This document shows positions 1 to 64,000 of a stretch of 64,000 nt of DNA, piece by piece; positions within the stretch are counted from its first letter, which is position 1; each line of letters opens with the position of its first letter. This stretch comes from Candidatus Sulfopaludibacter sp. SbA3. GTDB lineage: Bacteria > Acidobacteriota > Terriglobia > Bryobacterales > Bryobacteraceae. Position numbers and translations under genes: made by a program. The DNA is taken from positions 1-64,000 of the forward strand of contig CAMDCN010000006.1 of the NCBI GenBank assembly GCA_945890485.1. Reading direction: 5' to 3'. The notes beneath the pieces were generated by a model. It had not been told where the DNA came from. It saw only the letters and a program-made list of their open reading frames with translations, and ran no database searches.

Positions 1-126
1 GCGGGAGGTTGCTTTGCCGGCGTCGGTCTTGGGGCCGGTGCTTTTCTTGGCGTTCTGGCGGTTGACTTCGGCGCGGCGGGCCTTTTTCTGTTCGGGGGTG
101 AGTTGGTCGTTCTGTTGACTGGGCAT
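1..126 (-). CDS. Hypothetical protein, N-terminal part only (gene runs off the window)
   Basis: Reading leftward from the ATG at 126, an open frame of 42 codons reaches the window edge. A good Shine-Dalgarno (AGGAG) lies about 8 bases upstream of the ATG. The peptide is basic and polar and contains the string NRQNAKKSTGPKTDAGKA. Proteins with an N-x-x-N-A-x-K-S-x-G-P-x-T-x-x-G-K-A signature are common and multicopy in Acidobacteriota and Planctomycetes, with no known function. The family link is from memory of that signature; the rest of the protein is outside the window. Confidence 0.6.
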   Translation of the reverse strand, partial: MPSQQNDQLTPEQKKARRAEVNRQNAKKSTGPKTDAGKATSR

Positions 127-150
127 CGGAAAACTCCTGGGGAAAAAGAA

Positions 151-182
151 AACGCCCTGACTGGGATGCCGGTCAGGGCGTT
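151..182 (-). terminator. Strong stem-loop with U-tract directly ahead of a ribosome-binding site
   Basis: Bases 151-161 pair with 172-182 (11 bp, GC-rich core, 10-base loop). Read on the minus strand the stem is followed by TTTTCTTTTTC and then, within about 25 bases, by the Shine-Dalgarno and ATG of the gene ending at base 1. It has the form of an intrinsic terminator. No minus-strand gene is seen just upstream, so it could instead be a leader attenuator. Confidence 0.55.
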
Positions 183-599
183 GTTTTCACTTTCTGGTTG
201 GAGTGTAGCATGCGGGCACCAAATATCCGGGGGTGGGGAGGGGGCGAAAAGTGAGAGTAAGGGTAATGGAATGAAGGGGATGCACTTTATTTTCTTGCCC
301 TGTCACCAGCTTTTCCGGGAGGGCGAGTTTGAGCGGCTGGCTTTGCAAGTGATTGAGGAATAGGGAGTTGTTTTCCCGAGAGGGGGTGGGGCCCCTGTGG
401 GGACGGTCCTGCGAGGGTGCGGCCGTGGGGAGCATGTGTCGCGAAGAGTAGGCAATTTGCCGGCCAGGCGTTGGGGAGGGGAGCGCCCCAATTGACCGGA
501 GGCGATATGCTGATCGTAGGTACTGGCTCCGACCGCTCGGCGGTCCGTGTCAGAGCGGAGACGGGCTGAGAGATCCGGAAAAACACAGATAAGTGACAC
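183..599. other. Intergenic stretch, no gene recognised
   Basis: About 420 bases. Short open frames exist on both strands, but none has a recognisable protein pattern together with a convincing ribosome-binding site. I see no RNA gene or repeat. Confidence 0.5.
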
Positions 600-944
600 G
601 TGGCGGATGGCGTGGAGGCGAGCGCTCCGATGGTGGAGCGACGTGTTGTAACTCCTGATCCAAGCCTCATGGTCGTGAAGATCGGTGATGAATCGAAGCG
701 AGCGGATGTCTCCCCGCAGGAGAATGCCTCCTCACTTTTTGCCAAGTTGGCGAAGGTGATCGCTAAGCCAGGCACGAGTCGCTCGCAGGTGTTCCGTAGC
801 GGTTCCGGCCGGCGTGTTTACGCGTATTCGGTTTTTGCCGCTGACCCGTCCAAGCTCGTTCGAGAAGACGCAAAGGGCACGAAGACGGTCGGTCGACTCG
901 TGAATGGGCGATTCCGTGCGGTATCTCGGGACCCTAACGTCTAG
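600..944 (+). CDS. Hypothetical protein, likely partner of a zeta-type toxin
   Basis: A 114-residue frame starting at GTG 600. An in-frame ATG at 630 is an alternative, and neither has a clear Shine-Dalgarno. The C-terminal half is protein-like and compact, containing RVYAYSVFAADPSKLVRED followed by GRLVNGRFR. I do not recognise a named domain. The stop TAG (942-944) overlaps the GTG (944) of a stub that encodes a zeta-toxin-like P-loop, the arrangement of a toxin-antitoxin operon. The role as antitoxin or accessory protein is inferred only from that coupling. Confidence 0.5.
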   Translation: MADGVEASAPMVERRVVTPDPSLMVVKIGDESKRADVSPQENASSLFAKLAKVIAKPGTSRSQVFRSGSGRRVYAYSVFAADPSKLVREDAKGTKTVGRLVNGRFRAVSRDPNV

Positions 945-1069
945 TGTCCTCCCTCCCTCCGGTGGGGTCCTATATCGCGGACGACAAGCCGGTAGCGATT
1001 GTGTTGGCTGGACATGACGGCCCCGGTAAGTCGACTTTGGGGCACGACCGGCTAGAGGATGACCTGTAA
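944..1069 (+). pseudogene. Truncated zeta-toxin/AAA-like kinase, P-loop stub
   Basis: A 41-residue frame begins at GTG 944, translationally coupled to the preceding gene, and ends at TAA 1067-1069. It reads KPVAIVLAGHDGPGKSTL, which matches the N-terminal Walker A segment of zeta toxins and related kinases (usually AGPNGxGKST). Everything after the P-loop is missing. Zeta toxins phosphorylate UDP-N-acetylglucosamine; this remnant cannot. It is best read as a toxin gene that lost its catalytic body while its partner stayed open. Confidence 0.6.
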
Positions 1070-1439
1070 CTGCCACGGATGAACGCGGATCGCCCTATCG
1101 TTATCGCTGTTGCCATGGTGTTAGCGATGGACTCCCGCATGTCTTTCGCATTCGAGACTGTTTTTCCCTAGCTTGATCCGTAACCCGACGGAAGCTACAC
1201 ATCCACGATCGAGTTTATTCGCACTCTTTAGAAGAAGGGGTATGCGATTCATTCCAAGGCTCCAAGCTAGTGACAGTAGCCAGTGCTTGGCTGGAAAATG
1301 TGGCTCCTCTGAGTCGACCGCATCGAGGGACGTAGGTTTTGGATTTTGCCGGGGAACTCCCGGCAACGAGCTCCTGGCTGGCAGACCAGAGGCTGATCTG
1401 GTAGGCCCAGGCAGCGCGGTTCCTGACGTGGCTGGACCC
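1070..1439. other. Intergenic stretch, no gene recognised
   Basis: About 370 bases downstream of both the zeta stub and the convergent esterase gene. No open frame with a family pattern, no clear terminator hairpin and no RNA gene was found. It may hold decayed remains of the missing zeta-toxin body, but I could not trace it. Confidence 0.45.
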
Positions 1440-2450
1440 TTACCGGGGCGCGAGCTGGCTGGCGAAGAAGGGCATGACGTGCTTTTCGATGCGGCCGGCG
1501 ACGCCGTTGATGTGATTGCCGGGGTAGATGGCAAAGCTATGCTCGATCCCGTGATTGGTGAGCAGGCGGCTGTATTCCTTGGAGCCAGCCAGCAGCCCGT
1601 CGGCATCGCCGCAATCGAGGGCGATGCCCCTGAGCTGCTTCAGGTGAGGGACGTATTGATCGAGCATCGCCACCGGGGCATTCGCCGCCCAGCGGGCGAG
1701 AACGGAGGGCTGGGATTCGCCATTCTTCGTGGGCAGGTCGAGATAGAGAGGCGGATTCTTCGGGTTGGGAGCCCAAGCGGCTGAGCTGGCGAGTTGCGCC
1801 TTGGTGCCGAAATCGGCGCTGGCAATTTCGGAAAGAGCGGTGATCTGCTCCGCGCGCGAGGGGCGGGCCGGACCGCCGCCGGGCGGGAGCAGGCAGCAGG
1901 AGCTCATGGCGTAGACGGCGGAGAAGACGCCGGGAAACTTCATGGCGATGCGCAGGGCACCGTAGCCACCGAAGGAGTGGCCCGCCAAGCCGCGGCTGTT
2001 GCGGCTGGGCAGCGTGCGGTAACGGGAGTCGATATAGGCGACCAGTTCGCGGGCGATGTAGGTTTCCCAGTCGCCGGTGGTGACCGAGGAGGAGTAGCCA
2101 CTCCCGCCGAAGGCATTGAGGGCGTTGGGCATGACGACGATCATCTCGGCGGCGCCAGCCGCGGTGGCGCGATCGAGAACCTGGGGCAGGTGGATCCAGT
2201 GTTTGCGCAGGCCGAACCACTGGTCATCGCTGTCGGTGAAGCCGTGGAGCATATAGACCACGGGGTAGCGGCGTTGGGGGTTTTTTGCATAGCTGGGGGG
2301 CAGGTAGACGGAGACGTCGCGGGTGGGCGAGTCGCCGATGAGGTTGCCTTCCAGGCTGCGGCCGTGGACGCGCAGGCGCTCCGTGGTTCCGGCAGGCGGG
2401 TCGGCGGCGAAGGCCAGAGTGGTGAGGAGCAGAGCGCTGAGTCGCAGCAT
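1440..2450 (-). CDS. Secreted esterase of the esterase D / feruloyl-esterase-like family
   Basis: A 336-residue alpha/beta hydrolase. I start at the ATG at 2450 because it opens a signal peptide (MLRLSALLLTTLAFAA); the open frame extends further upstream but is not protein-like there. Family features: YPVVYMLHG near residues 62-70 (oxyanion strand), nucleophile motif GHSFGG with Ser159, acid candidates Asp282/Asp284, and catalytic His313 in GNH. Esterase D-type enzymes hydrolyse acyl or feruloyl esters or transfer acyl groups; the substrate here is unknown. A periplasmic or secreted location is inferred from the signal peptide. It stands alone, convergent to the toxin-antitoxin remnants on its left. 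Confidence 0.85.
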   Translation of the reverse strand: MLRLSALLLTTLAFAADPPAGTTERLRVHGRSLEGNLIGDSPTRDVSVYLPPSYAKNPQRRYPVVYMLHGFTDSDDQWFGLRKHWIHLPQVLDRATAAGAAEMIVVMPNALNAFGGSGYSSSVTTGDWETYIARELVAYIDSRYRTLPSRNSRGLAGHSFGGYGALRIAMKFPGVFSAVYAMSSCCLLPPGGGPARPSRAEQITALSEIASADFGTKAQLASSAAWAPNPKNPPLYLDLPTKNGESQPSVLARWAANAPVAMLDQYVPHLKQLRGIALDCGDADGLLAGSKEYSRLLTNHGIEHSFAIYPGNHINGVAGRIEKHVMPFFASQLAPR

Positions 2451-2985
2451 GGGTCGATGATACGCGATCGGGACAGTGGGGGAAAGGTGGAGACGCCCGA
2501 TGCGAGACAGGCGGGAACGGGCCTGTAGTAGCTTGGCAAGTGGTGTTGGCAGGGAGTGTGTCGCACGAGTTACGGCGGCGGAGATTCGCCAGCTTGAGGA
2601 CCGCCCAACCGCTGACGTAAGGGGCGGGGTGGGCCCCGCAGAAGCAGCCGGTCCGGGACGGTTTCGAAACGGAGTTTCAGTTTCCGTACGGCGGGCCGCG
2701 GTTCCGCGGGTGGCTTCGTCGTCAAGGCGCGTTGAATCGACGGCAGACTGCTTGAGGCCGACCACTGGTGAATCTGTCGTAGCGTTCCGCTTCCGAAAGA
2801 AGAAGGCTGACGCAAGGTCCTTACCGAGGGCGAAATGCAAAGCCCTTCACCCTCCGTTCGTTGGCAAATGCGCGGTCGTCTGGCACGCCGGAGAACGCGA
2901 AAGCGTCGACGGCCTCTCCATCGTTACACCGACAGGAATCGCGGCCCCTTGCCAACGGAATCCCTAACCCCGTATCGTTAAAGCC
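2451..2985. other. Intergenic stretch, no gene recognised
   Basis: About 535 bases between the esterase start and the DUF433 gene. Several overlapping frames stay open because of high GC, but their translations are arginine- and serine-rich and match nothing I know. The promoter of the esterase should lie near 2450-2520, although no clear -35/-10 pair could be assigned. Confidence 0.45.
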
Positions 2986-3210
2986 ATGGAATACGCCGGA
3001 ATCATTACCCTGGAGCCTGGGAAGCGCAGCGGCAAACCGTGCATTCGCGGTCTCCGCATCACGGTTTATGACGTGTTGGAATACCTGGCCAGCGGAATGT
3101 CGCACGCTGAGATTTTGGCTGAATTCCCTTATCTTGTGGAAGAGGATATCCTTGCCTGCCTAGCCTTCGCCGCGGACCGGGAACGCCGGGTGGAGTTGCT
3201 GAGCGTTTGA
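2986..3210 (+). CDS. DUF433 domain protein, probable antitoxin
   Basis: 74 residues from ATG 2986. The pattern GKRSGKPCIRGLRITVYDVL, then a helix with YLASGMSHAEILAEFP and a C-terminal ACLAFAADRER, is the full DUF433 domain, a small winged-helix-like fold. DUF433 genes usually sit directly before DUF5615 PIN-like genes, as here, where the TGA (3208-3210) overlaps the TTG start of the next gene. The accepted reading is an antitoxin with DNA-binding ability that controls its own operon. No strong Shine-Dalgarno is seen. Confidence 0.85.
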   Translation: MEYAGIITLEPGKRSGKPCIRGLRITVYDVLEYLASGMSHAEILAEFPYLVEEDILACLAFAADRERRVELLSV

Positions 3211-3554
3211 AACTGCTATTCGATGAGAACCTGCCGCCCAGGCTGGTCGTCGAACTTGGGGATTTGTTCCCCGATTCACTCCACGTGTCGGAATGCAATC
3301 TTGGCGCCGCCGTGGATCGGTCCATTTGGGATTTCGCCAAAGCGGAAAACCTGGTTATCGTTTCGAAGGACTCCGACTTCCACGAACGCAGTGTGCTCTT
3401 GGGTGGCCCACCGAAGGTCATCTGGCTGCGCGTCGGGAACTGTTCTTCCCAATACATCGTGTCCATGCTCCGCTCGGCGAGCGACGCGATCCTCGCTTTC
3501 GGCGAGCAGGAAGAGGAATCCTGTCTGATCATGCGGCGCTTGATTCGGACCTAA
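3207..3554 (+). CDS. DUF5615 PIN-like protein, probable toxin
   Basis: 115 residues. The start is TTG at 3207, overlapping the stop of the DUF433 gene, and gives the canonical beginning MKLLFDENLPPRL. Conserved acidic residues of the PIN-like fold are visible: Asp and Glu in LFDEN, and Asp residues in IVSKDSDFHER. DUF5615 proteins are predicted RNases of the Mut7-C/PIN superfamily paired with DUF433 antitoxins. The gene is intact, so the module could be functional. No further gene follows in the operon. Confidence 0.85.
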   Translation: MKLLFDENLPPRLVVELGDLFPDSLHVSECNLGAAVDRSIWDFAKAENLVIVSKDSDFHERSVLLGGPPKVIWLRVGNCSSQYIVSMLRSASDAILAFGEQEEESCLIMRRLIRT

Positions 3555-3991
3555 ACTCCTTCCACGCTGGCGCATCGATTCTTTTCGAATTCGGTATGGC
3601 TAGAACGCCCACTTTGGTTTCAGATCCGGCATGAAGGCGATTCTGCCCTCGCTCGCGCTCGGTGGCTTGGCGCATAGAGCCTGTACGGATCACGCCCGGC
3701 GCCAGCGGCTGGTTCGAGCCCGACCACGGCCAAGTGAACGCAGTACGTTGTTTGGGGAAACTCGAATTCCTCGCGATCCGTGCTTCAGTGATGCTGGTTG
3801 GTAGGCCCCGGATTGCGGGGAGCGCTGTTGCCTGTCGATGGCTTGCACGACGAGTGCGAAGCCTTTGGGCTGCACCACTGCGGCGCCGTTTGCAAAGGTG
3901 GGTACGCCGGCGCCGGCCGGTGATCGGAAGCGGTAGACCCGATCGAAAACGCTTTAGGTGGCTGTTCGCGTTGGGGTCTGCGTGAGGGCGG
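3555..3991. other. Intergenic stretch, no gene recognised
   Basis: About 437 bases between convergent genes. Frames are open on both strands but not convincing. One minus-strand stretch near 3830-3930 reads like a fragment of a structured protein (VPTFANGAAVVQP), but it has no start, no signature and no continuation. Confidence 0.4.
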
Positions 3992-4606
3992 CTAGAGGCA
4001 GGAGCCGCCGTTGGGGAGGCGGAGGCGGAGGAAGTTGGTCCGCTTGTTCATGGGGAGCGCGAGTTGGCGGCGGATCAAGGCGGTGAGCTCAGCCTCACTC
4101 GCTTGACGCATCGCTTCGAGGGCCAGTTCCCGTTTGGTTGGCGGGCGGGGCGTCTTATTCTTGGAGAGTTGGTTGGGAGACATGGGGTGCCGCGGGGTTT
4201 TGAGGCTGGTTCGTTGCCCTTGGATTTTGAGGATATCAGCCAGGGAAGCGACCACGATGGTTCGGCCGTTGATCTCCACTCTCGCGGCTTGGCTGCGCAA
4301 TCGGTTGAATGACGTGATGCCATGGACTTGGCTGGTGAGGTCGATCTGGAGTTGATTGTCTGCGCTGAGAATTCGGTAGAGCGTGGAGACGGTGGGGAAT
4401 GGTTGCGAGAGATGGCCGCCGAGGGTTTGGGCGACTTTTCGGAGCTTGGCTTCGTTGGCGGCAGAGGGCGGATAGAGGAAGTCGAATTCGATGGTCGTGA
4501 CCGGCGCGCCTTGGAGGGCGGCGCCGGCGCTGCCGATGAGTATCGCCTCCAGTTGGGCGTCGGCGAAGGCGTCGGCGATTTCGACCAGGCGGGGCGCGGC
4601 GTCCAT
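3992..4606 (-). CDS. Nucleotidyltransferase-fold protein (MNT/AbiEii-like), possible toxin
   Basis: 204 residues from ATG 4606; upstream in frame there is no other ATG before a stop. The N-terminal part AILIGSAGAALQGAPVTTIE followed by FDFLY resembles the G-S-x-G-A-A-L-x-G-x-P-x-x-T-x-D-x-D signature of nucleotidyltransferase-fold proteins linked to toxin-antitoxin and abortive infection. The first metal-binding Asp appears replaced by Glu. A conserved segment GRTIVVASLADILKIQG (about residues 115-131) recurs as a broken remnant near 10.4 kb. The C-terminal half is helical and basic. The assignment as a DNA polymerase-beta-like fold is moderately sure; the target is unknown. Confidence 0.6.
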   Translation of the reverse strand: MDAAPRLVEIADAFADAQLEAILIGSAGAALQGAPVTTIEFDFLYPPSAANEAKLRKVAQTLGGHLSQPFPTVSTLYRILSADNQLQIDLTSQVHGITSFNRLRSQAARVEINGRTIVVASLADILKIQGQRTSLKTPRHPMSPNQLSKNKTPRPPTKRELALEAMRQASEAELTALIRRQLALPMNKRTNFLRLRLPNGGSCL

Positions 4607-4867
4607 CTTTCGACTGTCTTCGAATGGCGCGAGGATGTCAATTGACGGGTCGCTCGACTCGTGCGCAACTGCATTCGGGCCATTGCGGTGAAGCTGGGCC
4701 CCATTTGCGTAGGTTTAGCGGTGGACCTCTGTCCTACTGGCGACGGGAGGCGGTACTCACCGGCGAAGTGACCGGTGTCAGTCCCCTCCGTCACTGGTGC
4801 AGACTAACGGATCGATTCGTCATCGATCGCCGAGCCGCATCGCAGGCTACTCGACCGCCACTTCGAT

Positions 4868-5260
4868 GGCCAAGATCAGCGCAGACTCGCCTGGTTGACG
4901 GAAACAAGATTTGGCACCGTGGTGCTGGGAAGATCAGGCAGTTGCCGGATCGAGCGAATTCGGTCCATGGCTGGCGACTCTAATCGCTAAAGGATCAGTT
5001 GCGAGATCTGGCTGTACGATTCCGCCAGGATTTGCTGCGGGTGGAGTGCCGTGATTCCCCAAGGCGCAAGATGTTCGGCCCGAACGTGACGGAGGCTGAA
5101 AGTCAGGAGAATCGGAGCTCCCGCAGGCACTGCTGCAGCAAGGACGTGGCGGTCGTTTGGATCGTTTGCGACGTGAAGCGTCAATGGGTCGGCTAGTCGA
5201 AGAAGGGGAGGTACAGAGGGAGGCGGTTCCGAGAAGCGTCCAAGACGGGGAGCGGCAAAT
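4868..5260 (-). pseudogene. Broken PIN-domain toxin (paralogue of 6617-7159)
   Basis: Minus-strand remains of a PIN toxin. A frame at the upstream end reads LPLPVLDAS, matching LPLVVLDAW at the start of the intact paralogue. A second frame reads VANDPNDRHVLAAAV then RAEHLAPWGITALHP, matching the intact copy's catalytic C-terminal part. About 60 codons between RLAEPP and the TQRVAND segment of the intact protein are missing, the two pieces are in different frames, and further stops follow. The metal-binding Glu of the deleted part is therefore gone. This copy should be inactive. Confidence 0.75.
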
Positions 5261-5289
5261 CGATCATTGCGAATCGGGAGGCAACACGC

Positions 5290-5480
5290 GTTCCTACAGG
5301 CCGGCCTGATCCAGTGCGTTGCCAATTCTGCGGAGCGCTTCGAGGCGATCGGCGCCACGAGGTTGCTCCTCGATCAATGGACGTACCGCTTGCTCGAGCC
5401 CAGCTTTGGTGCTTGGGTAATGGCCGTCCGCAACTTCCTTTTGCAGTTTTTGTCAGGTCGGCTGGAAATAAGACATCCAT
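5290..5480 (-). pseudogene. Broken RHH antitoxin (paralogue of 7090-7383)
   Basis: The frame starts at ATG 5480 as MDVLFPADLT, then a frameshift near 5430-5445 is needed to continue as ADGHYPSTKAGLEQAV and later GADRLEALRRIGNALDQAGL. The intact paralogue has the same text with a few substitutions. A TAG at 5297-5295 then replaces the Tyr codon of the intact protein. With a frameshift and a stop, it is a pseudogene. Confidence 0.75.
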
Positions 5481-5541
5481 CGCATTGCTGTACTTTTCAT
5501 TTTACGTGGGAAGGCTTACGGCAAGGAGGATCGTCCCCTGG

Positions 5542-5952
5542 GCGGTGTACTCGGGCGGAGAGTCTTGTTCGCTTATTAAAGGAATATGGCCTTTCCTTTA
5601 ATAGCGTGGCGGCTTATTCAAGGTTCCTTTCCTAGTGACTCTGCTGTCTGAAAAGAAGTGCCTTGGCGGGTCTTCCATCAGAACATCGGGTGGCGAGATC
5701 GTTCGGGCTTTTCTCCTCCCCCTTTGCCGCCTGGGCCTCCGGTGCAATCCGACAAGCTGCAACTGCTGCTGGCGCGGGCGAACCTGGCGAGACAGAGCGC
5801 ACCCGATGGGACCGAAGGCCCACATCAGGAAGCTGGTTAAGGATCCGTGGATTGCCGGAGTCGGTAGGGAGCGTCCTCCAGATTGCCGGGCAGTGCCGCT
5901 GATCATTTCGGCGTAGAATCAGAGCGATAATCAAGTTGTCCGAGCGATTCCC
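5542..5952. other. Non-coding or decayed stretch with a tract repeated at 10.5 kb
   Basis: About 410 bases ahead of the UPF0175 gene. No intact gene was found. Bases 5605-5695 resemble 10535-10622: both contain AATAGCG, then GCTTAT, TCCTTTC, GTCTGAA and end with CATCGG. On the minus strand each encodes the tail or head of a broken frame, so this is probably an old shared gene fragment. The promoter of the UPF0175 gene should lie at its right end but is not obvious. Confidence 0.45.
5605..5695. repeat. Short diverged repeat, first copy (second at 10535-10622)
   Basis: About 90 bases that align by eye with 10535-10622 with many substitutions and small gaps. Both copies lie beside fragments of toxin-type genes, suggesting a decayed common element rather than a functional site. 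Confidence 0.5.
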
Positions 5953-6204
5953 ATGAATGTTCACCTTGAAATACCCAAATCGATTGCTCACAGCATCCGA
6001 TTGCCGCAGCCGGAGATCGAGAAGCGCCTCCGTACGGAGCTGGCGATTGCGCTATACGGGCAAGGAATTCTCTCCTTCGGCAAAGCCTCGGAACTCGCTG
6101 GTATTTCCCGCTACTTGTTTGCTGACTTGATTGGTGACCGCGACATCCCCCGTCACTACACCGAGCATGAACTGGCCCAAGATTTGGATTATGCGCGCGG
6201 TTAG
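5953..6204 (+). CDS. UPF0175 family antitoxin
   Basis: 83 residues from ATG 5953. The sequence has the UPF0175 pattern: a short beta strand (NVHLEIPKSI), a helical part with LRTELAIALYGQGILSFGKA, the helix-turn-helix ASELAGISRYLFADLIGDRD and a C-terminal EHELAQDLDYAR. UPF0175 proteins are antitoxins of DUF3368 PIN-like toxins, and the next gene (ATG 6191, 14-base overlap) is exactly such a toxin, though interrupted by a stop. The antitoxin is intact, so it may now be an orphan. Confidence 0.85.
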   Translation: MNVHLEIPKSIAHSIRLPQPEIEKRLRTELAIALYGQGILSFGKASELAGISRYLFADLIGDRDIPRHYTEHELAQDLDYARG

Positions 6205-6460
6205 TAACACTTCGCCACTCTCCAATCTTGCGTTTATCCGACGGCTCGAACTGCTGAAATCCCAGGCAGATGAGCTGTGGATCCCTACGGCCGTCGAAGA
6301 AGAGTTATAAGCTCACCCCGATTCGATGGTTCGCGCCGCCATCGAGGCGGCGATCCAGGAACAGTGGATACGGGTCGCCGCCCCGCAGGAGACAGGCCTG
6401 AAAATGATGCTCTTGCAACAGGTACATCGAGGAGAGGCCGAGGCGACTTCGACAGGATGT
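6191..6460 (+). pseudogene. DUF3368 PIN-like toxin, interrupted by a stop and truncated
   Basis: The frame starts with RAVSNTSPLSNLAFIRRLEL, the family's conserved N-terminus with its metal-binding Asn/Asp region. It continues to ELWIPTAVEEEL, then meets TAA at 6308-6310. In the same frame it goes on with AHPDSMVRAAIEAAIQEQW and LLQQVHRGEAEA, so only one codon breaks it. After about 6450 homology ends where copy B of the segmental duplication begins (6477), so the C-terminal third is also lost. The break is visible in the sequence; loss of toxicity is inferred. Confidence 0.8.
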
Positions 6461-6616
6461 GGTTCGGCGTCCAGTTGTCTTACTGGCGACGGGAGACGGC
6501 ACTTCCTGGTGCACCGCGCGTTACGTTTTCTACAGCGAAGCAAGCCAAGGGATCGATTCGTGATCGATTCCCGATCCCTATGCTCGGCTACGTGACGCTG
6601 AGTCTGATGTCCAGGA

Positions 6617-7159
6617 TCAGCGCAGCCTCGCCTGGATGGCGGAAACGAAATGTGGAACTGTGGCGCTGAGAATTTCCAGCAGTTTCCCGAGAGACCGATT
6701 TCGGTCGATGGCTTGCTCCTCTAGTTTCTGAAGGACCAGTTGTGGTTCCTGGTTGAACAATTCGTCCAGGAAATGCTGCGGGTGGAGTGCCGCGATGCCC
6801 CATGGCGCCAGATGTTCGGCCCGAAAGTGACGGAGGTTGAAGGTTAGGATAATTGGTGCTCGCGCATGCACCGCTGCTGCCAGGACGTGGCGGTCTTTCG
6901 GATCGTTTGCGACGCGTTGCGTCCAGTGGTCGTATCTGGTTATCCACGCGTCGGAGAAATGGACTCTCAACTCCGACTCAAAATGCTTCACCAGGGACCC
7001 GGGCCAGCCGAGTTTCCCCTCGAGTGTACGGGACGTTTCCATGAGGATCTCCTCGCTCCACCTCGGCTCGTACAACCTGGGTGGTTCGGCTAGTCGAAGG
7101 AGGGTGTCACAGAGGGAGGCATTGACCGGAACCCAAGCGTCCAAGACGACGAGAGGCAA
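6617..7159 (-). CDS. PIN-domain toxin (predicted RNase)
   Basis: 180 residues. The only plausible start is TTG at 7159, because the frame is closed a short distance upstream and homologues begin just before the VLDA motif. PIN acidic residues: Asp in VVLDAW, Glu in RWSEEILME, Asp in ANDPKDRHVLAAAV. The residue after LDA is Trp, where related toxins usually have Asn. PIN toxins cleave RNA with Mg2+. It overlaps the RHH antitoxin gene by 70 bases, an unusually deep overlap. A broken paralogue lies 1.7 kb to the left. Confidence 0.8.
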   Translation of the reverse strand: MPLVVLDAWVPVNASLCDTLLRLAEPPRLYEPRWSEEILMETSRTLEGKLGWPGSLVKHFESELRVHFSDAWITRYDHWTQRVANDPKDRHVLAAAVHARAPIILTFNLRHFRAEHLAPWGIAALHPQHFLDELFNQEPQLVLQKLEEQAIDRNRSLGKLLEILSATVPHFVSAIQARLR

Positions 7160-7383
7160 ACCCGTCGTTCCGAATCGGGCAGGAGGACGCGTTCATAAAG
7201 CCCTGCCTGATCAACGGCAGCGCCAATTCTGCGGAGTGCTTCCAAACGATCAGCGCCACGGTGTTGCTCTTCGAAGAATCGGCGTACGGCGTGCTCAATC
7301 ACAGCATTGGTGCTCGGGTAATGGCCGTACGCAACTTCCTGTTGTAGTCGTTCGGTCAGCTCGGATGGCAGTGAGATGTCCAC
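7090..7383 (-). CDS. Ribbon-helix-helix type antitoxin of the PIN toxin
   Basis: 97 residues from ATG 7383. The start MDISLPSELTERLQQEV is the short strand and first helix of a ParD/RHH-like DNA-binding domain, followed by YPSTNAVIEHAVRRFFEEQ and a C-terminal toxin-binding helix with RLEALRRIGAAVDQAGLYE. The last 25 residues are read from DNA that also encodes the toxin's N-terminus. It should repress its own operon and neutralise the PIN protein. Confidence 0.75.
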   Translation of the reverse strand: MDISLPSELTERLQQEVAYGHYPSTNAVIEHAVRRFFEEQHRGADRLEALRRIGAAVDQAGLYERVLLPDSERRVCLSSSWTLGFRSMPPSVTPSFD

Positions 7384-7744
7384 GGCAATACTCCTCTTTA
7401 CATTCTACGTGGCCAGGCGTGCGGCACAAAGGCCCGTCCTTCGGGCCGCCGCGTTGCGTTGGACTTGCTTTGGCATTCCGTTGTTTCTCGCGGCTTGTGC
7501 GACGGATCTCATTGTATTCCTGCATGAGTTGATTCTCGGAAACGCCCCACTCCGCGATCATGGCGTCGAGGTCCTTGGCCGCCGCGCGCATGGCCTCCAC
7601 GTCCGCCCGATGACTCCGCCTCTGGGCGGGAATGAAGAAGCCGAGGGTCCCGCCGTGACGGGTGATGGCTAAGGACTTACCGGCTTCGAGGTAGCCAACC
7701 AGATGTTCACGAAATTCGCGGATGCCTACTTTTGCCGTTTCCAT
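7295..7744 (-). CDS. Phd/YefM-type antitoxin with a frame-read-through C-terminus, orphan
   Basis: 149 residues from ATG 7744. The first 80 or so residues are a normal Phd/YefM antitoxin: VGIREFREHLVGYLEAGKSL, then ITRHGGTLGFFIPAQ and a helix. From about residue 84 the frame runs through sequence that in another frame leads into the RHH antitoxin gene, overlapping it by 89 bases. The tail (Cys-, Arg- and Thr-rich) therefore looks accidental. No cognate toxin follows. Probably a PIN or RelE toxin gene was replaced when the duplicated segment arrived. Confidence 0.65.
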   Translation of the reverse strand: METAKVGIREFREHLVGYLEAGKSLAITRHGGTLGFFIPAQRRSHRADVEAMRAAAKDLDAMIAEWGVSENQLMQEYNEIRRTSREKQRNAKASPTQRGGPKDGPLCRTPGHVECKEEYCRGHLTAIRADRTTTTGSCVRPLPEHQCCD

Positions 7745-8108
7745 GGATGTGTGCTTTGTGTACGCAATAGTATGGGTGGCGGCTTGCTCGAAATGCCGGG
7801 TCGAGGTGTAGGTGGCCTGCTTGTTGAAAATTGGCGCCACAATTACTGACAAGTTGTGACACCCTTCTTGGCACGACCCTACAGTCGCCCACGCGGATCG
7901 GATTGTGTGAACCGGGTTGCCGCTACTTCGTTCTCTTCGCCAGCCTTCGAGACTCCGAAAAGGCGTGAGCTTTCCCGCCGATTGAAACCCAATCCCGCGC
8001 GTGAACACGCCGACTTGGCGGAACCGACATCATGGCCACTGGCTGAAGCTCACGGCCCGCGCTACAGTACGTGATTCGACCAGCGTCGCGCCAGACGCGA
8101 ACGTATAT
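7745..8108. other. Divergent intergenic region, no gene recognised
   Basis: 364 bases between the Phd antitoxin and the BrnT toxin, which point away from each other. Open frames here are short and composition-driven. It should hold promoters for both modules, but I cannot assign boxes confidently. Confidence 0.45.
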
Positions 8109-8414
8109 ATGTTGCGATACCATTTTGGGCTAGTGGCCGGCGGAATCGAATTTGATTGGGATGACGAGAAAAAGAAACACCTCGCTGCCCACAAAGTCGC
8201 GCCCGCATGGTTCGAACAGGTGCTGGACAACGATCCACTCGACTTTGCCTTCGATCTCGTCGACGACCAAGAACGGTATCGCTCTGTTGGCCTTACGAAG
8301 GGCGGCCGTTGGTTGCCGGTGGCGTGGACGATTCGTGGCGGTAAGGTGCGTGCCATTACCGCCTTTCCGGCTAGCGTATCCGACAGGAAGGCATTTCTGG
8401 AGAAGCCTAAATGA
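8109..8414 (+). CDS. brnT: BrnT-family toxin (predicted ribonuclease)
   Basis: About 101 residues from ATG 8109; homology begins at IEFDWDDEKKKHLAAHKV, so the few preceding residues are uncertain. Family marks: FDWD, the central segment DERY-like (DDQERYRSVG) and the C-terminal VRAITAFPAS, which in BrnT proteins carries catalytic and fold residues. BrnT is a RelE-like RNase that arrests growth. The TGA overlaps the ATG of the next gene (ATGA), the normal BrnT-BrnA order. No clear Shine-Dalgarno was found. Confidence 0.8.
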   Translation: MLRYHFGLVAGGIEFDWDDEKKKHLAAHKVAPAWFEQVLDNDPLDFAFDLVDDQERYRSVGLTKGGRWLPVAWTIRGGKVRAITAFPASVSDRKAFLEKPK

Positions 8415-8755
8415 AGAGGCAGGTGGATAAGAAATCGAAGCGCGTCGTGCCGGTCTTTGCCACCGAGGCGGAAGAGGCCGCGTGGTGGTTTGAAAACCGC
8501 AACCAGCATGGGAAAGAACTACTCACCGCCGTGAAAAGCGGCGAGGCTCAAGTGTTGACGAAGGCGAAGTTGCAGGAGCGGATAGCTGCGTCCAAGAAGG
8601 CAGCGGCTCCTGTGGTGGCGCTACGGATTCCCGCAGCAGATTTGGCTTTGGCCCGAAAGCAGGCAGAGCACAAGGGGCTGCCCTATCAGGCCTACATCAA
8701 GTCGCTGCTGCACGAAACACTGACCGAGCGAGAAAAGCGAAAGGCGGGCTGGTAG
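8411..8755 (+). CDS. CopG/BrnA-like antitoxin
   Basis: 114 residues from ATG 8411, coupled to the BrnT toxin by an ATGA overlap. The N-terminal part is basic, the middle reads ATEAEEAAWWFENR, and the C-terminal part VVALRIPAADLALARKQAEH followed by PYQAYIKSLLHETL is a ribbon-helix-helix DNA-binding unit of the COG5304/CopG-antitoxin type. It should bind and neutralise BrnT and repress the operon. Intact. Confidence 0.8.
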   Translation: MKRQVDKKSKRVVPVFATEAEEAAWWFENRNQHGKELLTAVKSGEAQVLTKAKLQERIAASKKAAAPVVALRIPAADLALARKQAEHKGLPYQAYIKSLLHETLTEREKRKAGW

Positions 8756-9141
8756 TCCGGGCATTCGTGAGACCGAGCCCCTGCTTCAAGCCGCTGTCCT
8801 TGCACCGCCGTCCACCCCACTGAGTCGGAATGCGTCCGACCATACGAGGCGCGCGCTGCACCCGACTGGCGTAGGATCTTCCCCACAACAGTGGCAAAAG
8901 CATAGGGTCTATGGCGCAGCCCGGAAGTGTTTGCCGACAAACCTTCGGGGTTCTCTCGCTAACCACTGGCGTCGCCCGATCACGGCGGTTTGACCTAAAC
9001 CGCGAGTGGGTCCACCCTGCAGCGACAGTTTTGAGAGGCATGCGGAAGGGACGCCATCGGAACGATACCTTCTTGTGTACCACCTTCCCCAAAGGCTCCG
9101 CCGGAAGGAAGGTCCCGCTCGTTCGTCGGTCATAAAATAAT
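8756..9141. other. Intergenic stretch, no gene recognised
   Basis: 386 bases. A minus-strand frame is open across it but is rich in Arg and Ser, lacks a known pattern and overlaps two real genes, so I treat it as spurious. Near 9131-9142 the AT-rich string CATAAAATAATATG could be the -10 region for the TIR-like gene that follows. Confidence 0.45.
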
Positions 9142-9174
9142 ATGCTGAGATGCGGTACGATGTTAGCTCGACAT

Positions 9175-9630
9175 ATGCCCAAGACGACCCTTTTTGTTGG
9201 CTCCTCGGTTGCAGCGAAGTCCCAAGCCAAAGCGATTGTAGATAAGTTCAGCGGCCCGACAATTGAATTCCTCCCATGGTGGGATGCATTCACCGCGGGA
9301 AGAACACTACTCGAAGAGCTGGACCATATCCGGAATCGGGTGAACGGCGCAATTTTACTCTTCTCGCCAGAAGCCGAATCTACTGTTCGTAAGCAGACTG
9401 TGTGGACCCCGAACCTGAACGTCCTCTTCGAGTTCGGCTATTTCTACGGACATTTCGGGAAGGAACGGGTAGCGATGCTGAAATATGGAGATTTTTACCT
9501 GCCATCCGACTTCGGGGGGTATATCCACATCTCTGGCAGTAAGTTTTTTAAGCGCGGTGCTGTTGTTCAGGTAGGGAAGCGCACTCAGAAAGAATTTGGC
9601 GCATGGGTTGCCGATATTCCTTCATCGTAA
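9175..9630 (+). CDS. TIR-like nucleotide-binding protein (Cap12/PycTIR-type domain, PF10137-like)
   Basis: 151 residues from ATG 9175; in-frame ATGs at 9142 and 9160 are alternatives, but family homology starts at TLFVGSSVAAKSQAKAIV. The fold is a TIR-like Rossmann domain: GSS after the first strand, PWWDAF in the loop, GAILLFSPEAES (strand D), then PNLNVLFEFGYFYGHFGKER, where N-V-x-F-E-x-G is the hallmark and its Glu the likely NADase residue, and finally LPSDFGGY. Relatives act as cell-suicide effectors in CBASS and Pycsar anti-phage systems. No cyclase gene is visible here, so its trigger is unknown. Confidence 0.75.
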   Translation: MPKTTLFVGSSVAAKSQAKAIVDKFSGPTIEFLPWWDAFTAGRTLLEELDHIRNRVNGAILLFSPEAESTVRKQTVWTPNLNVLFEFGYFYGHFGKERVAMLKYGDFYLPSDFGGYIHISGSKFFKRGAVVQVGKRTQKEFGAWVADIPSS

Positions 9631-9718
9631 TTTCGCCCACTTATGAGAGCAGGCGACGAACTTCCTTTGCGATTTGCTAACATACCGACTGGCCTGCGGA
9701 TCAACGAGTGGTTAGGTC

Positions 9719-9784
9719 ATGGCCAACGCTGAGAAAGTACGGCCTCGTTATTCTCCTACTTATCAGAGCATGGAGGAATTGTGA
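9719..9784 (+). CDS. Very short ORF, possible leader or remnant
   Basis: 21 codons starting at ATG 9719 and ending TGA 9782-9784, overlapping the GTG of the next gene. It reads MANAEKVRPRYSPTYQSMEE plus Leu and contains that gene's Shine-Dalgarno. It could be a coupling peptide or the N-terminal rest of a frameshifted longer gene. Low certainty. Confidence 0.25.
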   Translation: MANAEKVRPRYSPTYQSMEEL

Positions 9785-10080
9785 ACTGCGAAATTGGGGC
9801 CGATACGTGTGGACATTCCTTCGAAGTCACGTACTTTCTTGTTGAGCGCGACCGTCGAATCACCACTCTGGTGCTTGGTGGACATCAATTGTTAACTCCT
9901 GCACGCATTTCGTTTGTCGGAAGTGACGGTGGACAAGCTAGTTGTGATGATTGTAGCGTCTTGCCCGCGGAAGTGTTCAATAAAGAAGCTGGCAATTGGT
10001 GGAACAAGGCAGGTGTCGTTATTCATTACGAAACCCGGGCGATAGAAGTCGCAAAGGGGCGATATGTCTCGATCGGCTGA
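9781..10080 (+). CDS. Hypothetical protein in defence-like cluster
   Basis: 99 residues from GTG 9781, with a strong Shine-Dalgarno (GGAGG, five bases upstream). It contains three pairs of Cys-containing turns (NCEIGADTC, SCDDC) and reads otherwise as a mixed beta protein. I do not recognise a family. The last 17 bases overlap the ATG of the next frame. Lower GC than the core genome and position between a TIR-like effector and a truncated nuclease-like gene suggest a component of a multi-gene defence system, by association only. Confidence 0.55.
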   Translation: MNCEIGADTCGHSFEVTYFLVERDRRITTLVLGGHQLLTPARISFVGSDGGQASCDDCSVLPAEVFNKEAGNWWNKAGVVIHYETRAIEVAKGRYVSIG

Positions 10081-10288
10081 CCATACGATCCAGGGGTTCT
10101 TGTATCGATTCAATCTTACGGCCCTGGAGATCTTGAAAGCCAAAGCAGAAGCAACTGTTACGGTCGAAGGCACAATTGAAGACATAGACATCGCAGGGCC
10201 AGAATCTTTGGTCGCGATTCAATGCGCCGAATGCCGCTCTTCGTCATCTTCACCAGTCCGAAATGATTGTAGAATACGTCCCTGGTGA
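10064..10288 (+). pseudogene. Truncated N-terminus of a restriction-endonuclease-like (DUF4297/Cap4-type?) protein
   Basis: The frame begins ATG 10064 behind AAGGGG and overlaps the preceding gene by 17 bases. It reads HTIQGFLYRFNLTALEIL, then VEGTIEDIDIAGP and LVAIQC. A G-F-x-x-Q/R-F helix, E-D-I-D and a final Q-C/V-K is the N-terminal pattern of PD-(D/E)XK nuclease domains in large anti-phage proteins. Here the text stops matching right after IQC, where Lys is expected, and ends 20 codons later in unrelated residues. The join at about 10.23 kb leads into a nucleotidyltransferase remnant. Family assignment is tentative. Confidence 0.45.
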
Positions 10289-10470
10289 TGTCGGGCAAGT
10301 CGGCGATGGGGGGAGTTCCATTCCCCCTGGAAGATTCGCCACAGGACATGGAATGAAGCAAGGTCTGGAGGGCGGTTTGCTACCCTTGCCCTTTGTTGAT
10401 GTCCGCCAATGAACCGACGATGATGGTCCGGCCATCGTGTTCCACTCCTGCCGTTTGGCTTCGAGATGCC
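10260..10470 (-). pseudogene. Remnant of a nucleotidyltransferase-fold gene (paralogue of 3992-4606)
   Basis: On the minus strand bases near 10386-10462 read EHDGRTIIVGSLADI, matching NGRTIVVASLADILKIQG of the intact gene at 4 kb; the DNA aligns by eye with about 4225-4305. Flanking frames do not continue the protein. It is a fragment. Confidence 0.6.
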
Positions 10471-10743
10471 GACGGCATTCTCTTGGAGTGGCTGGAGAGC
10501 TTGGCCGCCTTATCAAACGGGTACCGCCTAACCTTGAATAGCGATGGCGCTTATGCAAGTATCCTTTCATGATGACTCCACCGTCTGAACAAAAGAAGAT
10601 TGGCAGGTACTCAGACACGTCATCGGTAGGCGGGACCGTTCGAGCTCTCTGTCCCAACCCCGCGTAACCCTCGCGATAAATCTGAACGATCCTTGAATAA
10701 GTTAGTCACACTCATGCGAAACACCTGATAGGATAGTGAACCT
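10471..10743. other. Decayed stretch with the second copy of a short repeat; upstream region of the large GTPase gene
   Basis: Bases 10535-10622 resemble 5605-5695. The rest shows no gene. The start of the 1192-residue gene at 10744 has no strong Shine-Dalgarno; GATAGGATAGT ends about six bases before it and may combine weak promoter and binding functions. Confidence 0.4.
10535..10622. repeat. Short diverged repeat, second copy (first at 5605-5695)
   Basis: Shares the ordered blocks AATAGCG, GCTTAT, TCCTTTC, GTCTGAA and CATCGG with the first copy. The orientation is the same. Confidence 0.5.
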
Positions 10744-13700
10744 ATGGACGCAGACCAACGCATTCCGAGGGCGACTCTTCGCCCATCTTTGACCCTAGAC
10801 TTATTGGCAAGGCAATTGCGCCGATTTGTTTGGTCCCCGCTGGGCGACGTGATTGCGATTGGTTTCGAAGGCGGCGACATTGAGCTGAAATCTGTCGATG
10901 GTCCAGACAAATACTCGCGAATCTTTAGCACCAGTCACGGAATAATAAATGCGCTGAGCTGGGATTCGACGGGCGAAACGCTTGCAGTAGGCTCCACCAG
11001 CATTTCGTTGCTGTCAACCCATTCCGGGGAGCGTCGCAAGACGTTTCTAGGCCATTCGACCTCTGTGTGGGGACTCGCCTGGATCGCTGACAACAGATCA
11101 CTCGTCTCTGCTTCCTATGACAAGAGTCTATGCATATGGGACACGGGACCAACTTCCGGGTTGGACGTCGTGCTGCACGGCCATTCCGGAGAAGTTCGGG
11201 TACTCGCAGCGTCTCCTGACCAGACGCTTGTGGCGTCCGGTTCTGACGATTGTAGTGTCGGAATTTGGAGCCACAAGAGCCTCCGGCATCTGTTGAAATC
11301 TCACAACGCTCCCATTACATCTCTAGTCTGGGCCGACGATTCGCTGACGCTGTTCTCAGGTTCAGAAGATTCAACCATTACAGTGTGGGACGCGGTCACT
11401 GGACTCGCACTGCGGGTGCTAGAGGGGCACACTAGTGCGATCACCTTTGTTGGCCTTTCCCCTGCTCACGACGTGCTCATCAGCATTTCTTCGGACGGCA
11501 CTATGATCGCTTGGGCCCTGGAGACATTCGAGCGGGTTGCCTCAGTGCCACTTCTGGGCGTGGCCTCGCGTTTCGATCATGGGGTGGACGTCGCCGCCCT
11601 CAATCCGAGCGGAAGCGTAATCGCACTCGCGAATCCCAACCTTCGGCAGCTCAATTGTTACACAGTACAGGATTTGTTAGTGCACGCTAAGCAATTCGAA
11701 AACCCTAAGACAGAGTTTTATCGGAATGCGAAAGTGATGCTGGTTGGCGAGACCGGGGTTGGGAAATCTGGACTCTCCCTGGTGCTTACGGGCCAGCCAT
11801 TTGTGGCCACAGAGTCCACGCATGCGAGAAAAGTATATACTTACTCCTCTACTGAGCATCTTAATGCCGACGGAACGGTCGAGAGGCGGGAGACATTACT
11901 GTGGGACCTTGCAGGCCAGCCTGATTATCGTCTGGTCCACCAGCTCCACCTCGGTCAAGTCTCGTTAGCCTTAGTTGTGTTCGACGCTCGTCCCGGCACG
12001 GAGCCATTGACCGGAGTTGTTCCGTGGATTAGATGTCTGGAACAAGCGAAGCGCCTGTCGTGTCACGAGAATTACCCGTTCCGACGAATACTAGTTGGGG
12101 CTCGCGAGGACGTCGGGCGCGTCCCGTTGACCCCTGAGACAGTCTCGGCAATCAAGAAGAAGTTTGGTTTTGACGACTTCATAAGGACGAGCGCCAAGGA
12201 AGATTGGGGCGTTCGCGAACTTCGTCAGTGCATTGAGAACTTCATTTCTTGGGATAGCCTACCCAAAGCAAGCTCCAATGAGACCTTCCAGCAGATCAAG
12301 TCTTTCATAATCTCGACCAAGGCATCCGGTAGTGTGTTGGTAGAGATAGATTCTCTCTATAGAAAGTTTTTAAGCGTGTTTCCGGACTTGTCCTTGCGGG
12401 CCGATTCCCAAGCTGAGTTCACAACATGTATCGGCTTGCTGGAGTCACGGGACTTAGTTCATCGGTTGAGCTTCGGCGGCTACCTGCTCCTCCAGCCTGA
12501 GCTCTTGGACGCTTATGCAAGCGCGATTATCAATGCAGCGAAGGACGATCCGAAGGGCATCGGCACAATTACTGACTCAGAAATTTATGACGGACTGTTT
12601 CGCATGCCGGCCGACCTTCGCGTTGGCGATCGATCAGATGAAAGTATTCTACTGCACGCTACTGTTGAAGAGTTACTTCGCTACGAAGTTGCATATAGAG
12701 ATGGCAGTTTGCTTGTGTTCCCATCCCAGTTCGTACGAGAAGCTCCAGAACTGCTCGACCCAGAAGAGAGAGATATCGTTTTTCGATTTGACGGGAATAT
12801 GCTCAATATATTCGCAACTCTTGTTGTAAGATTAGCCCAGAGCGGGCAATTCAAAAGGCCAGATATCTACAGGAGACTTGTACAGTTTGATTTACTAGAT
12901 GGGGGAGGATTTGGGATTTCCGCGAATGACTGCGGCGGGGGAAATGGAGAGATCGCTACGTATTTTGACCGGTTGGTGACGGAGTCCAAGCGCAACCAAC
13001 TTAATACCTTCGTGCATGCGCACCTGCTACGGAAGGCAGTCGCGGATAGCGTCCGTTTTGAAAGAGCGTATAAATGTAGCAATCCGGTGTGTGCTGTCCA
13101 TTTTACAGATGAGCAACTACGTAGGTGTCGTGAGCTCTTGAAGCCTACTATACGTTGTTCCGTCTGTGAGGAACTGAGTCCTGTTCCTGAATGTGACTCA
13201 GTTGAGCTGTCTCGTCTCGTTGCAATCGTTCAGTTAGATGCTGCTGCCGATAAAGCTGGGCACGATCAACTGGCAAAGGCTCGAATTGACTCAAGAAGAA
13301 GTGTCGGCGACTACGACGTGTGGATCCTTTACAATTCCGTTGACAGGACACTCGCCCGCAGCCTTGCCCGGAAACTCATAAATCGCGGCGTCCTTCCATG
13401 GTTCGATCAATGGGATGTTACTCCTGGTAGTGATTCTGGCTCGCAGCTTACAAAGGCGATCCTTAAGCTGAAAGCGTGCATATGCCTAGTGGGCAGGAAA
13501 AGCCTTGTGCCGTGGGATAACAAGGTTGCCGGTGGATTTATAGATTATTTGGTTGCCCGGAACCGTCCCGTTGTGCCATTTCTGATGAGCGATTCGTCTG
13601 CCGAGTCGGTCGGCGGTTATGCAAAACCACCCGAAATTCCGAAGAGTTTTAAGGCAGCAGGTTGGCTAGATCAACGTGCCAAGAAGGGACTTGATCTAGA

Positions 13701-14322
13701 GGAACTGCTGCATCACCTAGGTCTTGCCGCACCAACGGGTACGATCGGTGGTGCGGACTTGCCGCAGTCTGCGCGCGAACATGCCGTAAACGCGAACAGG
13801 CTGCAGAAAACCCTAGGAGCCGTTCCGAAAGGGACGATGGGGGCAACTCATTTTCATGCGTGTGTCCGAGAGGTGTTTGATTGTCTATTTGGAGGAAAAT
13901 TGGCGCGTGGACAGAGCGAGGTACCGTTGGACGGAGGAAGCAAGAGGGTTGACCTCGTCTACGAGAACATCGACCAAAGTGGATTCTTTTATTCACTGAG
14001 GGACCGATTTGGAATTCACGCTCCCTATATATTCGTCGAGTGTAAGAATTACTCCTTCGATCTCAGTACCCCCGAGCTTGACCAATTGGCCGGTCGTCTG
14101 AACTCTAAGCGGGGTAATGTGGGCGTTCTAGTGTGCCGTGAGGTCGACAACGTCAGCGGCTTGCTGAATAGATTGCAGCGATACTTTTCTGGCGAGCAGA
14201 AGTTGTTACTTGTCTTAAAGGATACAGATTTGGCTATCATGTTGAGGCTCCAGGCCGACGCCAAGCCCGACCTAGTCGACGATCATCTTTCGGCGGTCGC
14301 TAGAAAAATAATACTTAGCTAA
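10744..14322 (+). CDS. WD40 - Ras/Roc-like GTPase - zinc ribbon - TIR - PD-(D/E)XK nuclease fusion protein
   Basis: 1192 residues. Residues about 20-310 form WD40 repeats (SYDKSLCIWD, SDDCSVGIWS, SEDSTITVWD). Residues about 325-505 are a Ras/Roc-like GTPase: P-loop GETGVGKS 335-342, G3 DLAGQ 388-392, a G4-like GARED 452-456 and G5 TSAKE 482-486. Residues 510-770 look like a COR-type linker, then a Cys4 site C778, C783, C805, C808. Residues about 855-990 are a TIR domain (DYDVWILYNSVDRTLARSLA). Residues about 1015-1190 form a nuclease fold with D1070, E1099 and K1101 (VECK). Sensor-switch-effector order suggests a one-protein immune or abortive-infection factor. No membrane or signal segment. 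Its low GC (two 60-base lines inside are 38 and 42 percent) suggests transfer. Confidence 0.85.
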   Translation: MDADQRIPRATLRPSLTLDLLARQLRRFVWSPLGDVIAIGFEGGDIELKSVDGPDKYSRIFSTSHGIINALSWDSTGETLAVGSTSISLLSTHSGERRKTFLGHSTSVWGLAWIADNRSLVSASYDKSLCIWDTGPTSGLDVVLHGHSGEVRVLAASPDQTLVASGSDDCSVGIWSHKSLRHLLKSHNAPITSLVWADDSLTLFSGSEDSTITVWDAVTGLALRVLEGHTSAITFVGLSPAHDVLISISSDGTMIAWALETFERVASVPLLGVASRFDHGVDVAALNPSGSVIALANPNLRQLNCYTVQDLLVHAKQFENPKTEFYRNAKVMLVGETGVGKSGLSLVLTGQPFVATESTHARKVYTYSSTEHLNADGTVERRETLLWDLAGQPDYRLVHQLHLGQVSLALVVFDARPGTEPLTGVVPWIRCLEQAKRLSCHENYPFRRILVGAREDVGRVPLTPETVSAIKKKFGFDDFIRTSAKEDWGVRELRQCIENFISWDSLPKASSNETFQQIKSFIISTKASGSVLVEIDSLYRKFLSVFPDLSLRADSQAEFTTCIGLLESRDLVHRLSFGGYLLLQPELLDAYASAIINAAKDDPKGIGTITDSEIYDGLFRMPADLRVGDRSDESILLHATVEELLRYEVAYRDGSLLVFPSQFVREAPELLDPEERDIVFRFDGNMLNIFATLVVRLAQSGQFKRPDIYRRLVQFDLLDGGGFGISANDCGGGNGEIATYFDRLVTESKRNQLNTFVHAHLLRKAVADSVRFERAYKCSNPVCAVHFTDEQLRRCRELLKPTIRCSVCEELSPVPECDSVELSRLVAIVQLDAAADKAGHDQLAKARIDSRRSVGDYDVWILYNSVDRTLARSLARKLINRGVLPWFDQWDVTPGSDSGSQLTKAILKLKACICLVGRKSLVPWDNKVAGGFIDYLVARNRPVVPFLMSDSSAESVGGYAKPPEIPKSFKAAGWLDQRAKKGLDLEELLHHLGLAAPTGTIGGADLPQSAREHAVNANRLQKTLGAVPKGTMGATHFHACVREVFDCLFGGKLARGQSEVPLDGGSKRVDLVYENIDQSGFFYSLRDRFGIHAPYIFVECKNYSFDLSTPELDQLAGRLNSKRGNVGVLVCREVDNVSGLLNRLQRYFSGEQKLLLVLKDTDLAIMLRLQADAKPDLVDDHLSAVARKIILS

Positions 14323-14370
14323 CGGAAGCTAGCTTTCGAAATCGAGGACTAAGGGGGGAAGGACGCCTCG

Positions 14371-15723
14371 CTAGATGCTGAGGCGGTCGAGTTTGCCTTC
14401 GCTGTCTCCGAAGCGCTCGGGTTCGACTCCCATACGGTCCAGCATGGCGACGAACAGGTCGGCCATCGGGGTTCCCTTCGCGTACCGGATGTGGCGGCCT
14501 CCTTTGATCTTTCCGTTGGCTCCTCCCGCTAGGATCAGGGGGAGGTCGGCGTGGTCGTGGAGGTTTCCGTCGGAGATTCCGCTTCCGTACGCGATCATCG
14601 AGTGGTCGAGGAGCGTTCCGTCGGTTTCCTTGATGCTTTTGAGTTTGTTCAGGACGTAGACAAGAGACTCCATGTGGTAACAGTTGATCCGGGTGACCTT
14701 TTCGATCTTGTGCTTGTCACCACTGTGATGCGTCAGACCGTGGTGGCCTTCCGGGATGCCTACCTCCGCTCCGTACGCGCGGGGGCTCTGCTCGATGCTG
14801 AAGAGGAGGGTTGCAATTCTCGTCTGGTCCGTCTGAAAGGCCAGCACCATGAGATCCAACATCAGGCGGGCGTGCTCTCCGAAGTCGCTCGGGACACTCG
14901 TCGCTGGCGGGCTCAACGTCACCGCTATCTTTGGTTCTCGCGTGGCCTTTTCCGTGGTTTGGATTCTGGTTTCGATCTCGCGGACGGACGTTAGATACTC
15001 GTCCATTTTGTGTTTGTCCGTGCCTCCTAACTTGGCGCGGAGCTGGCGGGCTTCGTCTAGTACTCCATCCAAAATGCTCTTCTCGTACAACTCCTGGCGG
15101 CGGCGCTCGGCGGGGTCCTTGCCCAGATCTAAGCTGCCGAAGAGGCGCTCGAAGACCGCCCTCGGGCGGACCTCCGGGGGGAGAGGTGTCGTGGGGGTTT
15201 GCCAGGCCAGGGTGTTGCTGTAGGTGCAGCTATAGCCGTTGTCGCAGTTGCCTCCCTGGACGCCTTCTTCACAACCGAGTTCGAGAGAACGGAAGCGGGT
15301 GACTCCCTGCATCTTGGCGGCGGCGACCTGGTCGACGGAGGTGCCGGCGAGGACATCCTTTCCCGCGCTCTTCTTGGGGTGGGTGGCGGTTAAGTACGCC
15401 GCGCTGGCTCGGCCGTGGTCGCCTGGGCCGTCGCCGAGGGCGCGGCCTCCGTTGCAGTCCAGGCCGGAAAGGACGAGGAGCTCCTTATGGAACGGCGCTA
15501 TGGCTTTGGTGATGCGGGGCAGGTGGGAGGGCAAGAGGGCCCATTCGCCGGGGCCCTGGCCGGTGCGGGGGGTCCATTCGTCCATCACGATGCCGTTGGG
15601 GACGTAGAGAAACGCCATGCGGGTGGGGGCGGTGGGGGGCATGGCCTCCAGCAGCGGGAGGGCAAGGGCGGTTCCCATACCGCGGAGGAGGGAGCGGCGG
15701 GAGAGAGGGTTAACGCGCGGCAT
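14371..15723 (-). CDS. DUF1552 domain protein, Tat-exported
   Basis: 450 residues from ATG 15723. It opens with a twin-arginine-like signal (SRRSLLRGMGTALALPLLEA), then MAFLYVPNGIVMDEWTP, DGPGDHGRASAAYLT and, near the C-terminus, GHHGLTHHSGD and GNLHDHADLPLILAG, all characteristic of DUF1552. Function is unknown; these genes nearly always follow a DUF1592/DUF1588 cytochrome-like gene, as here with a 14-base overlap. Export to the periplasm is inferred from the signal. It is the last gene of a three-gene operon starting at 20570. Confidence 0.85.
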   Translation of the reverse strand: MPRVNPLSRRSLLRGMGTALALPLLEAMPPTAPTRMAFLYVPNGIVMDEWTPRTGQGPGEWALLPSHLPRITKAIAPFHKELLVLSGLDCNGGRALGDGPGDHGRASAAYLTATHPKKSAGKDVLAGTSVDQVAAAKMQGVTRFRSLELGCEEGVQGGNCDNGYSCTYSNTLAWQTPTTPLPPEVRPRAVFERLFGSLDLGKDPAERRRQELYEKSILDGVLDEARQLRAKLGGTDKHKMDEYLTSVREIETRIQTTEKATREPKIAVTLSPPATSVPSDFGEHARLMLDLMVLAFQTDQTRIATLLFSIEQSPRAYGAEVGIPEGHHGLTHHSGDKHKIEKVTRINCYHMESLVYVLNKLKSIKETDGTLLDHSMIAYGSGISDGNLHDHADLPLILAGGANGKIKGGRHIRYAKGTPMADLFVAMLDRMGVEPERFGDSEGKLDRLSI

Positions 15724-18028
15724 GGTGGGTTCCTTCCTTGGATCTCATTTGAAACGGTTCGCTTTCGACGATCGCCAGGACCAGGGCGGAGAGGCGGTTG
15801 CCCTGTTGGGTGAGTTGCTCGTGGATGCGGTCGACGGCGGGGCGGTCGGCGGGTTCGAGGCCTCGGCCCAGGGCGAACGTCAGGAGCTGTTCGCTGAAGT
15901 GACGGGTGAACTGGGCGGACTGGCGGCGGAGGATCTGCTTAAGTTCGGCCGCTCCGGCGAAGCTTTCGCCGCTGGGGAGCGTGCCGGTGCTGTCGACGGG
16001 GAACTTGCCGTCATGCGTTCGCCAGCCGCCGGCGGCGTCGAAGTTTTCGAGGCCGAAGCCGATGGGGTCCATGGAGACGTGGCAGGCGGCGCAGGCGGGG
16101 TTGGCACGGTGCTGCTCGAGGCGGGTGCGGACGGAGGCTTCGGCGCTACCGTGCTTCTCTTCGAGCGCCGGGACGTCCGGGGGCGGGGGCGGCGGGGCGG
16201 CGCCGAGGAGCGTTTGGAGCACCCACTTGCCGCGGATGACGGGGGAGGTTCTTGTGGCGTACGAAGTTAGGGCCAGGACGGCGGCCTGGGTGACGACTCC
16301 TCCCCGGGGCGTGCCGGTGAGGGGCACGCGCTGGAAGGCGAAGCCGTTGACGTTGGGGATGCCGTAGTAGCGGGCTAGGGGGCCATTCAGATAGGTAAAG
16401 TTGCCGTCGATGAAGTCGAGGAGGCTGCGGTCTTGCCGGAAGATTTCCGTCGTGAAGAGCAGGGTCTCCTGGCGCATGGCGGCGAGGAGTTCGTCGTCGA
16501 TGTGGGGGAAGAGGGCGGCGTCGGGCTTTTTGCGGTCGAGGGCGCGAAGGTCGAGCCATTGGGTGGCGAAGCTGTCGACGAGGTAGGCGGCTTTGGGGTC
16601 CTTGAGCATGCGCTGCACTTGAGCGGCTCGGATGGCAGGTTTTGAGAGTTGGTTGGTTTCGGCTAGTTGGAGAAGCTCGTCGTCGGGCATGCTGCCCCAG
16701 AGGAAGTAGGAGAGGCGGGTGGCTTGCTCGTAGTTGTTGAGAGAGTAGGTCTTCGGGGCGTTGGGCGGATCCGTCTCCAGGCGGAAGAGGAAGGCGGGGG
16801 AGACGAGGAGGGACTGGAGGGCGACGCGGATTCCTTCCTGGAAGGGGTCGCCTTGTTGTTGGACGAGGTTGACTAGTTTGAGGAGTTTTTGGATTTCGGT
16901 TTCGGTGGCGGGGCGGCGGAAGGCTCGGCGGGCGAGGGGGGTGAGGATTTGTTTGGCGCAGTCCTGGGTTGGTTCGTGGCAGGTGAAGAACTTTGGCTGC
17001 TGGTGAGGGGCGGGGTTGTAGGGGCCGAGGACCTCCATGTATTCGGCGCCGAGGCGGCGGCGGCCGTCGGGGTTGAGGTTGGCGCGGGGGTTGGCGAGGT
17101 TGGCGTGGCCGGGGACGTAGACGTGGACGTGGTGGTCGCCGGCGGTGAGGCGGACTTTGGCGGTGGTGGGGCCGCGGGTGTAATCGAAAGCCTCTTCGCC
17201 GACGACGGAGCCCTGGTGGATGGTTTTTCCGTCGACGTCGATGCGGAATTCGACGGGTGGGGCGGCGCGGCGGGAGGCTTCGAGTTGGGCTTCGAGGGCG
17301 GCTCCGGTGAGGGGGCCTCCGCGTCCGACGCCGGGTGCGCGGCCTCGGCGGTTGAGCATGCGGAACTGGAAGACGTAGTCGGCTTCGACGGGGGCGTGGT
17401 AGGTGGTTTCGAGGGTGCCGCGGAAGGAGAAGGGGAGGACGCTGCCAGAGACGTGACCGTCGTCCTGGACGGTTTTGATCATGAACTTGGCGATGAGGCC
17501 GGGCTTGGGTTCGTAGGGTTCGCCGTAGACGGCGATGCGGGAGACGGAGCGGGCGGCGGCCATGTACTTCTCCATGAGCATGGGGGAGAGGGTGAGGACG
17601 TCGCCGATGTTGTCGTAGCCGTAGCCTTGGTTGTCGATGGGGAAGGAGTCGGCCGGGCGGGTGGTGACGCCGAGGAGGTCCCGGATGGTGTTGTTGTATT
17701 CGAGGCGGTTGAGGCGGCGGGCGGTGACTCGGCCGGGGCCGGTTGCTATTGGGAAAGTGGCGTTGATCCAGGTGGTGAGGGTGGTGCGGTTGGTTTCGGA
17801 GAGGCCTGGGAGGGGCGGCGGGGGCATGGTGCGGGATTCGATGCGCTGGCGGACTTTGTGCCAGGTGGCGGTGGGTAGGTTGGGGGTGGTGAGGTTGAGG
17901 CCGGCGAGTTGGGCGGTGGCGCCGTGGCACTGGGTGCATTGGGCGGTGAGGAGGGCGGAGACGGGGGCGGGTTGGGCGTGGGCGGCGAGGCCGTAGGCGA
18001 GAAGGAGAGTGGAGAGGCGGAGAGACAC
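15710..18028 (-). CDS. Secreted planctomycete-type protein with cytochrome-like and DUF1587/1595/1592/1588/1585 domains
   Basis: 772 residues. I start at GTG 18028, which gives a signal peptide (LRLSTLLLAYGLAAHAQ) and lies 28 bases after the stop of the upstream gene. A heme-type CTQCHG follows at about residue 30, then RRLNRLEYNNTIRDLLGV (DUF1587), a long beta-rich middle, LARRAFRRPATETE (DUF1595), RLSYFLWGSMPDDEL (DUF1592), FTYLNGPLARYYGI (DUF1588) and ACHVSMDPIGFGLENFD near the C-terminus (DUF1585). A role in periplasmic oxidation of complex carbon is often suggested but unproven. Partner of the DUF1552 gene. Confidence 0.85.
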   Translation of the reverse strand: MSLRLSTLLLAYGLAAHAQPAPVSALLTAQCTQCHGATAQLAGLNLTTPNLPTATWHKVRQRIESRTMPPPPLPGLSETNRTTLTTWINATFPIATGPGRVTARRLNRLEYNNTIRDLLGVTTRPADSFPIDNQGYGYDNIGDVLTLSPMLMEKYMAAARSVSRIAVYGEPYEPKPGLIAKFMIKTVQDDGHVSGSVLPFSFRGTLETTYHAPVEADYVFQFRMLNRRGRAPGVGRGGPLTGAALEAQLEASRRAAPPVEFRIDVDGKTIHQGSVVGEEAFDYTRGPTTAKVRLTAGDHHVHVYVPGHANLANPRANLNPDGRRRLGAEYMEVLGPYNPAPHQQPKFFTCHEPTQDCAKQILTPLARRAFRRPATETEIQKLLKLVNLVQQQGDPFQEGIRVALQSLLVSPAFLFRLETDPPNAPKTYSLNNYEQATRLSYFLWGSMPDDELLQLAETNQLSKPAIRAAQVQRMLKDPKAAYLVDSFATQWLDLRALDRKKPDAALFPHIDDELLAAMRQETLLFTTEIFRQDRSLLDFIDGNFTYLNGPLARYYGIPNVNGFAFQRVPLTGTPRGGVVTQAAVLALTSYATRTSPVIRGKWVLQTLLGAAPPPPPPDVPALEEKHGSAEASVRTRLEQHRANPACAACHVSMDPIGFGLENFDAAGGWRTHDGKFPVDSTGTLPSGESFAGAAELKQILRRQSAQFTRHFSEQLLTFALGRGLEPADRPAVDRIHEQLTQQGNRLSALVLAIVESEPFQMRSKEGTHHAAR

Positions 18029-18056
18029 CGCTCTTATTAGATCGCAAATTGGAGGG

Positions 18057-20570
18057 TTAGAGGTCGGCGAGGAGCTGGCGGCATTGGAGGACTTTTTCGG
18101 CGAGGTCGAGGGGGGTGTAGTAGTAGTGATTCGATGCTTCGTAGCCGATGACGGGGAATTGGCGGGCGATGGGGTATTGGGCGCGGGCGAGGGCGAGTTC
18201 GCTTTCGAGGATCTGGCGGATGCGGGGGCGGTGGGCGAGGTTGGCCTCGTCGCGGAGGCGGTAGTATTCGACCTGGTTGGCAACGCTTTGGAAGTGGTGG
18301 TAGCAGGTTTGGGCGATGGCGAGGTCCTGGGCGGCGTTCTTGCGTTTGGCGCGGGGGGCTTTGGTGAGCGCTTCGCCGAGGCGGGCGAGGCCGGGCTTCC
18401 AGGCGTTGGCGAGTTTGGTGAGCTGCTTCTGGACGACTTCGGGCGGGTAGCGGCCGCACCAGGCTTTATAGGCGTCGTGGGGAAAGAGAATCATACCGGG
18501 CTTGAGGCCGGTGGGTTGGGGGCGGAGGAGATGGGCGGGGCCGTGCTGGAGGGGGAGGATGTAGATTGACACGCCGTAGGGGAATTCGAGGAAGGCATCG
18601 GAGAAGATCTGCCAGGCTTGGACGGCGGCTTGGTGGCCGGCGCCGTAGCGTTGACGGGCGACTTGGGTGAGGATTTCGGCGTCGGGGGGGACGGGGTCGG
18701 AGTAGTAGGCCTTGGCGGCGTGGAGGTTGGGGGAGGGGTAGCCGCCGCAGGTCCAGGCGGCCATGAGGCCGGAGACGCCGGCTTGGCGGAGGTTGCGGCA
18801 GTGTTGGAGGATGAGCTGGGGGACGGGGATATAGGGGACGGCGGAGAGTTCCCAGGTGTTGTTGAATTGGACTTTGGCGAGATTGGTGAGGCCGGCTTTG
18901 GCGGAGGCGGCCCAGTTGCGGGTGGCGCGGGGGCCGGGGCCGACGACGGAGATGGAGTATTCGCCGACGGCGGAGCGGACGCCACCGCGTTCGACGGGGA
19001 CGCTCCATTCGCTGATGGAGACGATGCGGGTGTCCTTGGGCAGTTGGGCGGTGAGGGGAGCGACCATTTCGTCGGGCCAGCCCCAGTCGTAGTGGATGAT
19101 TTCGGCGGTGGGGGAGGATTGGCGGATGCCTTCGTGCATGGCGCGGAAGAGTTCGGCGAGGACGGTGGCGGCGGGGCGTTGGGCGCAGCGGGGGCAGTCG
19201 CCGGCGTTGGGGGGCTTGATGGCCCAGGCGCCTCCGTGGGAGAAGCAGTTGGTGTGGTTCTCAGACATGGATATGGTGAAGACGCCGCCGAGTTGGGGGG
19301 CGGCGCGGAAGACGTGGGCGAGGGAGTCGCGGATCCAGTTGCGGACGGCGGGTTGGGAGGTGCAGAGGGCGTTGAGGTTTTGGAAGCTGGAGCCGCGGAA
19401 AGTGGGGTGCTTCGAGAAGAAGGCGGCGGGGAGGGCCCGGGGTTCGTTGAGATAGAGATAGACGCGGACTCCGAATTCGGCGGCGCGTTCGGTGAGGGTT
19501 TTGAGGTTCTTGAGGCGGGTTTCGGAGTTTTGTCCGAATTCGGGGAAGGTGGGGGAGGGGGCGAGGGTATTGAGAACGCCTTGGAGCCAGACGCCGTTGA
19601 TGCCGGCGCGGGCGAGTTTTTCGAGATAGGCGTCGGGGAAGGGGTCGGCTTCGGGCTCCATGAGGGGGTCGCCGTAGAGGGCGAAATAGGAGTAGAGGAA
19701 GCGGGGGGACCAGACGGTGCGGGACTGGGTGAAGCCGGGGGGGAGGACGGGGGATTCGAGGGCCTCCATGCGGTCCTGGAGGGTGTAGAGGGCCTGGATG
19801 AGTTCGGAGAGGTCGACGGCTTCGACTTGGATGTTGTTGGGTTTTGTGACGGTGGTGCGGGAGCCGGAGAGGGACGGATTGAGGGAGAGGGTGAGTTGGC
19901 CCGGGGCGCCGCCGAAGGATTCGCGGAGGAAGCGGAGGAAGCGTTCCCCGGCGCGTTGGAGCTGGGGGTTGGTGGTGGAGGCGAGGGTGAAGCCGGGGCC
20001 GGGGTTGGCAGGGCGGAGGGCGGGGTTGGTGGGGTTGCTGAGGTCTTCGACGAAGCCGCAGAGGGGCCGGCCGGGGCGGTGGAGGAGGGGGCCGAAGGAT
20101 TGGTGGAGGACTTTGCTGAAGGTTTCGGCGGCTTTGGTTTCGGTGGGGGTGAGGGGGGCGTAGCGGACGGGTTCGCAGGTGGGTTGGGGGCCGAGTTTGT
20201 GGTCGAGGAAGTCGTCTTCTTTGAGAGTGAAGGCGAGGCGTTCGGGGGTCCAATCGAGGAGTTGGGTGAGTTGGGCGGTGGGGAGGAGATGCCAGTTCTG
20301 GCGGATGACGGTGACGTAGATGCGGCGGAGCTGGTCGTCGGTGAGGGTGAGCTTGGGCGGGAGGTTGAGGGTGCGGGCGAGGTCGAGGATGTTTTCCTGC
20401 GAGGTTTGGAGGACGGCGGCGAGGCGGGGGAGGTTGGCGAGTTCCCAATTGCGCCAGAGGAATTGGCAGGCGCGGTTGGGGAAGTGGGGTTCGAGGAGGG
20501 GCGGGGCGGCGGGCTGAGCGAGGAAAGGGGTGGCGGCGGCGAGGGCGAGGAAGTCTCGGCGGGGAAGCAT
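18057..20570 (-). CDS. Exported TIM-barrel glycoside-hydrolase-like protein, family uncertain
   Basis: 837 residues from ATG 20570. The N-terminus LPRRDFLALAAATPFLAQ is a Tat-like signal. The centre has the look of a (beta/alpha)8 barrel: INGVWLQGVLNTL, FGVRVYLYLNEPRALP, GVFTISMSENHTNC and EIIHYDWGWPDEMV, where Glu and Asp residues at strand ends could be catalytic. A C-terminal helical part follows. This resembles the hexosaminidase/glucuronidase-like barrels but I cannot name a GH family. First gene of the operon with the cytochrome-like and DUF1552 genes, which suggests a shared role in polymer use. Very high GC. Confidence 0.6.
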   Translation of the reverse strand: MLPRRDFLALAAATPFLAQPAAPPLLEPHFPNRACQFLWRNWELANLPRLAAVLQTSQENILDLARTLNLPPKLTLTDDQLRRIYVTVIRQNWHLLPTAQLTQLLDWTPERLAFTLKEDDFLDHKLGPQPTCEPVRYAPLTPTETKAAETFSKVLHQSFGPLLHRPGRPLCGFVEDLSNPTNPALRPANPGPGFTLASTTNPQLQRAGERFLRFLRESFGGAPGQLTLSLNPSLSGSRTTVTKPNNIQVEAVDLSELIQALYTLQDRMEALESPVLPPGFTQSRTVWSPRFLYSYFALYGDPLMEPEADPFPDAYLEKLARAGINGVWLQGVLNTLAPSPTFPEFGQNSETRLKNLKTLTERAAEFGVRVYLYLNEPRALPAAFFSKHPTFRGSSFQNLNALCTSQPAVRNWIRDSLAHVFRAAPQLGGVFTISMSENHTNCFSHGGAWAIKPPNAGDCPRCAQRPAATVLAELFRAMHEGIRQSSPTAEIIHYDWGWPDEMVAPLTAQLPKDTRIVSISEWSVPVERGGVRSAVGEYSISVVGPGPRATRNWAASAKAGLTNLAKVQFNNTWELSAVPYIPVPQLILQHCRNLRQAGVSGLMAAWTCGGYPSPNLHAAKAYYSDPVPPDAEILTQVARQRYGAGHQAAVQAWQIFSDAFLEFPYGVSIYILPLQHGPAHLLRPQPTGLKPGMILFPHDAYKAWCGRYPPEVVQKQLTKLANAWKPGLARLGEALTKAPRAKRKNAAQDLAIAQTCYHHFQSVANQVEYYRLRDEANLAHRPRIRQILESELALARAQYPIARQFPVIGYEASNHYYYTPLDLAEKVLQCRQLLADL

Positions 20571-20688
20571 GGGGATTATGGTATCGGTTTGGGAGACGGG
20601 CTTCTGCGGGGAGGCCGGAGAGCTGGAACGGATGAGCGGCGCTATTGCCTGGCCGGCGTGGGGAGCTGGGTTGTTGCGGATTATCGGA

Positions 20689-21036
20689 CTAGCGCGGCCG
20701 CGGGTTTGCAGCGAGTTTAGGAGAGCTTCCTGAAGACCGGGACGAGGAGGCTTCGACCTTGTGTTTGAGGTGGTTGGCGGCGATGGGGAGGGCCTTCTTC
20801 ACCGGGCCGGTGAGGGTTTGGACGGCTTCTTTGAGGAGGACGTGGCGAAGGAGGCCGGAGGGCCCGCCTTCGCGGAAGAGCATGAGGCCGAGCCAGATGG
20901 CTTGGGCGATGGGGAGGGCGTAGGGGGCGAATGGCTGATTTTCGACTTTGCTGACGGCGTGGTTGACGGCGGCCTGGACGTCGGGATAGATGATGTGGCG
21001 TTTGATGACCCGGGCTGCGTCAGTGGGCGAAATCAT
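20689..21036 (-). CDS. Hypothetical protein
   Basis: 115 residues from ATG 21036. It reads SPTDAARVIKRHIIYPDVQA, a mostly helical middle with LPIAQAIWLGLMLF, and a basic, Ser-rich C-terminus. No family is recognised. The single hydrophobic stretch is too short to be sure of a membrane anchor. It is divergent from the PaiB-type regulator, and 62 to 131 bases separate the two, depending on which start the regulator uses. Confidence 0.5.
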   Translation of the reverse strand: MISPTDAARVIKRHIIYPDVQAAVNHAVSKVENQPFAPYALPIAQAIWLGLMLFREGGPSGLLRHVLLKEAVQTLTGPVKKALPIAANHLKHKVEASSSRSSGSSPKLAANPRPR

Positions 21037-21166
21037 AGGGGGACCTGCAGGGTTCCGCGGGAACCGGGGGGCAAATGGGCCATTGCTATGCTGAATCATG
21101 GCGGTGCGTCGAGACTTCATGTGGGCTTTGTCGATGCTGGCGGCTTCCGAGGGAGATGCCGATAGC

Positions 21167-21796
21167 TTGTATGTTCCGGAGCGGCATGTGGAGCGGGACC
21201 GGGAGCTGTTGCTGGACTTCGTGGAGGAGTACTCGTTTGCGATGGTGATCAGCGCGCACGGGGGGATTCGCGTGACGAATGTGCCGACACTGGTGGAGCG
21301 AACGGAAAAAGGTTGGGGGAAGGTGTCGTGGCACCTGGCGAAGGGCAATCCGCAGAACGGGGCGTTGACGGGTAAAACGGAGGCGGTGGTGGTGTGCCAT
21401 GGCCCGCATGGATACGTTTCGCCGAGTTGGTATGAGGCGCGGCCGACGGTGCCAACGTGGAACTTCGCGGTGGTGCATCTGCATGGGCAGCCGAGGCGGG
21501 TGGAGGATGATGAGGCGTTTGCGCGGAGTCTGGAGCAGCTGGTGGAGAGGAATGAGAAGAAGTATGGAGGGGAGAAGGCTTGGGCGTTGGGGACGATGAC
21601 GCCGGAGTATTTGCGGGGGATGCGGCAGGGGATTGTTGCGTATGAGATGACGATTGAGAAGGTGGAAGCGAAGTTTAAGCTGGGGCAGGAGCGGACGGCG
21701 GCGGATCGGGCGGGGGTATTGCGGGGGTTGGAGCGGCCACAGGGGCGGAGCCTCTATGAGTTGACGCGAGACTACTATGCGCGATTGAAGGGGTAG
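21167..21796 (+). CDS. PaiB-type FMN-binding negative transcriptional regulator / pyridoxamine-oxidase-like protein
   Basis: About 209 residues. The frame is open from ATG 21098, but family proteins begin M-Y-x-P, and here YVPERHVERDRELLLDFVEE follows TTG 21167, which has GGGAG 11 bases upstream; I prefer that start. Further marks: FAMVISAHGGIRVTNVPTLV, GKVSWHLAKGNPQ, VVCHGPHGYVSPSWYE and PTWNFAVVHLHG, with the flavin-site pattern of the split-barrel fold. PaiB represses degradative enzyme and sporulation genes in Bacillus; here the targets are unknown. Confidence 0.85.
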   Translation: MYVPERHVERDRELLLDFVEEYSFAMVISAHGGIRVTNVPTLVERTEKGWGKVSWHLAKGNPQNGALTGKTEAVVVCHGPHGYVSPSWYEARPTVPTWNFAVVHLHGQPRRVEDDEAFARSLEQLVERNEKKYGGEKAWALGTMTPEYLRGMRQGIVAYEMTIEKVEAKFKLGQERTAADRAGVLRGLERPQGRSLYELTRDYYARLKG

Positions 21797-21858
21797 GCGT
21801 TCGAAATCGTTCGGGTGTGTGTCGAGATTCGGGAGTTTGGGAAGTGAAGTTGGCGGCA

Positions 21859-22560
21859 ATGATGAGCCGCTGGCCACTGGAAACGAGGAACCCGAAGAAT
21901 CGTGTTGTGGCGGCCCGGAAGAGCGTGAATTCCGGATTTACGTTGATTGAATTGCTGGTGGTGATTTCGACGGCATCCTTGTTGACTGGCTTGCTGATGC
22001 CGGAGAACGGCGAGGTGGACGGATTTAGGGCGTCATCTTATGCGGTGGACGCGCAGGGTTGTAGTCTGGCGATAGAACCGGTACCAGGCGTGACGGGCAT
22101 GAAGACGGCCGGGGCGCGGGGGAAGCGGGATGGGCGGTTGTTGATTGCATGGGCGCCGACGCCGGGGGTGGCGGAGGGTAGGGCGGCGGAGACGTTACGG
22201 CGGCCCGCGGAGGCGTATCAGGGTCCGGACGGGCCGATCCGCTTCGCTTCGATTTCCCACCATTCCGGAGGGCTCCATTTCACGATGGGGGGCGGATCGG
22301 AGCGGCAGAACAGGCGATGCAGTTGGGGTGCGTGTGGAGAGCGTTGGGAGACGCGGCCGGGGGTGACGGTGGAGAATGTGCGGGGAGATGCGCCGGGGAG
22401 TGCGCCAGACGCTGCCGGGATTGGTGGGACGCGTGGAGGCGGCGGCTATTGCGGGCGACCTGCCGGCGGTGAGTCCGTTGCGGAGGGCGGACGGTGGCCG
22501 CGGGGGAGGAGGGGCGTAATCCGCGGGTGGTGGGGCGAGACGTTTTGTTATTCTGGCCCT
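21859..22560 (+). pseudogene. Decayed prepilin-like (pseudopilin) gene
   Basis: From ATG 21859 the frame reads a prepilin cleavage and transmembrane motif, GFTLIELLVVISTASLLTGL, followed by a short periplasmic part with EPVPGVTG and PTPGVAEGRA, phrases I associate with acidobacterial pilin-like proteins. From about 22250 the frame is no longer protein-like and runs out of phase through the next gene, so the 3' half appears shifted or lost. It may instead be a short intact pseudopilin with a misread end. The motif itself is clear. Confidence 0.5.
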
Positions 22561-22562
22561 CT

Positions 22563-22928
22563 ATGGCGACTCCAGTTCAAGAGTTTGACGCGATCCGGGC
22601 GACGATACAGCACTACATTGATGGGGTACAGACCGGGCAGAGTGCGGAGATGCGGAAAGCGTTCCATGAAGACGCGACGATCTTCGGCTACATTGGGCCG
22701 GATCTGTTCGCAGGGCCGATACAGGGTCTGTACGATTGGCACGACGGCAACGGGGCGGCGACGGAGGTGGAGATCCGCGTGGTCAGCGTTGATGTGGGTG
22801 AGACGGGGGCTACGGCGCGATTGGAGATTGATAACTGGACGGGGCACCGGTTTACGGACTTTTTCACGCTGCTGAAGGTGGATGGGGAGTGGAAGATTAT
22901 GAACAAGGTCTTCCACTTGCACGGTTAG
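22563..22928 (+). CDS. NTF2-like / putative lumazine-binding family protein
   Basis: 121 residues from ATG 22563. It has the cone-shaped NTF2 fold pattern: an N-terminal helix (AIRATIQHYIDGVQTGQSAE), FHEDATIFGYIGPD, then beta strands ending with FTDFFTLLKVDGEWKIMNKV and FHLHG. This matches the lumazine-binding-like (PF12893) branch. Such proteins bind small ligands or act as minor isomerase-like enzymes; substrate unknown. The last 4 bases overlap the convergent Mur-ligase gene. Confidence 0.8.
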   Translation: MATPVQEFDAIRATIQHYIDGVQTGQSAEMRKAFHEDATIFGYIGPDLFAGPIQGLYDWHDGNGAATEVEIRVVSVDVGETGATARLEIDNWTGHRFTDFFTLLKVDGEWKIMNKVFHLHG

Positions 22929-24217
22929 GCGGGCGGGTCGGGTTCGAAGCCGAGGTATTCACAGCGGTCGCAGTTTCCGTGGAGTTCACAACGGCTCATC
23001 CAACACTGGATGGTGCCCAATTGGGCGAAATAGAGGCGCTCCATATGGAACTGGCCGCGGGCGCGGATGAGGAGGAGGTCGCCGGGGCGGAGTTCGCGGC
23101 GGAGCCAGTCGGCGGCGTCTTCGAGTTTGTGGAACGAGCGGGCGGCAGATTCCGGGAGGCCGGCGGCGATGGCGGCACGAACGGCGGGGTTGGTGCGTTG
23201 TCCAACCAGCAGAACGACATCGGCGGCACCGGCGGCGAGGCGGCCGAGTTCCATGAGCCGGTCGCGGTGTTTGAGCGGGGTGTCGAAGACGTCGCCCATG
23301 ATGATGATGCGGCGGGAGGCGCGGGCTTGGCGGAGGACGTCGAGGGCGGGGAAGAGAGAGCTGAGAGAGGCGTTGATTTCGTCGCGCAGGACGTGGGCGC
23401 CGGAGGGAAGCTGGTGCGGGGACAGGCGGCCCAGGAAAGGTTTGACGCCGCGGAGCGGAGCGGCGCAGTCTGGTAGGGAAACCCCGGCAGCGAGGGCGCA
23501 GCCGATGGCGCCGAGGACGGCGGCGAGCCAGTGGGTGCCAATCAACTGAGTCTCGATCCGGACGGAGATGGGACCGGCGTGGGCGGTGAAGCAGAGTCCG
23601 TCCGGCCAGACACCGGAGATGTGGTCGGCCCAGAGATCGAACTCGGGTGAGGTGCCGAAGAGGAAGACCTTTCCGCGGGATTGGGCGGCCATGGCGCGGA
23701 CGCGCGGGTCGTCGCCGTTGAGGACCGCGGTGCGGCGACCACGAATGCCGCGGAGGAGTTGGACTTTTTCCCGAGCGGTGTCTTCGAGGGTGGGGAACTC
23801 GTTGGTGTGTTGGAGACCGACGGCGAGGACGGCGGCGATATCGGGATCGATCTGCCAGGAGGCGCGGAGGAGAGCGCCGGGGAGTTTGGTGCCGACTTCG
23901 ATGACGGTGAAGCGATGGTGGAGGCGGGTGCGAAGGAGGTTGAGGGCGAGGTCGGCGCGACCGTTGCGGGGGGTGTCGGAGAAGTTGGTGGGTTGGTGGG
24001 CGGAGAGGATCGCGGCGAGACACCGGGACGCGGTGGATTTGCCGTAGCTGCCGGTGATGGCGATGAAGCGGGTGCGCACCATGAGGCGGCGGTAGAGGGC
24101 GGAAAGGGCGGTCAACGCGACGGCGGCGCGGTAGCAGAGGCGCGGATTGCCACGGAGGATGCCGGCGTTGGTTTCTGGCATCCAGGGGGAGGTGGGGCCG
24201 GGCTGGATGGGGATCAT
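22925..24217 (-). CDS. Mur-ligase family protein (MurF-like)
   Basis: 430 residues from ATG 24217. The ATP-binding loop ITGSYGKST lies at residues 54-62, followed by TVIEVGTKLPGAL, LAVGLQHTNEF and the C-terminal domain with IIIMGDVFDTPLKHRDRLME and ADVVLLVG. That is the Mur-ligase order seen in MurF, which adds D-Ala-D-Ala to UDP-MurNAc-tripeptide. There are differences: a hydrophobic stretch before the P-loop and a C-terminal Cys-rich tail (CWMSRCELHGNCDRCEYLG), which could bind metal. A different amide-bond ligase role, away from the main cell-wall cluster, is possible. Confidence 0.7.
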   Translation of the reverse strand: MIPIQPGPTSPWMPETNAGILRGNPRLCYRAAVALTALSALYRRLMVRTRFIAITGSYGKSTASRCLAAILSAHQPTNFSDTPRNGRADLALNLLRTRLHHRFTVIEVGTKLPGALLRASWQIDPDIAAVLAVGLQHTNEFPTLEDTAREKVQLLRGIRGRRTAVLNGDDPRVRAMAAQSRGKVFLFGTSPEFDLWADHISGVWPDGLCFTAHAGPISVRIETQLIGTHWLAAVLGAIGCALAAGVSLPDCAAPLRGVKPFLGRLSPHQLPSGAHVLRDEINASLSSLFPALDVLRQARASRRIIIMGDVFDTPLKHRDRLMELGRLAAGAADVVLLVGQRTNPAVRAAIAAGLPESAARSFHKLEDAADWLRRELRPGDLLLIRARGQFHMERLYFAQLGTIQCWMSRCELHGNCDRCEYLGFEPDPPA

Positions 24218-24253
24218 TGGGTAGAGGTCCTAGGAGAGAGTCGCGAAGTTAGT

Positions 24254-25888
24254 TTATACCCCGGGATGCGCTTGCCGAGATTGGGACAGCATGCGGAGAT
24301 AGAGATCTTCCATTTGGCGGGCAAAGGCGGCGGAGTCGCATACGGGGGACTGCTGGAGGTGCTGGCGCATGTTGGCGCGGAGGTTGACGAGCGGTTCGGG
24401 ATTTTGGGCGAGAGTGACGGCGGTTTCGATATAGCTGGGGAGGTCCGCCGCGGCGAATTGAGGGAGGCCAGCGTTACGGAGGAGGGAGACGCCTTGGCGG
24501 GAGGCCCAGCGGTCGCCGTCGAAGCAGAGGACGGGGACGCCTTGCCAAAGGGCTTCCATGGTGGTGGTGCCGCCGTTGTAGGGGAAGGGGTCGAGGGCGA
24601 TATCGACATCGGCGTAGGCCGCAAGGAAATCGAAGTGGGGGGCGCGGCCGGAGCAGGAGAGGCGGTCCGGGGCAATGCCGTGGGCCTCGAAGGCGTCGAG
24701 GAGATGCCGGAGAACCGTAGGCCGATGGAGAAGGCTGTTTTTGAGCAAAAGTCGCGAATTGGGGGCGCGGCGGAGGATTTCCGCCCATGCGGCGAGGACA
24801 TTGGGGTTGAGCTTGTGGTGGGAGGCGAAGCAGCCGAAGGTGAGGTGGCCGTTTGATAGGAATGGGGGCGGGGCGACGTCGGGGACCGGGTACTGCACTT
24901 GGAAGGTGAGGTAAGAGCAGGGGACGCGGACCACGGTTTCCGAATAGTGCAGTTCCTCGGCGGGGTGGACGACGTGGGGGTCTCCGATCAGAAAGTCGTA
25001 GGCGGGGAGGCCGGAGGTGGCGTAGAGGTTAAACCAACCAACGACGATGGGTGCGGGTTTGCAGGCGACCAGCGGGAGGCGGTCGAGTTGGCTGTAGCCG
25101 TTGAGATCGACAAGTAGGTCGAGGTGGAGCTGCTCGATGCGGTCGGCGGCTTCGTCGTTCGAGAGGGCGGAGATGTCGAGGAAGTGGTCGGAGGAGTGTT
25201 GTTGGTAGCCGGTGCAGGCGGAGCGGGGGGCGTCGGAGAGGAGGAAGAGTTCGAAGCGGGTGCGGTCGTGGTGGTTGAGGAGGCCCCATACGGGCTTCAT
25301 CCAATGATCGGATTGAAAGAAGGAGGAGAGGTAGCCGATGCGGATGGGGCCTTGGTGGGGAGTGGGCTTCGGGGGCGTCGGCGGCGGGAGCGTGGCGGCG
25401 TAGTGCTGGCGGGCGGCGAGAACGTCGCTGGCGGTGGCAGCGGGGTTGGCGGGGATGGAGGTGGCGAGTGCGGCGAGAGAGTGGAGATTGCCGTCGAGTT
25501 CGTAGGCGGCGTGGAAGTGTTGAATGGCGGCGTCGATGTGGCCGAGTTGGAAGAGGGCTTTAGCGTAGTTGTGGAGGCTGGGGACGTGCGTTGCGTGGAG
25601 AGCGAGGGCGTGACGCCAGCTTTCGAGGGAGGCGGCGAACTCCTGGAGTTGCAGGAAGGCGCAGCCGGAACCGAACCATGCGGCAAAACACTGAGGGTCA
25701 ATCTTGATCGCTTCGTTGTAGGCGGCGACGGACTCTTTGGGGCGTTGCTGGGCTAAGAGGATGTCGCCGTGGAGGGCGTGGAGATCGGCGGACGGGATGC
25801 CCGCCCAGAGGGCCGCCCGACAGGCGTGCTCGGCTTCGGGGAGGCGTTGGGCCTGGAAGTGATCGCGGGCCGTCTCAAAAGAAGCCAT
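24254..25888 (-). CDS. TPR-containing glycosyltransferase family 41 (SPINDLY/OGT-like)
   Basis: 544 residues from ATG 25888. Residues 1-150 are about four TPR units (AFLQLQEFAASLESWRHALA, YAKALFQLGHIDAAIQHFHA). Residues about 175-530 are the GT41 domain: IRIGYLSSFFQSDHW, LLVDLNGYSQLDRL, FGCFASHHKLNPNVL, LDPFPYNGGTTTMEALWQGV and PVLCFDGDRWASRQGVSLL. The last two form the UDP-sugar pocket. OGT-like enzymes add GlcNAc or fucose to Ser/Thr of proteins using nucleotide sugars in the cytoplasm. The neighbouring small Cys-rich gene reads in the same direction, 36 bases upstream. Confidence 0.9.
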   Translation of the reverse strand: MASFETARDHFQAQRLPEAEHACRAALWAGIPSADLHALHGDILLAQQRPKESVAAYNEAIKIDPQCFAAWFGSGCAFLQLQEFAASLESWRHALALHATHVPSLHNYAKALFQLGHIDAAIQHFHAAYELDGNLHSLAALATSIPANPAATASDVLAARQHYAATLPPPTPPKPTPHQGPIRIGYLSSFFQSDHWMKPVWGLLNHHDRTRFELFLLSDAPRSACTGYQQHSSDHFLDISALSNDEAADRIEQLHLDLLVDLNGYSQLDRLPLVACKPAPIVVGWFNLYATSGLPAYDFLIGDPHVVHPAEELHYSETVVRVPCSYLTFQVQYPVPDVAPPPFLSNGHLTFGCFASHHKLNPNVLAAWAEILRRAPNSRLLLKNSLLHRPTVLRHLLDAFEAHGIAPDRLSCSGRAPHFDFLAAYADVDIALDPFPYNGGTTTMEALWQGVPVLCFDGDRWASRQGVSLLRNAGLPQFAAADLPSYIETAVTLAQNPEPLVNLRANMRQHLQQSPVCDSAAFARQMEDLYLRMLSQSRQAHPGV

Positions 25889-25924
25889 TCCGTTTAGGAT
25901 AGCCGGACGGCGAACCGCAAGGAG

Positions 25925-26134
25925 TTACTTGACGGAGGCTTGCAGGACCGCGAATGGAGAGGGGATATTGCGAGCGAAGCGGCGGCCGCAGGTTCCTTGG
26001 CTGGTTGAGCAATCCTGGCGACAGGCCTCCGCCGCGGCCATGTTCTCGGGCCGGCAGGGGCAAATGGAGCAGCGAGTGCCCCGGGAGAGATAGGTTTCGC
26101 AGCATTGCTTGCGGACCTGAATCGTAGATGCCAT
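25925..26134 (-). CDS. Small Cys-rich protein with FhuF-like iron-sulfur motif
   Basis: 69 residues from ATG 26134. It contains RKQCCETYLSRGTRCSICPC, a C-C-x9-C-x2-C arrangement close to the C-C-x10-C-x2-C [2Fe-2S] site at the C-terminus of FhuF-type ferric reductases, plus three further Cys residues. No other FhuF domain is present. It may be a minimal iron-sulfur or zinc protein. No good Shine-Dalgarno is visible; a 12-bp palindrome covers the start. The family link is by motif only. Confidence 0.5.
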   Translation of the reverse strand: MASTIQVRKQCCETYLSRGTRCSICPCRPENMAAAEACRQDCSTSQGTCGRRFARNIPSPFAVLQASVK

Positions 26135-26154
26135 CTACTTGCAAGTATAAGATG
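26132..26154. promoter_or_regulatory. Operator-like palindrome in a divergent promoter region
   Basis: TACTTGCAAGTA (26136-26147) is a perfect 12-bp palindrome, framed by CATCT and AGATG. It overlaps the start codon of the small Cys-rich gene and lies about 75-95 bases ahead of the transporter gene on the other strand. A dimeric repressor site is a reasonable guess; no regulator gene is adjacent. Confidence 0.4.
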
Positions 26155-26227
26155 CCCGACCAAAAGAGTCCAGTATGCCGCCGGGTTTTTTTTGAGCGGG
26201 ATATGATGGTGAGCCTTGGCACAAAAA

Positions 26228-27616
26228 ATGGCTCGATGGATGGTGGAGTTGGCGCCGGGGGCGCTGTTGTATTTCTTTCCCTGGCCGGGGTTTACCGAGC
26301 CGCAGCGGCATTTGGTGGCGGTGTTTCTGGCGACGGTCTTGTCGCTGGTGGTGAAGCCGGCCCCGATGGGAGTTTGCGTGCTGGTGGCAATGACGTTGCT
26401 GGCGGTGACAGGGACGGTGCCGGCGAACCGGGTTTTGTTGGGATTTAGCAACCAAACGGTGTGGCTGATTTTTTCGGCGTACCTGTTTGCGCGGGCGGTG
26501 GGTTCGACGGGGTTGGGGATGCGGGTGGCGTACCAATTGATTGCGCGGTTTGCCACGACGCCGTTGCGGTTGGCGTACTCCGTGGTGGCGGCGGGATTGG
26601 TGGTGGCGCCGTTCGTGCCATCGGATACGGCGCGGGGCGGGAGCGTGGTTTTCCCGGTGACGCGGAGCCTGGCCCTGGCTTTCGGATCGGAGCCGGGGGA
26701 GACGGCGCGGAGGATTGGTTCGTTCCTGATGCTGGTTTGCTTTCACGGGAACTATCTGGCGTCGGCGGTATTTTTAACGAGCATGGTGGCGAATCCGCTG
26801 ATGGCGCAGATGGCGATGAAGATTGGCGGGGTGGAGATTACGTGGTTGGGTTGGCTGGCGGGGAGCTGTGTGCCGGCGGCGGTAGCGGCGGTGGCGGTGC
26901 CGTTTTTTATCCATCGATGGCATCGTCCGGAGTTGACGGATACGGCGCCAGCGCGGGAGTTGGCGGTGGGACGGTTGCGGGAGATGGGGGTGATGAGTGG
27001 GGCGGAACGGGGGCTGGTGGTGATTCTGGGACTGGTGATGTTGGGGTGGGTGACGTCGCCGTGGCACGGGGTGGGGAATGCGTACGTCGCGCTGGTGGGG
27101 ATTTGTGCGCAGTTATTGACGGGATTATTAGGTTGGGACGAGTTACTGGGGGAAACGAAGGCTTGGGACGTGCTGCTATGGTTTGCGCCGCTGATCATGA
27201 TGGCGGATGAACTAAACGCGGGCGGGGCGGTGAAGGTGGCTTCCGAAGCCCTGTTTGGCCGATTGGCGGGGCTTTCTTGGATTACGGGGTTACTCGTTTT
27301 GATCTTGGTTTATCTTTACATTCATTACGCGTTCGCCAGTATGACGGCGCAGGTGACGGCGCTCTATCCGGCGTTTCTTACGGCGGCTTTAGCGTTGGGG
27401 GCACCGCCGTTAGTGGCCGCGTTGCCACTGGGATACTTTTCCAATTTGAACGCGGGTTTGACGCCATACGGGACGGGGTCGGCGCCGGTTTTTTACGGAG
27501 CGGGATACGTGGGGGAGGGGGAGTGGTGGCGGATTGGCTTCCTGGTTTCTCTAGTGAATTTGGTGGTTTGGCTTGGGGTGGGGGGCGTCTGGTGGAAGGT
27601 GATCGGGTTCTGGTAG
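26228..27616 (+). CDS. DASS-family dicarboxylate/anion symporter
   Basis: About 462 residues from ATG 26228; TTG 26216 in the same frame is an alternative. It is very hydrophobic, with about 12 membrane segments. Family marks: QRHLVAVFLATVLSLVVKP, the SNQTVWLIFSAYLFA segment (SNT-type substrate motif), APFVPSDTARGGSVVFPVTR, HGNYLASAVFLTSMVANPL, MADELNAGGAVK, HYAFASMTAQVTALYPAFL and YFSNLNAGLTPYGTGSAPV. This fits the 2-oxoglutarate/malate, citrate/succinate group of the divalent anion:Na+ symporters in the inner membrane. Confidence 0.9.
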   Translation: MARWMVELAPGALLYFFPWPGFTEPQRHLVAVFLATVLSLVVKPAPMGVCVLVAMTLLAVTGTVPANRVLLGFSNQTVWLIFSAYLFARAVGSTGLGMRVAYQLIARFATTPLRLAYSVVAAGLVVAPFVPSDTARGGSVVFPVTRSLALAFGSEPGETARRIGSFLMLVCFHGNYLASAVFLTSMVANPLMAQMAMKIGGVEITWLGWLAGSCVPAAVAAVAVPFFIHRWHRPELTDTAPARELAVGRLREMGVMSGAERGLVVILGLVMLGWVTSPWHGVGNAYVALVGICAQLLTGLLGWDELLGETKAWDVLLWFAPLIMMADELNAGGAVKVASEALFGRLAGLSWITGLLVLILVYLYIHYAFASMTAQVTALYPAFLTAALALGAPPLVAALPLGYFSNLNAGLTPYGTGSAPVFYGAGYVGEGEWWRIGFLVSLVNLVVWLGVGGVWWKVIGFW

Positions 27617-27696
27617 AGCCCGTTGACACCGGTAAAGAAATGTGATGGACTACGGCGCGCTGTACCCTCACTTTTTCTTAACTAATGGAGAACCTT

Positions 27697-30600
27697 GTGC
27701 CGTTACCCTTTGTTCGACAGATATCCCGATGGGCTTTGAGCGTGGCTCTCTGCTTTGGCGCCTTGCAAGCGCAGACGACCGGAACCGGCACTTTGGTGGG
27801 CACGGTGGTCGACTCATCCGGGGCTGTGGTGGTTGGCGCGAAGGTCGTTGTGGTGAATCCCGCGACCGCCTTTACTTCGGAAGTGGTGACGAATGGGGAG
27901 GGAGCCTACTACATTCCCTACCTGGCGCCTGCCTCGTACCGGATTACGGTGGAGATGGCGGGATTTAAAAAATATGTTCGCGAAGGCGTGACGATCCGGA
28001 CCGGCGAGATTCCGCGCATCGACATCGAGATGCAATTGGGCGGAGTGACGGAGACGGTGCAGGTGACCGGCGGTGCGCCGCTGCTCGATACGGAAACGTC
28101 CGCATCGGGTCTTGTGATTTCCGGCGAAACGCTGGTGGCCATTCCGGTGAGCCAGAAGCGGCCGGTGCGCATGATGTACTACTATCCGGGCACGAACTCG
28201 ATGAACGGATACCACGTGCTGGGCCAGCGGTCCCGGGCGATCGGCTATCAAGTGGACGGCGTGAACGGCAAAGAGCCGGGCATTGGGAACATCGGCGGCC
28301 CGAACGAGCAGGTTTCGCCGACGCAGGACGCCTTCGAGGAAGTGAAGATTCATACGACGGGTATGCCGGCTGAATATGGGCACTCGGCGGGCGGACTGAT
28401 GTCGATGGTGATGAAATCGGGCACGAATACGCTTCATGGCGCGTTTGAGAACCGCTACATCAACAAGAACATGGTGCATCGGAACGCGCTGGAGCAGTTG
28501 GCGCGGACGAACCCGTTTACATACAACGAAACGACTGGTTTGATCAACGGCCCGATCAATATTCCGAAATTGTACCGGGGTAAGGACAAGACATTTTTCC
28601 TGGCGGGTATCGCGCGGCATGGTGAGATTGCCGGCACGTCGTCCGCGCGGACATTCGTGCCGACAGAGGGGATGTTGAACGGGGACTTCTCATTCGGTGG
28701 CCAGACGACGCCGCGGGTGTTGCCGGTCTACAACCCGTTCACGACGCGGCAAGAGAATGGGACCTGGGTGCGGGATCCGTTCCCTGGCAACATTGTCCCC
28801 CGGTCGATGTTCGATCCCGTAGCGGTGAACTTCCTGGGACGGACTCCCTTTTCGAAGCCGAACCAGGCGGGTATTCCTGGCGCGACCAATCCCACGGAGA
28901 ATCTGGTGCAGAATCAGCCGAAGGAGATCTATCGGACGCGCATCGACTTCAAGGTGGACCATCAGTTCACGTCGAACCATAAGGCCTACGGGCGGTACTC
29001 GCAGTCGATTCATCGGGCGTGGAAAGGCGACCATCAGGCGCAGTTCGCCTGGCTGGACATTGATCCGAACGCGCAGCCGCAACTGGTGGACCACTACAAC
29101 ATCGTGTTTGCAGACATGATGATTTTGTCGCCGACGGTGAGCAACGAGTTCCGTGTTGGATTCAACCGGCGGGTGCTGAAAGAGACTGCGATCACGAAGG
29201 GCGGGGACTGGGCGAAGACGCTGGGGATTCCGAATGTGTCGGGCGAGACGTTCCCTCTGTTCAATTTCGGGTACAGTCTCGGCGCCCTGCCAAGTTTCCA
29301 GAACATTGGCGAAGATATCACTTTGCAAAACAATGTTTCGAAAGTAGCGGGCAAGCACACCATCAAGTTCGGTTACGAGTTGATGCGAACGCGCTACAAC
29401 GCGACGGCTTCCGCACTGCCGGGTGGAACCTACAACTTCACCGGAGGCGGGACGGCGACGGCCTTGCCGTTCACTCCGAACACGGGTAATCCTTTTGCGT
29501 CGTTCCTGTTGGGTACGGTATCGAGCGCGACCTTCAGCAGCGACTTTGCGAGCTGGCTGCCCCGGTGGTGGTCACACCAGGCCTATTTCCAGGACGACTG
29601 GAAGCCGATGCGGAACCTGACTCTGAATCTCGGCCTCCGGTACTCTTACGAGACCCCGTTCCAAACCAAGTATGGACAGCAGTCTCAGTTTGACCCGACG
29701 GCGACCGATCCGCTGACGGGACGGATGGGCGCGATCGTACACCGGCCGGGCGCCTTGGCGAAAAAAGACTTGAACAACTTCGCGCCGCGGCTGGGCCTGG
29801 CTTGGAACTTCCATCCGAAGATTGTGTTCCGCGCTTCGCTGGGCCTCGTTCACCAGGACATCTTTGCCACGGACCGGAACAGCATGTTCCAGGAGTATCT
29901 GGCGACTGCGAACGTGCAGGCGCCGGTGGGCGATCCGCGGCATGTCTTCCGGCTCTCACAGGGACCGGGGAACATTTCCTACAACGTGCAGCCGGATGGT
30001 TCGGTGCCATTCGTGGGTACGAATTTCAGTGGCAGGCAGGCCCACATGTGGGATCCGAACATGCGGATGCCTTATGTGACCAGCTGGTCAGGTGGTCTGC
30101 AGTGGAGCTTCCGGGACAACTGGGTGCTCGAAGGCCAGTATCAAGGTCAGTCGGGCGTGGGGCTGTTGAACAACTGGAACATGAACGTTTTGCCGCTCGA
30201 CGTATCGCGCGACCTCAGCACCTTAAATACCATTTTCACGGGGGTGCAGAACTATCTGCCGTATCCGCACTTTGGTGAGATCCGGCTGTTCTCTAACTTT
30301 GGCCACAACTCCTACCATGGCGGCACGGTGCGGGTGGAGAAGCGGATGTCTGCTGGCTTGATGTTCAACAGCTTCTATACCTGGAGCAAGACCATCACCG
30401 AGAACGAAGGCGAGGCGGGCGACAACGGGATCACCTATTACAACCGGCGGCTTGAGAAAGCCCGAGCGAACTATGACGTACGGCACCGGTTTGTGACGGT
30501 GATGTCGTATGACCTGCCGTTCGGCCGGGGCCGGAAGTTCATGAACCATGGCGGGGTGGCGAACGCGGTTCTGGGTGGCTGGCAGCTTACGATGACGCAA

Positions 30601-31086
30601 ACCCTGCAATCCGGTCCGCCGTTCTCAGTGGGCTTTGCGGGTAGCCCGAACCGGTATCTGCCGGGCGAGTCGCGGCCGAACATTCTTACGACGCACGAAG
30701 AGGCACTGGTGCCGAACTGGACGTTGGGGGACAATCGTTTCCCGACGCAAGCGCAGAATCCATACCTGAACTTCGGCTCGTTCGCCTATCCGGCGGCATT
30801 CACGGCGGGAAATTTGGGAAGGAATGTGTTCGAGTCGCCGGGCTTAGCGTGGACGCAGTTTTCGATTGCGAAGTGGTGGACTCTGAAGGAACGGTACCGT
30901 TTCCAGATCCGGTTGGACGGCAACAACATGCCGTTCAAGCAGCCGCAATATGCCAATCCGAACGGTACATACAATGTGAATCAGCCCGGGGCGTTTGCTC
31001 GGATTGGGAGCGGAACCCGGGGCTCGTTCTCCGACATCGGAACGTCCAACTCAAACCTGCTGATCATCGGCCGGTTCCAGTTTTAG
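27697..31086 (+). CDS. TonB-dependent-receptor-like outer-membrane protein with carboxypeptidase-regulatory domain
   Basis: About 1129 residues. GTG 27697 has a well-placed GGAG six bases upstream, which itself lies in the ATG GAG at 27685; I prefer the GTG. A signal peptide ends at LCFGALQAQ, then a CarboxypepD_reg-like Ig domain follows (LVGTVVDSSGAVVVGAKVVV to about residue 105), then a plug-like region (GYQVDGVNGKEPG, GMPAEYGHSAGGLMSMVMKS) and a long beta-barrel (ending SNSNLLIIGRFQF with a terminal Phe). Such Oar/SusC-like proteins are abundant in Acidobacteriota and probably take up oligomers. No SusD partner is seen. A clear terminator follows. Confidence 0.9.
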   Translation: MPLPFVRQISRWALSVALCFGALQAQTTGTGTLVGTVVDSSGAVVVGAKVVVVNPATAFTSEVVTNGEGAYYIPYLAPASYRITVEMAGFKKYVREGVTIRTGEIPRIDIEMQLGGVTETVQVTGGAPLLDTETSASGLVISGETLVAIPVSQKRPVRMMYYYPGTNSMNGYHVLGQRSRAIGYQVDGVNGKEPGIGNIGGPNEQVSPTQDAFEEVKIHTTGMPAEYGHSAGGLMSMVMKSGTNTLHGAFENRYINKNMVHRNALEQLARTNPFTYNETTGLINGPINIPKLYRGKDKTFFLAGIARHGEIAGTSSARTFVPTEGMLNGDFSFGGQTTPRVLPVYNPFTTRQENGTWVRDPFPGNIVPRSMFDPVAVNFLGRTPFSKPNQAGIPGATNPTENLVQNQPKEIYRTRIDFKVDHQFTSNHKAYGRYSQSIHRAWKGDHQAQFAWLDIDPNAQPQLVDHYNIVFADMMILSPTVSNEFRVGFNRRVLKETAITKGGDWAKTLGIPNVSGETFPLFNFGYSLGALPSFQNIGEDITLQNNVSKVAGKHTIKFGYELMRTRYNATASALPGGTYNFTGGGTATALPFTPNTGNPFASFLLGTVSSATFSSDFASWLPRWWSHQAYFQDDWKPMRNLTLNLGLRYSYETPFQTKYGQQSQFDPTATDPLTGRMGAIVHRPGALAKKDLNNFAPRLGLAWNFHPKIVFRASLGLVHQDIFATDRNSMFQEYLATANVQAPVGDPRHVFRLSQGPGNISYNVQPDGSVPFVGTNFSGRQAHMWDPNMRMPYVTSWSGGLQWSFRDNWVLEGQYQGQSGVGLLNNWNMNVLPLDVSRDLSTLNTIFTGVQNYLPYPHFGEIRLFSNFGHNSYHGGTVRVEKRMSAGLMFNSFYTWSKTITENEGEAGDNGITYYNRRLEKARANYDVRHRFVTVMSYDLPFGRGRKFMNHGGVANAVLGGWQLTMTQTLQSGPPFSVGFAGSPNRYLPGESRPNILTTHEEALVPNWTLGDNRFPTQAQNPYLNFGSFAYPAAFTAGNLGRNVFESPGLAWTQFSIAKWWTLKERYRFQIRLDGNNMPFKQPQYANPNGTYNVNQPGAFARIGSGTRGSFSDIGTSNSNLLIIGRFQF

Positions 31087-31103
31087 CTGCACTGTGTTTG
31101 ATT

Positions 31104-31141
31104 GGCCCGCTCTCCTCTGCAAGGGGGGAGCGGGCCTTTTT
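31104..31141 (+). terminator. Intrinsic terminator after the TonB-receptor-like gene
   Basis: GGCCCGCTC (31104-31112) pairs with GAGCGGGCC (31128-31136), followed by TTTTTC. It lies 18 bases after the stop codon at 31086. Confidence 0.85.
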
Positions 31142-31167
31142 CATTTACGGTCTGGTAGGATGCCCCA

Positions 31168-33438
31168 ATGCTTCGTCGTGTCCCGATCGTCTTTGCTCTT
31201 GTCTTATTTGGCATCTTCCCGTCATGGGTGGCCGGCTCTGACGAGTTGAAGCAGCGATTGCAGCGGATCTTCGATTCGCCTGCCTTTCAGCCGAAGCGGT
31301 TCGGTCCGGCCCGCTGGATCCGCGACGGGGCAGCCTTCACGACGCTCGAAGCCGCGCCGTCGGCCGATGGCGCGAAGGAGATTGTTGCGTATGAAACGGC
31401 GACGGGCAAGCGGTCAATCCTTGTCTCGCATCAGCAACTCACGCCCACCAAGGCGACGAAGCCACTTACCGTGGATGACTATCATTGGAGCAACGATGCC
31501 AAACGGCTGCTGATTTACACCGAGTCGAAGAAGGTGTGGCGGACCAATTCGCGGGGCGATTACTGGGTGTTGGACCGGACGACGGGGGCGCTGAAGAAAC
31601 TGGGCGGCGATGCACCGGCTTCCTCTTTGAGCTTTGCCAAGTTCTCTCCCGACGGCGCACGCGCCGCGTATGTCCGGGCAAACAATCTGTATCTGGAAGA
31701 CCTGACCAGCGGCGCGATTCGCCCCTTGACGACCGATGGTTCGGCCAATTTGGTCAATGGCGCTTCCGACTGGGTGTACGAGGAGGAGTTGAACGTCCGC
31801 GACGGATTCCGCTGGGCGCCGGACGGCCAGAGTATTGCGTTCTGGCAGTTCGATGTTACTGGGGTGGAACAGTTCGCCTTGATTGACAACACGAGTTCGC
31901 TGTACCCGAAGATTACCAACATCCCATACCCGAAGACCGGCTCGAAGAACTCCGCGGTGCGGGTAGGGGTCGTCGGGGTGACGGGTGGCGTGACCCGATG
32001 GATGCAGATTCCCGGTGATCCTCGCGAGCACTACATCTTCCGGATTGAGTGGTTGGCGGACGGCGGCGGCTTGGCGATTGGGCAACTGAATCGGCTGCAA
32101 AATACCGCGACGGTGTTCCTGGCGGACCCTCGTTCCGGCACGGCGAAGGCTATCTTTCAGGATCAGGACGCTGCCTGGGTGGACGTGCAGCATCGGGGCG
32201 ACCAGAGTGGCGGTTTCGATTGGTTGCACAAGGGCAAGAGCCTGCTGTGGTTGAGCGAACGCGATGGGTGGAGCCATGCTTATGCGGTGCCACGCGATGG
32301 CGGAGCGCCAGTTCTGGTGACGCCCGGGGCGGCGGACGTCGTGTCCCTGCAGACGGTGGCTCCAGGGAGCGATTCGATCTACTATACGGCTTCGCCGGAG
32401 AACGCGACGCAGCGGTATCTTTATCGCTCGTCCGTAGATCGTCCCGGCCCGGCGGTGCGCCTTACGCCGTCCGATCAGCCGGGGACGCACGCCTACGACA
32501 TTTCCCCGGATTGCCGGTGGGCGTTCCATACCTACTCGCGTTTTGATCGGCCGCCGGTGGTGGAACTGGTGAGCCTGCCGGATCATAAGCGAGTTCGCGT
32601 TCTGGAGGACAACGCCGTGCTGCGCGCCAACGTAGCGTCGTCGCTGGATCCACCCGCCGAGTTTCTGCAGCTCCAATTGGACAATGGAACGGTCGTCGAT
32701 GGTTGGTTGTTGAAGCCGCGGGCGTTTGACCCGTCGAAGAAGTATCCGCTGCTGGTGTATGTGTATGGTGAGCCGGCTGGGGTGACCGTGACGGACTCCT
32801 GGCCTGGGGTCCGCGGACTTTTCCATCGGGCGTTGGCGGCGAAAGGGTATCTGGTCGCGAGTTTCGACAATCGCGGTACGCCGGCGCCGAAGGGCCGGGC
32901 GTGGCGGAAGTCGATTTATGGGGCGGTGGGGGTGATTTCAGCGCAGGAGCAGACGGAGGCGGTGACGGCGTTGGCCCGGGCGCGGAGTTATGTGGATCTG
33001 TCGCGGGTGGGGGTGTGGGGTTGGAGCGGCGGCGGGTCGAATACGTTGAACCTGCTGTTCCGGTCACCGGATTTGTTTCGGGTGGGGGTGTCGGTGGCGC
33101 CGGTGCCGGACCAGCGGTTGTACGACACGATTTATCAGGAGCGTTACATGGGATTGCCGGAGGAAAACGCGGAGGGGTATCGGAGTGGGTCGCCGATCCA
33201 TTTTGCTGAGGGTTTGCGGGGGAAGTTGTTGGTGGTGCACGGGTCGGGCGATGACAACGTGCATATTCAGGGGACGCAGAAATTGGTGAACCGGCTGGTT
33301 GAGTTAGGCAAGCCGTTTGACTACATGGACTATCCGAACCGGACGCACTCGATTTCGGAGGGTAACGGGACGACGTTGCACCTCTACAGTTTGATTGCGC
33401 GGTATTTGGAGGAGCATCTGCCAGCGGGAGGGAGGTAA
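31168..33438 (+). CDS. Dipeptidyl peptidase IV (S9B family), exported
   Basis: 756 residues from ATG 31168 with a signal peptide (VPIVFALVLFGIFPSWVAGS). The N-terminal two thirds is the eight-bladed propeller of DPP IV, including DWVYEEELNVRDGFRWAPDG, where the Glu-Glu pair binds the substrate amino terminus. The C-terminal alpha/beta hydrolase has Ser620 in GWSGGG, Asp695/696 in HGSGDDNVH and His727 in PNRTHSI, the expected triad order. It releases Xaa-Pro or Xaa-Ala dipeptides from peptides in the periplasm. It stands downstream of the TonB-receptor-like gene but behind its own terminator-separated start, so probably has its own promoter. Confidence 0.9.
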   Translation: MLRRVPIVFALVLFGIFPSWVAGSDELKQRLQRIFDSPAFQPKRFGPARWIRDGAAFTTLEAAPSADGAKEIVAYETATGKRSILVSHQQLTPTKATKPLTVDDYHWSNDAKRLLIYTESKKVWRTNSRGDYWVLDRTTGALKKLGGDAPASSLSFAKFSPDGARAAYVRANNLYLEDLTSGAIRPLTTDGSANLVNGASDWVYEEELNVRDGFRWAPDGQSIAFWQFDVTGVEQFALIDNTSSLYPKITNIPYPKTGSKNSAVRVGVVGVTGGVTRWMQIPGDPREHYIFRIEWLADGGGLAIGQLNRLQNTATVFLADPRSGTAKAIFQDQDAAWVDVQHRGDQSGGFDWLHKGKSLLWLSERDGWSHAYAVPRDGGAPVLVTPGAADVVSLQTVAPGSDSIYYTASPENATQRYLYRSSVDRPGPAVRLTPSDQPGTHAYDISPDCRWAFHTYSRFDRPPVVELVSLPDHKRVRVLEDNAVLRANVASSLDPPAEFLQLQLDNGTVVDGWLLKPRAFDPSKKYPLLVYVYGEPAGVTVTDSWPGVRGLFHRALAAKGYLVASFDNRGTPAPKGRAWRKSIYGAVGVISAQEQTEAVTALARARSYVDLSRVGVWGWSGGGSNTLNLLFRSPDLFRVGVSVAPVPDQRLYDTIYQERYMGLPEENAEGYRSGSPIHFAEGLRGKLLVVHGSGDDNVHIQGTQKLVNRLVELGKPFDYMDYPNRTHSISEGNGTTLHLYSLIARYLEEHLPAGGR

Positions 33439-33469
33439 TGACCTGGGATTGGAGCCGGCGACGATTGGG

Positions 33470-33874
33470 TTAACTCAGCCCCAACCAATCTTCGCAACGC
33501 AGGTCTTTGACTCGGGCGAACTCGCGTTTATTGGCCGTTACGAGAGTGAGGCCGAGAGAGATGGCTTGGGCGGCTATGAGGAGATCATTTCCGCCGAGCA
33601 CTTGACCCTTCTTTTCCTGATGAGCGCGAAGCACTCCATAAACATGATCAGCAGGTTCTTCGAACGCGAGGATTTCGATTGCCGCGAGCACGGCCTCGAC
33701 TTGCGCGGTGAGGCGTGCTGACCCCTTCTTGGCTGCGCCGTATCGCAACTCTGCGGCGACGATGATACTGGTGGCCACCTGGGCTTCGCCCAGTTCGCGA
33801 ATTCGGCCGGTGACACGCCCCTGAGGATTCCGAATCAGGTCGGACATGATGTTCGTGTCCAGCAGGTAGCGCAT
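33470..33874 (-). CDS. vapC: VapC-family PIN-domain toxin
   Basis: 134 residues from ATG 33874. All PIN-domain acidic residues are in place: Asp in LLDTNIMSDLIR, Glu in IIVAAELRYGA, Asp in GGNDLLIAAQA and a late Asp/Asn in LVTANKREF. VapC proteins cut tRNA or rRNA with Mg2+. The start codon overlaps the TGA of the antitoxin gene (TGATG), so the two are translated in a coupled way. Confidence 0.9.
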   Translation of the reverse strand: MRYLLDTNIMSDLIRNPQGRVTGRIRELGEAQVATSIIVAAELRYGAAKKGSARLTAQVEAVLAAIEILAFEEPADHVYGVLRAHQEKKGQVLGGNDLLIAAQAISLGLTLVTANKREFARVKDLRCEDWLGLS

Positions 33875-34107
33875 CAGAGATTCACGGCGCGGGGAAGCGG
33901 ATCCATGACTTCTGGCAGGTCTTCATCAAGCGTCGGAAGAGTGGCGAGGACGTCCAGCAACGACTTTTGCGGTGCCAGTTCTACGATGAGGCGATCCCCC
34001 TCTTTCCGCATCACGGCATCCTTGCCGGGGAGTTCGAACTCCCGGGGAATGCGCACGGCTTGGTTCTGCCCGTTTCTGAATAGGCGGACCCGTCGCTCAG
34101 AGATCAT
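33874..34107 (-). CDS. vapB: VapB-type AbrB/MazE-fold antitoxin
   Basis: 77 residues. I choose ATG 34107 because GAGGTG lies six bases upstream; GTG 34113 overlaps that site. The N-terminal RVRLFRNGQNQAVRIPREFE is the swapped-hairpin AbrB/SpoVT DNA-binding domain, and the C-terminal tail (LDVLATLPTLDEDLPEV) should wrap the toxin. An 18-bp palindrome just upstream is the likely autorepression site. Confidence 0.9.
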   Translation of the reverse strand: MISERRVRLFRNGQNQAVRIPREFELPGKDAVMRKEGDRLIVELAPQKSLLDVLATLPTLDEDLPEVMDPLPRAVNL

Positions 34108-34121
34108 TGGCACCTCGTTAG

Positions 34122-34139
34122 CCTATGTTATAGCATAGG
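34122..34139. promoter_or_regulatory. Probable VapBC operator palindrome
   Basis: CCTATGTTATAGCATAGG is an 18-bp inverted repeat with one mismatched pair, 15 bases ahead of the vapB ATG. Its AT-rich centre could also be the -10 element of the minus-strand promoter, which would give direct repression by the VapBC complex. Confidence 0.6.
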
Positions 34140-34178
34140 TTGGCGGAAACTCAGTAGCTGTCGTGTGGAAAACGCCTC

Positions 34179-34184
34179 TACAAT
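34179..34184 (+). promoter_or_regulatory. Candidate -10 element for the small plus-strand operon
   Basis: TACAAT lies 28 bases before the GTG of the 55-residue gene, with AAGGAGG between. No convincing -35 box is visible at the usual distance. Confidence 0.4.
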
Positions 34185-34211
34185 AGCGGACTCAACAAGG
34201 AGGGCAAGAAC

Positions 34212-34379
34212 GTGGCCCTATTTGATCCTTCGCACGCTGAGGTAAAGGAGAGGTCCCTTCATACGTCGGAAGTGATCTCCTTCTTCTTCGATCACAAAGT
34301 GCCGCAAGACCCCGACTGCAGCAGTCCAGTGAGGGACCGATGGCGCGTCCGATCGGGGAACCGCAAACGGTACACTTAG
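34212..34379 (+). CDS. Small hypothetical protein upstream of the I9-like gene
   Basis: 55 residues from GTG 34212, with the strong Shine-Dalgarno AAGGAGG eight bases upstream. It begins ALFDPSHAEVKERSLHTSEV and ends in a basic stretch. A single Cys sits in DPDCSSP. No family is recognised. It is 12 bases ahead of the I9-like gene and should be co-transcribed. Given the RiPP-type enzymes opposite, a precursor or accessory role is possible but unsupported beyond location. Confidence 0.5.
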   Translation: MALFDPSHAEVKERSLHTSEVISFFFDHKVPQDPDCSSPVRDRWRVRSGNRKRYT

Positions 34380-34391
34380 GCCGGAGGGTCT

Positions 34392-34694
34392 ATGCCAGAT
34401 CTTACGAAACTCTCTGCTCCCGCCCGGCACTTGTTGTCTTCTGATGATCTACCGGCTTCGGTTGGATTGATGCTGCGGTTGCGGGCCGAGCCCAGTGATA
34501 CGGAGTTGTTGCGGTTAGAGGATTTGGGCGTTCGTGTCCGCTCAATCGCAGGAGACGTGCTGACGGCCGACGCCGATCCAGCGGTGCTGCCGCAGCTGAC
34601 CGACGAGGCCTTCGTCCTATCCGTAGAGGCATCGGCTCCGCTGTATATGGACGCGCCCGGGGAGGTACCAACTAACTACTCCGATGTGGAGTAG
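34392..34694 (+). CDS. Stand-alone I9-like propeptide/inhibitor domain, related to the subtilase at 37.5-39.8 kb
   Basis: 100 residues from ATG 34392 behind GGAGG. The segment LGVRVRSIAGDVLTADADPA followed by LPQLTDEAFVLSVEAS matches, position for position, GFQTRTVAGDVACGDIAVS and LAALEAVPSITRMEVS in the N-terminal domain (residues about 74-137) of the subtilase. Domains of this type fold the protease and block its active site. As a free protein it could act as an inhibitor or trans-acting foldase. Its stop overlaps the convergent LanC-like gene by 19 bases. Homology is by eye; the role is inferred. Confidence 0.65.
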   Translation: MPDLTKLSAPARHLLSSDDLPASVGLMLRLRAEPSDTELLRLEDLGVRVRSIAGDVLTADADPAVLPQLTDEAFVLSVEASAPLYMDAPGEVPTNYSDVE

Positions 34695-35731
34695 CCAACT
34701 GGCCAGAGGCCCAGGGGAGGCATGGCCTCCGGCGCGTCGAGGCGCAGCGCCAGCAAACCCATGCCCGCGTAACCGAGCATAAATCCGGGGTCCGCCGTAC
34801 GCTCCTCCGTACCGCATAGCCATGCGCCGGCGGCGACCGTCGCGGACCAGAGGCGCTCCGCGGCATTCGAGTACCGGGTATCTTCGAGGACTCGACCGGC
34901 GTACAAGAGCGCATCGATCGTGCCGGCGAGACCGTGGCACAGAGAATGGTTGCGCTCTTCCCACGCTTCGGCTCTTCCGGTGAGGACTCGCTCGGCAGAA
35001 GCCTCCAGCCAAGCGGCGGCGACGGCGGCTTCTGCCCCGTACTCGGGTCGTTTGGTGAGAACGAAGGCACGTAATCGGGTAAGGGTGACGCCGGCAAGAC
35101 CGTGGCACCAGGAGAGCGGAACGGTGCCGTGGGGCGGCTGATTCGATCGCCACGTGCGCGCTTGCCGATCGAACCAGGCGCGCTCGAACAAGAAGCCCTC
35201 GTGAGCTTGGGGGTGACTGGGATCGGCTTCGAGCAACGCCCAGGCCACGCCCGAGGCTCCGTGGGCAAGACCCGGCGCGGGATGCTCCGCGGGCCAGGCA
35301 CAGCCCAGTGCGGTGTCGCCGCCGGTGGAGCGGATGCGCTGGGCGACGGCGGTAGCTTGGCTCCTCAGACCGAGCGCGGTGAAGGCGAGGAGGGTTCCGG
35401 CTTCCCCGGCGACCACATCCCCGCGACCGGGGCCAGGATCGTGAGCCAGGCTGACCGGCGGGGGGACACCGAGCAGATGGGAGGTTCGGTGCACGGCCCA
35501 ATGGGCTCCCGGCGCGCCGCCATGGAAGCCGGGTAGTTTGTCGTTCGCGGTGGCCCACGCGGCAGCCTGTTCGGCGTAGCGTAGGGCCGGCGCGCGATAC
35601 ACGAAATCGCGTGCGGCAAGTTCGGCGAAGAGGAGGGCGATGCCCGCCGCACCTTCATAGAGGTCACCGGAGGGGGGCGGCGGAAGGGCGAGGATTCTCG
35701 CGGCCATTTCGGCGGCGACAGCGTTCACCAT
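34676..35731 (-). CDS. LanC-like lanthionine cyclase
   Basis: 351 residues from ATG 35731 with AGGAG six bases upstream. It shows the alpha/alpha toroid repeats of LanC (GDLYEGAAGIALLFAELA, GLAHGASGVAWALLEA, GFMLGYAGMGLLALRL). Zinc ligands are present: Cys209 in SWCHG, and Cys265-His266 in LCHGLAG; His157 matches the active-site base. LanC enzymes add Cys thiols to dehydrated Ser/Thr, forming thioether rings, in the cytoplasm. The start overlaps the HopA1-like gene by 7 bases, so it is the last gene of the subtilase operon. Confidence 0.9.
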   Translation of the reverse strand: MVNAVAAEMAARILALPPPPSGDLYEGAAGIALLFAELAARDFVYRAPALRYAEQAAAWATANDKLPGFHGGAPGAHWAVHRTSHLLGVPPPVSLAHDPGPGRGDVVAGEAGTLLAFTALGLRSQATAVAQRIRSTGGDTALGCAWPAEHPAPGLAHGASGVAWALLEADPSHPQAHEGFLFERAWFDRQARTWRSNQPPHGTVPLSWCHGLAGVTLTRLRAFVLTKRPEYGAEAAVAAAWLEASAERVLTGRAEAWEERNHSLCHGLAGTIDALLYAGRVLEDTRYSNAAERLWSATVAAGAWLCGTEERTADPGFMLGYAGMGLLALRLDAPEAMPPLGLWPVGYSTSE

Positions 35732-36555
35732 GGGTACTCCTGGCGGCTGCCGGGATTCCGGTATGGCGCGTCCAGGCTGACGCCTTGTTGCTCCAGCAGC
35801 GTCTGGGCCGCCGTCAGCATTGCCGCCTCGTTCGTGTGGGTCGCAAAGGCCTCGGCGAGCCAGCGGCAGCGTTGGCCGCCGAAGCTTTCGCCGGGCACGT
35901 CTTCAGCCAGCGAAATGCCCGGGGCGAGAGGCAGCGCGAACGCCGGATGGACGGGATGAAGCCAAGGTGCGGCAGACGTGGCGATGGCGCGAAGCGCGGG
36001 GACGAGATCGTTCCAGTGGTGGCGTTCGAGATAGAGCACGACGCCGTCCGGGCGAAGGCAGCGATGGAGGTCGAGGGGCGCCTTTACGGCGTAGTGGGCG
36101 GTGGGGGGTAATTGCTCCGTGATGGCCTGGATGAGCCGGAAGACGGACGCCGGCTGGACGGCCCAATAGACGCGGACGGCGGTGTTGCCTTCCGGCGCGG
36201 GGGGGACGAAAGCAGCCCACCAGCCGGCAAGTGCCGTGGACTCCGTGCGCTCGGCAACGTGGCCGCCGACGGGGCAGAAGTCGATGGGGTGGACGGAGCG
36301 CATCTGTTCGCCGCGGCGGACGACCGATTGACCGGAGGAGGGGTCCCAGCCAGCGGATTGCCAGCCGGAGGAGAAGCGCAAGCCATTGGCATCGGCGGCG
36401 CGATAGTGGGCGAGGGCGACAGGCGGGCTGAGGCGGGGGGCCGCGCCGGAACGTAGCGGGGCGTACCACTCCGCGTACAGGACGGCGGCACAATGTTCGG
36501 GGGCTACGGGGGCCGCGAGGCGGACGGCGTCGGCAAGTTGCTGATGGAACCTCAT
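35725..36555 (-). CDS. HopA1-family protein, likely phospho-Ser/Thr lyase (LxmY/TvaD-like)
   Basis: 276 residues from ATG 36555. Marks of the HopA1 family: LYAEWYAP (26-33), VRVYWAVQPASVFRLIQAIT (128-147), HYAVKAP and especially LAPGISLAEDVPGESFGGQR (210-229) followed by CRWLAEAF. In class V lanthipeptides (LxmY) and thioamitides (TvaD), HopA1-like proteins act with an APH-like kinase to convert Ser/Thr to dehydro residues by phosphate elimination. The gene overlaps the kinase stop by 4 bases and the LanC-like start by 7, so all three are tightly coupled. Activity is inferred from the family. Confidence 0.85.
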   Translation of the reverse strand: MRFHQQLADAVRLAAPVAPEHCAAVLYAEWYAPLRSGAAPRLSPPVALAHYRAADANGLRFSSGWQSAGWDPSSGQSVVRRGEQMRSVHPIDFCPVGGHVAERTESTALAGWWAAFVPPAPEGNTAVRVYWAVQPASVFRLIQAITEQLPPTAHYAVKAPLDLHRCLRPDGVVLYLERHHWNDLVPALRAIATSAAPWLHPVHPAFALPLAPGISLAEDVPGESFGGQRCRWLAEAFATHTNEAAMLTAAQTLLEQQGVSLDAPYRNPGSRQEYPW

Positions 36556-37475
36556 GCAGCGTTCCGGTAGACCGCGAACAGGCTTTCCGGAGCCTGGAGC
36601 AGCGCGGCCGCGTGCTCGGCCATCTCTCGCGCCGAGGAGATGGGGCCGCCAGCGAGGGCCACTTCGTGGGCGCTCTGGAGGAGGCGCGCGGCGGCGAGGC
36701 CGGACAGCCGCATGCGAAACGCGCGGGGGTCGGCGGGAGCGTATTGGTCGAGGTAGGCGCGGAGGAAGGCCGAGAGAGTGTTTTGGCCGCCGGCGCCTTG
36801 CAGGGCCATTTTCAAATGGTCCTGGACGATGCCGGCGACGTCCCAGGCTGGATCGCCGGAGCCGGCGATCTCCCAGTCGATGAGGCGGACGCGATCCTGC
36901 TGGACGCAGTTATCGAACTTCATGTCGTTGTGCACCAGGCAGGTGGTTTCAAGGGCGGTGCCGAGGAGGCGCAGCCGGGAGGCGACGGCGGGGCGATCTT
37001 CGACAAGAGTGGCGGTGGCGGGGTTTCCGAAGCCATGGGGCTCCAGAACATCGAGGATCCAGGGCCGGCGCATGGGCAGCGTCAGGTTCGCTTGCGTGGC
37101 GCGGTGGAGCGCCGCGAGATCGGCGCCGAAAGCAGCGGCGGTTGATGGTCCGGGGACGTACTGTTCCCCTGCTGCGCGGACGACGAGAGTTTGGGTGGCC
37201 TCATCTCGGTAGAGGCATTCGGGGAGCAGGCGGGCGAGAGCGGGTTGCGACGCCGCAAGCTCATAGACGGCGAACTCGGCGCCGAGGGTGGGAGCGCCGG
37301 GGGATTCCCGACGTTCCCTGGCTCGTTTGACGATCCAGCGTTCTCCGTTCCGCAATTTTAGGTCGACGACGGAGTGGGAGCTGGAACGGTCTAATGCGTG
37401 GAGGATCAGGCAACTGCAGGGCTTCGAAAGAAGCCCCGCAGCAGCGAGATAGGAGACGAGTTCCTGGGGAATCAT
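36552..37475 (-). CDS. APH-fold kinase, probable Ser/Thr-peptide kinase (LxmK/TvaC-like)
   Basis: 307 residues from ATG 37475, Shine-Dalgarno AGAGGA, nine bases after the subtilase stop. Kinase signatures: Lys50 in RWIVKRA, catalytic loop VHNDMKFDNC (Asp184, Asn189) and metal-binding Asp200 in LIDWE. The fold is that of aminoglycoside phosphotransferases, but the direct linkage to HopA1-like and LanC-like genes points to phosphorylation of Ser/Thr in a peptide or protein as the first step of dehydration. ATP is the expected donor, acting in the cytoplasm. Antibiotic resistance is unlikely from context. Confidence 0.85.
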   Translation of the reverse strand: MIPQELVSYLAAAGLLSKPCSCLILHALDRSSSHSVVDLKLRNGERWIVKRARERRESPGAPTLGAEFAVYELAASQPALARLLPECLYRDEATQTLVVRAAGEQYVPGPSTAAAFGADLAALHRATQANLTLPMRRPWILDVLEPHGFGNPATATLVEDRPAVASRLRLLGTALETTCLVHNDMKFDNCVQQDRVRLIDWEIAGSGDPAWDVAGIVQDHLKMALQGAGGQNTLSAFLRAYLDQYAPADPRAFRMRLSGLAAARLLQSAHEVALAGGPISSAREMAEHAAALLQAPESLFAVYRNAA

Positions 37476-37484
37476 GCGGTTCCT

Positions 37485-39845
37485 CTAGTAGCCGGGGTTG
37501 CCGTACCAGTAGGACATGATGCCGTCTTCGTCGGGAGGATCAGCCGGGGAGTCCGCTGGTGCGTTTTCCGGGGCGGAGGCCCAATCGGCGCTCCAATCGG
37601 CGTTGGCGGTAGCCGCTTGCCAGGTGGCCGGCCCCTCACTCTGCGAAATGGGGTTGATGGCGGGGTTGCTACCTGGGTTGAGGACAACTGTGGGATTCGG
37701 AATGAGCACGCCACAGCCGGCGGAAAGAGTCTGGGTTTGGAAGCAGGCCGGGTTCTGCGTTTGGAAGCCGCAGGCCGGGGCTATCGTTTGGATGTTGCAC
37801 GGAGCGGCCAGGGTCTGGATGGGGCACGGCGACGTGACAGACCGGATGACACAGGGCGGTGCCACCGTGCGGGGCAGGCACTGGGAGGCAATTAGTGTCT
37901 GCGTGGGACACGGCGGATTGATGGTCCGCAGGGTGCATGGCGGCAGTAGCGTCCGACGGACGGTGGGGGCGGCGCAGGCGAAGGCGGCCTGGACGTCGAG
38001 TTTCCCCGCGCCCCAGGCGTTATTGGGAGTAGTGCCGGTGTTGGCGTCCGTCCGCGCGGAGCTGATGAGGCAGTTGCGGATCTGTGCGGCGGTCATGGCG
38101 GGCCGGCGCTGCAGCATGAGGGCGACAGCGCCGGTGACCATGGGAGCGGCCATGGATGTGCCGAACATGCCCTGATACTGGTCAGCGGCGGTGGTGACAT
38201 TGGCCGAGATGAGCGTCTGCCCTGGCGCGGAAAGCGTGGGCGCGGAGCGGCCGTCCCGGGTGGGTCCGAGGCTCGAGAAGCTGGAGATGGCGCCCACGCC
38301 GGCGCCACGGGTGATGTAGCTGCCGACGGTGATGATCTCTCGCGCGGTGCCCGGAACGGAGATGGTTCGGGCGGCGTTGACGAATGGCGGCAGGAACTGG
38401 CTGAACGAGTTCCGTTGGATCCAGGCGTCCCACTGCCCGAAGGAGATCGTGTTGCCCCGCAGCGTGAGGGACCAGTTGCCGGATTGGACCTGGCCCGAGG
38501 TTCCGCGGGAGATGGTGAGGAAGATGCGGTTGTCGGCGTTGCCAGGATCGTTGAGCGAGGAGTCGATGAACAACTGGTTGCCGCCGGGCAGATTGATGGT
38601 GGTCGATGCGGGCGGGTTGACGTTGGCGGTGGCCGCGCCGCCGGGGCGGGTGACGGATACGCCGATGCGGTCCGCGCCGCGGTACCAGAGATCGAGGGTG
38701 ACTTGCGTTACGCCGCCGGGCACGTTGAACTGAACGGTTTGGACACCGCTGGCGGTCAATGTGCCGCTGGCGTGACGATTACGGGCACCCTCATTGCCAG
38801 CTGATTTGACGAACGCGCGGCCGGCGGCGCCGAGGAGGTTGTCGAGGCCCCGCTCGAGCAGGCTGGTGCCGTCGTGAGGGCCAACGTTGTCGCCCTGGCT
38901 CTGGTTGATGACGACGGGGCGGCCGAGGGACTGGGCGAAGTTGAAGATATAGCGAACGGCGTCGAGGGTATCGGCCGAGTCACCGAGTCCGCGTTCGCCG
39001 GCGGCGCGGCCACGATTGTTGGCGACGACGATGATGTCGGCTTCGGGGGCGACGCCGACGAAGGTGAAGGCGGGGCGGCCTTGTCCGGCGACGGAGCCAT
39101 CACCGGCGGCGATGCCGGTGACGTGGGTGCCGTGGAACTGCGCGGCAGCCGAATCCTGATGCCGCACGATGGTGAGCGGGTTGGCGGCTGCGAGGGCGGA
39201 GTTGATTTGGGTCTGCCGATACTCTACGCCGTAGCCGAAGCCGGCGGGTGATGTTTCCGTACCCGTGCGGGCGAGCCCTTGGTCCCAGATGGCGAGGATG
39301 CGGGAGCGGCCGTCGGCGCCCCGGAAGCTCTGATGACGATAGTCGATGCCGGAGTCGATGATGCCGACGATGACGCCGGCGCCGCGATGGCCGGGAGGCC
39401 CGGTGTGGACCGGCGCGACGCGGACATCGGCGGAGGCGAGGTCGAGTTCGTTGTTCAAAACCCGGGAGACTTCCATGCGGGTGATGGAGGGCACGGCTTC
39501 GAGCGCGGCCAGCTGACTGACGGCGATATCGCCGCAGGCTACGTCGCCGGCGACGGTGCGGGTTTGAAATCCGGCCTTTTCGATTTCTGCGATATCGCCC
39601 GTAAATTGGACGAATATACTCACTTCGGGGGGCGCGGCGGTGGATGCCGCGACGCCGAAGGCCGACTCCGTGTCGAGTTCCGCCATCTCCGTGGCGGCGG
39701 TCATGGCAATCATTCTCAGACCAGGATCCAGTTTGCTGTGTTGGGTTGGATCGGTGGTCTCCGCGACTTCGGGCATCGCGTTTTCGTTATCTTCAGCCGG
39801 TTTTGGCCGGCGGGCGTTGGGGTCTTGCGGTCCTCTCTTGGCCAT
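37485..39845 (-). CDS. CspA-like subtilase (S8) with a C-terminal Ser/Thr-Cys repeat tail
   Basis: 786 residues. ATG 39845 is chosen because GAGGTG lies seven bases upstream; the frame is open 18 codons further. Residues 1-70 are polar with no signal peptide. Residues 74-137 form an I9-like domain. The protease domain has Asp164 (GIIDSGID), His238 (HGTHVTG), Asn351 (SAGNEG) and Ser564 (GTSMAAP), with a beta-sandwich insert at about 357-477 as in CspA-like subtilases. Residues 632-711 are nine short repeats, each with Thr/Ser followed by Cys, then an acidic tail rich in Trp and Asp. It leads an operon with kinase, HopA1-like and LanC-like genes. The tail may be their substrate. Confidence 0.9.
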   Translation of the reverse strand: MAKRGPQDPNARRPKPAEDNENAMPEVAETTDPTQHSKLDPGLRMIAMTAATEMAELDTESAFGVAASTAAPPEVSIFVQFTGDIAEIEKAGFQTRTVAGDVACGDIAVSQLAALEAVPSITRMEVSRVLNNELDLASADVRVAPVHTGPPGHRGAGVIVGIIDSGIDYRHQSFRGADGRSRILAIWDQGLARTGTETSPAGFGYGVEYRQTQINSALAAANPLTIVRHQDSAAAQFHGTHVTGIAAGDGSVAGQGRPAFTFVGVAPEADIIVVANNRGRAAGERGLGDSADTLDAVRYIFNFAQSLGRPVVINQSQGDNVGPHDGTSLLERGLDNLLGAAGRAFVKSAGNEGARNRHASGTLTASGVQTVQFNVPGGVTQVTLDLWYRGADRIGVSVTRPGGAATANVNPPASTTINLPGGNQLFIDSSLNDPGNADNRIFLTISRGTSGQVQSGNWSLTLRGNTISFGQWDAWIQRNSFSQFLPPFVNAARTISVPGTAREIITVGSYITRGAGVGAISSFSSLGPTRDGRSAPTLSAPGQTLISANVTTAADQYQGMFGTSMAAPMVTGAVALMLQRRPAMTAAQIRNCLISSARTDANTGTTPNNAWGAGKLDVQAAFACAAPTVRRTLLPPCTLRTINPPCPTQTLIASQCLPRTVAPPCVIRSVTSPCPIQTLAAPCNIQTIAPACGFQTQNPACFQTQTLSAGCGVLIPNPTVVLNPGSNPAINPISQSEGPATWQAATANADWSADWASAPENAPADSPADPPDEDGIMSYWYGNPGY
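37713..37952 (-). repeat. Nine tandem 9-10-residue repeats with Thr/Ser-x4-Cys spacing
   Basis: Pairs in the 786-residue numbering: T632-C637, T641-C646, T650-C656, T660-C665, S669-C674, T678-C683, T687-C692, T696-C701, T706-C711. Eight pairs have four residues between them and one has five. The consensus is R/Q-T-x-x-x-P/A-C-x-x, for example RTINPPCPT and QTLAAPCNI. This is the geometry of (methyl)lanthionine rings. Confidence 0.85.
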
Positions 39846-40013
39846 GTGGTCACCTCGATGGAACTGTGCCCGGCGCTGCGGGTACGTTTCAAAGGTCACC
39901 CGAACGTGCGAGGGCGGAGAGGGACTGCCTGGTCACCTGGCGGGAAAAGTTTTGTCGGTGAGGCGTGATCGATTTTTCGACGAGTTGGCGCGTTAGGGGT
40001 AGGAGAAAAAGCA

Positions 40014-40190
40014 ATGCCTTCCACCCAGACGATTCCGACCGATGATGTGTTGATCCGCTTGGCCGCGATCTCGCTCCGCCGGTTGTGGGAAGACGAGAAG
40101 CGCGCCGATAAGATCGGCGACCGGATTGAACAGGACCTGTTGCGGCTTAAGCCAAAATGCCTTTCACCACGTTCCCGTGCACGTCGGTAA
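40014..40190 (+). CDS. Small hypothetical protein, overlapping the DUF1501 gene tail
   Basis: 58 residues from ATG 40014, with AGGAG about eight bases upstream. It reads TDDVLIRLAAISLRRLWEDE then IGDRIEQDLLRLKP, an amphipathic helical text, and ends in a basic tail. The last 44 bases overlap the 3' end of the convergent DUF1501 gene. It is divergent from the subtilase operon. No family recognised. Confidence 0.45.
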   Translation: MPSTQTIPTDDVLIRLAAISLRRLWEDEKRADKIGDRIEQDLLRLKPKCLSPRSRARR

Positions 40191-41532
40191 GGCGGAAGTC
40201 GCGACCGGCGTACTTGTAGGTCAGCTTGAGATGATCGAGCCCCAGCAGGTGCAGAATGGTCGCGTGGAGGTCGTGAAAATGGACCTTGTTCTCGACCGAG
40301 TAGTAACTGTAGTCGTCCGTGGCGCCGTAGGATAGCCCGGGCTTGACGCCGCCCCCGGCCATCCACATGGTAAAGGCTTCGGGGTTATGGTCGCGGCCGT
40401 CAGAGCCCTGCGCCGTGGGCGTACGGCCGAACTCGCCGCCCCAAAGGACGAGCGTGTCTTCGAGCAGACCGCGGGACTTCAGGTCCTGCAGCAGGCCGGC
40501 GATGGGCTTATCGACTTCAGCGGCGTTTTGCGCATGATCGCGCTTGAGGTGCTCGTGCTGGTCCCACTTGTATGTGTGCGAGACCTGGACGAAGCGGACA
40601 CCTTTCTCTGAGAACCGGCGGGCCATCAGACATTGACGGCCGAAGTCTTCCGTGATGGGGTTATCGAGGCCGTAGAGCTTTTTGGTGGCTTCCGACTCCT
40701 GGCCGAGATCCTGCAATTCTGGCGCCTCGGCTTGCATGCGGAAGGCGAGTTCGAAGGACTCGATGCGGCCTTCGAGGGCGCGGTCCGGGCCGGTGGTCGC
40801 GAGTTGCTGCCGGTTGAGCACCTGCGAGTAGTCGATCTCTTTTCGTTGGATCGCGCGCGGCGTTTCGGTGTTGGTGATAAACGGGATACGGGCATCGCGA
40901 GCGGGGATGCCGACCGAGCCGATCGCGGTGCCGGCGTAGGGCGCGGGAAGGAACGCGGAACCGAAGTTGTTCGCTCCGCCGTGACTCTGGGTGGGGCAGA
41001 TGGTGAGGAAGCCCGGCATGTTGGAGTTTTCCGTGCCGAGGCCGTAGGTGATCCAGGAGCCCATGGCTGGGCGGATGAAGGTATCGGAGCCGGTGTGGAG
41101 TTCGAGCAGAGCGCCGCCGTGGCGGGAGTTGGAGCCGTGCATGGACTTGATGAAGCACAAGTCGTCGACGCACTTGGTGAGTTCCGGGAAGAGGTCGCTG
41201 ACCCAGGCGCCGGACTGGCCGTATTGTTTGAAGCCCCAAGGGGACTGGAGAAGATTGAACGTTTCGCTGGACACCACCTTGGGACGCGCGAAGGGCAGGG
41301 GCTTGCCGTGGTCACGCTTGAGAAGTGGCTTGTAATCGAAGGTATCGACCTGCGAGGGGCCGCCGTGCATGAACAGGAAGATGACGCGTTTGGCGCGGGC
41401 GGGGAAGTGGGACGGGCGGACGGCGAGCGGATCCGAGGCCGCGGCGCGAGCCTGTTCCAGGCCGAGGAGACCGGAGAGAGCGAGGGAGCCGAAGCCGGCG
41501 GAGGCGGAATGGAGGAGTTGGCGGCGGGTCAT
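40147..41532 (-). CDS. DUF1501 domain protein, Tat-exported
   Basis: 461 residues. I start at ATG 41532, which gives a Tat-type signal (TRRQLLHSASAGFGSLALSG) and lies five bases after the stop of the upstream gene. DUF1501 marks: RVIFLFMHGGPSQVDTFDYK, MHGSNSRHGGALLELHTG, MPGFLTICPTQSHGGANNFG, VLWGGEFGRTPTAQGSDGRD and HATILHLLGLDH. The fold is alkaline-phosphatase/sulfatase-like with metal-binding Asp/His positions, but no activity is proven. It is paired, as is usual, with a DUF1549/DUF1553 gene. Periplasmic location is inferred. Confidence 0.9.
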   Translation of the reverse strand: MTRRQLLHSASAGFGSLALSGLLGLEQARAAASDPLAVRPSHFPARAKRVIFLFMHGGPSQVDTFDYKPLLKRDHGKPLPFARPKVVSSETFNLLQSPWGFKQYGQSGAWVSDLFPELTKCVDDLCFIKSMHGSNSRHGGALLELHTGSDTFIRPAMGSWITYGLGTENSNMPGFLTICPTQSHGGANNFGSAFLPAPYAGTAIGSVGIPARDARIPFITNTETPRAIQRKEIDYSQVLNRQQLATTGPDRALEGRIESFELAFRMQAEAPELQDLGQESEATKKLYGLDNPITEDFGRQCLMARRFSEKGVRFVQVSHTYKWDQHEHLKRDHAQNAAEVDKPIAGLLQDLKSRGLLEDTLVLWGGEFGRTPTAQGSDGRDHNPEAFTMWMAGGGVKPGLSYGATDDYSYYSVENKVHFHDLHATILHLLGLDHLKLTYKYAGRDFRLTDVHGNVVKGILA

Positions 41533-41537
41533 GATCG

Positions 41538-44500
41538 TTAATTCAGGTAGATGAACTCGTTTGAGGAAAGCAGGGACTTGGCGAAGCTCTGCCAAGCCTT
41601 GATGGGGTCGTTGGCCCAGTCCGGCTGGATTTGGGCGATGAAGGTTTGTGCCTTGTCGATCTCGCCGGGCGTGGGGGGGCGAGAGAGGGCGCGTTCATAG
41701 GCGAGGCGGATGCGGCCGGCGTCGTCGAGCTCTTTCCGCGCGAGAAGGTCTTCGGCCAAGCGGCGGGACTGTTTGAGCATGACCGAGCTGTTCATCATGA
41801 AGAGGGCCTGGGGGGCGACGACAGTGGAGTCCCGGTCTCCGTTGGAGGAGGCGGGATCCGGCAGGTCGAAGGCCTGGAAGACTTCATAGAGCGAACTGCG
41901 CAGCACGGGGATGTAGACAGCGCGGATGGGCCGGTCGTAGTCGACGGTGGAGCCTTTGGCCGTGTTGGCGACATACTGGCGATCCTTGTAGGAGAGGATG
42001 GTGCCATCGGAGAAGTCGTGGGTGAGGGCGCCGGAGGTGGACATGATGGCGTCGCGGATGGCTTCGCCTTCCAGGCGGCGGCGGGGCATGCGCCAGAGGA
42101 GGACGTTTTCGGGGTCGGATTCGGCCGACTTGGCGTTGTAGTCGCTGCTCATCTGATAGGTGGCGGTAAGCATCATCTCGCGATGCATCGCTTTCATGGA
42201 CCAGTTATTGGCGATGAAGCGGAGGGCCAGCCAATCGAGGAGCGGCTGGTTGGAGGGTTTCTCTCCGAGGCGGCCGAAGTTGTCGACGGTGGGCACGATG
42301 CCGCGTCCGAAATGCCAACGCCAAAGGCGATTGACCATGACGCGGCTGGTGAGCGGGTGGTCGGGCTGCGTGAGCCACTGGGCCAGTTGGAGGCGGCCGC
42401 TTTCGTGGGGACCGATAGCGGGCGGGTTGGGCCCGGCGAGGGCTTTCAAGAAATTGCGGGGAACCTTTTGGCCGAGGGTCCAGTGGCTACCGCGCAGGTG
42501 GATGGCGAGGTCTTCGATGCGGCTGCTTTCCCGAACGCCCATGGCGCGGGGGAGAACGGGGGTGGCGGCATCGAGGGCTTTGACTTCGGCATCGAGGGCT
42601 TTGAGGCGCGCCTGGATGGCCGGGGCGAAGTAGCGGCGAGCATCGGGAGGAGCACGGAAGGGGCCGAACTTTTCGTGGAGGAATTCGTGAAGGGCTTTCA
42701 GCCCAGGGTCGGTGAGGTTGGGTTCCAGGGATTGCTTGAAGAGTGTTTCAAAGCGCGCGGCCAGGGCTTCGGGGGTGGCGGGTACTGTGGGGAAGAGCTT
42801 GGCGGCTGGCGAGATCCAGGCCGAGAGCGGGGCGTCGGTTCCCTGGACTTCCCACGGGTAGAGGACGCTGGCGGGAGCGCCGTTGGAGCGATCGAAGTAG
42901 TCGACGAGTTGATCGAGGAAGCCGGGGTGGACGTTGTAGCGGGCGGCGATTTGGACACCGGTGAGCGGGGTGTGAGGCAGGGTATGCCGGGCGACTAACA
43001 GTTCCGAGAAGTAGGGGAAACGGGTAGCGTGTTCGAGACGGATGGTATTGGCGCCAGCTTTCAGCGGGACAATGGCGAGATAGCTCCAGCCGGGAGTTTC
43101 CGGGGAGGCGGCCCGATTCTGGACCGGGGGCAGACCGCGCTTGGCCCATACGCCGTTGACGTGGAGGTCGGCGGTCCCGGCGCCGCGCTCCAGGTCGAGG
43201 ATGTCGATCTGATAGTTGCCGGGGTTGCGGACTTGAATGGTGTACTCGGCGAAGTAGGGGCCGGTGGAGTCTTTCGGGGTGTTGGGTTTGTTCTTTTCGA
43301 GGGTGCGGGGGATATTGCCGGAGTCAAAGGTGGAGGCTTGCCGGGTGATGGCCGAGGGAACGCTTTCGAGGGGGGCGATTTGGATCTGGGAGTCGCGCTG
43401 GAGATGGGCCGCGGCGCGCAGGTAAGCGCCGACGCGGCGGCGGGCGATATCAGCGAGGCGCTGGTTCTCGCGCTTGGCGATGGCGGCGATCAGCTTGCGC
43501 TTGGCCTCGGTGGTTGCTACATGGGCGGCCAGGCGGTCGCGCTCCTCCTTGGGGGCCAGGACGTACTCGTGCCACTTGGCGACGACCTTAAAGTTCTCCA
43601 TGGTCTTTGAGGATTTGAAGATGCCGGCGAGCGAGTAGTAGTCGGCGTGGGAGATGGGATCGAACTTGTGATCGTGACAGCGGGCGCAGCCAACCGTGAG
43701 GCCGAGGAAGGCGCGGGCGGTGGTGTCGAGTTGCTCGTCGACGATATCCATCTGCATCTTCATGGGGTCGTCTTCGGCGAGCATTTTGGCGCCGAGGGAG
43801 AGGAAACCCGTGGCAGTCCAGCGTTCAAAGGTTGTGGGGAGGTCGGCGGCTGGGGGCAGGAGATCGCCGGCGAGTTGTTCGGTCAGGAAGACGTTGTACG
43901 GCTTGTCTTTATTGAAGGCGGCGATGACGTAGTCGCGATAGCGGAAAGCGTTTTTGTAGACGAGATTTTCGTCGAGTCCATTGGAGTCGGCGTAGCGGGC
44001 GACGTCGAGCCAGTGGCGGGCCCAGCGTTCGCCGTAACGGGGAGAGGCGAGGAGGCGGTCGACGACTTTGGCAAAGGCGGTGGGAGAGTTATCCGCGAGG
44101 AAGGCCTGGACTTCGGCCGGGGTGGACGGGAGGCCGGTGAGATCGTAGGTGGCGCGGCGGAGGAGGGTGCGCTTGTCGGCAGGTGGGGCGGGGGAAAGGC
44201 CCTTTGCCTCCAGGGCTGAGAGTAGGAACTGATCGATGGGAGAGCGGGCCCAAGTGGTGTTCCTGGTCATTGGGGGCATCGGCGCTTTGGGAGGAACGAA
44301 GGCCCAATATTTCTGTGGCGTTGCGGGAGCGGCGGAGACGGTGGCGTTACCCCAGGGCGCACCCATTTGAATCCACTGGGCGAGCAATGCCGCGTCGGCG
44401 TCCTTCATCTTGGGGCCGGGCGGCATCTTCAGGGGACCCGCGCTATGGCGGACAACTTTCAAGAGCAGGCTATCCGCGGGGTTGCCGGGAATGAGCGAAG

Positions 44501-44714
44501 GGCCTCGCGAACCGCCTTGCAGCGTGTGTTCGCGAGAGTCGAGCCGTAGGCCGCCCATGATGGGCTGGCTGGTGGCCGAGTGGCAACTGAGGCATTGCGC
44601 CACGAGCATTGGCCGGATTTTTTTCTCGAAGAAGGCGGGACCGTCCTCTATTTGGGCGGCGAGGGGCGCAGTCGTCAAGCCAAAGGCCAGCGAGAAAAAA
44701 CACCAGCGGAACAT
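41538..44714 (-). CDS. Secreted cytochrome-like PSD1 - DUF1549 - DUF1553 protein
   Basis: 1058 residues. ATG 44714 gives a signal peptide (RWCFFSLAFGLTTAPLAAQ); the frame is open further but not protein-like. Heme-type CLSCHS follows at about residue 40 with GGSRGPSLIPGNPADSLLLK (PSD1). DUF1549 includes FLLSALEAKGLSPAPPADKR and RWARHWLDVARYADSNGLDE, then DHKFDPISHADYYSLAGIF. A carbohydrate-binding-like beta domain lies in the middle, and DUF1553 has TSRVMVNRLWRWHFGRGIV and MMNSSVMLKQSRRLAEDLL. The family is typical of Planctomycetes and Acidobacteriota; a role in polysaccharide or alkane-like substrate oxidation has been proposed only indirectly. Confidence 0.9.
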   Translation of the reverse strand: MFRWCFFSLAFGLTTAPLAAQIEDGPAFFEKKIRPMLVAQCLSCHSATSQPIMGGLRLDSREHTLQGGSRGPSLIPGNPADSLLLKVVRHSAGPLKMPPGPKMKDADAALLAQWIQMGAPWGNATVSAAPATPQKYWAFVPPKAPMPPMTRNTTWARSPIDQFLLSALEAKGLSPAPPADKRTLLRRATYDLTGLPSTPAEVQAFLADNSPTAFAKVVDRLLASPRYGERWARHWLDVARYADSNGLDENLVYKNAFRYRDYVIAAFNKDKPYNVFLTEQLAGDLLPPAADLPTTFERWTATGFLSLGAKMLAEDDPMKMQMDIVDEQLDTTARAFLGLTVGCARCHDHKFDPISHADYYSLAGIFKSSKTMENFKVVAKWHEYVLAPKEERDRLAAHVATTEAKRKLIAAIAKRENQRLADIARRRVGAYLRAAAHLQRDSQIQIAPLESVPSAITRQASTFDSGNIPRTLEKNKPNTPKDSTGPYFAEYTIQVRNPGNYQIDILDLERGAGTADLHVNGVWAKRGLPPVQNRAASPETPGWSYLAIVPLKAGANTIRLEHATRFPYFSELLVARHTLPHTPLTGVQIAARYNVHPGFLDQLVDYFDRSNGAPASVLYPWEVQGTDAPLSAWISPAAKLFPTVPATPEALAARFETLFKQSLEPNLTDPGLKALHEFLHEKFGPFRAPPDARRYFAPAIQARLKALDAEVKALDAATPVLPRAMGVRESSRIEDLAIHLRGSHWTLGQKVPRNFLKALAGPNPPAIGPHESGRLQLAQWLTQPDHPLTSRVMVNRLWRWHFGRGIVPTVDNFGRLGEKPSNQPLLDWLALRFIANNWSMKAMHREMMLTATYQMSSDYNAKSAESDPENVLLWRMPRRRLEGEAIRDAIMSTSGALTHDFSDGTILSYKDRQYVANTAKGSTVDYDRPIRAVYIPVLRSSLYEVFQAFDLPDPASSNGDRDSTVVAPQALFMMNSSVMLKQSRRLAEDLLARKELDDAGRIRLAYERALSRPPTPGEIDKAQTFIAQIQPDWANDPIKAWQSFAKSLLSSNEFIYLN

Positions 44715-44727
44715 GACACCGATGCTA

Positions 44728-47700
44728 TCACCGGCGATGGGAGGCGTGTGCATCGAGCGTCTCGGAGAGTACCGAGGCCGATAGGGGCTTGGGCATGTAA
44801 GCATTCATGCCAGCGGCGAGACACTGTTCGCGGTCGCCCGCCATGGCGTGGGCGGTCATGGCGATGACGGGGAGCGAACCACCGCGGGCCCGGTACTGAC
44901 GGGTCGCTTCGAGGCCGTCGAGAATGGGCATTTGGATGTCCATCAGAATCACGTCAAACTCAGCTTCGCGTGCGGAGAGCGCATCCAGAGCCGCCTGGCC
45001 GTCGTTGACGAGTTCGACGTGGTGACCCAGTTTTTCCGCCATCGCACGAATGACGCGCCGGTTGACGGCATTGTCTTCGGCGCCCAAAATCCGGAGCTGT
45101 CCGGGGGGCACAATGGCCGGCTGGCTGCGACAGGTGGGAGGTTCGGGCGTGGGGGGCGCTTCGTAGCGGACGGTGAAGGCAAAGCGGCTGCCGATTCCCG
45201 GGATGCTCTCAAGAGTGATCTCGCCGCCGAGTAAAGTCACCAACTGGCGGCAGATGGTTAGCCCCAGGCCCGTGCCGCCGAAGCTGCGGGAGATGGAGCC
45301 ATCGAGTTGGTGGAACGCTTCAAAGATCTCCTCCTGCTTTTCAGCCGGAATGCCCGGGCCTGAGTCAGAGACCTCGCAACGCAAAACCGGGAGTCCGGCG
45401 GCATTCAACTCGGGCCGGATGTCTAATTTGACGAAGCCGGAAGCGGTGAACTTAATGGCGTTCCCGATCAGGTTGAGGAGGATCTGGCGGATCCGCGTAT
45501 CGTCGGCGTAGATCTCGGACGGAACCGAATCGTGGAAGTTGCACGTGAACGCCAAGCCCTTATCGGCGGCTCGAACCTGCATGGTGCGGCAGACCCGTTG
45601 CGCGAGCTGATGGGGCGAGAAGGAGACGGGGGTGAGCTCCAGGCGGCCGGCTTCGATCTTCGAAAGATCGAGGATGTCGTTCAAGATGGTGAGGAGGCCT
45701 TCGGCGGAGTCTTTAACGATCCGGAGATGGTCCTGGAGTTCGGGGGAGTCAGCTCGATCGAGCGCCAGGCTGGTCATGCCGAGGATGCCATTCATGGGAG
45801 TTCGAATCTCGTGGCTCATATTGGCGAGAAACTCACTCTTGAAGCGGCTGGCGGCTTCGGCGCGGAGCTTTTCGGCTTCGAGCTGCGCGGTGCGTTCGGC
45901 CACGGCTCGTTCGAGACGCAGGCGTACCTGGCGGTTGTGATGGTTCCACGACCGGGCAGCCCGGACGGAGGCGAGGACGAGCGTGAGCGCGGCGAACGAT
46001 TGGAACCAGGGAGTCTGCCACCAAGGCGTCGCGATTTGAAACGGCAATGTGGTGGTCGGGCCGGTCCACGCCCCAGGCCGGTCGGTGGCCTGCACTTCAA
46101 AGCGATGGCTTCCGGAGGGTAGATTGGACACGATGACATCCGGATTCGTTGTCTCGGACCAAGGATCGCTCTGACTGAGACGGTGTCGATAATGGACTCT
46201 ATGCTCCCGTCCGTAGTTCGGGGTCGCCAACTGAATCGTCAGCGAGTTGGCGCCAGCGGGCGCCCAGAGTTCAGCTTGGCCGAGCTGCCACGTCCGGTCG
46301 CCGAGCCGTGCGTGGGTGATCGCCGCAAGTGGCGCAACGGATTCCCGCCGAGCAGGGGGCCGATAGCGAGAAATGCCCCGGCTGGTGCCGATCCAAAGGC
46401 TGCCGTCGGCCTCGGCGCGGATGGCCTCGGCGTTGGTATCGTCCCAGACCAGCCCGTCTCGTTGGTCATAGTGGCTCCACTCCTTGCCATCAAAGGTTTC
46501 GGTGCCGCGGTCGGTTCCGACCCACAGGTGCCCGCGGGAGTCGTAATGGAGGAAGTAAGCGAAGGTGGAAACCGGTCCTTGCCCCGCCTTGAAATGGTCC
46601 ATCCGGGGAGGGCCCGAGGCGGGAAAGCGGATTCGCGTCAGCCCGAGGGCAGCGCCATAACCGACCCAAATTTCATTGGAAGGCGCAACGCCAGCGAAGC
46701 GCGGCTCCTCCACGGCAATCGCGAAAATGTCGTCATCAATCAGGCCGTCCTTCCTGCCGAAATGTGTCCATGTCTGGCCGTCCCACTGGTAGAGCCCTGC
46801 GACGGCGGTGAGCCAGATGCGGCCGGCGGAGTCCTGCCGAAGCAGCCGGGCGTCGATGGGAGACACCGGAAGCGGCACCGGAATGAGAGTGCGGGTGGCG
46901 CGATCGATCCGGAAGAGGCCGTCGGGTCCGCCAGCGGCCCATAACTGATCGCTGCGATCGACGAGAAGGGACTTGAATCGGGCTTGGTTGGCCCTGATGG
47001 GAAACGGGACCATACCGCGGGTGCGCGGGTCGAACCGGAGGAGTCCGTTCGGCATGAGCGCGAGCCACAGCGCGCCATCGGCGGTACGGGCGATGGAGCG
47101 GATCAGGTCCTGACCGGTGCTGGGTTCGAGGGTGAATCGCCACTGGCCTTGCGTCAACTGGCCCAAGTGAAGCCCGCCGCTGGTGCCGACCCACATGCGG
47201 TCCGGTCCATCGGGGATGAAGTTCCAGATGCTGGTGGATTCGAGACCGGAGCGGTCATCGAAGTTTTCCCACGCATCGCGGCCGATCTGCCGAAGCACTC
47301 CAGCGCCGGGAACCGCCATCCAAAGGCTCCCTTGGCCCTCAATGGTCGACGAGACCTCCCCCCATATCCCCTGCTTGCGACCGAGTACACGGCACGATCG
47401 GTCCGGTGGCGTCCGGCATTCGACCAGCCCCCGGCGGTCGCTCAGGAGGATCCGGCCTGCCTGATCCAGATGAAGCCGGCCAGCACGCAACGATTTGATC
47501 CCGAGGCCTGGGAACGGATCTTCGAACTGCTTCGCGTGCGCCGGGCGGTAGCGAAGTAACTGGTTGCTCCGGACCCAAAAGGTACCGTCGGGGGCAATCG
47601 TGAGGCTTTCCCACTCGGCTTCAGGTAGACCATCCTCCGGCCCGAAGGTAACAGTCTCCTTGCTGGTCTGCCGCCAAAGCTTTCCAGATTCTCCCCACCA

Positions 47701-48213
47701 CAACGCCTTTTGGCTGGAGTCAAAATAGATTCCGTTTACTGCCGCGCCACGCCGTTTCCAACGGATCGGTTGGCCGGGACCGGACCAGACGGCCAGGCCA
47801 GATTTGGTCGCGATATAGACCACGCCATCTGGTCCGGCGGCAAATGACTGCGATCCTTTGGCGCCAATGTGGGAGCCGAGCGAAATCGTCTCAGGCTGGA
47901 AGTTAACCATGCGGACCACTTCTGACCGCGTACCAATCCAGATGGCGCCCGAGGAGTCTTCAAAAAGGTTGTCGATGTAATCCCGAGTTACCGGTTTGCC
48001 ATGGGCGCGATGTTCCGTAAAGGCCCTGCCATTGAAATAAAACAGACCGTTCTGGGTGCCGACCCAGAGAAAGCCGATGCGATCACGCAGAAGGGCTTGC
48101 GCACCAAGGCTATACAGCCCTTCGGCAGCGCCATAGTGTCGCACCGGGAGGTGTTGAGCTTGTAAGCCGAGGCCGGCCGCAAGCGCGATAATCCAAATCC
48201 GGAGACCGGACAT
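44728..48213 (-). CDS. Hybrid sensor histidine kinase/response regulator with two-component propeller domain
   Basis: 1161 residues from ATG 48213 (TTG 48231 is possible). A signal or anchor segment ([16 protein letters not shown]) is followed by about 14 reg_prop blades ([28 protein letters not shown]), a Y_Y_Y domain near 660-730, a membrane segment ([18 protein letters not shown]) and a short coiled coil. Next come HisKA with His801 ([12 protein letters not shown]), HATPase ([20 protein letters not shown]) and a receiver with Asp1092 (VILMDIQMP). It should sense a periplasmic ligand, often a glycan, and phosphorylate its own receiver. It has no DNA-binding output. The DUF1553 gene begins 13 bases after its stop. 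Confidence 0.9.
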
Positions 48214-48245
48214 TGATCGTTCTATCGACAACAGATAACTAAATG

Positions 48246-49220
48246 TTAGCTGGATTGGAACTCGATGCGTTCCCCGCGGCGCGACACGTCAGTAATTCGG
48301 GTGGTGTTGGGCGGGAGCGAGCGGAGAAAAAGAGAGTAGGTTCGTTCAACGGTCTGCCCCGCGTCAAGAAAGGAGAATAGCGGCCTTCCGAGCATGCGTC
48401 CCCGGCGGACGAGCTCCGGGTAGGGTTGGTGAAGGCCGGTGGATCCGAATTCCAGGCCTCTGGCGGCGGGGCGGCCCTTGGCGACATCGCGCCACAAGTT
48501 GAGCCAAGGGTAGTCGCTGGTCTTCCAGAGATAGCCGAGAACGAGACCGGCGGTGGGACTCGCGGCGGTGACCCAGCCGTTTTCAGCCTCGATGATGTAC
48601 GAAACGACGTTGGGGAGAGGGTCGGTTGTGAGGTACCGGATATCGGCGGAGTGGGCACGGGGCCATGGGACGGGAGCCTGGTCGGGCGTCGTCTGCGCGA
48701 ATCCGGAGCCGGCGTTGGCATCGACGAAGGTCTTTTCGTCGAGGAAGGGAGGGGCGATGGTGGGGTGCTGCACCATGTTGTAAACGCGGCCGGTGGGGTT
48801 GCGGTTGGTGAGCCGTTCGCGGACGTTCAGAGTATCGCCAACGAGTTCCAGTTCTCGCGCGAGGGAGAAGTTGGCCAGGGGAAGATGGGCGCTGAGGGAG
48901 CGGGGGCCCGTGGCCTTCCAGAGAACCCGGGGCGCTTCGCCGTGATAGGGAACGCCGCGGGCGATCTCGGCTTCCGACGGGGCGCCCCAGCGGTCGCAGC
49001 AGACGAAGTGTCCTCGCAGAGGTTCTACTTTGGGAGCTACGTTCTGAACCCAGTTGAATGGATTGACAGGGCTACCGGTGAGCCGGAAATCGACGAGGGA
49101 GCCGCCGCGGAGATCGAACGAGACGGTCGCCTGCGGGGAGGTGAGTTTCAGGAGCGGCGGGGCGGCGGCGCGCGCCAGAGCGGCGGAGGCGGCGAGGGTG
49201 ACGGCTTGGCGGCGGGTCAT
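48246..49220 (-). CDS. Exported mutarotase-like (aldose-1-epimerase fold) protein
   Basis: 324 residues from ATG 49220, with a signal segment ([17 protein letters not shown]). The text is beta-rich: [59 protein letters not shown] and [13 protein letters not shown]. The pattern of an N-terminal Gly-rich strand pair, a central N-x-x-x-H and a late Glu/Gly turn suggests a galactose-mutarotase-like supersandwich. No substrate can be named. It is 32 bases ahead of the hybrid kinase gene and could be co-transcribed. Confidence 0.55.
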
Positions 49221-49284
49221 GATGACGATGACGGTATCACGACTTGCGTTCAGAACCATCCTCAGCCGTTCGTCATCGCCGAAT

Positions 49285-50472
49285 CTATTCGACCGACTTC
49301 ACCCCGGAGTGAGGAGTCACCACTGCTTGGAGTCGGGACGCGAGAACGGGGAGGTCGTCGGGACGAAGGCAGGTGGGGTTGATCTGCAGGATGCCATCGC
49401 TGAGGGCGGAGGGATCCAGGTGGATGGCTGGTTGCCCGTTCTGCAGCTCGGCGAGCGCTTCGCGGGCGTTGGTGGCGGCCAGGGCGAGCAGGGGAACGGG
49501 TCCGGGGCGGAGCGTGAAGGCGAGATCGGGAGCGAGCTGGCGAAGCTGATTCAGGATATGCAGGTGGCGGGCCGTGCGGGCCTCATCCGGTTCGGCGGCG
49601 AACAGTTCCAGCGCGGTGAGGAGGCCGACGATGGACTCCTTTCCGATTTTGGAGGAGCGGCCGATGCCGTTGGCCGGAAGCCCGGGGAGGCGTGCTTTGT
49701 CGATCAGGTTCGCCGGCGGGTTCCAGGAGTTCCAGTCGAGATCGAGATCGAGGTTTTGGAGGATGGCGGACATGATGAGGTCACGGCGCCCGCAAAGGAT
49801 TCCGGAGCCTTGGGGACCATTGATGGCCTTCCCGCCGGAGAAGGCAACGAGGTCTGCTCCGGTGGCGGGGAGAGCGCGGAGGTTCGAGGCCGGAGGGAGC
49901 TGGGCGGCGGCGTCGACGAGTACGGGGAGGTCATGGCGGTGAGCCAGGGTGACGACATCGGCGAGTGGAGGCTGCGACTGCGGTGAGAAAACGTAGTAGA
50001 TGGCGACGGTGGCGGGGGTAATCGCGGCTGCGATCTCCCAGAGCTCGGCGTCGCGAATGCCAGCGCCGGAGAAGCGATCGGGCAGGCCGACTTCGACGAG
50101 GCGGGCACCGGCGGCGCGGACGGCATGGTCGTAGGCGTTGCGCTGGCTGCGGACGACGATAATTTCCGAAGGCATGCCCGCTGTGTCGGGCAGCCGGGCC
50201 ATGCGGGCCGGATCCAGGCGTGTGAGGCAAGCGGCAGCGCCGAGGAGCAGGCCAGCCGCGGCACCGGAGGTAACAATGCCGGCTTCGGCGCCGGTGACGC
50301 GAGCGATGACTCGGCTGGCGGCAGCCTGCAAATCGGCCATGTCGACGCAGAACCCGGCGGCTTCCGCCATAGCGGCGGTGACGACGGGAGAAAGCAGGCC
50401 GCCGGAGACCCGGGTGGAGGAGCCTTTGGCGTTGATGATGGGAGTGACCCCGAGTGCGGCGTAGACAGACAT
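49285..50472 (-). CDS. SelA-like PLP enzyme (D-glucosaminate-6-phosphate ammonia-lyase type)
   Basis: 395 residues from ATG 50472. Family marks: TPIINAKGSSTRVSGGLLSP at the N-terminus, GAEAGIVTSGAAAGLLLGAA (phosphate-binding), PVLVDAAAQLPP with Asp187 and the PLP-lysine segment AFSGGKAINGPQGSG with Lys215. This clusters with SelA-fold aldolase/ammonia-lyases such as DgaE rather than true selenocysteine synthase, because no selenocysteine genes are nearby. The reaction would be PLP-dependent beta-elimination from an amino acid or amino sugar acid. It is six bases downstream of the nucleotidyltransferase gene's stop. Confidence 0.8.
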   Translation of the reverse strand: MSVYAALGVTPIINAKGSSTRVSGGLLSPVVTAAMAEAAGFCVDMADLQAAASRVIARVTGAEAGIVTSGAAAGLLLGAAACLTRLDPARMARLPDTAGMPSEIIVVRSQRNAYDHAVRAAGARLVEVGLPDRFSGAGIRDAELWEIAAAITPATVAIYYVFSPQSQPPLADVVTLAHRHDLPVLVDAAAQLPPASNLRALPATGADLVAFSGGKAINGPQGSGILCGRRDLIMSAILQNLDLDLDWNSWNPPANLIDKARLPGLPANGIGRSSKIGKESIVGLLTALELFAAEPDEARTARHLHILNQLRQLAPDLAFTLRPGPVPLLALAATNAREALAELQNGQPAIHLDPSALSDGILQINPTCLRPDDLPVLASRLQAVVTPHSGVKSVE

Positions 50473-50478
50473 GCTTCC

Positions 50479-51510
50479 TTAGGATAGAAGCAGGCGGCGG
50501 GTTTTAGTAAGCCAGCGGTTGAGTTGCGACGCATCGCCGTGCCACGCGCGGAGGTACTCGGTGGTAGGGAGCAGGGTGGCGCGAGCGGCGGCGAAGCTCT
50601 GGGCGAGGGTCGGCTGGGCGGCGATGTTCCACAACGGACGGAGGGCTTGCCAACGTTCGCCGGCGAGGCTCCAACGCCAGCGGGCAGGCCAGTCGACGGC
50701 GGCTTCGAGTTGCTGACGGAGATCGGGAGAGATGCCGATGTCCCAGTGTTCCCGGGTGGCTGCGTCGGCGGCGAGTATCGCGGGCCCGAGGGCGAACTGC
50801 CGAGCGGCGTATTGCAAGAGATGGGGTTCGATCTGCCAAGTGGAGAGGAGCAGGGCGATGTCGTACGTCCAGATGCCCCGGGTATCGAAGTGATGCAGAC
50901 TGAGGTGGGCCGCGAGGTGGAGAAACTGCGCCGTGGGGCGGAGGACCAAGGCCGAGACACCGGCGATCTCCACCGGCTCGGCCTGTTGCCAGAACCAGGC
51001 AGCGGGGGCGAGGTGCTGGTAGCTCGTCAGATTGAGGATATGCCAATGGAGCTCGACAGGCAGATGACCGGGTCGCCGGTAGGTTCGCTCGGTACCGAAG
51101 GCGAGCTGCGCGCCGGGGCGGCGTTCCGGAGCGGCCGTGTATCCAAGACCGGTGAGCACGTCGTGGGCTGTAGACACGTCTTCCCGATGGATGAGGATGT
51201 CGAGGTCGCGCATTGGGCGCAGGCTGGGCGCGGGGTATAGGCGCGTCGCCAAGGCGGCGCCCTTCATCAGCAGGACGGGAACATGGGCTGCGGCGAGCGC
51301 GGGGACCAGCGACTGGAGGTCCGCAAGCGCGGAAAGGCCGAAGCGGGCGCTGCGGCGGTGCTCATGAGCGAGAAGCTGCCGGATGGCGGGATCGATCGGG
51401 GGCAGATTGGAGAGCGAGTGAAACGCCAAGGGCGCGAGACCTTCAGCGCGAAGTTGCGCAACGGCCGCAGTGTCGCGGCAGGTAGACAGGAGACGTTGTA
51501 GAAGATCCAT
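50479..51510 (-). CDS. NTP_transf_5-type nucleotidyltransferase family protein
   Basis: 343 residues from ATG 51510. The signature VPVLLMKGAALATRLYP followed by RPMRDLDILIHREDV is that of PF14907 (GxA...RD-x-D-x-L), then ELHWHILN and HLAAHLSLHHFD. These proteins are predicted nucleotidyltransferases found beside PqqD-like and lasso B2-like genes, often near polysaccharide loci. It follows the B2-like gene by five bases and belongs to the same operon. The exact substrate is unknown. Confidence 0.8.
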   Translation of the reverse strand: MDLLQRLLSTCRDTAAVAQLRAEGLAPLAFHSLSNLPPIDPAIRQLLAHEHRRSARFGLSALADLQSLVPALAAAHVPVLLMKGAALATRLYPAPSLRPMRDLDILIHREDVSTAHDVLTGLGYTAAPERRPGAQLAFGTERTYRRPGHLPVELHWHILNLTSYQHLAPAAWFWQQAEPVEIAGVSALVLRPTAQFLHLAAHLSLHHFDTRGIWTYDIALLLSTWQIEPHLLQYAARQFALGPAILAADAATREHWDIGISPDLRQQLEAAVDWPARWRWSLAGERWQALRPLWNIAAQPTLAQSFAAARATLLPTTEYLRAWHGDASQLNRWLTKTRRLLLS

Positions 51511-51515
51511 GGGGG

Positions 51516-51923
51516 TTAAGTGAACCAGGCGATGGGCTGATAGTTGGTGGACTCTTCGATACCGCCGGTAACGATGGCCTGACCTGAGCGGAGCCATGCG
51601 TGGGCGCTCAGGTCGCGGCCGGAGCGGCGGACGCCGAGGTAGAGCGTGCTGGGCACCCGGCGTCGTCGCAGCATCCATTTCGCGGCCACGGCTCGTTCCA
51701 GGCACGTTGTGTGCCAGGGCAGGCGCTCAGCGGTGGAGAGGAGTCCTCTGGAGACTCGGACCGACAGGCCTGCGGCCAGCGCCGGATGGGCGCCGGAGAG
51801 TTCTCGTTGACTTTCTCCGAGCGTTAGGGCGAGATAGCGGAAAGGCGCGAGGCGTTGGGCCAGCGTCGCGATGGTGAGGCAAAGCGCGGCCTCGCAGCGC
51901 AACAGCGCATTACGCGGAAGCAC
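51516..51923 (-). CDS. Lasso-type B2 protein (transglutaminase-like cysteine protease)
   Basis: 135 residues. GTG 51923 gives the usual short start (LPRNALLRCEAALCLTIATL); it overlaps the PqqD-like gene by 14 bases. The C-terminal half has the papain-fold triad: Cys in LPWHTTCLERAVAAKWMLRR, His in SGRDLSAHAWLR and an acidic partner. B2 proteins remove leader peptides in lasso-peptide pathways with help from the B1/RRE protein just upstream. No macrolactam-forming precursor is seen next to it. Confidence 0.85.
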   Translation of the reverse strand: MLPRNALLRCEAALCLTIATLAQRLAPFRYLALTLGESQRELSGAHPALAAGLSVRVSRGLLSTAERLPWHTTCLERAVAAKWMLRRRRVPSTLYLGVRRSGRDLSAHAWLRSGQAIVTGGIEESTNYQPIAWFT

Positions 51924-52206
51924 TGGCGACCGCGCAGAGCAGGTTTTCATCGGCCAACGTGTTGAGAAATTTCGCGACCTGTGTGCGGCAGGTCTCTGGA
52001 TCGACGGCGTACATGGATTCGAGCCGGGCGCAGAGGGAATGGCCCGAGTGGGGTACGGCGAGGAGATGCCAGATGCGGTGGGCCGTGCCCGCGAGCCCAT
52101 AGTAAACCGCGGGGTCGAGCCGCATCAGAATGGTTTCGCCGTCAACGGCGTTGGCAAGAAGGTCAGGGCGTTGGGTGAAGACGGTATCTAACGAAATGGT
52201 GGGCAT
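51910..52206 (-). CDS. PqqD-like RiPP recognition element (B1-type)
   Basis: 98 residues from ATG 52206. It reads ETILMRLDPAVYYGLAGTAH followed by RIWHLL and a C-terminal helix (RTQVAKFLNTLADENLL), the winged-helix PqqD fold that binds RiPP leader peptides. It is first in an operon with B2-like, nucleotidyltransferase and SelA-like genes and is divergent from the Wzi gene (92 bases between starts). Confidence 0.85.
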   Translation of the reverse strand: MPTISLDTVFTQRPDLLANAVDGETILMRLDPAVYYGLAGTAHRIWHLLAVPHSGHSLCARLESMYAVDPETCRTQVAKFLNTLADENLLCAVASASA

Positions 52207-52298
52207 GATGACAAAACGATAGTGGGTTGGTGAGGGATAAATCTCCCGGGAATGCTGGATTGGTCATGAGAGAAATCCGAGGGCAGCGCACCAATTGA

Positions 52299-53966
52299 GT
52301 GAACTTGCCGAACACTTTGCGTGGTATCTCAATTCGATGCCTGCTCATCCTCTTTCTCGCCGGGGCGGAAGTCTTTGCGCAGCGGGCGGGAGCGGGTCTG
52401 ACCTACGTCCCCATGGACAGTTGGGTGTATCCAGCGCTGGAGAGGCTGGCTGTGCGAGGTCTGGTGACGCTGCAAGGGTTGACTCTACGGCCATGGAGCC
52501 GACACGAGTGCACGGCGCAGGTGCGGGAGGCCCGCCGCCAACTGCAGATCTCCGAGGGCCTGGAAGTGCTGGAACGGGCCGCGCTCGAGCAGATGATCAG
52601 AGAGCTCGAAAGGGAGTTCGCGCCGGATCCAGAGGGCCGGACGGTGGTGGTTTTGGAAGCGCTCTATGGACGCAACGGCTGGCTGGAAGGCCCGTTTCTG
52701 AACGATAGCTATCATTTCGGGACGACTTGGCAGAATGATTCGGGACGACCGTTCGGGCGGGGCTACAACGCAGTGTTTGGATTTCGGATGCGGGCTGAGG
52801 CCGGCCGCTTCTTCGCCTCGGTCCGGGGAGAGCATCAGAAAGCGCCAGGCCGGGCGGCGCATCCGCTGCAGGTACGGCAGTTGATGGCGCGCCTCGATGA
52901 TTGGCCGACGCTGCCGTCGACGGAGATCGCGCCGGCGAATGATTGGAAGACGCTTGAAGCGTACGCCGGGATGAGAGTAAAGAACCTGGCGATTTCGGTG
53001 GGACGGCAGGAGTTGTTCTGGGGGCCGACGGCAGATGCGCCGCTATCCTTTTCGACGAACGCCGCGCCGACCGCGAATGTGAAGATTACGCTGCGCGAGC
53101 CGATCCGGCTGGGCGGCTGGTTCCGCTATCTGGGTGCGATCCGCGGAGAGTTCGTAGTGGGAAAACTGCTGGGCCATCAATACACAGAACGGCCCTACTA
53201 CAACGGGCAGAAGCTCTCCTTGCAGCTAACGGAGAACTTTGAGATCGGGGCAACTCGATGGGCCATATTTCTCGGCGCCGGGCATCCTGTGACGTTCGAG
53301 AACTTGTGGCGGCATATCGCTTCGATCCGCAGCGGCAGCGCCGCGGGCATCCGATACGCGCGGGATCCGGGTGACCGAAAGACGGGGTTCGATTTCCGCT
53401 ACCGGCTGCCCGTCCTGGGACGCAGGGTGCAGTTGTACAGCGACTCGTACGCCGATGACGACGTGAATCCGCTGGCGGCGCCGCGCAGGGCGGCGATCAG
53501 CCCGGGCCTCTATTTCGAGTCACTGCCGCGTCTGCGGCGGATGGATCTGCGGCTGGAGGCGGCTTCGACGACGCCGGTCGGCCTCGACATGGGTGCGCAG
53601 TACACGTACTACAACAATCAGTACCGGAGCGGGAACACTCACTTGGGGCGGATTCTCGGATCTCCTGTCGGTCGGAACGGACGGCAGATGCAGGTTCGCA
53701 CGGCTTATTGGGTATCTCCGCGGGAGCGGTTGGAGTTCGGCTTCCGCCAATTGAAGATCAGCAACCGGATGCTGCCCGGCGGAGGAACCCAGACGGCGGG
53801 CACGATTCGGTACTCGCGGCCAGTAGGAGAGAACTGGCACGCGTCCGTATTTCTGCAGGCGGAACGATTTTGGATTCCCGTTCTTGGGGGTCCGCAGAAG
53901 AATTTTAGCGGCTGGTTCCAGATGCAATGGGAGCCGCGGATGACGATACAACCATGGCGCAAGTAA
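52299..53966 (+). CDS. Wzi-family capsule assembly outer-membrane protein
   Basis: 555 residues from GTG 52299, with a signal peptide (CLLILFLAGAEVFAQ). The N-terminal part (YVPMDSWVYPALERLAVRG) and the following repeats of amphipathic strands, with FWGPTADAPLSFSTNAAPTA and YTYYNNQYRSGNTHLGRILG, match the PF14052 Wzi family. Wzi is an outer-membrane barrel that anchors surface polysaccharide. It starts a three-gene polysaccharide export operon and overlaps the next gene by 13 bases. Confidence 0.85.
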   Translation: MNLPNTLRGISIRCLLILFLAGAEVFAQRAGAGLTYVPMDSWVYPALERLAVRGLVTLQGLTLRPWSRHECTAQVREARRQLQISEGLEVLERAALEQMIRELEREFAPDPEGRTVVVLEALYGRNGWLEGPFLNDSYHFGTTWQNDSGRPFGRGYNAVFGFRMRAEAGRFFASVRGEHQKAPGRAAHPLQVRQLMARLDDWPTLPSTEIAPANDWKTLEAYAGMRVKNLAISVGRQELFWGPTADAPLSFSTNAAPTANVKITLREPIRLGGWFRYLGAIRGEFVVGKLLGHQYTERPYYNGQKLSLQLTENFEIGATRWAIFLGAGHPVTFENLWRHIASIRSGSAAGIRYARDPGDRKTGFDFRYRLPVLGRRVQLYSDSYADDDVNPLAAPRRAAISPGLYFESLPRLRRMDLRLEAASTTPVGLDMGAQYTYYNNQYRSGNTHLGRILGSPVGRNGRQMQVRTAYWVSPRERLEFGFRQLKISNRMLPGGGTQTAGTIRYSRPVGENWHASVFLQAERFWIPVLGGPQKNFSGWFQMQWEPRMTIQPWRK

Positions 53967-56206
53967 GAGTCTTCGTTGGAGTTTTGATTTTCGCAGCGGC
54001 TGTCTTCGGACAGCCGGCGGAGGGCTTGCCGGCAATGGCAGACCGCTGCCGGGGGCCCCTTGGCGCGTCTTTGCCGGAGTGCCGGCAACTCCCGGCGTTC
54101 CTCGAGCGCAAGGTGCCCACGCCACCGTCTGTACCTGCGGTTCGCGAGACGCCGCCGGTAGAGATTGCGCCGGAGGCACCAACCGAGTTTCAGAAGTTTG
54201 TTCTGTCTTCGACCGGGGAGACTCTGCCGATATTCGGCGCGCGCCTTTTTGAAAAGGTGCCTTCGACCTTTGCACCAACGGACCGCGCGCCGGTTCCGGC
54301 GGGATACGTCGTGGGTCCCGGTGACGAGTTGCTGGTGCGGATGTGGGGCCAGGTGACGATGAATCAGGACCTGACGGTGGACCGCACGGGTTCCATCCAT
54401 CTGCCGCAGGCCGGGGCGATTCGCGTGGCAGGTTTGGCCTATCGGGAGATGCCGGAATTTTTGCGATCCCAGCTCGGCAGGGTCTATCGCAACTTCGATC
54501 TCAATGTGACGTTGGGCCAGTTGCGGAGCGTACAGATTTTCGTGATGGGACACGCCCGGCGGCCAGGCGCCTTTACGGTGAGCTCGCTCAGCACGATGGT
54601 GAATGCCCTATTCGCCGCGGGCGGGCCCAGCGCGCAAGGATCGCTCCGGCGGATCCAGTTGCGGCGACGCGGCCGGACCGTGAGCGAACTGGACCTCTAC
54701 CAATTGCTTTTGCGCGGAGACGCCGTGGGTGACGCGGCGCTTGAGCCCGGCGATGTGCTGTACTTTCCGCCTATCGGCCCACAGGTGGCGTTGACCGGCA
54801 GCGTGAAGACGCCGGCGGTGTATGAACTCCGCGATGAGAATGCGTTGGGCGACCTGCTGGAACTGGCGGGCGGGCTCACCCCGACGGCAGACCCGGCGCA
54901 GACGCAGATTGAAAGAATCGCTGGTCCGGCGGGCCGCCAGGTGCTAGCTCTCGACAGCGGCTATCAGAAGACGATTCTTCGCGATGGCGATTTGGTGCGG
55001 GTGGCGACTGTCACTCCGAAGTTCGATCAGGTGGTGACGTTGCGGGGGCATGTGTCCACACCGGGCCGCTTCCCGTGGCGAACGGGCATGAAGCTTCGCG
55101 AACTGATTCCCTCGTTAGAGACCTTGATTCCGCGGCGGGACTGGGAGCGCCGGAACCAAGTGGGTTACACCGCGCCGGGAAAGCGAACGCCTGGCGCTCC
55201 AGGCAGCGCTGCTCCGCCACCTGCGGAGACTCGTCCGGATGCGGCGAGCGTCCCGATCAACTGGTCCCACGCGGTGATCGAGCGGCGGAGTGCAAAGGAC
55301 CTAAGCGTTCGGCTGGTGCCTTTTCATCCGGGCCGATTACTGCTTGCAAACGATGAGCGGGAGAACCTGCCGCTTGAGGCCGGAGACGTGGTTACCTTCT
55401 ACTCGCAGACCGATCTCCGCGTACCGCGGGCGGAGCAGACGCGCCAAGTGAAGCTCGAAGGAGAATTGAAAGGGCCGGGTACCTATACCCCGGAGCCGGG
55501 GGAGACGCTGCGGCAGTTGATCGCGCGGGCGGGCGGATTTACCCCGGATGCTTACCAATACGGAATCGTTTTCCGCCGGGAGTCGACAAGACGGGAGCAG
55601 ATGGTTCGGAAGCAACAACTGCTCGATGAGTATGAGCGGGAACTGGCCCGTGCTGCGCAAACCCGGCAGGCTAGTCTGGATCCGGGTGACAGCGCTGCGT
55701 TCGCCGCGCAGGTGGAGGCGAGCCGGCAGCAGTTGGAGTCGATGCGGAACCTCGAAGTGAGCGGGCGGATTGTAGCCTCGCTGACGCCGGAAGGGGGTGG
55801 CCTCGAGTTGCTTCTCGATCAGGAGTTGGAGGATGGGGACGCGCTCTACGTGCCGGCACGCCCGGCGACGGTAACGGTTGTCGGCGCAGTCTACAACCCG
55901 AACGCGATTCTGCACCAGAAGGATCTCCGGGTGAGCGACTATCTGCGCCGCGTCGGCGGGTCGACGCGCAATGCGGACTGGAACCGGGCGTTTCTCGTCC
56001 GCGCGGATGGAACCGTGGTTCCGCATCATGGTTCGGCGGTACGGCTGGCTCGTGGTGGGTTTGAAAATCTGCCGTTGATGCCCGGCGATGCGCTGGTGGT
56101 GCCGGAGACGCCGTTGAAGAGTTCCGTCGTTCGTTCCTTGCGGGATTGGAGTCAGGTGTTTGGGCAGTTGGCCCTGGGCGCGGCGGCGGTTCGAATTTTG
56201 CGATAG
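53954..56206 (+). CDS. Wza-like polysaccharide export protein with SLBB domains
   Basis: 750 residues from ATG 53954. An upstream in-frame start exists at 53927, but MAQVRVFVGVLIFAAAVFGQ gives a clean signal peptide. The export domain (PAGYVVGPGDELLVRMWGQV) and GSIHLPQAGAIRVAGLAYRE are at about 115-200, followed by SLBB segments (IFVMGHARRPGAFTVSSLST, LTGSVKTPAVYELRD, LRGHVSTPGRFPW, VTVVGAVYNPNAILH). It should form the outer-membrane/periplasmic channel for the exopolysaccharide. Overlap with Wzi and a short gap to Wzz show one operon. Confidence 0.9.
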   Translation: MAQVRVFVGVLIFAAAVFGQPAEGLPAMADRCRGPLGASLPECRQLPAFLERKVPTPPSVPAVRETPPVEIAPEAPTEFQKFVLSSTGETLPIFGARLFEKVPSTFAPTDRAPVPAGYVVGPGDELLVRMWGQVTMNQDLTVDRTGSIHLPQAGAIRVAGLAYREMPEFLRSQLGRVYRNFDLNVTLGQLRSVQIFVMGHARRPGAFTVSSLSTMVNALFAAGGPSAQGSLRRIQLRRRGRTVSELDLYQLLLRGDAVGDAALEPGDVLYFPPIGPQVALTGSVKTPAVYELRDENALGDLLELAGGLTPTADPAQTQIERIAGPAGRQVLALDSGYQKTILRDGDLVRVATVTPKFDQVVTLRGHVSTPGRFPWRTGMKLRELIPSLETLIPRRDWERRNQVGYTAPGKRTPGAPGSAAPPPAETRPDAASVPINWSHAVIERRSAKDLSVRLVPFHPGRLLLANDERENLPLEAGDVVTFYSQTDLRVPRAEQTRQVKLEGELKGPGTYTPEPGETLRQLIARAGGFTPDAYQYGIVFRRESTRREQMVRKQQLLDEYERELARAAQTRQASLDPGDSAAFAAQVEASRQQLESMRNLEVSGRIVASLTPEGGGLELLLDQELEDGDALYVPARPATVTVVGAVYNPNAILHQKDLRVSDYLRRVGGSTRNADWNRAFLVRADGTVVPHHGSAVRLARGGFENLPLMPGDALVVPETPLKSSVVRSLRDWSQVFGQLALGAAAVRILR

Positions 56207-56213
56207 AGGAGCC

Positions 56214-57374
56214 ATGAAGAAGACGGAATTGCTTTCGGTGACAGAACTGCTGGGCGTGTTACGGCAGCGGTGGATGATGATTGTAGGCGGCGCCCTGCTC
56301 GGGGCGCTCCTCGCGGCAGGGTACGCGCTGTCGCGACAGGATACCTTTACCGCCACGGCGGTGGTGATGGCGCCGCAGCAGGCACGCTCGTCGGCCTTGG
56401 CGGCGTTGGGCCAGGTAGGGGCGTCGACCGGGATCAGCATGCCGGAGTTCGGTCTGCGGAGTCCGGCCGACCTGTACATCGGAATCTTAGCCAGCCGGAC
56501 CATCGCCGATTCCCTGATCGCTCGGTATCACCTGCAGGAACGCTACAACGCCAAGACGATGACGGCGACGCGGAAGCGCTTGGCGGCCAAGTCGCGGTTT
56601 TCGGCTGGCAAAGATACGCTGATCCGGATTGCCGTCGAGGACACGGATCCGCAAATGGCCGCCGCCCTGGCGAATGCTTATGTCGACGAACTCTACCGGC
56701 AAAACAGCCGGCTGGCCCTGACGGAGGCTTCCAGCCGGCGTCTCTTCTTCGAGAAACAGCTGGAAGGCGAGAGGGAGGCGTTGACGCAGGCGGAGAGCTC
56801 GCTGCGCCAAACACAGGAGCGGACCGGAGTTGTGCAGATTTCGAGTCAGATGGACGCCAGCATCCGCGCCATGGGCCAAGTGCGAGCAGAGATTGCCGGG
56901 CGCGAGGTAGCTCTGCGCAGTATGGCGGAGAGCGTGACAGAACAGAATCCGGACTATGTGCGAGTTGCGACGGAATTGCAGGCTCTGCGGGGGCAACTGC
57001 GACGCCTCGAGCAGAACGACGGCAGCCGGGCTGCAGGGGATTCGTTGATTCCTGTGCGTTCGATGCCGGCAGCGGGGATTGACTATCTGCGCACGATGCG
57101 GGAAATGAAATACCACGAGACGCTGTTGGACTTGCTCACTCGGCAGTTTGAAGCAGCCAAGGTGGACGAGGCCAAGCAGGCGCCCGTGATTCAGGTGGTG
57201 GATCTGGCGACACCGCCAGACCTGAAGTCGGGTCCGCAACGGTTGATCATCACCCTACTCGGACTGGTGACCGGAGCCATTGCGGGAGGAGCGGCGGGGC
57301 TATTGCGGAGCCGTCCCGTGGTGGCCGCGAGAGCACCTACTGCACTCGCGGCGGCCATGGCTGCGGCGGCATAA
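56214..57374 (+). CDS. Wzz/Wzc-like chain-length determinant protein
   Basis: 386 residues from ATG 56214 behind AGAGGAGCC. The N-terminal helix VTELLGVLRQRWMMIVGGAL and the C-terminal segment RLIITLLGLVTGAIAGGAAG are the two membrane anchors; between them is a long coiled-coil periplasmic part with ADLYIGILASRTIADSLI and QAPVIQVVDLATPPD. There is no C-terminal tyrosine-kinase domain. It controls chain length and export of the polysaccharide. It ends six bases before the convergent glycosyltransferase gene. Confidence 0.9.
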   Translation: MKKTELLSVTELLGVLRQRWMMIVGGALLGALLAAGYALSRQDTFTATAVVMAPQQARSSALAALGQVGASTGISMPEFGLRSPADLYIGILASRTIADSLIARYHLQERYNAKTMTATRKRLAAKSRFSAGKDTLIRIAVEDTDPQMAAALANAYVDELYRQNSRLALTEASSRRLFFEKQLEGEREALTQAESSLRQTQERTGVVQISSQMDASIRAMGQVRAEIAGREVALRSMAESVTEQNPDYVRVATELQALRGQLRRLEQNDGSRAAGDSLIPVRSMPAAGIDYLRTMREMKYHETLLDLLTRQFEAAKVDEAKQAPVIQVVDLATPPDLKSGPQRLIITLLGLVTGAIAGGAAGLLRSRPVVAARAPTALAAAMAAAA

Positions 57375-57379
57375 CCGGA

Positions 57380-58675
57380 TCAGGCCGCTCCGACGGCCAA
57401 GGGAACTTGGATCTGCCGCCACGCGGCGTCGGATCCTTGCCCAGGATTTGCGAGATAGCGCTTGAGCCAGGGCCGTTGTTCGGTGACCGCGTCGTTGGGG
57501 TTGAGAGTCTGCCACAGTTCCGTCAGCTCACTCGCGGTTTCCGGCCTCCAGCGGGCGTAGAAGCCGCCAGGTGGATCGATGCCTGGCGGAAGGAGTTGCA
57601 GGACGGGGCGCTGGGCTAGCATCGCCTCCAGCATCGCGGTAGACCCGAACGATGCCACCAAGCTTGCGCTGGCGAGATCTTCGGCCAGGGAAACGCCTCG
57701 TTGCGTGAATGCTACTTCCGGGCCGAATTTCGCAAAGTAAGAACGGTTTTCGAGTGGGTGGAGCCGGATGCGAAGGGGAAGACCAGAGGATTGAGCCGCC
57801 GTATGGAGAAGGGTGACCACCCGGTGGTGTTGCTCTGGGGAGAGAGTGGCGGCATGAGTCTGGGAAAGAAAGAGCAGGGTGCGGCCGGGCGGAGGCGGAG
57901 GGGCTGGTACGGCGTAGCGGTCGAGGCGCGGGGCGCCCACGACTCGAAGTGTGGCGGGAGAGGCTCCCTCACTGACGTAACGTTCCCGGAAAGCCTCGCC
58001 CCAGAGAAAATATTCGGTGGCGCTGGCTGGGAAGTACTCCATGCTGGGCAGACCGTGCTGCAGTGTAATCCAACGATCAGCGATACTCCCGAAGTTGAGG
58101 CAGAGGCCGGAGAAGTCATTGGGCGTGACCACGGTTAAGGGGCCGGAGCAATGGCTGCGGATAGACTGCGCCAACCGCTCGTAGGCGTAGGCGCGGCAGA
58201 GGAGCGCGCAGATTGAGGGAAGGAGGCGGACGAGGCCCGGGCGCCATGCGTCCGGCGCCGCGCTGTGAAGCCGGCGCCAGTCCGCGCGAGCCCGCATTAA
58301 GTCGCGGGGCGATAGCAGGTGGAGCGCCAACTGGTCGACATTGAGGAACGGCCCGGAGTGCAACTGGCCGACGGCTGCCGGGCCGGCGAGGAGCGCCGGT
58401 TCGGGGCATGTTTGGAGGAGGGGGCGAAGCGTGCCGTATCCACCCTCGGCGGCATAGTCGGTGACGAAGAGATAGCGGAGGTCTCGGGGTACCGGTAGGG
58501 AACGGGGCAAGGAGAGTCCTCGCCCGGCCAAGGCAAACGGGTGAAGCGCCGCGAGCAATGGCCGGGTGTGGACCTTGTTCCACAGATAGAACAGCGGCAG
58601 GCGGATGGAGTACAGCGCGCTGCCGCGGAACGAGGCGAAGAGGACGTTAGCTTGCTGCCATGGCAGCGGTTGCAT
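57380..58675 (-). CDS. GT-B-like surface polysaccharide transferase
   Basis: 431 residues from ATG 58675, which lies inside the 3' end of the upstream epimerase gene (29-base overlap); GAGG is nine bases upstream. Text such as DRWITLQHGLPSMEYFPAS, EYFLWGEAFRERYV, VVGAPRLDRYA and ASFGSTAMLEAMLAQRPVLQ is the pattern of GT-B-fold proteins related to CDP-glycerol transferases and other capsule glycosyltransferases. The donor is unknown. It is the last gene of the minus-strand polysaccharide operon. Confidence 0.65.
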   Translation of the reverse strand: MQPLPWQQANVLFASFRGSALYSIRLPLFYLWNKVHTRPLLAALHPFALAGRGLSLPRSLPVPRDLRYLFVTDYAAEGGYGTLRPLLQTCPEPALLAGPAAVGQLHSGPFLNVDQLALHLLSPRDLMRARADWRRLHSAAPDAWRPGLVRLLPSICALLCRAYAYERLAQSIRSHCSGPLTVVTPNDFSGLCLNFGSIADRWITLQHGLPSMEYFPASATEYFLWGEAFRERYVSEGASPATLRVVGAPRLDRYAVPAPPPPPGRTLLFLSQTHAATLSPEQHHRVVTLLHTAAQSSGLPLRIRLHPLENRSYFAKFGPEVAFTQRGVSLAEDLASASLVASFGSTAMLEAMLAQRPVLQLLPPGIDPPGGFYARWRPETASELTELWQTLNPNDAVTEQRPWLKRYLANPGQGSDAAWRQIQVPLAVGAA

Positions 58676-59582
58676 GGAGAACCTCGTGAGGGGAGTTGAC
58701 CGGTTCGACGGCCAGAAGCCGGGCGAGACCTTCGTCGAGTGAAACCGCCGGCTGCCAGCCAAGAAGGCGGTTGGCAGCGGTGAGATCGCCCCGGAGATGG
58801 GGACGGTCGGAGGCGCGGACGCGAGCCGGATCGACCGTGACCCTGATGTCGCGGCCTGTGAGCCGCGTCAGGCTATCGATGATGTCGGCGGCGGTCCACT
58901 CGCCCGGACCGGGAACGTTGCAGATGCGCGCGGGGACGGGAGACAGCGCCATCCGGGCGAGTGCTTCGGCGACGTCGGTGACGTAGACGTAGCTGCGATA
59001 TGTGGAGGTGTTGCCGAGCTGAATTTGGTCGGCGCCCTCGCGAAGCTGTTCGCAAAGTACCGGGATGAGATGTGGGTTCGTTTCGCCAGGCCCGTAGACG
59101 TTGAAGAGCCGGGCGATGGAGTATCGAAGGCCGGAAGCTTTTACCAACTGTTCCCCGAAGAGTTTGGTGATGCCGTAGATTTCGCTCGGCGCCGGGTTAT
59201 CTTCTTCGTGGTGATAGCGGTCGGAAGTGTCATAGACGGCGGCCGTGGAGGCGAAGACAAAGTTTGGCTTCGTTTCGCAATTTGCCGCTGCCGCCAGGAC
59301 GTTTTGGGTTCCTTCCACGTTAATGCGGAGGGTCCGCGAGGGCTCGCGTTCGCAGTCGGGAATGAAGTGAACGGCGGCCAGATGCACGACGGCATCGGGG
59401 CGGAACCCGAACATCGCAGCGTTCAGCGCCGGGGCGTCGAGGAGGTCGCCGACCGTGCAAGAGGGGCCGGGCCGGCCGGTGGAGAGATTGTCATAGACCA
59501 GCACTTCGTGCCCGGCTGCGGCCAGACGGTTGGTCAGATGGGAGCCGACGAAGCCGGCCCCCCCGGTGATCATGATTCGCAT
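58647..59582 (-). CDS. NAD-dependent sugar-nucleotide epimerase/dehydratase
   Basis: 311 residues from ATG 59582. Rossmann motif GGAGFVGS (residues 7-14), VVHLAAVHFIPDCEREPSRT, FASTAAVYDTSD with the catalytic Ser/Thr, and the YGITK Tyr-Lys pair are those of extended SDR enzymes such as GalE-like UDP-sugar 4-epimerases. The C-terminal part (ARICNVPGPGEWTAADIID) fits. It supplies a nucleotide sugar for the polysaccharide. Its start lies inside the 3' part of the methyltransferase gene (92-base overlap). Confidence 0.9.
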   Translation of the reverse strand: MRIMITGGAGFVGSHLTNRLAAAGHEVLVYDNLSTGRPGPSCTVGDLLDAPALNAAMFGFRPDAVVHLAAVHFIPDCEREPSRTLRINVEGTQNVLAAAANCETKPNFVFASTAAVYDTSDRYHHEEDNPAPSEIYGITKLFGEQLVKASGLRYSIARLFNVYGPGETNPHLIPVLCEQLREGADQIQLGNTSTYRSYVYVTDVAEALARMALSPVPARICNVPGPGEWTAADIIDSLTRLTGRDIRVTVDPARVRASDRPHLRGDLTAANRLLGWQPAVSLDEGLARLLAVEPVNSPHEVLHATAAMAAS

Positions 59583-60483
59583 AATGCTCCTTAAGGGCGA
59601 TCAGCCAAGCTTGCAGTTGGTAGCGGCAGCGTTCGAGCCGCCACCAGCGCAGGCGCTGGCGGAAGAGAGATTCCAGGCCGGCGAGGTCCGGCGCGGTGGG
59701 CGCGGCGGAGAGGCCGGATTGCTTGCGGGCGATGACGCGGAGACTGCATTCGAGCAGTGGAGTTTCCAGCTCCTCGATCTTCTCGACGGCGAACCCCGCC
59801 CTCTCGACGACGTAGCGGAGGGAGTCTGGCAGAAACATCATGGGATGAGCCAGATGGATCATGCCGAGACCACGCCAATGGCCGCGGAGATTGGGGACTT
59901 CAACGAATAGCGTTCCGCCGTCGGCAAGTTGGGCGCCGAGGCCACGCAGCGTTTCGACGGGGTTGACGCAATGTTCGAGAACGTGAAAGGCGGCGGCGTG
60001 GGTGTAGGGAACGACGGGCACCTCCATCTCTTCGAGCGAGCTGGCAACAATGTGTCCACCCAGTTGTTCGCAGACGCTTTTACAAAGGGTCGAGGGTTCA
60101 ATGCCGGCCGCCTCGACCCGGGGCAGGGAGGAGAGGGCCCGAAGAAACGCTCCGTCGCCCGCACCCAATTCGAGGAGGCGGGATCCGGGCGGGAGAAGTT
60201 CCCGGTAGGCGTCGATGCGACGGGCGGCGGTGTCCGTGGGAATGCGTTGCTGGGAGATCAAGCGGGCCCGCGACGGGAAATAGGTCTCGTAGGCGTGTTC
60301 GTAGAAATCGGCGTAGGCGGCGGCGGTGGGGCGGGGGTTGAGATAGAGGAGCCCACAGCGGAGGCAAAGCTCGGTGGAGAGCCCGAGCCCATGGCGGTCC
60401 TGCGAGAAGAGTGTGCGGCCTTTGCGCGAGCCACAGGCATTGCAGCCGGTGGTTTCGAGGATGGGTTGCCAGCGGGAAGTCAT
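59491..60483 (-). CDS. Class I SAM-dependent methyltransferase with N-terminal zinc motif
   Basis: 330 residues from ATG 60483; its ATG overlaps the TGA of the asparagine-synthetase-like gene. The N-terminus has two C-x2-C pairs (CNACG, CLRCGLLYLNPRP), the zinc finger of sugar C-methyltransferase-like proteins. Motif I is LLELGAGDGAFLRAL, followed by AFHVLEHCVNPVETLRGLG and LFVEVPNL. It probably methylates a sugar or a lipid-linked precursor in the polysaccharide pathway. The last 30 codons (Arg/Ser-rich) are read out of frame through the start of the next gene, so the true C-terminus may have been altered. Confidence 0.8.
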   Translation of the reverse strand: MTSRWQPILETTGCNACGSRKGRTLFSQDRHGLGLSTELCLRCGLLYLNPRPTAAAYADFYEHAYETYFPSRARLISQQRIPTDTAARRIDAYRELLPPGSRLLELGAGDGAFLRALSSLPRVEAAGIEPSTLCKSVCEQLGGHIVASSLEEMEVPVVPYTHAAAFHVLEHCVNPVETLRGLGAQLADGGTLFVEVPNLRGHWRGLGMIHLAHPMMFLPDSLRYVVERAGFAVEKIEELETPLLECSLRVIARKQSGLSAAPTAPDLAGLESLFRQRLRWWRLERCRYQLQAWLIALKEHYANHDHRGGRLRRLPSDQPSGRSRARSAGL

Positions 60484-62381
60484 GCGGCTTGTTCCTTGTA
60501 GTTCGTGAGTTGCTGCTGCCAAAGGGCCAGAGATACGGGCAGCCAGTAGCTCTGTTCGGTCACCGGCGCGGCTAGCACCGCGCGCCACGGCTCGGGCTTC
60601 AGGTAGCGGTTGAGGAGGGAGTTTCCTTCGACTTGGCGGGCGGCGGAGGCGAACCAGGTTTGTTCGGCCATGCCGAACCCGAGCTTGGTGGGGTTCCAGA
60701 CGACTTCATCAGGAAGACGGCCGGCCATGGCGGCGCGGAGGGCGTATTTGCTGTAGCCATCGCGGAAGCGGTCGGCATCGGGCAGGTTGAGGGCGTACTC
60801 CACGAGCCGGTGGTCGAGGAACGGGACGCGGGCTTCCATCGAGACGCGCATGGAGTTGCGGTCGAGATGGCGAAGGAGTTGCGGCAAATTGAAGCGGGTG
60901 AGGTCGGCTTCGAGCCGGTCCCGAAGCGAGCCACCGGTCCATTGTTCGTGCCACGCGGCGGCGCGATCCCGGTAGGCGTGGAAGAAATCGGGCCGGAGCA
61001 GTCCGGCGACGGGCCGGAGGCGGCGGAGCAGGCCGAAGCGGAACGGGGCGGGGAGCCACGCGGCCGCTCCTTTGGCGAGATGGTGGACGGTGGAGGAGAC
61101 CCCAAGCGCGCGAGCGTTGTTCCAGAGCGCACTTGGTCCCGCGTTGCGCAAGAGGACGGGCAGATGGACGCGGATGTAGCCGCCGAGGAGTTCGTCGCTG
61201 CCCTCGCCGGTGAGGATAACCTTGATCCCGTCGCGCTCGCGAATATGGGCGAGCAGCGAGAAGGAGGCGAAGATCGAAGTATTGTGGAACGGTTGCTCCT
61301 GGCACCGGACGAGTTCGGCGAGGCCCGACTCGAAGCGATTGCGGTCGGCGGAGATGAGTTGCGGGTCGGTGTGCCGGAGGTTGGCCAAGATCGCCTTGAT
61401 GCGAGGTGACTCGTCATAGCGGTGGCCGGCGGGATAGACACTCGAATAGGTGCGAAGGCGCTGACCCTGAGCGCCGAGCATTTCGTCGGCGAACGAGACG
61501 ATGGCGGAGGAGTCGAGGCCACCGCTCAGGAAACTGGCGACGGGGACATCGCTGCGGAGCCGGAGGCGAACGGATTCGGCGAGGTGGCGGCCGAGTTGGG
61601 TGCGGTCGGCTTCAGCGAGGTGGGGAATGCGGTACCAGCGACGCGGCGCTTGGAGTTGCCCGGCGCGGACACGGACGCAGTGGCCGGGGAGGAGTTGGCG
61701 GACACCGGGGTAGAACGTTTCTTCGGTGTGGTCGGCGAGCCCGAAAAGGAGAAAGTCCCACGTGAGAGCGTCGGTGTCGCCATCGGGTAGGGGGCCGAGG
61801 GAGAGCAGGGGACGGATTTCAGAGGCCGCCCAGACCTGGCCGTTGGGGAGACTGCGGAGGTAGACCTGCTTTTCGCCGAAGCGGTCGCGGGCGAGGAGCA
61901 TCGACTGAGAGGCAGGGTCCCAGAGAGCGAATCCGAACATGCCGTTCAGACGGGGGAGTGCCTCCTCGCCCCAGATGGCGCCGGCCCGGAGGAGGACTTC
62001 GGTATCGGAGCCGGAGTGGAAGGGACCGGGGAGGGTTTCGCGGAGCTCCTGGTAGTTGTAGATTTCGCCATTGAAGACCAGGGCATGGCCCGAGGCTGGA
62101 TCGACCATCGGCTGGTGGCCGGCGGCGGAGAGATCGAGGATGGAGAGGCGGCGGAAGCCCATGGCGGCCACGGCAGGTTCGTCCGCGGTCGCGACGAAAG
62201 GCAGATGGCCTAGCGCGGGGATGGTGTCCCGGCCGCGGAGGCGCGCGGCCGTAGCTGATAGAGCGAGGTAACCCTCGTCATCCGGTCCGCGGTGGCGCAA
62301 GAGGTTGGTGGCTCGCTCGAGGCGGGCGTAGTCGGCGCGGCCGAGCGGGCAGGCGCTGCTGACAGTAACGAATCCACACAT
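60480..62381 (-). CDS. Asparagine synthetase (glutamine-hydrolysing) family protein, AsnB type
   Basis: 633 residues from ATG 62381. Cys2 follows the start Met directly (MCGFVTV), as required for the class II glutamine amidotransferase nucleophile. Then RHRGPDDEGYLALS, MGFRRLSILDLSAAGHQPM, FNGEIYNYQELRE and GMFGFALWD complete the glutaminase domain, and FLSGGLDSSAIVS binds ATP in the synthetase domain. In polysaccharide loci such enzymes amidate uronic acids or similar groups; a lasso-cyclase role is less likely because the B1/B2 genes are 8 kb away. Overlaps the methyltransferase start by 4 bases. Confidence 0.9.
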   Translation of the reverse strand: MCGFVTVSSACPLGRADYARLERATNLLRHRGPDDEGYLALSATAARLRGRDTIPALGHLPFVATADEPAVAAMGFRRLSILDLSAAGHQPMVDPASGHALVFNGEIYNYQELRETLPGPFHSGSDTEVLLRAGAIWGEEALPRLNGMFGFALWDPASQSMLLARDRFGEKQVYLRSLPNGQVWAASEIRPLLSLGPLPDGDTDALTWDFLLFGLADHTEETFYPGVRQLLPGHCVRVRAGQLQAPRRWYRIPHLAEADRTQLGRHLAESVRLRLRSDVPVASFLSGGLDSSAIVSFADEMLGAQGQRLRTYSSVYPAGHRYDESPRIKAILANLRHTDPQLISADRNRFESGLAELVRCQEQPFHNTSIFASFSLLAHIRERDGIKVILTGEGSDELLGGYIRVHLPVLLRNAGPSALWNNARALGVSSTVHHLAKGAAAWLPAPFRFGLLRRLRPVAGLLRPDFFHAYRDRAAAWHEQWTGGSLRDRLEADLTRFNLPQLLRHLDRNSMRVSMEARVPFLDHRLVEYALNLPDADRFRDGYSKYALRAAMAGRLPDEVVWNPTKLGFGMAEQTWFASAARQVEGNSLLNRYLKPEPWRAVLAAPVTEQSYWLPVSLALWQQQLTNYKEQAA

Positions 62382-62385
62382 AAAT

Positions 62386-63690
62386 TTAGTAGGCCTTTCT
62401 CCAAAGCTGAGGACGCCAGAACCAAACGAACCCAATGACGATGCTGCTGCCGAGCGCGGCGGAATGCCAACCGCGGTGAACCAGCTCGTAGACCCCAGCC
62501 CCGATGACCCAGGAGGCGAGCAGGCGCATGGCCAGAGCCACGGGAATGCGCGCGAACCAGAGTTGCAGGAGCCACGGGAAGAGAACCACATTGGCCATGG
62601 ACCAAGCGCCGGCGACGCCGAGCAGCGGCGTGGCGGCGGCATAGAGCGCCGTGAACGCCAGCTTCCAGCCGAAGACCGCGCGATGGCGATGGGCGGCCAG
62701 CATAGCCGAAGAGATGATGCCCCAGCAGCAGGAGGATAGAAGGTAGCCGGGGAGGAAGAGAATGATGGTCCACGACGCTTCCCGCCAGACTTCGCCAAAC
62801 AGAAGCGGGAGCCAGAGGGGGCTCCAGCCGGCGAAGAGCGCCAAGGGGAAGCCGGTGAGCAGGGTGAGCTGTTCGACGTGCGTGAGGGTAATGGGCAGGA
62901 GGTCGGGATCGACTTGACGCTGGCGGCCATAAAGGGGGAGGCCGAGGCGAGGGATAGCCGCAGTCAAGAAGAGGGTTTGGCGATAGAGGCGGAAGGCCAG
63001 TTCGACAAAGGCGAGATGGACAGGCGTCGAGAAACGGGCGCCAATGACGGAGGCGACGGAGCCGGAGAGGACTCCGAGGAGGCTGTTCCCGATGGTGGCG
63101 AAAGCGAACCCGCGCACCCGTCGCCATGTGGCCTGTCGATATACCAAGCTGACGGGGCAGGGGCGGAGAAGGAACGCCAGCGCGCTTGGCAAGGCGCCTC
63201 GGAGGACCAGCGCGGCGGAGACGCCCAGACGGCTCTCTCCGGCCCACGCTCCGCCGACGGCGACCACAGTGAACAGGATCGTTTCAAAAAGCTCGACGAG
63301 CATGACGCGCTGGAAGGCGAGGTCGCGTTCGAGGAGGGCGACGGGCACGGCGCGCCAGCCGAGGAAGTAGACAGCGGCGGCGGAGGAGAGGCGCAAGTCG
63401 ATGTCACCCGGTGAGAGCGCGAAGAGCAGGAGCGCGAGGACCGCGGCAGTAGCGTGTTGTAGCGCGAAGAGGCTCTCGATGTCCGCCTCGCCGGGCTCCC
63501 GGACGAGCCAAGTGGCGAACCCTCGAGTGGCGAGTTCGGAGGAACTGACATACAGCAGGAGGGGAACGGCGAACTGCCCCCAATCCTCCGGGGTGAGGAG
63601 GCGGAGGAGAATGACTCCTCCGAGGAAGTTCACCAGCATGGCTCCGCCATAACGGATCGCCAACCAGAAGATGCCCGCGGAAGCGATCAT
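62386..63690 (-). CDS. Wzx-type oligosaccharide flippase
   Basis: 434 residues from ATG 63690, four bases ahead of the asparagine-synthetase gene. It is very hydrophobic, with about 12-14 membrane segments; the start MIASAGIFWLAIRYGGAMLV and LLRLLTPEDWGQFAVPLLLY are typical of polysaccharide flippases of the MOP superfamily. Basic loops (RPCPVSLVYRQATWRRVRGF) face the cytoplasm. It should move the lipid-linked repeat unit across the inner membrane. It belongs to the minus-strand operon. Confidence 0.85.
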   Translation of the reverse strand: MIASAGIFWLAIRYGGAMLVNFLGGVILLRLLTPEDWGQFAVPLLLYVSSSELATRGFATWLVREPGEADIESLFALQHATAAVLALLLFALSPGDIDLRLSSAAAVYFLGWRAVPVALLERDLAFQRVMLVELFETILFTVVAVGGAWAGESRLGVSAALVLRGALPSALAFLLRPCPVSLVYRQATWRRVRGFAFATIGNSLLGVLSGSVASVIGARFSTPVHLAFVELAFRLYRQTLFLTAAIPRLGLPLYGRQRQVDPDLLPITLTHVEQLTLLTGFPLALFAGWSPLWLPLLFGEVWREASWTIILFLPGYLLSSCCWGIISSAMLAAHRHRAVFGWKLAFTALYAAATPLLGVAGAWSMANVVLFPWLLQLWFARIPVALAMRLLASWVIGAGVYELVHRGWHSAALGSSIVIGFVWFWRPQLWRKAY

Positions 63691-64000
63691 GCGCGGCGGG
63701 CCCTGCGAAGCAGTTCGCGGCAAAGGAGCAAAAGGAAGGCGCTGTTGCTGGCGATGTATCGCCAGAGGAGCCGGCGGGGTTCCTGGATCAGCCGCCAGGA
63801 CCACTCGAGTCCCGCTCGTTGCATCCAGACGGGGGCACGGTCGACGTTGCCAGCCCAGACGTCCATAGCGCCCCCGACGCCGATACCGACGCGGCAGCCG
63901 GTGGCCGGGAGGTGTTCGGCCAGGAAGAGCTCCTGGCGCGGAGAGCCCAACCCGGCGATGAGGAGTTCCGCCCCGGAGGCGGCGATGGCCGCGCGAATGA
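63687..64000 (-). CDS. WecG/TagA/CpsF-family glycosyltransferase, C-terminal part (cut by window end)
   Basis: The frame enters from the right edge and ends at 63687. It reads IRAAIAASGAELLIAGLG followed by SPRQELFLAEHLPATGCRV, GIGVGGAMDVWAGNVDRAPVW and a C-terminal LEWSWRLIQEPRRLLWRYI, the conserved end of WecG/TagA glycosyltransferases (GLGxPxQE and GxxxDxxAG motifs). These enzymes transfer a sugar onto a lipid-linked acceptor at the inner membrane. The stop overlaps the flippase start by 4 bases, so both are in one operon. The N-terminal half is outside the window. Confidence 0.9.
   Translation of the reverse strand, partial: IRAAIAASGAELLIAGLGSPRQELFLAEHLPATGCRVGIGVGGAMDVWAGNVDRAPVWMQRAGLEWSWRLIQEPRRLLWRYIASNSAFLLLLCRELLRRARRA

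What the first reader, a model, noticed from the sequence alone, without database searches (positions are those of the whole stretch)
34392..39845. Subtilase with a built-in ring-forming tail, encoded with kinase, HopA1-like lyase and LanC-like cyclase
Seen in the sequence: a tight operon of subtilase, APH-fold kinase, HopA1-family protein and LanC-like protein (gaps or overlaps of 9, -4 and -7 bases). The subtilase C-terminus (residues 632-711) has nine tandem 9-10-residue repeats, each with Thr/Ser and a Cys four (once five) residues later. Known: APH-like kinase plus HopA1-like protein dehydrate Ser/Thr in class V lanthipeptides (LxmK/LxmY) and thioamitides (TvaC/TvaD); LanC enzymes form thioether rings. 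Inference: the enzymes convert the tail of a protease into a chain of methyllanthionine rings, giving a cross-linked protein appendage or a precursor the protease itself could release. I know of no described system in which a folded protease carries the lanthionine core. No separate precursor gene with a Ser/Thr-Cys core was found next to it.
Basis: partly seen in the sequence, partly recalled or inferred. Interest (0 to 1): 0.95.

Follow-up and report, generated by a model that had tools for sequence, protein, structure and literature searches.

The report
Protease with lanthionine-type C-terminal tail
A bacterium encodes a protein-cutting enzyme whose tail carries nine evenly spaced threonine/serine-cysteine repeats, next to enzymes of the kind that turn such residues into sulfur-bridged rings, and comparable tails occur on other, unrelated proteases; the rings themselves have not been shown.

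Summary
On the minus strand lie a subtilase (786 aa, ATG at 39845), an APH-fold kinase, a HopA1/LanY-type lyase and a LanC cyclase, with spacings +9, -4 and -7. The subtilase tail has nine repeats: eight [T/S]xxxxC and one Tx5C. This enzyme set is that of class Vb lanthipeptides. Unusual is the substrate: an apparently intact protease whose tail is the only candidate core found nearby.

A sister species keeps operon and tail, with one extra repeat in register. The six next-nearest subtilases of the order, outside such operons, lack the repeats. Thr/Ser-rich tails, six of ten with Cys, sit on four protease types (two S8 lineages, astacin, trypsin-like) just upstream of the kinase in 10 of 86 non-redundant kinase loci. 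All 10 tails are cationic with an acidic aromatic end; the nine kinase/lyase pairs available group together on a tree with moderate support. The Cys-free tails go with no LanC in the genome (three genomes, two incomplete) or a LanC lacking two conserved His (one).

All this is sequence evidence. No modification has been seen; whether the tail stays attached or is released is open.

The parts
37485..39845 (-). Subtilase (S8), 786 aa, expected D/H/S triad residues present, no signal-peptide-like hydrophobic N-terminus; carries the candidate core as its tail
   Evidence: PF00082 5.9e-41; invariant D164, H238 and S564 columns in the 8-row alignment A4; crude hydropathy scan, maximum 0.73 over 12 residues in the first 50
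37713..37952 (-). Tail repeats, residues 632-711: nine units of 9-10 residues, [T/S]xxxxC x8 and Tx5C x1; predicted site of dehydration and thioether closure
   Evidence: conserved in L067 with one extra repeat in register
37488..37712 (-). C-terminal 75 residues: acidic (net -9), 7 aromatic residues, ending DGIMSYWYGNPGY; possible follower/recognition element
   Evidence: acidic, aromatic ends after the tail in 10 of 10 tailed proteases, limits set by eye
39465..39626 (-). Prodomain-like segment of the subtilase (about residues 74-127)
   Evidence: among the better-ordered parts of an otherwise poor model, block pLDDT 71-89; weak similarity to the 100-aa protein
36552..37475 (-). LanK-type kinase, 307 aa (APH fold), with HNDMKFDN and DWE motifs
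   Evidence: PF01636 3.8e-15; LxmK model 1.9e-8 but 33.8 bits against a cut-off of 315; the two Asp of these motifs kept in 99 of 99 rows with a residue
35725..36555 (-). LanY/HopA1-type phospho-Ser/Thr lyase, 276 aa, with R128, K158, R168, Y175
   Evidence: PF17914 6.3e-20; best PDB fold match LxmY in the LxmKY dehydratase, 9dk2_B, E 4.9e-12, TM 0.61/0.55, rmsd 11.3; residues match CaoY R187/K219/R229/Y236 approximately by spacing
34676..35731 (-). LanC-type cyclase, 351 aa, with GLAHG, WCHG and LCHG motifs; the only PF05147 match in this genome at E <= 1e-5
   Evidence: PF05147 2.9e-33; motifs; whole-genome search
34392..34694 (+). Convergent 100-aa protein resembling the subtilase prodomain; possible stand-alone protease inhibitor or chaperone
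   Evidence: 28% identity over 47 residues of the prodomain, E 9e-5 in a one-sequence comparison; 89% identical and in the same place in L067

Best explanation
The operon makes a protease whose C-terminal tail is post-translationally modified by a class Vb-like lanthionine synthetase set. Inferred steps: the LanK-type kinase phosphorylates the repeat Thr/Ser; the LanY-type lyase removes phosphate to give Dhb/Dha; LanC adds the Cys five residues downstream (six once), giving up to nine tandem (methyl)lanthionine rings. The acidic aromatic end after the repeats probably serves as a follower: it offsets the tail's positive charge and may be what the enzymes recognise. I think it somewhat more likely that the tail stays on as a rigid cationic arm that places or anchors the protease than that the protease cuts it off as a peptide. 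Shown here: gene order, motifs, conservation, co-occurrence. Inferred: every chemical step and the role. The confidence below is for the tail being the substrate; the question of its fate is split between this reading and the first rival, so the numbers overlap.
For: Regular repeat beyond shuffles. Operon, tail and end segment conserved in a same-genus genome; T/C columns 20 of 21 identical against 49 of 59 for other tail columns, a difference not tested for significance. Lyase model best matches LxmY; the lyase and kinase residues checked are present in the nine tailed loci that have both genes. The six next-nearest subtilases without the operon lack the repeats; of seven plasmid relatives of the trypsin-like type, the three examined end at about the end of the protease match and have no kinase/lyase/LanC annotated within 3 kb. 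Ten of 86 kinase loci carry Thr/Ser-rich tails on a protease just upstream, four protease types. Tail charge +4 to +32 and end-segment charge -8 to -34 in 10 of 10 (limits by eye); 51 automatically picked non-protease precursors have a median of -0.5 per 100 residues, 90th percentile +1. LanK+LanY of the nine placed loci lie on one side of one branch, UFBoot 92 / SH-aLRT 82, one change in 94% of 200 bootstrap trees. Cys-free Thr tails: no LanC found in G503, G504, G505; L150 keeps LanC but both conserved His are Arg, 1 of 93 rows with a residue there, duplicates included. An astacin (L150) and a subtilase (L070) share tail and end segment above 50 shuffles each (136 bits against a maximum of 89.7; 122 against 65.9).
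Against: No mass spectrum or activity. Phylogenetically independent pairs for LanC against Cys number only 2 if L150's LanC is counted as broken (both in favour, p 0.5) or 3 if it is counted as present (2 in favour, 1 no difference), so that association rests on few events and direction of change is not known. L150 has LanC beside a tail without Cys repeats. The tree grouping has moderate support, no outgroup root, and long branches, L012 among the longest. PT-rich tails are also ordinary linkers (general knowledge), so the Thr-only cases are weaker. The kinase scores far below the curated LxmK cut-off. The lyase's match to LxmY has a high rmsd (11.3). The full subtilase model is poor (mean pLDDT 52). 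No transporter or secretion signal was identified, so where the product acts is unknown. In LanC-positive loci L061, L062 and L065 no clear Cys-bearing precursor was identified.
Confidence: 0.72

Rival explanations
1. Self-maturing RiPP precursor: the enzymes modify the tail as above, but the subtilase then cuts itself and releases one or several thioether-ringed peptides, which are the real product.
For: Proteases are also encoded separately near related precursors: papain-type C1 in L015 and L018, S8 in Deinococcus L167, and S8-like proteins on the opposite strand in L100 and L101. Each Thr/Ser of the window's nine repeats is preceded by R or Q (sequence), which could be cleavage sites. NisP, an S8 enzyme, removes the nisin leader (passage in PMC10885120).
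Against: Four protease types carry such tails, and an astacin and a subtilase share tail and end, which a dedicated self-cutting site would not need. No cleavage site was tested.
Confidence: 0.3
2. The kinase, lyase and LanC act on another, unlinked small precursor; the subtilase is their leader protease and its Cys repeats are unrelated to lanthionine chemistry.
For: Known lanthipeptide systems use separate precursors and proteases (PMC10885120 passages). The own genome has a second kinase/lyase pair with a small Thr-rich ORF.
Against: No credible such precursor was seen between 33860 and 40300; the rest of the genome was not searched for one. In 57 of 76 LanC-positive loci an ORF ending within 1 kb upstream of the kinase domain has 9 or more Ser/Thr-Cys motifs, and the subtilase holds that place here; the repeats are missing from the six nearest subtilases without the operon.
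Confidence: 0.08
3. The tail Cys form disulfides or bind metal in an exported protease, and the neighbouring enzymes serve something else.
For: Cys-rich tails can do this in general (general knowledge).
Against: No signal-peptide-like N-terminus by a crude hydropathy scan; Thr/Ser stand at fixed distance from each Cys; Cys-free Thr tails occur at the same place beside kinase and lyase.
Confidence: 0.05
4. Dehydration alone matters: the tail's Dhb/Dha are reactive groups that couple the protease to other proteins, and ring closure is an add-on that some lineages lack.
For: LanC is absent or altered where the tail has no Cys repeats, while the kinase and lyase residues checked stay.
Against: In the window and in five other tailed loci (L067, L012, L160-L162) the tails keep 7-13 Cys and the LanC motifs are intact.
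Confidence: 0.12

Closest known systems
Class Vb lanthipeptides (LanK + LanY + LanC; mSmoA)
   Same: Stand-alone PF01636 kinase, PF17914 lyase and LanC cyclase (definition from the introduction of PMC12291118, passages seen; the mSmoA paper itself was not held).
   Different: Here the candidate core is the tail of an apparently intact protease, with nine repeats; that known precursors are peptides is general knowledge.
Class Va lanthipeptides and thioamitides (LxmKY, CaoKY, TsaCD)
   Same: Same dehydratase pair; lyase fold and residues match.
   Different: They use LanX/LanD and no LanC (PMC12291118 passages); the four-gene operon here has LanC and neither LanX nor LanD.
HopA1-LanC gene clusters noted in a 2021 survey
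   Different: That survey looked for conserved short peptides, and PMC9486802 (section 7 read) for ORFs under 110 residues, so long or enzyme-fused precursors would be missed. No protease fusion in the passages seen.
RiPP precursors with folded leaders or enzymes (borosins; nitrile-hydratase-like leaders)
   Same: A core attached to a large folded protein (borosin architecture recalled, only the start of the abstract of PMC8429565 seen in listings; NHLP abstract of PMC12455567 read).
   Different: Those carry other chemistry; that none carries a protease is recalled.
StdF, S8/S53 domain fused to a carbamoyltransferase
   Same: An S8/S53 protease domain inside a RiPP pathway (PMC13174530 passages).
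   Different: There the protease is fused to a modifying enzyme, not to the core.

Membership tests
Class Vb lanthipeptide biosynthesis | Stand-alone PF01636 kinase (LanK) | tested here: met
   PF01636 3.8e-15, motif residues present; but NCBIfam LxmK model 33.8 bits against a cut-off of 315, so not an LxmK equivalog
Class Vb lanthipeptide biosynthesis | Stand-alone PF17914 lyase (LanY) | tested here: met
   PF17914 6.3e-20; fold match to LxmY
Class Vb lanthipeptide biosynthesis | LanC cyclase with zinc-site motifs | tested here: met
   PF05147 2.9e-33; GLAHG, WCHG, LCHG present; the role of these motifs is recalled from NisC
Class Vb lanthipeptide biosynthesis | Precursor peptide with N-terminal leader and C-terminal core | tested here: not met
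   Only candidate core seen near the enzymes is the tail of a 786-aa subtilase
Class Vb lanthipeptide biosynthesis | (Methyl)lanthionine in the product | not testable with these tools
   needs mass spectrometry
Class Va lanthipeptide / thioamitide biosynthesis | LanX and LanD (AviCys) genes, no LanC | tested here: not met
   LanC is present; the operon's other genes are subtilase, kinase and lyase only
Peptidase family S8 | PF00082 domain with D/H/S triad | tested here: met
   activity not tested

The most novel reading that the evidence does not exclude
There is a dedicated branch of LanK/LanY(/LanC) enzymes whose substrates are not peptides but proteases: a modular cationic tail plus acidic end that can be carried by unrelated proteases (two S8 lineages, astacin, trypsin-like), dehydrated or turned into a chain of thioether rings while remaining part of the working enzyme, as an anchoring or targeting arm.
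Probability: 0.4. Interest if true: 0.95.

Novelty: new variant of a known kind. Interest (0 to 1): 0.9.

Why it matters
Lanthionine chemistry is known from small peptides (general knowledge). If it also decorates whole enzymes, it would be a protein-level modification that makes stable, reduction-proof cross-linked tails, and the tail-plus-end module could show how LanK/LanY find a substrate without a classical leader. The exchange of protease types on related modification enzymes makes the question directly testable by co-expression and mass spectrometry. The wider set seen here, long Cys-rich repeat proteins next to the same enzymes in several phyla, would escape searches limited to short precursors.

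Tried and rejected
A separate small precursor: none credible near the operon; not searched in the rest of the genome. LanY as a general marker: only 26 of 257 genomes of the order and 8 of 396 of the phylum sample, own genome included, with single sequence or profile, so the system is sporadic. A clean statistical proof that LanC follows Cys: the raw contrast is strong (LanC-positive loci with 9 or more motifs 57 of 76, LanC-negative 0 of 8, Fisher 5e-5), but 19 of 76 LanC-positive loci fall below that mark, the same count at 202 unrelated positions has a 95th percentile of 9 and a maximum of 23, the automatic ORF choice took a wrong frame in some loci (for example L017, L161), only L016, L070 and L072 of the 8 LanC-negative loci have a clear repeat protein, Cys content for the pair test was scored by eye, and independent pairs number only 2-3. 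Structure of the full subtilase: model too poor to use. S53-type proteases beside kinase-lyase fusions (L149, L154): no Thr/Cys tail, so not counted. The genome-contig scan used two peptide patterns and returned 66 relatives of 99 stretches; it is not exhaustive.

Rows dropped: 14 duplicate loci and 5 without kinase; L078 and L107 from the contrast; 17 near-identical rows from the careful tree; L061, L062, L065, L074 and L107 left unscored in the pair test. Claims about absence from print rest, over open-licence PMC papers only; the mSmoA paper was not held.
Full report
What is there. The minus-strand operon was confirmed from the sequence: subtilase 39845-37485, kinase 37475-36552, HopA1-like lyase 36555-35725, LanC 35731-34676. 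Pfam supports all four. NCBIfam places the kinase weakly near LxmK (1.9e-8, far under the model's cut-off) and the cyclase nearest LanM (1.5e-35, matching that model's C-terminal part, also under cut-off). The AlphaFold2 model of the lyase (mean pLDDT 81) has as its best PDB match LxmY of the LxmKY lexapeptide dehydratase (9dk2_B, E 4.9e-12, TM 0.61/0.55, rmsd 11.3), with the Pseudomonas HopA1 structures at ranks 4 and 5. The residues found important in CaoY (R187, K219, R229, Y236; passages of PMC9486802) match R128, K158, R168 and Y175 by approximate spacing; the first three are kept in 102 of 102 aligned rows with a residue, the Tyr in 97 of 102 with Phe in five; the two kinase Asp are kept in 99 of 99 (duplicates included).

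The organism. Loci of same-family genomes G589 and G591 are identical in the lyase to records titled Bryobacterales, and one of G339 (same phylum) to a record titled Acidobacteria, so it is most likely an acidobacterium of that family (inference).

The tail. Residues 632-711 contain nine Cys spaced 9 or 10 apart, each preceded by Thr or Ser with four residues between (eight times) or five (once); 20,000 shuffles reached at most 6 such four-residue motifs against 8 observed. In G479, the same genus, two blocks of 10.9 kb and 5.8 kb around and beside the operon align with the window at 83-84%, the operon is intact, and the tail has ten repeats, the extra one in register. Between the two, the tail region (residues 626-715) shows 26 synonymous and 14 non-synonymous codon differences in 90, the part before it 185 and 38 in 625, so the tail is constrained, though less than the enzyme. 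Of the 19 same-genus rows shown, only G000 and G479 have a LanY hit.

Controls for the subtilase. At E <= 1e-70, 8 of 257 genomes of the order have a match: G000, G479 and six others, 37-39% identical. The six come from genomes without a LanY hit and have at most one Cys after the catalytic Ser and no Thr/Ser-Cys repeat; three have long Pro/Ala/Lys-rich ends.

A wider family. The genome-contig scan with a profile of related lyases gave 66 named loci, from Acidobacteriota, Cyanobacteria, Bacteroidota such as Kordia, Undibacterium, Planctomycetes, Actinomycetota and others. In 57 of the 76 LanC-positive loci with enough upstream sequence, an ORF ending within 1 kb upstream of the kinase domain has nine or more loose Ser/Thr-Cys motifs. 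Forty such ORFs of 150 residues or more, those not recognised as proteases, match no Pfam or NCBIfam family at 1e-3 apart from four single weak matches.

Tailed proteases. In 10 of the 86 loci the upstream protein is a protease with a Thr/Ser-rich tail: S8 lineage 1 (window, L067); S8 lineage 2 (L012, L070, L072, L078; the catalytic region is 60% identical between G325 and G503); an astacin in an Acidimicrobiales MAG (L150, PF01400 3.1e-48); and trypsin-like proteins in Janibacter, Knoellia and Nocardioides (L160-L162). The last have no Pfam hit at 0.01; the assignment rests on GDSGS and NFH motifs and a weak profile match to solved trypsin-like proteases (best 9.3e-4 over 67 positions). In those three the protease part is well conserved while the tail drifts except at a number of T, R and C positions. 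Six of the ten tails bear 7-13 Cys; L070, L072 and L078 bear none; L150 has one, at its edge. At E <= 1e-70 the lineage-2 subtilase occurs only in G325 (1 of 396 phylum genomes) and G503-G505 (3 of 257 order genomes), each time in such an operon. Three tail-less relatives of the trypsin-like type, of seven plasmid hits, end at about the end of the match. All 10 tails have net positive charge and all 10 C-terminal segments are acidic and hold aromatic residues (limits by eye). The astacin's tail and end resemble those of the L070 subtilase well above shuffled versions, although the proteases are unrelated.

Cys and LanC. A search of ten genomes for PF05147 found one LanC each in G000, G479, G325 and G125, and none in G503, G504, G505 (Thr-only tails; 99%, 87% and 74% complete), G238 (repeat protein without Cys), G433 and G556 (kinase/lyase loci without tailed protease). 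L150 is the exception, with LanC but no Cys in the repeats; its genome has that one LanC, and there the His of GLAHG and the His after the first Cys are both Arg, which no other of 93 rows with a residue shows. That these are catalytic positions is recalled from NisC. On the tree the independent contrasts are only two or three, so this is a telling pattern rather than a proof.

One enzyme branch. A tree of kinase plus lyase puts the nine tailed-protease loci with both genes on one side of a branch (SH-aLRT 81 with 85 rows; UFBoot 92 and SH-aLRT 82 with 68 rows, one change in 94% of 200 bootstrap trees). Within it the astacin locus is sister to L070/L072 (100/98). Branches are long and the root is not known, so support is moderate.

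How it most likely works. Class Vb lanthipeptide logic (definition in PMC12291118, passages) applied to a protein tail: phosphorylation, elimination, Cys addition. I put 0.72 on the tail being the substrate in this way. For the fate of the tail I lean to a permanent arm, because different proteases carry the same tail module, but release by self-cleavage is close behind. A parallel for exchangeable proteases is described for bacterial conflict systems (PMC7159879, passages); it is an analogy only.

What is new. The enzyme kinds are known, and HopA1-LanC clusters have been noted (PMC8153245, passages). A protease carrying the core was not found in the searches made (listed in Tried and rejected). 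I therefore call it a new variant of a known kind, with a bolder reading kept open.

Noticed in passing
L077 (G000:C5:235000-254900), also L076 (G479): A second kinase/lyase pair in the window's genome without LanC, near an ORF ending in a Thr-rich stretch with one Cys; in L076 the lyase was found but no kinase was labelled.
   Followed up: partly
L016 (G238): A 334-aa TTTxVGEE repeat protein without Cys upstream of a 305-aa ORF with no Pfam hit and a lyase-kinase fusion; the repeat recalls graspetide cores (recalled). No LanC found in the genome.
   Followed up: partly
L149 and L154 (Stieleria, Rhodopirellula): A protease-like protein (pro-kumamolisin activation domain tested in L149) lies upstream of a kinase-lyase fusion, with a small Ala-rich ORF between (77 aa in L149) and no Thr/Cys tail.
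   Followed up: partly
L015 and L018: Papain-type (C1) protease genes directly upstream of the Cys-rich repeat proteins.
   Followed up: partly
L167 (Deinococcus sp. QL22 plasmid): Kinase, a LanC-family protein that also matches the lyase, and a separate S8 protease in a row; a 201-aa ORF with 5 Cys lies upstream.
   Followed up: partly
L169 (Rhizobium ruizarguesonis plasmid): A tail-less trypsin-like relative sits beside a radical SAM protein and a HEXXH peptide-modification protein, as annotated.
   Followed up: no
window 34392-34694 (+): A convergent 100-aa protein resembling the subtilase prodomain, kept in the same-genus genome; possible inhibitor.
   Followed up: partly
window 33470-34108 (-): A PIN-domain-like toxin and small antitoxin-like ORF pair next to the operon, named by eye only; the stretch 33411-34360 is not in the aligned blocks of L067.
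   Followed up: no
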